From: Gammaproteobacteria bacterium | GTDB taxonomy: Bacteria > Pseudomonadota > Gammaproteobacteria > Steroidobacterales > JABDKV01 | Length of the DNA: 21,314 bases | Assembly (NCBI GenBank): GCA_029862285.1 | Contig: JAOTXR010000001.1 | Coordinates: 1 to 21,314 of the forward strand | Direction of reading: 5' to 3' | Shown: positions 1 through 21,314 of the stretch, piece after piece | Layout of the letters: each line of letters starts with the position of its first letter | Numbering within the stretch: position 1 is the stretch's first letter | Notes under the pieces: model-generated | The model's database searches: none | Told to the model about the DNA's origin: nothing | What the model saw: only the letters and a program-made list of their open reading frames with translations | Program-made: the position numbers and the translations under genes

Positions 1-633
1 GAGCAGATACTCAACCACCATGCACTGTACCGGGACTTCATTCGCCAGGCAAACGAGCACGAGAAACAGTACCGGGTCATTATAGGTTTGCGTAACCCGC
101 TCGACTCGGTTATCAGTTCCTATTTCAAGTACCGTACGGGCCACCACGAAATATACCAAAAGCCTTTTTTGCGCAAGGTGGGGCGCTTGCGCGGACACGT
201 ACGGTATTTCAACGACAATCGCAAGTACCGCTGGGTGAAAAAGCACGACGCATCGTGCGAAGAGTATTTTCTGCATTTCTATCATTTGCCCTATGCCGAC
301 TGGAGCATGCTGGACAAGGACAAGTACGATCATTTCATCCGTTTCGAAAATATCCAGGAAGACTTTGCGAATACTCTCGAGGGCCTGGGCATTGAGCAAG
401 TCCGGCCGCTGCCGGTACGCAACAAAACCGAGGTAAAGGGCGGCCGGGACCCGGTCGAGCTGTTTACCAGCACGCAAGCGATTCGTCGCGCCAAACGGGT
501 ATTCGGTCCTTTCATGAAGCTCTGGGATTATGAGTTCCCGGTAGCGTGGGGCAGTGATGAATCGACTTACGGAAAACTTCTGTTTCCGCCGGTATCAGGA
601 ATTTATACTTTTTATTGGAAGTACCTGCGTTAG
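1..633 (+). CDS. Sulfotransferase, C-terminal part (5' end outside window)
   Basis: The frame is open from the first base and ends at a TAG at 631-633, giving 210 residues; the start codon lies upstream of the window. The segment VIIGLRNPLDSVISSYFKYR (around 73-132) matches the 3'-phosphate-binding region of PAPS-dependent sulfotransferases, with an Arg followed by a Ser-rich helix. The N-terminal P-loop-like 5'-phosphosulfate-binding motif would be off the left edge, so activity cannot be judged. The family moves a sulfo group from PAPS to a hydroxyl or amine, usually on a carbohydrate. The next gene also looks like a sulfotransferase and overlaps or nearly abuts this one, which suggests co-translation and a joint role in sulfating a glycan. 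The substrate cannot be read from the sequence. A TTG at 88 is open in the same frame but would remove conserved residues, so it is not taken as the start. Confidence 0.85.
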   Translation, partial: EQILNHHALYRDFIRQANEHEKQYRVIIGLRNPLDSVISSYFKYRTGHHEIYQKPFLRKVGRLRGHVRYFNDNRKYRWVKKHDASCEEYFLHFYHLPYADWSMLDKDKYDHFIRFENIQEDFANTLEGLGIEQVRPLPVRNKTEVKGGRDPVELFTSTQAIRRAKRVFGPFMKLWDYEFPVAWGSDESTYGKLLFPPVSGIYTFYWKYLR

Positions 634-638
634 CCTCC

Positions 639-1337
639 GTGATTATCTCTCACAAATACCGGTTTATATTCATCAAAACCGTCAAAACTGCCGGCACAAG
701 TATTGAGGTCTACCTGTCGGGGCATTGCGGAGAGGAAGACATCTTTACTCAAATTGTGCCCGCGGAGGAGCGGCATCGGCCGCGTAATCACACCGGGCTA
801 TTCAATCCTTTTCCGGAAATCCGGGAAGCAGCACGCAAGGGTGACGGTTTTTTAGCCGAGGGCGTAAATACGCTAAAAAACCTGTATCGACGGAAGCGCT
901 ATTTCCCGCATATTGCGGCGTGGAAAGCAAGATGCCGTACGGAATCTTCAATTTGGAACAATTACTACAAATTTTGCGTGGAACGGAATCCGTGGGACAA
1001 GACGCTGTCTCACTATCACATGTTGAAGCACCGGGGCGCGGAGATGAGCCTGGACGAATATCTTTACAACGGAGAATATTGCCTCAATTATCCGAAGTAC
1101 ATGGACGAAGATGGATTGATCCTTGACCACGTTATTCGCTACGAGAATCTGTACCAGGAGCTGGGCGAGATTTTTGCCCGTCTCGGAATTCCTTACTCCG
1201 GCTCGCTCGATGTACGAGCAAAGGGTGACTACCGGCAGGATCGGGCGCATTACCGGGATGTACTAACCGAGCGACAACGTGATCGAATTGCGGACATTTA
1301 TCAGCGGGAGATCGAATTACATGGTTTCGAGTACTGA
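639..1337 (+). CDS. Sulfotransferase (carbohydrate/heparan-type, Sulfotransfer_2-like)
   Basis: This 232-residue protein is cytoplasmic or peripheral, with no signal peptide or membrane segment. Near the N-terminus FIFIKTVKTAGTS (residues 9-21) is the 5'-phosphosulfate-binding loop as found in the Sulfotransfer_2 group, and FCVERNPWDKTLSHY (about 112-126) is the 3'-phosphate-binding segment. HIAAW (about 91-95) also occurs at this place in bacterial relatives. The GTG at 639 is chosen because homologues usually begin a few residues before HK..FIFIK. A TTG at 615 in the same frame adds eight residues and would overlap the previous gene by 19 bases. Neither start has a well-placed ribosome-binding site. 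It belongs with the preceding sulfotransferase and the beta-helix lipoprotein as a plus-strand operon, and probably sulfates a surface glycan (inference). Confidence 0.88.
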   Translation: MIISHKYRFIFIKTVKTAGTSIEVYLSGHCGEEDIFTQIVPAEERHRPRNHTGLFNPFPEIREAARKGDGFLAEGVNTLKNLYRRKRYFPHIAAWKARCRTESSIWNNYYKFCVERNPWDKTLSHYHMLKHRGAEMSLDEYLYNGEYCLNYPKYMDEDGLILDHVIRYENLYQELGEIFARLGIPYSGSLDVRAKGDYRQDRAHYRDVLTERQRDRIADIYQREIELHGFEY

Positions 1338-2895
1338 CCGTCGGAAATTTCTTCGTCGTACCGCCGCGGTTGTGGTAACCGGGCTGGCATCACCACTGAT
1401 TTCCTGCACGGCGCGCAGCATACCCACGGCGCGCGGCATTACCACGGGCCGGTTTTACGCGTATAGCCGCAATGCGGTGGCTCGCCCGGCCGGGGCCGTA
1501 GATGAGGAGGCGGCAATCCGGTCGGCGTTTGGCGATGTGCAACAGCTGAGCGCTTTGCTGCAGCCGGGGGACACAGTGGTTTTGCCTGACGATCATTACC
1601 CACTGGTAGAGCCGGTCCGCATCGTTGACGGTGTCGAGTATCGTGCGGCAACCGGGAGTTCGACCCGGCCGTTGCTGGATGCCCGCGGCCGCCTCGATTT
1701 CTGCGTATCGGGGGTTGGGACCCGTGACAGCAGCATCGAGGGGCTGCACTGTATCAATGCGCGAAAAAACGGTATCGATATCAAGGCGGACCCTAAGACC
1801 GGCCGCATGCCCGCCAATGTCAGCGTGCGCGCGTGCGAATGCTCATCCAACGGCCGCGAGGCAACACCGTCGCGTCTGTGGCATGAGGACGGTAACGGCA
1901 TTTCCATACATTGCGGTCGGCGCTACGGCACCCGGCTGGAAGCCACCACCTCCGGTATTGTCGTGGAGGACTGTGAAGCACATGACAACCTGCACGCGGG
2001 CATTCTTATAGATCTGCCCGGCGTCGGGCATCGAATCAGCCGCTGTAAGGCCGGTGGCAATGGGCGTGGGGCCGGGACGAATTCCTGGGCGATTCTGGTG
2101 CGGCCGTCGGGTGGTGCCATGCTGAAAGGCTGGACCCCGTCCCGGCATGCGGGGGTATGGAAAGCGTCGGCGCCGCGCTACGTACACCAGGTTCCGGTGC
2201 GAATTGTTTGTTCCAGGCACCGTAGCAGCAATCGGGGGCGCTGGAAGAACATCGCCTGGGATCTCACCAGGACACGCGGGGACCAGCGACGGCCCGGTCG
2301 CGGTGAATTCGGTTTTGCTCAAAGCGGACCCAGGTATCATCCGGAGCTTTTTGTAAATCTCGGACCGGTCAAACAATTTCGTCTGGTTATTTGCTGGATT
2401 GGCGATTGTCACGAGCCACTAATCGAAGATTGCACAGCCTGGGATCAGGGTGGCGTTGACGGGGTCGGGATCGGTTTTGATCAAAACACCATCGACGGCG
2501 TGATTCGCGGCTGTACAAGTCATGCCAACCGGGTCGGTTTCAGTCTGCATATCAATCGCGGTGGCACTATGAGTGACAACGTCGCCTTTCGCAATCGGGC
2601 CTATGGTTTTGACGCGGACCGCAACCTGGGGATCCTGAACGTGACCGGAAACACGGCCTACGAAAATGCTACCTCGGATTTTTATTTCGCGTTGTTTGAG
2701 GAAAACGGCACACGACTGGACTTGACCGGCAACCGTGCGTACTCGGGCACGGGTTACCTGGGTGCTGCCTACAAGGCGCCCATCTCGGCCCGCGCGCGTA
2801 CGCGCCAATCCAATCTTTACTGCGGAGAAGGCAGAAGCAGCAGCGGTTTGCCGGCATTCCCGCTCGAATCGGGTTCTTCCGGCTGCGAGCGCTAG
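1321..2895 (+). CDS. Tat-exported lipoprotein with right-handed parallel beta-helix (lyase/epimerase-like)
   Basis: The protein has 524 residues. The N-terminus carries a twin-arginine signal (DRRKFLR, residues 6-12), a hydrophobic stretch and a lipobox L-I-S-C with Cys29, so it should cross the membrane folded and become lipid-anchored. After the segment LLQPGDTVVLPDDHYPL, reminiscent of the start of PL6/chondroitinase-B-type helices, come repeated beta-helix turns such as GIVVEDCEAHDNLHAGILI and LIEDCTAWDQGGVDGVGIG. Such folds are typical of polysaccharide lyases, C5-epimerases and some binding proteins; no catalytic pair can be assigned with certainty. The ATG at 1321 has GGGAG at 1306-1310 and overlaps the sulfotransferase by 17 bases, so translation is probably coupled. 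An in-frame TTG at 1279 would bury the Tat signal. An Arg-rich stretch around residues 290-340 looks unlike the rest. A role in trimming or modifying the exported polysaccharide is inferred. Confidence 0.8.
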   Translation: MVSSTDRRKFLRRTAAVVVTGLASPLISCTARSIPTARGITTGRFYAYSRNAVARPAGAVDEEAAIRSAFGDVQQLSALLQPGDTVVLPDDHYPLVEPVRIVDGVEYRAATGSSTRPLLDARGRLDFCVSGVGTRDSSIEGLHCINARKNGIDIKADPKTGRMPANVSVRACECSSNGREATPSRLWHEDGNGISIHCGRRYGTRLEATTSGIVVEDCEAHDNLHAGILIDLPGVGHRISRCKAGGNGRGAGTNSWAILVRPSGGAMLKGWTPSRHAGVWKASAPRYVHQVPVRIVCSRHRSSNRGRWKNIAWDLTRTRGDQRRPGRGEFGFAQSGPRYHPELFVNLGPVKQFRLVICWIGDCHEPLIEDCTAWDQGGVDGVGIGFDQNTIDGVIRGCTSHANRVGFSLHINRGGTMSDNVAFRNRAYGFDADRNLGILNVTGNTAYENATSDFYFALFEENGTRLDLTGNRAYSGTGYLGAAYKAPISARARTRQSNLYCGEGRSSSGLPAFPLESGSSGCER

Positions 2896-3129
2896 AACTC
2901 CTGCCCGGGATCGAACATAACGCTGTACGGACGGTATAAATCCCGGAATCCTTTACAGTGCCCGTGTTGCCGGACTGAATTTTACGGTTGACTGCTTTAT
3001 AATCAGGCAGTTGAAAAAATGGCTCGGAAATTGCTTCAATTTCCAGGAGCTTCAAGATCAGTTAACTGCAAAAACTGACCTGAAAGTTGCTTCAATTTCG
3101 CGATAACACCAAAACCGGGACCAGCGAGC
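2896..3129 (+). promoter_or_regulatory. Intergenic leader with candidate promoter before the lectin-like gene pair
   Basis: This 234-base gap is the largest in the plus-strand arm and holds no convincing gene. A perfect TATAAT at 2998-3003 could be a -10 box, but the -35 region at 17 bp spacing (CTGAAT, 2975-2980) is poor and TTGACT at 2988-2993 is too close. Downstream a 13-mer is repeated 56 bases apart. A 19-codon ORF (3019-3078, starting MARKLLQF) spans the first repeat, but nothing supports its translation. The gap suggests that the genes from 3130 onward can be transcribed separately from the sulfotransferase/beta-helix genes. Confidence 0.4.
3027..3099 (+). repeat. Repeated TTGCTTCAATTTC element, first copy a perfect hairpin
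   Basis: The 13-mer TTGCTTCAATTTC occurs at 3031-3043 and 3087-3099. The first copy sits in a perfect inverted repeat, GAAATTG-CTT-CAATTTC (3027-3043). The second has one extra G in the left arm (GAAAGTTG, 3082-3089). Between them is the palindrome CAGTTAACTG (3059-3068). Two copies ahead of one start codon suggest paired operator sites or leader structure; the function is unknown. Confidence 0.6.
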
Positions 3130-4050
3130 ATGGGCAAGCGACAATTTTCCGCGCGACGGCGGCGTCTGCTGCAGTCTGGCGTAGCAACGTTGGCTTCGGC
3201 GCCAGTTGTCGGGCTAACGGATGGGGGCATCGTGCCGTGCCCGCCGCAGAGTGCCCAGGTCCCGGTCTGTATTCGCTCGCCGTGGGTTTATTATCCGCTT
3301 CGCAACGCGACCATAAACGAGCAAGGCGAATCATCCGAGACCGGTAATGAAGGTTTCCCGGGGCTTGTGCCGGCGACTCAGGATTCCGGCCAATGGCTCG
3401 ACAACTTCGATTGGTGGACCGGTAACGGCGCTGGCCGTGCCCTGACCCGTTCGTGGGATTCCGACCCCGCCAGGATCGGTTCTGTCATGCTGCCCGGACG
3501 CTTCGCGTGCCTGATTGGCGTACAGCTGGCAAAAACGCAAGCGACCGGAGTTAGTGAAAGTCTGCTCCTGATCGGACGCTTGCTGTCTGGTGGTTCCGGT
3601 CGCGGGCTGCATTTGAAACTCAATTCTGCCGCTAAACCACAAGTTACGCTGTGGGACGACGACGGCAACACGATATCGCTGGTTGGCAGGGACGTCGTTA
3701 ACGTCACCAATGACGGCCAATGCACCTTGTTCGTCTATATTGACCATCGTGCCGACGGTTCGCGCACCCTGAGCATGCACCAGTTCGAAACCGGCACCGA
3801 CGTTCAGAGCAGCACGGTGCAAAGGACTCACACGCTTGGCGCGATTACCGGTGCCATGTCGCCGGACAACGAGATCATTGTCGGGGCGCGTCGCCAGGCC
3901 GGCGGCAGCCTGGACCAGTTTTATCTCGGTAGCCTGCGGGGCGTCATGATCCTGAATTTTGGCACGACACCATCGGCGAATATCAGCGGCATCATGGAAG
4001 ACTTGTCGGCAACGGACATGGAACCCGACAGTTCGATGCAGGGCGTATAG
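3130..4050 (+). CDS. Tat-signal protein with LamG/concanavalin-like appearance, family not recognised (paralogue A)
   Basis: This 306-residue protein begins with a twin-arginine-like signal (ARRRRLLQSGVATLASAPVVG, residues 8-28, quoted here as ARRRRLLQSG followed by a hydrophobic run), so export by Tat is likely; there is no lipobox. I do not recognise the family. The body is beta-rich, with CIRSPWVYYPL (47-57), VTLWDDDGN (172-180), LFVYIDHRADG (200-210) and LGSLRGVMILNFG (266-278). The order of an amphipathic strand, a W-D-D turn, LFVYID and a closing LRG..ILNFG strand resembles LamG/concanavalin A-like jelly rolls, so carbohydrate binding is a reasonable guess. The next gene encodes a clear homologue over nearly the full length and begins 2 bases after this stop. 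There is no sharp Shine-Dalgarno motif at the ATG. GTG/TTG alternatives would lose the Tat motif. Confidence 0.75.
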   Translation: MGKRQFSARRRRLLQSGVATLASAPVVGLTDGGIVPCPPQSAQVPVCIRSPWVYYPLRNATINEQGESSETGNEGFPGLVPATQDSGQWLDNFDWWTGNGAGRALTRSWDSDPARIGSVMLPGRFACLIGVQLAKTQATGVSESLLLIGRLLSGGSGRGLHLKLNSAAKPQVTLWDDDGNTISLVGRDVVNVTNDGQCTLFVYIDHRADGSRTLSMHQFETGTDVQSSTVQRTHTLGAITGAMSPDNEIIVGARRQAGGSLDQFYLGSLRGVMILNFGTTPSANISGIMEDLSATDMEPDSSMQGV

Positions 4051-4052
4051 CG

Positions 4053-4958
4053 ATGGGATCCGGGCCATTACAGGTAGACCAGCTGCGCCGGCTTTGTATC
4101 AAGCACCCGGTGACCTCATTACTGTTCGGTGCCAATGCCGAAACGCCACTCGCTGCCTGCGTTCGATCGCCCTGGGCCTATTACCATCTCAGCCGCGCAT
4201 TGGCGGCGGGCGGAAATCCGGCTTCAGATTACGGTAACGAGGCCCTGCCCAGCCTGCGCTCACTGACCATCGATCCCATGCAGTGGGATTGGGGCAGTTG
4301 GTCAGGCGACGGTTCGCAGCGTGGATTGGAAGTGCCTTGGACCAGCGATCCGGTGGGGCTGGATGCGGTAGCCAGCACCGGATTCGGGGCCTTGTTGATC
4401 GGTGTTGCAATTTTCCATCCGCTTTCCGTCTCTTCAACGGAAACGATTATCAGCATCGGAAGCCGTCGCGAGTCGGTTGCCGGAATCGAAAACAAGCGGG
4501 TCGAACTTAAACTCAACAAAAGCGATCGCGCCAACCTGACAGTCTGGGATGATCTTGGTATTCAGGCTGCAGCTACCATCAACCAGCCAGGCGTCAGTGC
4601 ATCAGGTCCGGATGCAGGTCCCGTTGCGCTGTTCGTGTTCATCGACAACCGCCCGGGTGGCCCGCAAACGGCATCAATTCATCAGTACGAGCTCGGTACT
4701 GCCAATCGCGTTTCCAAAGTCCAGAGTATCGCCGCGCTCGGCAGTATCACCGGTGGCGCCACTGTGGATCCCGATAAAGTGCTCAGTGTCGGTTTCAGCC
4801 CGGACATCGGCAGCGCGACTTTCAGGCATTACAACGGTGCATTGCGTGGCCTGCACGTGATGAATTTCGGCGACAAACCGCCATCCGACATAGATTTTGT
4901 CATGGATCAGTTGTCGAGGACCGCCATGATGTCCGGTCGCTTCATGGTGGGTCTGTGA
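4053..4958 (+). CDS. LamG/concanavalin-like protein of unrecognised family (paralogue B, no export signal)
   Basis: The 301-residue protein is a diverged tandem copy of the preceding gene. Shared blocks in the same order are CVRSPWAYYHL (36-46), GNEALPSL (61-68), LTVWDDLG (162-169), LFVFIDNRPGG (193-203), SIHQYELGT (208-216) and YNGALRGLHVMNFG (260-273). The N-terminal 30 residues are unrelated to the Tat leader of its partner and show no hydrophobic signal segment. It may therefore stay in the cytoplasm, leave with a partner (hitch-hiking through Tat is known for other complexes), or have a different true start. Its stop overlaps the start of the phosphoesterase by one base (TGATG). The three genes thus look like one translation unit. 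Function unknown; glycan binding is only inferred from fold-like features. Confidence 0.72.
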   Translation: MGSGPLQVDQLRRLCIKHPVTSLLFGANAETPLAACVRSPWAYYHLSRALAAGGNPASDYGNEALPSLRSLTIDPMQWDWGSWSGDGSQRGLEVPWTSDPVGLDAVASTGFGALLIGVAIFHPLSVSSTETIISIGSRRESVAGIENKRVELKLNKSDRANLTVWDDLGIQAAATINQPGVSASGPDAGPVALFVFIDNRPGGPQTASIHQYELGTANRVSKVQSIAALGSITGGATVDPDKVLSVGFSPDIGSATFRHYNGALRGLHVMNFGDKPPSDIDFVMDQLSRTAMMSGRFMVGL

Positions 4959-6346
4959 TGCGTATTCGTCTGGGTGATGTCACGACTACCACCGCGCGCC
5001 TGACGGCCGTTGTGATCTCAGGTGAGAGTATTCAGGCTGAAATCGAGCCAGTGGCGGCTATTAGCATCGCAGCGCCGGACCAACGCGTTGCAAGCCCGTA
5101 TCTTGCGACCCAGCTCATTAGCTTCAGCGGCCTGCAACCTTTCACGCGCTACAACTACTCAATTACGCAGGGAAGCCAAACGCTGACCGGCTCGTTCGTG
5201 ACGCTACCGGACGATCAGGTAACGCCGTTCTCAATGATTATTGCAACCTGCGACGGACCAGCCCGATATAATCCAATGGATACCTTCCAGACCATGCGCC
5301 GGCTCGTGCAGGAAGCGGATCCACCGGTGCTGTACATGGTAACCGTCGATGACGTCCACTATGTGGACAGTTATGAGGTCAACGATCCCGAGACGGGTTT
5401 CGTGACCGGCGGTCGCCCGGAGGACACCAACAACGGTGAGGATTACGCTATTTGCTGGGCGGCCAATTACGGGTTGTTCAATAGCGACGGCAAGTGGCAA
5501 ATGGTCGACAGGCAGTGGATCTATCGCAATCTGCCGCATGGCTGTAGCGGTGGAGACCATATGGTTACGGGCAACCACTGTCGTGGCCCGGTTGGACACC
5601 ATACTTATCACGGCTGCGATCGAGCTCCAGGCGGTCTGCAGGAAACCGCATTTGCTGAGTGGCAGGCTTTTTACGGCCAGCAGAACCCGGACCCGCTACG
5701 CCCCGATGAACTTTATTGGGCCAAGGACATAGGCCCGGTGCGGATGGCGTGTACCGATATCCAGAAGCATTGCATCGCATTCGACCCGGACGTGAATGGC
5801 ACGGGTCAATCTTCCGATACCCCCATGTTGGGTCAAACCCAGATTGACGATGTGATGGACCATCTGGATACAGACGCACAGGCTTTCAAGATCCTTTTGC
5901 TCGAGACCGGCTTCTCGAAAGTGGGACAACCCTGGCTCGAATATCATTCAACGGAAGCGAGTGACTGGAAGACCGATCTTGATTCGCGTCCGAATCTCAA
6001 CGGTACACAGGGTAATTTTATTGGCATCTACGGTGACCATCACAGTATGCACAGTGTTTCCTTCGATACGTTCTGGGGGTTCTGTGCCGGAACACTGGGT
6101 GATTCGTTCAGCGTCGGCCACAATCTGCACAATGCGACCTGGGGCTGGGGTGGCGCCCTGCAATACAAATGGACCAGTTTCCGCCGTAACGGCGATGTCC
6201 TCGTGGGCGGTTTTTTGCATGTAATCGTGCACGCGGACAAGAGTCCCAGGACCGTTGAAATCCGTTTTATTCACGGTGGCAGCGGCGAGGTGATGTTTAG
6301 CCGCACCATAGAATACGGCGCCGTGGCCAACCAGTTTTCCCAATAA
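4958..6346 (+). CDS. Divergent PhoD-like metallophosphoesterase with N-terminal Fn3-like domain
   Basis: The product has 462 residues. Residues 1-85 look like the beta-sandwich that precedes PhoD and purple-acid-phosphatase catalytic domains, ending in FSGLQPFTRYNYSI and a TGSFVTLP strand. The catalytic part has FSMIIATCDG (91-100), TVDDVHYVD (129-137, where PhoD usually has GD.hYvD), VTGNHC (203-208, at the GNH-D/E block) and GIYGDHHS (356-363, the GDxH block). This pattern supports a calcineurin-like metal centre but with changed residues, including Gly to Asp before the second metal Asp and Cys after GNH. PhoD enzymes hydrolyse phosphodiesters or phosphomonoesters and are normally Tat-exported, yet no signal peptide is visible here. 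The ATG at 4958 is preferred to the GTG at 4955, since it overlaps the preceding stop by one base and follows GGTGGG. The lectin-like neighbours suggest a shared complex (inference). Confidence 0.78.
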   Translation: MRIRLGDVTTTTARLTAVVISGESIQAEIEPVAAISIAAPDQRVASPYLATQLISFSGLQPFTRYNYSITQGSQTLTGSFVTLPDDQVTPFSMIIATCDGPARYNPMDTFQTMRRLVQEADPPVLYMVTVDDVHYVDSYEVNDPETGFVTGGRPEDTNNGEDYAICWAANYGLFNSDGKWQMVDRQWIYRNLPHGCSGGDHMVTGNHCRGPVGHHTYHGCDRAPGGLQETAFAEWQAFYGQQNPDPLRPDELYWAKDIGPVRMACTDIQKHCIAFDPDVNGTGQSSDTPMLGQTQIDDVMDHLDTDAQAFKILLLETGFSKVGQPWLEYHSTEASDWKTDLDSRPNLNGTQGNFIGIYGDHHSMHSVSFDTFWGFCAGTLGDSFSVGHNLHNATWGWGGALQYKWTSFRRNGDVLVGGFLHVIVHADKSPRTVEIRFIHGGSGEVMFSRTIEYGAVANQFSQ

Positions 6347-6363
6347 CGAAGGCTGCATGCCAA

Positions 6364-9300
6364 GTGCCAGGGTCAAAAAGAAAACACGGGAATACTCTGA
6401 ACGTCATCCGGATGTCTGTTCTTTGCGCCTTGCTCGGAACTGCACGGGCCGACTGGTTTGAGGACGCTACGATAGCGGCGGGGGTCAATGACCAGGACAA
6501 CTCATTCGGCGTGTCGTGGGGAGATCTAAACGGCGACGGTTACCCCGACGTCTATCTCAGTAACCACTGGCATACGCCCACGCTGTACCTGAATCAACAG
6601 GACGGCACGTTCGTCGATGTGCAGGACCAGCACGATGTGGCCATGGGTCACATCGATGTACATGCCTGCACCTGGGGCGATTACAACAACGACGGTGACC
6701 AGGACCTGATCAAGGCGGTGGGTGGTTTTACGGCCGGCGGCGGCATACCGGATACGCCTTATTTCGACAATATCGGGGGGACGCTGCAGTTGGGCGACGG
6801 GCAGGCGACCGGACTCAATTATGCCTACAGTGGCCGGGCGCCGGTTTGGCTGGACGAAAATTCCGATGGCCTGCTGGACATGCTGATGGTATCGCGCCCG
6901 CGTGTCGCCGGTTTTTATACAGCCATCCTGCGGCAGGTGTCACCGGCTTTGTTCGAAAACGTGACTGCGGCGTCCGGTCTCGATGGGATAAAAGCCGCGT
7001 CAGCCTATCTGCTCCTGGGACCCAACTCACCACAACGACCGGATATTCTGCTTAACCGCGGCGACTATTTTCAATGGAACGGCCAACAGTGGCAGAACAA
7101 CGCCGCCCCCGTATTTACTTCGATGGGCGCCATGTCCGATGCAGCCCATGCCGATGTAAACGGTGACGGATTGCTGGACCTGTACGTCGTGCGTCAGGGC
7201 ACCCGTTCGGAGGTCGTCAGTGACGACCATAGTGTGAAACTCGCCTACACCAGCGTGAGCGGCGTTCCAGGTGTTATCGACTTCATGGGTGGCGGGGTTC
7301 TCAACATTATCCGCAGTCTCAATATTCCCGTCAGTGCCATCCGGACCGGCGCTTCACAGCTAATCACCCCGGCCGATCCGGATGATTCGATTACGTTGGA
7401 CCCGCTGGATCCTCAAGTCCAGGGAGAACCGTCTTTTGTGCTCGAGTCCGCACTACGGGTATTCGTCTGGTACACGCCCGCTGATGACTATTGGCATTTT
7501 CGCATCGGCAAAACAGGCGGCGGTGCGGTGGTGGAGATGGAAGTCCACGCACAGGACGTGATTCAGGATGTCACGATCCAGAACATCGCAGTCTCCGATA
7601 GCCCCCAGCTGAACCGGTTGTTCATCAATAACGGTGATGGTACCTATTCCCAGGACAATACCAGTAGCCTGCGCCTCGGCCCGACCGGGGCGGCCATCAT
7701 GGCGGACCTGGATAACGACATGGACGTGGATGCCTACGTCGTCAACCGTAACGCTGTGAGTAACGTCCCGAATCAGCTATTCGAAAATCAGGGCGACGGT
7801 ACTTTTATCGAGGTTACTGCTGCCGGCGGTGCAACCGGTCCTTCCATCGGCAACGGAGATTCCGTTGCATTTGCCGACTATGATCTCGACGGCTTCCTCG
7901 ATTTGTTCATTGTCAACGGCCGCAGCGACCTGATTATGGAAGCGTACCCGGGGCCACACAGCCTTTATCGAAACCTGGGCAATCAGAACAACTGGCTGCA
8001 GATCGACCTGGAGGGCACCACTTCGAACCGCGAGGCCATAGGTGCTGTTGTGGAAGTCCTGGCCGGGGGCAGCACCCAGGTGCGCCTGCAAGACGGCGGC
8101 ACGCATGGATTCGCACAAAACCAGTCACGGTTGCACTTTGGTCTTGCCGCTAACGATCGGGTGGACCGGATCACCGTGCACTGGCCGAGTGGCGTTGTGC
8201 AGCAAGTGGACGACATGCCGGTCAATCAGCTGATCCGCATCATTGAATCAGAACCCGAGCTGATTCCCGGAGTGCCGGCTTCGCTTGCCGGAGGGGCCGA
8301 CGGTGTTTATCTCTGGAAAGATACTTTTGACGGGCCGTATCATTTACGTGCAATTCACACGGACCAGGCCAGCGCTACGACAATAAATCTACTGACGGAC
8401 CGGCCATTACTTGATGCACAGTTGCTGCCACCGGCCGGAAAGACGGTCTGGCAATCGTACGATTTTGGTTTCGCACTTTCTACGAATGAAAGCGACGCAA
8501 CGGGTGGCGTGGATTTTCAATTGCGGTCCGATGCTGATGGGCTGTACTCGGTGCAGTCCGGAACGACGATCAACCCGCGGCTGGTGACCCTGGGTTCCGG
8601 GGAGGCCCGGCCTTCGCCGGCCGGCTGGTTGATTGACACGGCCGATTTGCCGCCGACACCGGTCTTCAAGACTGGCGCGAATCGGGGCTTGTTCCTTGGT
8701 CGCAATTCCGCTTCGAACGGGCTCGAGTTCCGAATGAACGGCGACGGAACGCAGCATGAAGGAACTCTTGAACTCTATGCCGCGGAGCCGTGGTTGGCCG
8801 ATTTCCAGGACGTGGAGCTGGAAGCCGGGGACGAGTGGTATGCCGGCATCAATTACGCCAGTGCCACCGGCGCGGTAACGAGTAATTGGGATGGCGTGGA
8901 CATTGCATTGCGTGGCGACACGGACATTGGATTCCTGTACACACAGGACAGGCTGTTTCAGCCGGAAGCTGTCAATAACCGCGACGCCGGCGGTGAGCTG
9001 GGCGAACCCAATGCTTACAAACTGCCAAAACCAAGTCCGCGGGGAGAGCCACAATATGATCCAGCGGTCGAAGGGCATGTATTCCTGTGGCAGGACGACA
9101 CCGACCGCTGGCGACTGCGTGCAACGGCCGGTGCCGATCGTTTGCGTTATGCCGGACGTATCATTTCGGATCAACCGCCGATTTTGGTAACGCCTGTAGA
9201 CTTTGAGCACAACGACTCGGCGGATCTGCGCAACCCGCTTGTGATCCGCTTTGATTTGAGCGGAAACAGCGATTTGTCCGATGGACTGGATATCGAGTAT

Positions 9301-9948
9301 CCGCCCGGTACCACTATTCGCGTTCATATCGACAAGGCCAAAGGCGACTTGCTGGACGTGTTGCGCATTGGTCCGAAGCGGTGGCCGGTCAGCCGTTTGC
9401 CGGTCATATTGCCACCCGGGGACGCCATCCCGCCTGCCGCGATGGAACGTGCAACCGGTCAGGTTTCAAGTTTCGCCGCGGGTGACGATGGAGAACTGCA
9501 GCACGGCATATCCATGCCCGTGCCCCGTTTCGATCTGCGGCCCGATGGAACGGTCTACGACATGCTTACCGGACTGATCTGGCTGGCAAACGCCGAGTGT
9601 TTCGGGCAGCTGGACTGGCCCGCTGCGGTCGCGGCCGCGGAAGCGTTGAATGACACGGAGTGCGGGCTTGGCGATGGCTCACTGCCGGGTGACTGGCGGC
9701 TGCCGAATATCAAAGAGCAACTCAGCCTGATCGATTTCGGTGAGACGCAACCGGCCCTGCCGGTCGGCCATCCATTCACCCAGGTTCAGAATGCGTTCTA
9801 CTGGTCGTCTACGACCACCGACGACAATATCGCGCGTGCCTGGGGAACGGTGGTGCCGGGCGGAAATGCGGAACGCCGGAGGAAAGACGCGTCTCAGCAT
9901 CCGGTGAACGGAACGCCTCACTATGTGTGGCCGGTAAAAGGACCCTGA
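6364..9948 (+). CDS. Large secreted protein: FG-GAP/VCBS repeats, ASPIC/UnbV domain, W-rich repeats, C-terminal DUF1566
   Basis: The 1194-residue protein starts with a basic n-region (KRKH), a hydrophobic core and a likely Sec cleavage site ARA|DW near residue 29. The GTG at 6364 (AAGG at 6349-6352) gives the full signal; ATG 6412 would leave only a 13-residue, uncharged leader. FG-GAP/VCBS calcium-loop motifs appear as DLNGDGYPDVYL (54-65), DYNNDGDQDL (106-115), DVNGDGLLDLYV (264-275), DLDNDMDVDAYV (448-459) and DYDLDGFLDLFIV (505-517). An ASPIC/UnbV domain as in CRTAC1-like proteins covers about 545-628. Three copies of a V[FY][LV]W...D..[WYH]..R motif follow a spacer or the UnbV domain (about 366-381, 647-662, 904-920). 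Residues 1030-1194 form a DUF1566 domain, the module also encoded alone by the next gene. It is probably a calcium-binding cell-surface or extracellular adhesin-like protein; no catalytic function is apparent. Confidence 0.85.
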   Translation: MPGSKRKHGNTLNVIRMSVLCALLGTARADWFEDATIAAGVNDQDNSFGVSWGDLNGDGYPDVYLSNHWHTPTLYLNQQDGTFVDVQDQHDVAMGHIDVHACTWGDYNNDGDQDLIKAVGGFTAGGGIPDTPYFDNIGGTLQLGDGQATGLNYAYSGRAPVWLDENSDGLLDMLMVSRPRVAGFYTAILRQVSPALFENVTAASGLDGIKAASAYLLLGPNSPQRPDILLNRGDYFQWNGQQWQNNAAPVFTSMGAMSDAAHADVNGDGLLDLYVVRQGTRSEVVSDDHSVKLAYTSVSGVPGVIDFMGGGVLNIIRSLNIPVSAIRTGASQLITPADPDDSITLDPLDPQVQGEPSFVLESALRVFVWYTPADDYWHFRIGKTGGGAVVEMEVHAQDVIQDVTIQNIAVSDSPQLNRLFINNGDGTYSQDNTSSLRLGPTGAAIMADLDNDMDVDAYVVNRNAVSNVPNQLFENQGDGTFIEVTAAGGATGPSIGNGDSVAFADYDLDGFLDLFIVNGRSDLIMEAYPGPHSLYRNLGNQNNWLQIDLEGTTSNREAIGAVVEVLAGGSTQVRLQDGGTHGFAQNQSRLHFGLAANDRVDRITVHWPSGVVQQVDDMPVNQLIRIIESEPELIPGVPASLAGGADGVYLWKDTFDGPYHLRAIHTDQASATTINLLTDRPLLDAQLLPPAGKTVWQSYDFGFALSTNESDATGGVDFQLRSDADGLYSVQSGTTINPRLVTLGSGEARPSPAGWLIDTADLPPTPVFKTGANRGLFLGRNSASNGLEFRMNGDGTQHEGTLELYAAEPWLADFQDVELEAGDEWYAGINYASATGAVTSNWDGVDIALRGDTDIGFLYTQDRLFQPEAVNNRDAGGELGEPNAYKLPKPSPRGEPQYDPAVEGHVFLWQDDTDRWRLRATAGADRLRYAGRIISDQPPILVTPVDFEHNDSADLRNPLVIRFDLSGNSDLSDGLDIEYPPGTTIRVHIDKAKGDLLDVLRIGPKRWPVSRLPVILPPGDAIPPAAMERATGQVSSFAAGDDGELQHGISMPVPRFDLRPDGTVYDMLTGLIWLANAECFGQLDWPAAVAAAEALNDTECGLGDGSLPGDWRLPNIKEQLSLIDFGETQPALPVGHPFTQVQNAFYWSSTTTDDNIARAWGTVVPGGNAERRRKDASQHPVNGTPHYVWPVKGP

Positions 9949-9952
9949 TGGA

Positions 9953-10537
9953 ATGGTCAAACACATGAACTGGTTACATGGAAAATCACGGATCATTCTG
10001 CTGTGCGGGCTGCTGGCATACAGCTCCTTGCTTGTCGCCGGTCCTCCGGCGCCGGTGGCCGCAACCGGACAGACGACCGAATACGCATCGGGCGATGATG
10101 GCGCGGAGCAGGCCGGTGTGACCTGGCCAAAACCACGTTTCGTCGACAACCAGGATGGCAGTGTCAGCGATCGGTTGACGGGTCTTGTATGGCTCAAGGA
10201 CGCCAATTGTTTTGGCCGCGTTAGCTGGGAGGATAGCCTGCAGCTGCCACAGTTAGTCGTGAACGGCGCTTGTGGCCTGACCGACGCGTCGCTGGCCGGT
10301 GACTGGCGACTGCCCAATGTGCTGGAGTTGTTCGGTCTGGTGGATCTTGGCGAACACCAGCCGGCGCTGGTTGCCGGGCATCCTTTTCTCAACGTGCAGC
10401 TGGATTTCTACTGGTCAGGCACGACTCTCGACAATGTGAATTCGCCGGCCCGGCCTGTCAGCATGAGTTTTGGCAACATCGATCAAAAGGACAAGGCAGA
10501 GCTGTATTACGTGTGGCCCGTGCGTGACGCAAGGTAG
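9953..10537 (+). CDS. Small secreted DUF1566 (Lcl C-terminal-like) protein
   Basis: This 194-residue protein has a Sec-type signal (basic HGKSR, then a hydrophobic ILLCGLLAYSSLLVAG) that probably ends near residue 30. The mature part is a single DUF1566 domain. It carries LTGLVWLKDANCFG (75-88), GDWRLPNVLELFGLVD (around 116-131), FYWSGTT and YYVWPVRD. These align throughout with the last 165 residues of the preceding protein, including the lead-in ATGQ...GDDG and the paired cysteines, which could form a disulfide. It begins 4 bases after the upstream stop, and an in-frame ATG at 9965 is an alternative start. DUF1566 occurs in secreted and fimbrial or surface proteins of Proteobacteria, with no settled biochemical role. 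A partner or decoy relation to the large protein is possible but unproven. Confidence 0.8.
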   Translation: MVKHMNWLHGKSRIILLCGLLAYSSLLVAGPPAPVAATGQTTEYASGDDGAEQAGVTWPKPRFVDNQDGSVSDRLTGLVWLKDANCFGRVSWEDSLQLPQLVVNGACGLTDASLAGDWRLPNVLELFGLVDLGEHQPALVAGHPFLNVQLDFYWSGTTLDNVNSPARPVSMSFGNIDQKDKAELYYVWPVRDAR

Positions 10538-10609
10538 CGGCGGCCACGGACTTATTCGTAGTATCTTCGTTTACACGTAATCCCGGAGACGTAATCAAAT
10601 GCGGGTTCG

Positions 10610-12163
10610 ATGACCCATCCACCTGTCTTGATTTCTGTATGTTGCCTGATGTTGGCGGTTGGATGTGCCAGTGTCGCAGCGCCGGTCGCCGTTAATAAAC
10701 CACGAGAAATGATTGTGCTGGAGCCGGGAATCATCGGCTTCAATTCACCGATGGGCGCCCTCGGAGAGCCCAGGGGAAGCTATGCCTCCGGCGACATGGA
10801 TCGGGCGCTGTCGCTACTCCCGGTGCGGGCGCTGCGCTTTCCCGGTGGCACGGTCGCGAACTATTTTGACTGGGAGACCGGGTCGCTCATGGAAGAGGCG
10901 CTGGAACGGTCCGGCAGGGAAAAGCTCGTCGATAATCAGAGAAAGGCGAGAGAAAGAAACAAGGGTATCCTGCCGCCGGTTGATTTCGGTTCTTTCCATA
11001 CTGTTACCGAAGAGCACGGGATCAGGCGATTCGTGGTCCTCAATCTGCTCACCAGCCCCATCGAAAGCACGATTGTCACTATAGACCGGATAAAGAAAGA
11101 GTATCCCGGCCAGTACTATTGGGAACTTGGCAACGAGCTCTCCCAGGGTTCGTATCGTGGACGAGCGTTTGCGACCGATGCCTTCAATGAATCTGTCTAC
11201 GTGCGGCTGGCAAACCGTATTGCGGCGCATATCGAAGCACATTATCCGGAAGATCGGGTCGGTCTCGTCGTCGGTCAGCTAATCGAAGGAAGAACACCGG
11301 CGGTTCGGAAATTTCGGAATCTGCAGGAGCAACGTGCCGAGTGGGACCGGGCTGTCGCCGGTGTCGATCATGCCGATGCCGTGATAATCCATCCTTATGT
11401 CGAGCTCGATAAACGCTTGCCGATGTCGCAGGCGCGGAGCCTGATGAAAGAGTTGCCCGGTATGACAAGAAAAGCCCAGGTGCAATGGCGCTGGATGTTT
11501 GCCTGCGCCCAGGAACTTCCCGGTCTTTACGTGCAGCGACTCGAAAACCGCTTCCCGGACCGCAAGATCTGGATTACGGAGGCCGGGCTTGCCAATGACA
11601 GCGATGCCAGGAATGCACTTGCTCAGGCACACGACATGTCAAGGGTGTTGTTCGATGTCGCCTATTTCATTTCCTGGTTGAGAGTTTACCCGGCCTGGGA
11701 GACTTTTCTGTATCACGGGCTTTTTCCCGGCAAGAGAAACATGGCTGCATTCGCGGCGGACATGGGTTGGAATGCCAATACGGTGGCCTATGTGTTTCTG
11801 GAACGGTTGCTGGAGCAGGGGCGGGCGATTGCCGTCATGGATATTTCTGACTCGCCTGAATACCATGGAACCGGCTTTTACGCCGACAGGCGAGTGCGAG
11901 CCCTGACCGGGGCCTACGTGAGCACCGACGACGGCGACAGGATTCTACTTGTCAACACCGGTCCCGAACCGGTGGAAGTACGAATCCCTTTTGCCGGGAT
12001 GAGCACGGTCACGGCGGGTGGGGCACACGATGCCGAAGTTGATGTCGCGGATTTTGATGACGCGGAGCTGTTCCGGCGCGTTTCGGGCATAAGCGGTGCG
12101 GTAGCGGTACCGGCATATTCGGTGGTGCTTATTTCCGAATCCGTGCGCCGCGATAATGGCTGA
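10610..12163 (+). CDS. Lipoprotein resembling clan GH-A glycosidases (GH51/GH39/GH79-like TIM barrel)
   Basis: The 517-residue protein has a lipoprotein signal ending LMLAVGC (Cys19), so it should be anchored in the outer or inner membrane. ALRFPGGTVANYFDWETG (74-91) resembles the beta-strand and loop found near the start of arabinofuranosidase and heparanase-type barrels. WELGNELS (171-178) gives the Asn-Glu acid/base pair (N175, E176) and WITEAGL (321-327) the candidate nucleophile E324, both at clan GH-A spacing. The C-terminal 100 residues look like the beta-sandwich that closes such barrels. The exact family and sugar cannot be told; hydrolysis or editing of the exported polysaccharide is the likely job. 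The ATG at 10610 is preceded by GGAG at 10585-10588. The 72-base gap upstream contains a TTTACA (10570-10575) but no good -10 box. Confidence 0.78.
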   Translation: MTHPPVLISVCCLMLAVGCASVAAPVAVNKPREMIVLEPGIIGFNSPMGALGEPRGSYASGDMDRALSLLPVRALRFPGGTVANYFDWETGSLMEEALERSGREKLVDNQRKARERNKGILPPVDFGSFHTVTEEHGIRRFVVLNLLTSPIESTIVTIDRIKKEYPGQYYWELGNELSQGSYRGRAFATDAFNESVYVRLANRIAAHIEAHYPEDRVGLVVGQLIEGRTPAVRKFRNLQEQRAEWDRAVAGVDHADAVIIHPYVELDKRLPMSQARSLMKELPGMTRKAQVQWRWMFACAQELPGLYVQRLENRFPDRKIWITEAGLANDSDARNALAQAHDMSRVLFDVAYFISWLRVYPAWETFLYHGLFPGKRNMAAFAADMGWNANTVAYVFLERLLEQGRAIAVMDISDSPEYHGTGFYADRRVRALTGAYVSTDDGDRILLVNTGPEPVEVRIPFAGMSTVTAGGAHDAEVDVADFDDAELFRRVSGISGAVAVPAYSVVLISESVRRDNG

Positions 12164-12192
12164 CGCCAGCGTCTTTTTGCAGGATTTTTAAT

Positions 12193-13170
12193 ATGAATAA
12201 TGGTCGAAAACGAATTCTGCTTTTCATAGCGTCTGTCGCAGACTGGTTGATGGTGCCGATCACGGTCCTGGCATCTTTCTGGCTCAGGACTATCAGAAAG
12301 CTCGGAGTGCACCACCTGTCCGCCAGCAGAAGGGTTTTCAACTGGACCGGTGTCTTCCCGATTCGCGATCATTATTACGAGCCGCTTTTCGACACATGGA
12401 GATTGCGGAAATCGCTGCGCGAGGATCGCCCGCTGCCCGGGATTGACATGAACGTGGCCGAGCAGTTATCGATACTGAAAAGCCTGGACTATAACGATGA
12501 ATTGCTCGAATTCCCGCTCAAAAAGACGGACAAGCTCGAGTATTACTATCATAACGGTCCATACGGTTCCGGTGATTCAGAATACCTATACAGCATCATT
12601 CGCAGGTTCAAGCCGGCCAGATTAGTGGAGATCGGTAGCGGCAACTCTACATTGATGGCGCGCAATGCGATAAACCGCAATATGCAGGAGCAATCGGGGT
12701 ACCGGTGTGAGCATATTTGTATCGAACCGTACCAGCATGAGTGGCTTGGCCAGCTGGGTATTTCGGTAATCAGGGAGGTGGTTGAAGACACCGACCGCGG
12801 CCTGTTCGAAGCCCTGGGCGAAAACGACATCCTGTTCATCGATTCGTCTCACATTATCCGCCCCCAGGGAGACGTCGTTGTCGAATACCTGGAAATTCTC
12901 CCGCTGCTAAATAAAGGCGTGCTGGTTCATGTACACGACATATTCACGCCCAAGGATTATCTGGATGAGTGGGTAATCGACCGCGTCAGGCTGTGGAATG
13001 AGCAATACCTGTTGGAAGCCTTCCTGTCCTTCAACAGTCAGTTTCGGGTAATCGGCGCGTTGAATTTCCTCAAACATCACCATGCCGCGGAACTTTCCGC
13101 CAAATGCCCCGTGCTTGCGAATGAGATCGATAAACGCGAGCCCGGCTCCTTCTGGTTCGTCCGTAACTGA
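12193..13170 (+). CDS. Membrane-anchored class I SAM-dependent methyltransferase
   Basis: The product has 325 residues. A hydrophobic segment (about 8-31, after the basic GRKR) is probably a membrane anchor with the rest in the cytosol. The Rossmann methyltransferase signature begins with LVEIGSGNST (144-153, motif I), then ICIEPY (175-180, the acidic residue that binds the SAM ribose), DILFIDSSH (212-220) and GVLVHVHDIFTPKDY (242-256), as in the Methyltransf_24 group found in sugar and polysaccharide clusters. AGGA at 12181-12184 lies 8 bases ahead of the ATG, and the gene follows the glycosidase-like gene by 29 bases, which suggests one transcript. It may O-methylate a sugar of the glycan or of its lipid carrier (inference). 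It is the last plus-strand gene before the convergent minus-strand operon. Confidence 0.82.
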   Translation: MNNGRKRILLFIASVADWLMVPITVLASFWLRTIRKLGVHHLSASRRVFNWTGVFPIRDHYYEPLFDTWRLRKSLREDRPLPGIDMNVAEQLSILKSLDYNDELLEFPLKKTDKLEYYYHNGPYGSGDSEYLYSIIRRFKPARLVEIGSGNSTLMARNAINRNMQEQSGYRCEHICIEPYQHEWLGQLGISVIREVVEDTDRGLFEALGENDILFIDSSHIIRPQGDVVVEYLEILPLLNKGVLVHVHDIFTPKDYLDEWVIDRVRLWNEQYLLEAFLSFNSQFRVIGALNFLKHHHAAELSAKCPVLANEIDKREPGSFWFVRN

Positions 13171-13187
13171 CGCCGGTTCAGTTTCGG
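13161..13187. terminator. Hairpin between convergent genes (possible bidirectional terminator)
   Basis: CCG-T-AACTGA pairs with TCAGTT-T-CGG across a 7-base loop (CGCCGGT), giving nine pairs and one T.T mismatch. The left arm contains the methyltransferase stop codon, and the sulfotransferase-like gene ends at 13198 from the other side. No T-run follows on either strand, so it is not a classic intrinsic terminator. Confidence 0.4.
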
Positions 13188-13197
13188 ACTGCCTGAC

Positions 13198-13920
13198 TCA
13201 ATCTGGCTTGCACAGAGAGTCGTACAACTCCCGGGCCTGGTTCAGACGTTTCGCGCAGGCCGGCGAGAGAAGTTGCGCGCGGATGCTGGCGGACTTCTCG
13301 GAGCGTTGTCCGGACGGCCGCGCCACGCGGTCTTCGTTGATCTCTCCGATTTCCCGGCCAGATTCCAGGCTTTCGAGTCGGGCAAAGGCGCGTGCCACGT
13401 TCTCTTCGTTGTGGTCAAAAACCTGGAATTGCGTTCCCCATTTGTTATTCAGTCGTTCGATTACGCGGCCAAAGTCATCGGTAATATCCTCGAACCGGGC
13501 AATCAGAAAACTGTCACGGTACCTGCGAATGGTCCGGTGAAAATGGATGTAGTCCCATAGAGCCACCCTGATACCGAGTGCAGGCTCACGTACGATCAGC
13601 GAGGCGACCGCAGAAACCGGTTCACGCAGCAGCACAACGATCGGAATGCCCCGCTGCACTCCGCGTATGACCTGGGCCGGCACATGCAGATGATGCGCAA
13701 TCTTCACTTCACGCTCCTGCGCCTGTTCGAATGCGACAACGGAAAAGGAGTTGGCCGAGCGGGGGTAGCCTTCGATGACCAGTTCTGTTTTTCCGCTGGC
13801 GGCAAGCTCCGGCTTGCTGGTTATGAGTCTGCGCAAGAAGAAATACGGGAAGGGGCGGCTCCCGAGAACGCGCTGGATGACGAACAGGGATACTTTGAAA
13901 AACCGGGTGATGCGGTTCAT
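13198..13920 (-). CDS. Divergent sulfotransferase-like protein
   Basis: This 240-residue protein carries VIEGYPRSANSFSV (48-61), a P-loop-like 5'-phosphosulfate-binding motif, and VVLLREPVSAVASLIVRE (95-112), corresponding to the 3'-phosphate-binding Arg/Ser segment. RFEDITDDF is seen where sulfotransferases have the conserved F/Y-E-D/N turn. These point to a PAPS-dependent sulfotransferase of a short, divergent group; it is only distantly like the sulfotransferase two genes upstream. The first 30 residues are basic and aromatic and may bind the membrane. Its ATG overlaps the stop of the glycosyltransferase by 4 bases (ATGA), and it is the last gene of the minus-strand operon. A P-loop kinase is a less likely alternative. 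Confidence 0.75.
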   Translation of the reverse strand: MNRITRFFKVSLFVIQRVLGSRPFPYFFLRRLITSKPELAASGKTELVIEGYPRSANSFSVVAFEQAQEREVKIAHHLHVPAQVIRGVQRGIPIVVLLREPVSAVASLIVREPALGIRVALWDYIHFHRTIRRYRDSFLIARFEDITDDFGRVIERLNNKWGTQFQVFDHNEENVARAFARLESLESGREIGEINEDRVARPSGQRSEKSASIRAQLLSPACAKRLNQARELYDSLCKPD

Positions 13921-15071
13921 GGGTCCGGTGTCATGACGGAATGATAGATCTCCAGCAAGGTCTGGTAATTCGAGTCAGAGGTGTACTTGCTCTCGTATTC
14001 CCGGCGTGCCCGTTTTCCCATTTCCAGTAGCTCGTCCGGATGACTTTTCGCCCATGCGATTTTTTCCCGCAGATCCGGAGCAGACCCGGGATCGAATAAC
14101 AAGCCGGTGACGCCGTCGGTGACCAGTTCCTGCAACGCGCCTATCCTGCTGGCAATTACCGGCAAGCCGTTTGCGAATGCCTCGATGACTATCAGGCCGA
14201 AGGTTTCGTACCAGATGCTGGGAACCAGCAAATAAGACGCCCGGCGCATGGCCGCATGGACTTCCGATGGAGTCTTCCAGCCATGCACAGAGAAGCATCC
14301 GTGTTTCGACAACATGTTTTCCAGCGGGCCGGTGCCGATGATATCGATATTGGCTCCAGGAACAGACACTGCGGCATCGGCCAGCTGCTGCAGGCCTTTT
14401 TCAGGGTACAGTCTGCCAACAAACAGGCCGTTGGCGCGTGCACCATCGGACTGGTAGTCGATATCTACGAAGTTCGGTTTTATATGAATCCGTTCGGCAG
14501 GGAGCCCCCCCTCCACGAACTTTTGGCGCGAGAATTCGGTCAGTGCAATGTAGGCTGCTATCCGTGAGCGATAGGTACCGAGCATGCGATGAACCGTAAG
14601 CATGGTACTGAGCACAGCTGTCTGGGCTGCAGAGTCTCGATAACAACGGTACCGAACGGCCTGCCACGGGATATGATTCACGCATTTTTCGCACACCTTG
14701 TCAGCGCGCAGCAGCATCGCCTGAGGGCAGAGCAACCTGAAGTTGTGCAGCGTCTGGACGACGGGGGTCCCCATACTGGTTGCTTTCCAGTAAATCGATG
14801 GGGAAATTAATGGAAATGTGTTGTGGACGTGTACCAGGTCGGGGCGGAACGTTTGCGCAATTTGCTCGAATTTCTTGGCGGAATCCCGCGACCAGATGGT
14901 TTGAGTCGCGAGTCGTGCCCGGGACATATCTCCGATGCTGTCATTGTGTTGCTCGTACAGGCGTACGTCATGCCCCCTGCGGCTCAGCATGTCGACTTCG
15001 GCATCGACCACCTGGTCTTCGCCCCCGCGCTGTTGGTAGCGGGAATGTGCGAACAAGATCTTCAGGCTCAT
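13917..15071 (-). CDS. GT4-family glycosyltransferase
   Basis: The 384-residue protein has a GT-B fold: KILFAHSRYQQRGGEDQVV (4-22, the glycine-rich acceptor-side loop), VHVHNTFPLISP (80-91), GLFVGRLYPEKGL (215-227, donor-side) and ETFGLIVIE (289-297), the E-x7-E motif of retaining GT4 enzymes. A Cys cluster (CEKC...C, 127-143) is common in this subgroup. It transfers a sugar from a nucleotide-sugar donor to a growing lipid-linked oligosaccharide on the cytoplasmic face. The frame is open up to 15338, but the extra 89 residues overlap the sulfotransferase and are arginine/proline-rich non-homologous sequence. The ATG at 15071 fits because it overlaps the upstream stop codon by one base (TAATG). 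It is the only obvious glycosyltransferase in the window, so others must lie elsewhere. Confidence 0.92.
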   Translation of the reverse strand: MSLKILFAHSRYQQRGGEDQVVDAEVDMLSRRGHDVRLYEQHNDSIGDMSRARLATQTIWSRDSAKKFEQIAQTFRPDLVHVHNTFPLISPSIYWKATSMGTPVVQTLHNFRLLCPQAMLLRADKVCEKCVNHIPWQAVRYRCYRDSAAQTAVLSTMLTVHRMLGTYRSRIAAYIALTEFSRQKFVEGGLPAERIHIKPNFVDIDYQSDGARANGLFVGRLYPEKGLQQLADAAVSVPGANIDIIGTGPLENMLSKHGCFSVHGWKTPSEVHAAMRRASYLLVPSIWYETFGLIVIEAFANGLPVIASRIGALQELVTDGVTGLLFDPGSAPDLREKIAWAKSHPDELLEMGKRARREYESKYTSDSNYQTLLEIYHSVMTPDP

Positions 15072-16054
15072 TAGAAGTAGCGACGTCTGACGCGCTTTTG
15101 CTTGCGGGTACGGACCAGGTAACGCGCGAACTTCAACTGCAAATTGCGTTCCAGGTAGCCGTAACCCATAAGGGCAAGGTCGGAGCCTGTGCCCGCCCAG
15201 CGTGTCGGAATCGATTCCAGTTCGGTTTCGAGGTCTGCGTGGCTGTACCTCATGACTTCCAGGCGCTCTGGACCGATCCATTCGAGGTAACGCCTGGCCC
15301 AGCGCTGTCTCGCCATTCCGGCAAAAGTTTCTTTCCATTTTTCCAGCGGAGCCTGGCTTAGCGAGGAGTATTCCCTGGTGCCGGATGGATCGCCCATTCG
15401 GCCTGCAAGCTGGATCGAGGCGAATTGCTCGCTAAGCTGTTCTGCAACCGGCAAGTCCAGGTAAGCGAGCAGTTCATCGATGGTTTCGTCAGGGGCTTTG
15501 AGCAGGGATTCGTATTGAATCGCTTTTATTCTGTCGGGGTAATCCCGTGCGGCACATGTCATGTTGTCGAGCCCATCGTAGAGATCGACAGCCGACTTGA
15601 AAAGGTTCCACCGGCCTTTGCCGAAAGTCTCAATTATGGATGCCGCGCATGCCAGTGGGTTGCGCCACAGGAAAATAATGCGGCTTTGTGGGAAGGCGCG
15701 CAGCAGTTCGTCCAGGACCAGGTTATTGCGGGGCGTTTTTTCAAGATAGTATCGACGCTCCGGGGGGCTGACGTCGGCAAACAACCGGACTGCCAACTCG
15801 CCGACGCGCCGATAGTATGCGTCCTCTCCGCCTTCCAGATGACTGCAAAATTCACTGATGGCCGCTGCGGCTGTCGTGTGTGCGTATTCGCTGAACACGC
15901 TGCCTTGGCGCATGGCGTAGAGCTGTGGCAGCAGCAGCCAGGACTCCGGGCTGGTATGAACGTCCGGGTGCGCCGCGAGGATACGCTGCAGAAGCGTCGA
16001 ACCTGATCGCGGCAGTGAGATCAGAAAGACGATGTTTTGATCCGTCCAGGTCAC
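15071..16054 (-). CDS. Sulfotransferase (Sulfotransfer_3-like)
   Basis: The 327-residue protein begins almost at once with VFLISLPRSGSTLLQRIL (9-26), the canonical 5'-phosphosulfate-binding loop, followed by HPDVHTSPESWLL. LEKTPRNN (104-111) and RIIFLWRNPLACAASI (125-140), with Arg131 and Ser139, form the 3'-phosphate-binding part. Length and layout match bacterial PAPS sulfotransferases of the Sulfotransfer_3 group. The C-terminal tail is strongly basic (RTRKQKRVRRR), perhaps for contact with membrane or acidic glycan. Its ATG overlaps the flippase stop by 4 bases and its stop overlaps the glycosyltransferase start by 1. It therefore acts within the coupled operon, most likely sulfating the lipid-linked oligosaccharide before it is flipped. 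Confidence 0.92.
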   Translation of the reverse strand: MTWTDQNIVFLISLPRSGSTLLQRILAAHPDVHTSPESWLLLPQLYAMRQGSVFSEYAHTTAAAAISEFCSHLEGGEDAYYRRVGELAVRLFADVSPPERRYYLEKTPRNNLVLDELLRAFPQSRIIFLWRNPLACAASIIETFGKGRWNLFKSAVDLYDGLDNMTCAARDYPDRIKAIQYESLLKAPDETIDELLAYLDLPVAEQLSEQFASIQLAGRMGDPSGTREYSSLSQAPLEKWKETFAGMARQRWARRYLEWIGPERLEVMRYSHADLETELESIPTRWAGTGSDLALMGYGYLERNLQLKFARYLVRTRKQKRVRRRYF

Positions 16055-17436
16055 TTTGGATTATTTGCCAGGTTCGCGGCTTGCTGCCTGACCAGTCGCA
16101 CTAACTCCATGAAACCGGCGGGCCTGATGTAGGTCTTTAGGCCAAGAATTGCCTTGCTGTGCCAACAAAGTAATGCATTGTACATGACCAACCCGAGGCT
16201 GGCAGCAAACGCTGCGCCCTCTGCACCGTACCTGGGAACCAGCACAATACTGGCAGCAACGCTGATGAACGCCGCACTCGCAGCTGATTTGAGTACGTGG
16301 CGCTCGTGTCCTGACATTGCCAACGCTACCGTGGCCGATCCGGACAAGACATTTATCAGCAAGCCTGCGGACAGAATAACCAGGGTTGCGTGGGCATCAC
16401 CGTAGGGCCTGCCGAACAGGAATGTCAGGATTTCCGTTCCGCCCAGTGCGAATACCAGGAACAGCAGAATTGCCGGCAACGATATCAGTGCAACGGATGC
16501 GCTCATGACCCGGGAAAGTCGCGTGTGTTCGTCGGCGCTGTAGAGGCTCGCCACGGTGGGTTGGATCACATTGTTGGCTACCAGCAACGGCATGGAGGTG
16601 ATCATTGCCAGACGCATGGCTGTGCCGAAATTCGCGATCTCCACTTCCGGTTGGGTGGCACCGAGTATCCAGATGGGTGCCTGGGCCATCGCCAGGGCGA
16701 GTGCCTGGCTGATGAATAGGGGCAGCGAGGAGTGGAGTATTCTCGGATAGGCTATTGATTCGTCCCCACTGTAATGAATCACCCGGCGCAGCAGTAACAG
16801 ACCGGTGCCGGCAAATACGATCAGCGCAATTGCGGCCGCGAGAAAAAACACCTCGCCAATGGTGAAACCGGTTCCGTCCAGCCAGATCACTGTGAGCGCG
16901 CCGGCCAGCAGTATGTTTGGCAGGATGCGTTGCCCCAGTGCCGCCATCCTGTAATCGTGCAGGCCGCGAAATGACTCCGCGGTCAGGCTGCGCAGTGCGC
17001 TGGCGCCAAGCCAGATGCTCAATGCCAGAAGATAGTGTCCGATATCGGACTTGGGAAAAGCGGCGTCTACGAGTTCCCGCCCGGCACCGGTGTTTAGCAT
17101 TAAAGCGACGATGCCCCCCAGCACGGCGACGAGCAGCAGGGCCTTGCCGATCGTGTCTCGGGCCCGCCGCGGCTGGTTTAGCGTCATCGCCTCAGCAGTC
17201 AATCGCACGACGCTGCGGTTCAATCCAATCTGAATCAGTCCCGATCCGGTTATGACCAGGCTGAAGGCGAGAAAATACAAACCGACCTCTGCCGGCGCGA
17301 GGATGCGTGTTAACAACGCAGTGACCACGAGACCGGCGAAGGCATTGACAACGAAACCGCCCAATACCCATGCGCCGCCACTGAGTAGACGTTTTTTCAG
17401 ATTGAGCCGACCCGGGTGCTTGGGAGCTATTGTCAT
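16051..17436 (-). CDS. Wzx-type oligosaccharide flippase (MOP superfamily)
   Basis: The product is a 461-residue polytopic membrane protein with roughly 12-14 hydrophobic segments. It opens with KKRLLSGGAWVLGGFVVNAFAG-type sequence (first segment about 18-42) and then LTRILAPAEVGLYFLAFSL, the pattern of Polysacc_synt/Wzx flippases. Arg/Asn residues in NRSVVRLTAEA also fit. The family moves undecaprenyl-linked repeat units from the cytoplasmic to the periplasmic face, where a Wzy polymerase acts; no polymerase is seen in this window. It is the first gene of the minus-strand operon and overlaps the next gene by 4 bases. The promoter candidate at 17495-17522 would give a leader of about 50 bases. 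The Shine-Dalgarno match before the ATG is weak (CGGAA). Confidence 0.92.
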   Translation of the reverse strand: MTIAPKHPGRLNLKKRLLSGGAWVLGGFVVNAFAGLVVTALLTRILAPAEVGLYFLAFSLVITGSGLIQIGLNRSVVRLTAEAMTLNQPRRARDTIGKALLLVAVLGGIVALMLNTGAGRELVDAAFPKSDIGHYLLALSIWLGASALRSLTAESFRGLHDYRMAALGQRILPNILLAGALTVIWLDGTGFTIGEVFFLAAAIALIVFAGTGLLLLRRVIHYSGDESIAYPRILHSSLPLFISQALALAMAQAPIWILGATQPEVEIANFGTAMRLAMITSMPLLVANNVIQPTVASLYSADEHTRLSRVMSASVALISLPAILLFLVFALGGTEILTFLFGRPYGDAHATLVILSAGLLINVLSGSATVALAMSGHERHVLKSAASAAFISVAASIVLVPRYGAEGAAFAASLGLVMYNALLCWHSKAILGLKTYIRPAGFMELVRLVRQQAANLANNPK

Positions 17437-17493
17437 GTTCTGGCGCTGTATTCCGTGTTTGTTTTCGGAGGACCCAAGGCTGCCAGGAATAGT

Positions 17494-17520
17494 GATTCTA
17501 TTGGGCTGGCAAATAGAATC
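17494..17520. repeat. Perfect 9-bp inverted repeat in the divergent promoter region
   Basis: GATTCTATT (17494-17502) and AATAGAATC (17512-17520) are exact reverse complements separated by 9 bases, so centres lie 18 bp apart. The repeat overlaps both boxes of the minus-strand promoter candidate and ends 9 bases before the plus-strand -35 box. This is a typical place for a dimeric repressor or activator; which regulator is unknown. Confidence 0.65.
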
Positions 17521-17522
17521 AA
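17495..17522 (-). promoter_or_regulatory. Sigma70-type promoter candidate for the flippase operon
   Basis: On the minus strand TTGATT (17522-17517) and TAGAAT (17500-17495) are separated by 16 bp; each matches the consensus in four or five of six positions. Transcription would begin near 17488, about 50 bases before the flippase ATG. Both boxes lie within or at the edge of the 9-bp dyad. Confidence 0.5.
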
Positions 17523-17529
17523 AGAACCA

Positions 17530-17559
17530 TTGACAGTAGCGTAATACCGGTAGTTTATC
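17530..17559 (+). promoter_or_regulatory. Sigma70-type promoter candidate for the miaB operon
   Basis: A perfect TTGACA at 17530-17535 is followed 18 bp later by TTTATC (17554-17559), a weak -10 box with three matches. If used, it leaves a leader of nearly 200 bases before miaB that contains two hairpins. A closer promoter cannot be excluded. Confidence 0.4.
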
Positions 17560-17626
17560 GTGATTAGACCGCCGGCCGCGTAAATTTCATGTACACCAAG
17601 TTAAGTAAAGAGCGTAATCGTCAGGG

Positions 17627-17658
17627 CCGTGCCGCGGGCTGCGACCTCGGGGGCACGG
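17627..17658 (+). other. Leader hairpin upstream of miaB (distal)
   Basis: CCGTGCC (17627-17633) and GGCACGG (17652-17658) are perfect reverse complements around an 18-base GC-rich loop. No T-tract follows. It could fold in the miaB mRNA leader; nothing shows a function. Confidence 0.35.
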
Positions 17659-17712
17659 TCGTCTTGCAGGCACACGCAGCCCCGAAAAGCCGATTTATTT
17701 CCCCGAGGGGCG

Positions 17713-17731
17713 CAGTTCCCGCTGGGGACTG
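17713..17731 (+). other. Leader hairpin upstream of miaB (proximal)
   Basis: CAGTTCCC-GCT-GGGGACTG forms eight pairs including one G.U, with a 3-base loop, ending 30 bases before the miaB ATG. It is preceded by CCCCGAGGGG (17701-17710). It is not followed by T residues, so attenuation is doubtful. Confidence 0.35.
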
Positions 17732-17761
17732 TCGCCGATTACCAGTAGAATAGGCGCCCTC

Positions 17762-19108
17762 ATGAGCGGCAAGCTGCATATCAAAACCTTCGGGTGCCAG
17801 ATGAACGAGTACGATTCGGCCAAGATGGCCGACGTGCTGCGTGAGTCCCATGGCCTGACCATCACCGACGATCCGGCCCAGGCCGACGTGCTGTTGCTCA
17901 ACACCTGCTCCATACGCGAAAAGGCCCAGGAGAAAGTTTTCTCTCTGCTGGGAAGGTGGAAGCAATTCAAAGTCGACCGTCCCGGCACGGTCATTGGCGT
18001 TGGCGGTTGTGTTGCCAGCCAGGAGAGCGAAGCGATCACCCGGCGCGCACCCTGTGTCGATCTGGTATTCGGGCCACAGACGCTGCATCGCCTGCCGCAA
18101 ATGATCGAGGCGAACCGCGACCATGGACGGCCCGTGGTTGACGTGAGCTTTCCTGAGATCGAAAAGTTCGATCATCTGCCCAGGCCACGCGCCGAGGGAC
18201 CAACGGCGTTTGTGTCGATCATGGAAGGTTGTAGCAAGTACTGCACATTTTGTGTTGTGCCTTATACCCGTGGCGAGGAATTCAGCCGGCCGTTCGACGA
18301 CGTCATCGCCGAGATCGTTCGCCTGGCGGAGCAGGGCACTCGCGAAGTAAATCTGTTGGGTCAAAACGTCAATGCCTATCGTGGCCCGATGCACGATGGC
18401 ACCATTATTGATCTGGGTACGCTCATACACTATGTCGCAGCGATCGACGGTATCGAGCGTATTCGCTTTACCACATCGCATCCGGTGGAGTTTTCCGACA
18501 GCCTGGTCGAGGCTTACGCCGCGGTGGGCAAGTTGGCCAATTATTTGCACCTGCCGGTGCAAAGTGGCTCCGACCGAATACTGTCGCTGATGAAACGCGG
18601 TCACACGGCATTGGAGTACAAGCAAAAAATTCGGCGGCTGCGCGAGGTGCGCCCGGACATCAGTATCTCGTCGGATTTCATTGTCGGTTTTCCCGGCGAG
18701 ACGGATGAGGATTTCGCGGCGACGATGAACCTGATCGCCGAAATTGGATTCGATCAGTCCTTCAGTTTTATTTACAGCCGCCGGCCGGGCACCCCCGCTG
18801 CGGGATTGCCGGATGAAGTTCCTCACGAAGTCAAACAGCAGCGCCTGCAGCTGTTGCAGGCACGTATCAATCAACAGGCTGCTGAAATTAGTCGCGGTAT
18901 GGTCGGCAGCAAACAACTGGTGTTAGTCGAACGCGTGTCGAAGAAGAGCCAGCAACAGCTCGCCGGCAGAACCGAAAATAACCGTTGGGTCAATTTTGAC
19001 GGCGATCATTCGCTGATCGGTGAATTCGCGACGGTTGTAATTACCGAGGCGCTGTCCCATTCGTTGCGCGGGCAGCTGCTGGAACCGGCGCAACGCGCCA
19101 CCGCCTAG
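17762..19108 (+). CDS. miaB: MiaB, tRNA-2-methylthio-N6-dimethylallyladenosine synthase
   Basis: The 448-residue radical SAM enzyme adds the 2-methylthio group to N6-isopentenyladenosine at position 37 of tRNAs that read UNN codons. The N-terminal UPF0004 domain has the three cluster-binding cysteines Cys12 ([12 protein letters not shown]), Cys49 ([11 protein letters not shown]) and Cys83 (VGGCVA). The radical SAM cluster CSKYCTFC supplies Cys157, Cys161 and Cys164. The C-terminal 65 residues form the TRAM RNA-binding domain. Its length is close to E. coli MiaB (474), and all key residues are present. The ATG gives the conserved N-terminus; its Shine-Dalgarno is poor (AGG at 17752-17754 region). 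It leads the miaB-ybeZ-ybeY-corC group, with ybeZ beginning 16 bases after its stop. Confidence 0.97.
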
Positions 19109-19124
19109 AGGTCGATTAACCGCC

Positions 19125-20093
19125 TTGCCAGACACCATTACTCAGCAATTTGATCTCGAACCCATCGACAATGAGCGATTGGCCAATCTCTGCGGTCAGC
19201 TCGACGAACATCTGCGCCAGGTGGAACAGCGCCTCGATGTGCAGATCAGCAATCGCGGTAATCACTTCCGTGTAATAGGTCAGCCGCAGGCCGCCAGCGC
19301 CGGTCGCGAGGTGCTTTGTGAGTTGTTTGGGCTAACCGAAAAAGAAACCCTGACACCGCAAATGGTGCACCTGTCATTGCAGCATCTCGGCATGGATGGC
19401 GTCAGCGAGAGCGATGAGCAACTGCTGATAAAAACGCGTCGCACGTTGATTCGGGTGCGTGGCGGGAACCAGCAGGATTACGTCAGCAACATACGCGGTA
19501 AAGACCTGACTTTCGGTATCGGCCCGGCCGGTACCGGTAAGACTTACCTGGCGGTCGGTTGCGCCGTTGATGCACTGGAACGCGAAACGGTGCGTCGCAT
19601 CGTACTGGTGCGCCCGGCCGTGGAAGCTGGCGAGCGGCTGGGGTTCTTACCAGGTGATCTCACCCAAAAAGTCGATCCCTACCTGCGGCCCATTTACGAT
19701 GCGCTCTATGAGATGCTGGGTTTCGATCGAGTTGCACGTTTTATAGATCGCAACATAATCGAAGTCGCACCGCTGGCGTATATGCGTGGCCGTACATTGA
19801 ACGAGTCCTTCGTGATACTCGACGAAGCGCAGAACACGACGATCGAACAGATGAAGATGTTCCTCACCCGCATTGGTTTTGGTTCCAAAGCGGTAGTTAC
19901 CGGCGATATTACGCAGACAGACCTGCCGGGTCACCGGGAGTCGGGCTTACGTGACGCGATAAAGGTGCTCGCCGATGTCAAGGGCGTGCACTTTACCCAC
20001 TTCAATGCACGCGATGTCGTGCGCCATCCGCTGGTCAAGCGCATTGTGGATGCTTATGAGAAACGCGGCGACAGGAAAAATCGTGATACATGA
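19125..20093 (+). CDS. ybeZ: PhoH-family ATPase (YbeZ)
   Basis: This 322-residue cytosolic ATPase has an N-terminal KH-like region (about 15-110), then the PhoH domain with Walker A GPAGTGKT (133-140) and Walker B FVILDEAQ (229-236). LVRPAVEAGERLGFLPGD (161-178) and GDITQTDLP (260-268) are family hallmarks. YbeZ works with YbeY in RNA metabolism and ribosome quality control; the exact reaction is still unsettled. The start is a TTG with AGAGG at 19107-19111 a little far away (13 bases). No ATG upstream in frame fits the family length. Its TGA overlaps the ybeY ATG by 4 bases, so the two are translationally coupled. Confidence 0.95.
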   Translation: MPDTITQQFDLEPIDNERLANLCGQLDEHLRQVEQRLDVQISNRGNHFRVIGQPQAASAGREVLCELFGLTEKETLTPQMVHLSLQHLGMDGVSESDEQLLIKTRRTLIRVRGGNQQDYVSNIRGKDLTFGIGPAGTGKTYLAVGCAVDALERETVRRIVLVRPAVEAGERLGFLPGDLTQKVDPYLRPIYDALYEMLGFDRVARFIDRNIIEVAPLAYMRGRTLNESFVILDEAQNTTIEQMKMFLTRIGFGSKAVVTGDITQTDLPGHRESGLRDAIKVLADVKGVHFTHFNARDVVRHPLVKRIVDAYEKRGDRKNRDT

Positions 20094-20569
20094 GTGAATC
20101 CGTCGACGTGCAGTACGCGTCAGCCGTGCCAGAACTACCGAACGCAGATGCCATCAGACAATGGTCTGCGGCGGCGCTGTCCGGGACCAACCAGGACGCA
20201 GAATTGACCGTGCGCATTGTGGATGAACCGGAAATTGCGCATCTGAACCAAACCTACCGCGACAAAGTCGGACCCACCAATGTGCTCGCCTTTCCCGCCG
20301 ATGCTCCGCCGGAAGCCGGGCTGAAGCTGCTGGGCGATGTGGTCATTTGTGCCCCGGTGGTTGTCGCAGAAGCACAGACCCAGGGCAAGCCCGCCGATGC
20401 GCACTGGGCCCACCTGGTAGTGCACGGAATCCTGCATTTACAGGGCTTTGACCACCAAAATGAACCACAGGCGGCCGAAATGGAGACCTGTGAGGTGGAC
20501 ATCCTCGCTCGTCTGGGCTATTCCAATCCCTACGAGGCCGGCGATCCGGCCGCAAAGCCCGGAGGATAA
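20090..20569 (+). CDS. ybeY: YbeY endoribonuclease / rRNA maturation factor
   Basis: The 159-residue protein is a UPF0054 metalloprotein involved in 16S rRNA 3'-end maturation and 70S quality control. The zinc-binding motif H-x3-H-x5-H is intact in HGILHLQGFDH (His112, His116, His122). YRDKVGPTNVLAFP (56-69) is the conserved RxxxxxTDVLSF-type block, here with Asn for the usual Asp. LGDVVICAPVV (81-91) follows as in the family. The length is typical (E. coli 155). The ATG sits within the ATGA overlap with ybeZ. The stop (20567-20569) lies inside the region that also carries the ribosome-binding site of corC. Confidence 0.96.
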   Translation: MSESVDVQYASAVPELPNADAIRQWSAAALSGTNQDAELTVRIVDEPEIAHLNQTYRDKVGPTNVLAFPADAPPEAGLKLLGDVVICAPVVVAEAQTQGKPADAHWAHLVVHGILHLQGFDHQNEPQAAEMETCEVDILARLGYSNPYEAGDPAAKPGG

Positions 20570-20576
20570 TCCCTCC
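20561..20576 (+). promoter_or_regulatory. Ribosome-binding site of corC inside a small hairpin
   Basis: GGAGG (20561-20565) is a perfect Shine-Dalgarno but is 14 bases from the corC ATG, and it can pair with CCTCC (20572-20576) across ATAATC. The ybeY stop codon lies in the loop. Ribosomes finishing ybeY would open the hairpin, which suggests coupled translation; folding would otherwise hide the site. Confidence 0.4.
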
Positions 20577-20579
20577 CCG

Positions 20580-21314
20580 ATGACAGACGACCACCCTCCG
20601 AGTAGCAACGGTTCCGCAGCCCCCAACTGGTTACGCAGATTGCTGCACCAGCTGGCAGGGGAACCTCGGGACCGCGATGAGCTGCTAGAGCTTCTGCGAG
20701 AAGCTCAGAAACGCGACCTCTTCGATCAGGATGCGCAGCGCATGCTGGAAGGCGTCCTGCATGTGGCCGAATCACAGGTGCGCGACATCATGGTACCGCG
20801 TGCCCACATGGTCGTGGTCGAACGTGATGCCGAACCCAGTGACTTGCTGCAAACCATAGTGGAATCCGGTCATTCGCGATTTCCGGTTGTGGGCGAAAAC
20901 CGCGATGAAGTTGCCGGCATACTGCTGGCAAAAGACCTGCTGCGGTTTTTTGCCGAAAACGGTCAGGCGCGTTTCGATATTCGCGAATGTTTGCGGCCGG
21001 CGGTATTCATTCCTGAGAGCAAGCGCCTTAATGTGTTGCTAAAAGAGTTTCGCGCCAACCGTAATCACATGGCTGTAGTCGTCGACGAGTACGGTGGCGT
21101 ATCCGGACTCATAACGATCGAAGATGTCATCGAACAGATAGTCGGTGATATTGATGACGAACACGACATCGTCGAAGATGTCTATATCCAGCGCGAAGGG
21201 GATTCACGTTTCCGGGTGCGCGCGCTCACCCGCATCGAGGACTTTAATGATTACTTCGACTGTGAGTTGAGCGATGAGGAATACGACACCATCGGCGGCC
21301 TGATCATGCACGAA
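20580..21314 (+). CDS. corC: CorC/HlyC-family CBS-domain protein (YbeX), 3' end outside window
   Basis: The frame starts at ATG 20580 and is open for 245 codons to the window edge. VRDIMVPRAHMVVVE (67-81) and HSRFPVVGE (98-106) belong to the first CBS domain, and HMAVVVDEYGGVSGLITIEDVIEQIVGDI (163-191; key DEYGG..GL.T.ED) to the second. The CorC_HlyC transporter-associated domain begins near 200 and is cut off; about 40-50 residues are probably missing. There are no membrane segments. YbeX has been linked to magnesium/cobalt efflux and, more recently, to ribosome metabolism alongside YbeY. Position after ybeY is the conserved order, and lnt often follows. Confidence 0.95.
   Translation, partial: MTDDHPPSSNGSAAPNWLRRLLHQLAGEPRDRDELLELLREAQKRDLFDQDAQRMLEGVLHVAESQVRDIMVPRAHMVVVERDAEPSDLLQTIVESGHSRFPVVGENRDEVAGILLAKDLLRFFAENGQARFDIRECLRPAVFIPESKRLNVLLKEFRANRNHMAVVVDEYGGVSGLITIEDVIEQIVGDIDDEHDIVEDVYIQREGDSRFRVRALTRIEDFNDYFDCELSDEEYDTIGGLIMHE

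Follow-up and report, generated by a model that had tools for sequence, protein, structure and literature searches.

Background

Enzymes of the PhoD family are exported via Tat and are normally extracytoplasmic, and loading of PhoD with Fe before export has been put forward by the authors as speculation (PMC4223295). The D265A and N271A variants of B. subtilis PhoD are inactive (PMC4223295). In ORF22 of Thermobifida phage P1312, a carbohydrate-binding module (CBM) and a PhoD-like enzyme are fused, and a signal peptide and cell-wall anchoring were predicted by its authors (PMC4569894). E. coli PaoABC is a case of three-component Tat hitch-hiking, with export proven experimentally (PMC4273604).

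The window analyzed here, a stretch of 21,314 nucleotides of a gammaproteobacterial contig (JAOTXR010000001.1), carries two tandem paralogues, here called LecA and LecB, and a phosphoesterase. According to the initial annotation, a lectin-guided phosphatase or a Tat hitch-hiker would be new. P1312 (PMC4569894) and PaoABC (PMC4273604) are precedents against this, and the set is rather an unproven rarity built of parts resembling known ideas than a new kind of system.

Gene layout and surroundings

All three open reading frames, lecA, lecB and the PhoD-like enzyme gene, are present on the + strand at positions 3130-6346 of the window, where they had been placed initially (Table 1). Their third-position GC is of the coding type (0.68 for LecA, 0.63 for LecB, and 0.64 for the enzyme), with 0.68 for miaB in the same window. 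The description of full-length tandem paralogues packed on a phosphoesterase gene is borne out: the lecA-lecB intergenic gap is 2 bases, and the lecB/enzyme junction, CTG TGATG, gives an overlap of 1 base with the ATG start at 4958 or 4 bases with the GTG start at 4955. The notion of a closed three-gene unit did not hold, as the + strand run goes on past the enzyme gene after gaps of 17 and then 4 bases; the next open reading frames begin at 6364, 9953, 10610, and 12193, and the run reaches 13170. The UnbV gene possibly shares a transcript with lecA, lecB, and the enzyme gene.

Table 1. Positions of the three genes, their motifs and flanking features in the window
Feature	Position	Strand	Description
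Direct repeat, copy 1	3014..3043	+	30 nt, lecA leader
Direct repeat, copy 2	3070..3099	+	80% identical to copy 1, start spacing 56 nt
LecA	3130..4050	+	306 aa, lectin-like paralogue 1, twin-arginine pattern
LecA twin-arginine stretch RRRRLLQ, residues 9-15	3154..3174	+	pattern match
LecB	4053..4958	+	301 aa, lectin-like paralogue 2, without matched export pattern
Divergent PhoD-superfamily phosphoesterase	4955..6346	+	463 aa (GTG 4955) or 462 aa (ATG 4958), no recognised signal
Cys99	5249..5251	+	aligns with Fe ligand Cys180 of B. subtilis PhoD
Asp133-x-x-Tyr136	5351..5362	+	aligns with PhoD Asp207 and Tyr of GDxxY
GDHMVTGN, residues 200-207	5552..5575	+	versus PhoD 265-272: Gly for Asp265 and Asn271, with Asp266 and Asn272 unchanged
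Asp361-His-His363	6035..6043	+	aligns with PhoD Asp436 and the His two positions on
UnbV/ASPIC FG-GAP protein, C-terminal Lcl_C domain	6364..9948	+	17 bases 3' of the enzyme gene

A scan of positions 2600-6600 revealed no sigma-70-type promoter, upstream of lecA or elsewhere, and 2 terminator-like sites were observed there against 3.4 expected; Rfam gave no match. Exact copies of the 13-nt core of the lecA-leader repeat are confined, within the assembly, to that leader. The Pfam scan of the locus displayed sulfotransferase matches (one clear, two below the cut-off), one glycosyltransferase, and one polysaccharide flippase, and several neighbouring gene products have hydrophobic N-termini. A defence system was rejected, PADLOC having returned a single match of 11.6 bits, for the enzyme.

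The phosphoesterase

Pfam PhoD (PF09423) matched residues 108-369 of the enzyme at 16.2 bits (E 0.0059), below the curated 27 bits, and the PhoD family search of G000 gave no match at E 0.001. PHROG 13624 'hydrolase' was matched at E 0.0036. When compared by hhalign, the enzyme scored 65.3 (Prob 94.0, E 1.4e-7; maximum of 60 shuffles 29.6) against ten PhoD-like proteins of nine phages, 52.2 (Prob 87.8; maximum of 30 shuffles 24.2) against six divergent bacterial PhoD-like open reading frames, and 25.9 (shuffle maximum 22.7) against 14 classical PhoDs of relatives. These bacterial sets, read on the right strands, comprised 14 classical, 3 middle, and 6 divergent rows, with L017, L029, and L030 absent; with an earlier classical set that held wrong-strand frames (L010, L017), the enzyme scored 27.7, below the shuffle maximum of 31.1. 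The early naming of a divergent PhoD-like phosphoesterase thus agrees with a profile comparison well above shuffles. Membership in the PhoD superfamily in the wide sense is supported by the catalytic-core profile, which lies above background for the phage and divergent bacterial sets, though not clearly for classical PhoDs. N-terminal to the core, the enzyme aligns with the PhoD_N portion of gp123 from phage Tomas.

In the residue alignment, with the L034 row (a wrong open reading frame) disregarded, the kept aligned residues of the enzyme are C99, D133, Y136, D201, N207, D361, and H363. Because only five of the seven metal ligands of B. subtilis PhoD tested (C180, D207, D265, D266, N271, N272, D436; all subjected to mutation in PMC4223295) and the Fe tyrosine are kept, with Gly at D265 and N271, the enzyme is filed as a superfamily relative and not as PhoD proper. 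Its single-sequence structure model has a pLDDT of 33.9, and the best fold match of the model was at E 0.34.

LecA and LecB

LecA and LecB are 35% identical over 278 aa (E 2e-48), in an alignment reaching both C-terminal ends. A concanavalin-A-like jelly roll is predicted for LecA at low confidence (mean pLDDT 38.8). Among the 50 PDB matches listed for the model, query TM-scores range from 0.11 to 0.37, and only one match among those listed has E < 0.001. Most of the 50 PDB matches listed in each of two fold searches with the LecA model contain domains which we take to be concanavalin-A-like, and 9 of the 50 viral structure matches listed are named concanavalin-A-like or LamG-like. No Pfam, NCBIfam, or PHROG family was found above cut-off for either paralogue, and Laminin_G_3 (PF13385) was absent from Pfam matches at E up to 1. 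The initial label 'lectin-like' finds low-confidence agreement in the fold model, whose matches are one-sided; a sequence-level match to Laminin_G_3 is absent. From the model, we infer that LecA and LecB may be concanavalin-A-like carbohydrate-binding proteins.

Two narrower assignments were rejected. As LamG domains, the paralogues reached an hhalign Prob of 0.9 against 28 LamG domains from relatives; another two of the 30 were passed over for their truncated loci. The C-terminal part of alkaline phosphatase D of cyanophages resembles the paralogues by eye only, with an hhalign Prob of 0.2 and a score of 14.8 (30 column shuffles gave up to 19.2), and <= 3.8 bits by phmmer; this part is present in three phage records, and of two proteins scanned, one matched Laminin_G_3 there, at no better than E 0.16.

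Export signal

The N-terminus of LecA contains ARRRRLLQSG followed by a moderately hydrophobic stretch. It can be seen from the pattern search that LecA alone of the three matches the twin-Arg pattern, LecB and the enzyme being negative, as had been noted at the outset for a single Tat signal in the set. Among the NCBIfam models, TAT model TIGR01409 included, none was listed for LecA up to E 1. Close to the start of LecB, RRLCIK could by eye be a decayed twin-Arg motif. The genome contains a tatC fragment, an open frame of 115 aa that matches TatC at 83.2 bits over positions 1-88 of the 208 in the model.

The Tat pattern occurs in 37 of 51 bacterial PhoD-like open reading frames (shuffles: mean 6.3, maximum 15, 1000 rounds) and in 2 of 11 phage PhoD-like proteins. 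Since the phage kin mostly do without the pattern, lack of a signal is no rarity among superfamily members. That most bacterial frames carry it and the enzyme does not favours, without proving, that the enzyme hitch-hikes through Tat on LecA.

Search for relatives

No close homologue of LecA, LecB, or the enzyme was found in the genomes, loci, phage records, and viral contigs searched, LecB not being a single query against phages and plasmids. The profile search with LecA and LecB covered 369 genomes sampled from the class at large rather than the 59 nearest relatives in particular, and the scans of genome and viral contigs employed a few short peptide patterns. Matches to LecA or LecB were never better than E 0.44 in loci L005-L034, E 0.22 in loci L065-L087 (15 of them PhoD neighbourhoods), and E 0.45 in loci L100-L135, the window's own locus aside. 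Phage records and viral contigs yielded no relative within the limits applied; relaxing E to 10 brought up just 7 phage records, all at E >= 2. Tracing the set via the UnbV gene gave nothing: in a same-genus genome, the two best UnbV matches were without LecA, LecB, or the enzyme at E 0.1 in the 12-16 kb read. As none of the three yielded a homologue, comparison lends their partnership no support, and it does not speak against a conserved partnership either.

Discussion

Our preferred reading, which we regard as a credible candidate still short of probable, is a lectin-guided, Tat-exported PhoD variant within a surface-glycan locus. The three genes would form a translationally coupled set of this locus, and their products would assemble in the cytoplasm, where Fe would be taken up by the enzyme. 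The complex would leave through Tat on the signal of LecA; outside the cell, the lectins would keep the enzyme attached to a glycan that carries phosphate and perhaps sulfate as well, and the enzyme would cut phosphate esters there. The nearly equally tight spacing of the UnbV and Lcl_C genes counts against this. A stricter form, in which undescribed tandem lectins obligately export a signal-less, metal-site-altered PhoD as a ternary hitch-hiker and direct it to a surface glycan bearing phosphate or sulfate, appears unlikely; in that form, both the export signal and the targeting of a PhoD would have been passed to separate partner proteins.

The tight spacing up to the UnbV and Lcl_C genes suits a coupling without any complex, where Tat exports LecA alone, LecB and the enzyme stay cytoplasmic or take another route, and adjacency stems from a longer transcript for secreted proteins and glycan functions. 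LecB and the enzyme indeed have no recognised signal, and some of the neighbouring proteins, several in number, begin with a hydrophobic stretch themselves. This is a serious though somewhat unlikely alternative, given that PhoD-type enzymes are normally extracytoplasmic (PMC4223295), that the Tat pattern is so frequent among bacterial PhoD-like frames (37/51), and that LecB is paralogous along its full length to LecA, which carries an export motif. Slightly more doubtful is a pseudo- or altered-metal PhoD that, with Ca sites lost, acts as a scaffold or in binding, or works with a two-metal centre like that of purple acid phosphatases. The two Gly residues lie where D265A and N271A kill the activity of B. 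subtilis PhoD (PMC4223295), and the enzyme's end branch is long, at 4.38 changes per column; against this, seven aligned residues from C99 to H363 are retained, and phage rows of the same alignment also deviate, with Ser for D265 in 3 of 8 and a gap at N271 in 8 of 8. Such an enzyme would be compatible with lectin-guided export, the catalytic step excepted.

The LecA fold matches include PL14, PL7, and heparin-lyase structures, so that LecA and LecB could be glycan lyases or hydrolases of concanavalin-A-like fold instead of lectins. We consider this improbable: sialidase lectin domains and CBM40 rank equally high, and no PL7 or GH16 motif was matched by pattern. Least probable, and by a low estimate, is that the module derives from a phage, as a virion or tail hydrolase since domesticated, with a signal-less PhoD-like enzyme and jelly-roll, fibre-like proteins. 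Phage proteins are the enzyme's best profile match, the LecA model also matches the cyanophage Pan3 tailspike and one phage 'hydrolase', and in the first tree, eight of the ten phage rows and the enzyme formed a nine-row clade (100/95), the enzyme joining four of these rows at only 80/46. However, a grouping with bacteria was not rejected by the AU test (p 0.33), and in a tree without six rows that were long or joining, of which four were phage rows, the enzyme stood beside bacterial rows; a phage origin of the enzyme is upheld by neither. The 18 window open reading frames scanned contain no phage-type Pfam family, and phage records and viral contigs held no relatives at the limits used.

If lectin-guided export is true, the Tat targeting of a PhoD would have been outsourced to lectin partners; this would be a Tat hitch-hiking case beyond the hydrogenase and oxidoreductase examples considered here. 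A new lectin family would be named, and enzymatic phosphate editing on bacterial surface glycans would be indicated. If not, these are orphan secreted-type proteins in a row within a glycan locus.

Comparison with known systems

With B. subtilis PhoD (2YEQ) and PF09423, the enzyme shares a core with aligned C, D-x-x-Y, D-H, N, and GD-x-H residues; it differs in falling below the Pfam cut-off, in having Gly for two ligands, and in lacking a Tat signal of its own. At low confidence, the predicted LecA fold resembles the concanavalin-A-like lectin/glucanase fold (CBM40, galectins, LamG), whereas LecA and LecB have no above-cut-off sequence match to Laminin_G_3, Pfam, NCBIfam, or PHROG. Phage PhoD-like hydrolases (Tomas gp123, which is PHROG 13624; Alleb gp39; YongM alkaline phosphatase D) are the enzyme's best profile match, 9 of 11 are without the Tat pattern, and extra regions of ~200-250 aa are attached to them. 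Unlike the set, they are single longer chains among phage genes, and their extra regions, where tested, have no sequence match to LecA or LecB. As in PaoABC, one of three proteins carries the Tat signal; the proteins are unrelated, and export was established there by experiment and is inferred here. P1312 ORF22 pairs its PhoD-like enzyme with a carbohydrate-binding module, a CBM_4_9 fused within one chain, in contrast to separate proteins of the LecA/LecB type.

Organization of the gene run

As the initial annotation had proposed, LecA and LecB are tandem full-length paralogues (35% identity over 278 aa, E 2e-48, aligned to the last residues). The close packing was also confirmed: lecA and lecB are separated by 2 bases, and at the lecB-enzyme junction, TGATG, the overlap is 1 base with the ATG start or 4 bases with the GTG start. 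GC content by codon position is of the coding type in all three ORFs. The only copies of LecA, LecB and the enzyme found in the genome, an incomplete assembly (2.5 Mb, 462 contigs, 71% complete), are those of the window.

Features of the lecA-lecB-enzyme locus
Feature	Position	Strand	Remark
Sulfotransferase matches	88-633 and 615-1337		below cut-off
Beta-helix protein	1279-2895		Tat-like start RRKFLRR; TIGR01409 14.1 bits, cut-off 16.7
30-nt direct repeat, two copies	3014-3099		lecA leader; start spacing 56 nt
lecA	3130-4050	+	ORF reading
lecB	4053-4958	+	ORF reading
Enzyme	4955/4958-6346	+	start GTG or ATG
ORF with lipoprotein-like start	10610	+	GH1 match below cut-off
Methyltransferase	12193-13170	+	same strand as lecA-lecB-enzyme
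ORF without Pfam match	13198-13920	-	EGYPRSANSF near start
Sulfotransferase	15071-16054		clear match

The idea of a closed three-gene unit was not sustained, because same-strand genes continue past the enzyme to 13170. A UnbV/ASPIC FG-GAP protein ending in an Lcl_C domain starts 17 bases past the enzyme, and a second Lcl_C protein starts 4 bases past that gene. The two Lcl_C regions (9430-10525) are 48% identical, which gives the run another pair of adjacent paralogues. The UnbV/ASPIC FG-GAP protein has 26 match stretches in its own genome and 33, 14 and 20 in three comparison genomes (G001, G003 and G004), with none in the same-genus genome G002. The locus also holds a glycosyltransferase and a polysaccharide flippase, followed by MiaB-type, PhoH and YbeY genes. 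The EGYPRSANSF motif of the minus-strand ORF resembles the PAPS-binding loop of sulfotransferases, and these enzymes may be more numerous in the locus than Pfam reveals.

Directly upstream of lecA, the beta-helix protein would be a second Tat-type protein, with a Tat-like start and a lipobox-like Cys (RRKFLRR...LISC) recognized by eye. A leader of 234 bases lies between its ORF and lecA. The 13-nt core of the leader's direct repeat, TTGCTTCAATTTC, has exact matches only in this leader across the whole assembly, and the repeat is a possible regulator site.

The enzyme as a divergent PhoD-like protein

The enzyme matches Pfam PhoD below the cut-off (E 0.0059, 16.2 bits; cut-off 27) and PHROG 13624, a phage 'hydrolase', at E 0.0036. 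Against ten PhoD-like proteins of nine phages, profile comparison scored 65.3 (Prob 94.0); 60 shuffles reached at most 29.6, and no score above 28.0 came from five further proteins of the window. With six divergent bacterial ORFs from the same order the score was 52.2 (Prob 87.8; 30 shuffles at most 24.2), and 14 classical PhoDs gave no clear signal (25.9; shuffles at most 22.7). The best bacterial single-sequence phmmer match outside the locus, L108, had an E of 9.9e-5 in a small ORF set. Profile comparison places the enzyme in the PhoD superfamily.

The enzyme's end branch in the 62-row tree measures 4.38 changes per column, and the enzyme groups with 8 of the 10 phage rows. Bacterial placement was not rejected by the AU test (p 0.33), and after removal of six long or joining rows the enzyme stood beside bacterial rows. 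Microbacterium phage A3Wally carries two nearly adjacent PhoD-like genes (L097:896-5200), belonging to two different phage lineages of this tree.

Ligand residues were compared in a 16-row alignment, the incorrect L034 row being disregarded. Seven mutated metal ligands of B. subtilis PhoD are named in PMC4223295; they were located by motif, with the Fe tyrosine at 210 and the second His at 438 by our own count from the motifs. C99, D133, D201, N207 and D361 of the enzyme align with PhoD ligands, and Gly200 and Gly206 occupy the positions of D265 and N271; hhalign to the classical PhoD set gave the same pairing over this stretch. Since the D265A and N271A variants are described as abolishing activity (PMC4223295), either an altered metal centre or an inactive protein would be expected.

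Distribution of relatives

No enzyme homologue was found in 58 other relatives or in 397 other genomes of a phylum draw, and the LecA/LecB profile found none in 368 other genomes of a class draw. At the limits applied, plasmids and phages gave no homologue of the enzyme or of LecA, and none turned up in viral contigs or an 84,980-species genome set searched by short exact peptide patterns, which distant kin may escape. As no homologue was found, the partnership is neither supported nor refuted comparatively. The profile of the enzyme and its phage kin matched 50 of 369 class genomes, its own included; among six neighbours at four of these places, four belong to non-lectin Pfam families and two to no Pfam family. 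Several contigs of another genome, G039, hold 17 first-look PhoD candidates and six weak matches, so that a divergent PhoD-like family may have expanded there.

Export or cytoplasmic location

The enzyme lacks a twin-arginine motif, and lecA, which has one, lies two genes upstream. The enzyme-phage profile matched 72 ORFs, 64 with enough coverage and 62 after removal of near-copies. Of the 51 bacterial ones, 37 carry the twin-arginine pattern within 200 residues before the domain (shuffling, 1000 rounds: mean 6.3, maximum 15). According to PMC4223295, the PhoD family is exported via Tat, with Fe insertion before export as its authors' speculation. A tatC fragment is present in the genome, and in PaoABC one Tat signal carries two signal-less partners (PMC4273604). 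Together these points make Tat hitch-hiking of LecB and the enzyme on LecA a reasonable inference. Two points speak against it: the twin-arginine pattern is also missing from 9 of the 11 phage PhoD-like proteins, and a plain cytoplasmic location of LecB and the enzyme may be the simpler answer.

Comparison with known systems

A full-text literature search found no publication combining PhoD, a lectin domain and LamG. The full text of a composting metagenome study reportedly mentions PhoD and LamG. Thermobifida phage P1312 ORF22 is described as joining a metallophosphatase and a CBM_4_9 domain in one protein (PMC4569894); both were re-found here, the CBM below its cut-off. An alkaline phosphatase D of YongM is listed among mass-spectrometry-identified proteins in a table of PMC8875764. 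Glycan binding with a PhoD-type enzyme is therefore a known idea; the new elements here are a tandem pair from an orphan lectin-like family and the division of the set over three genes.
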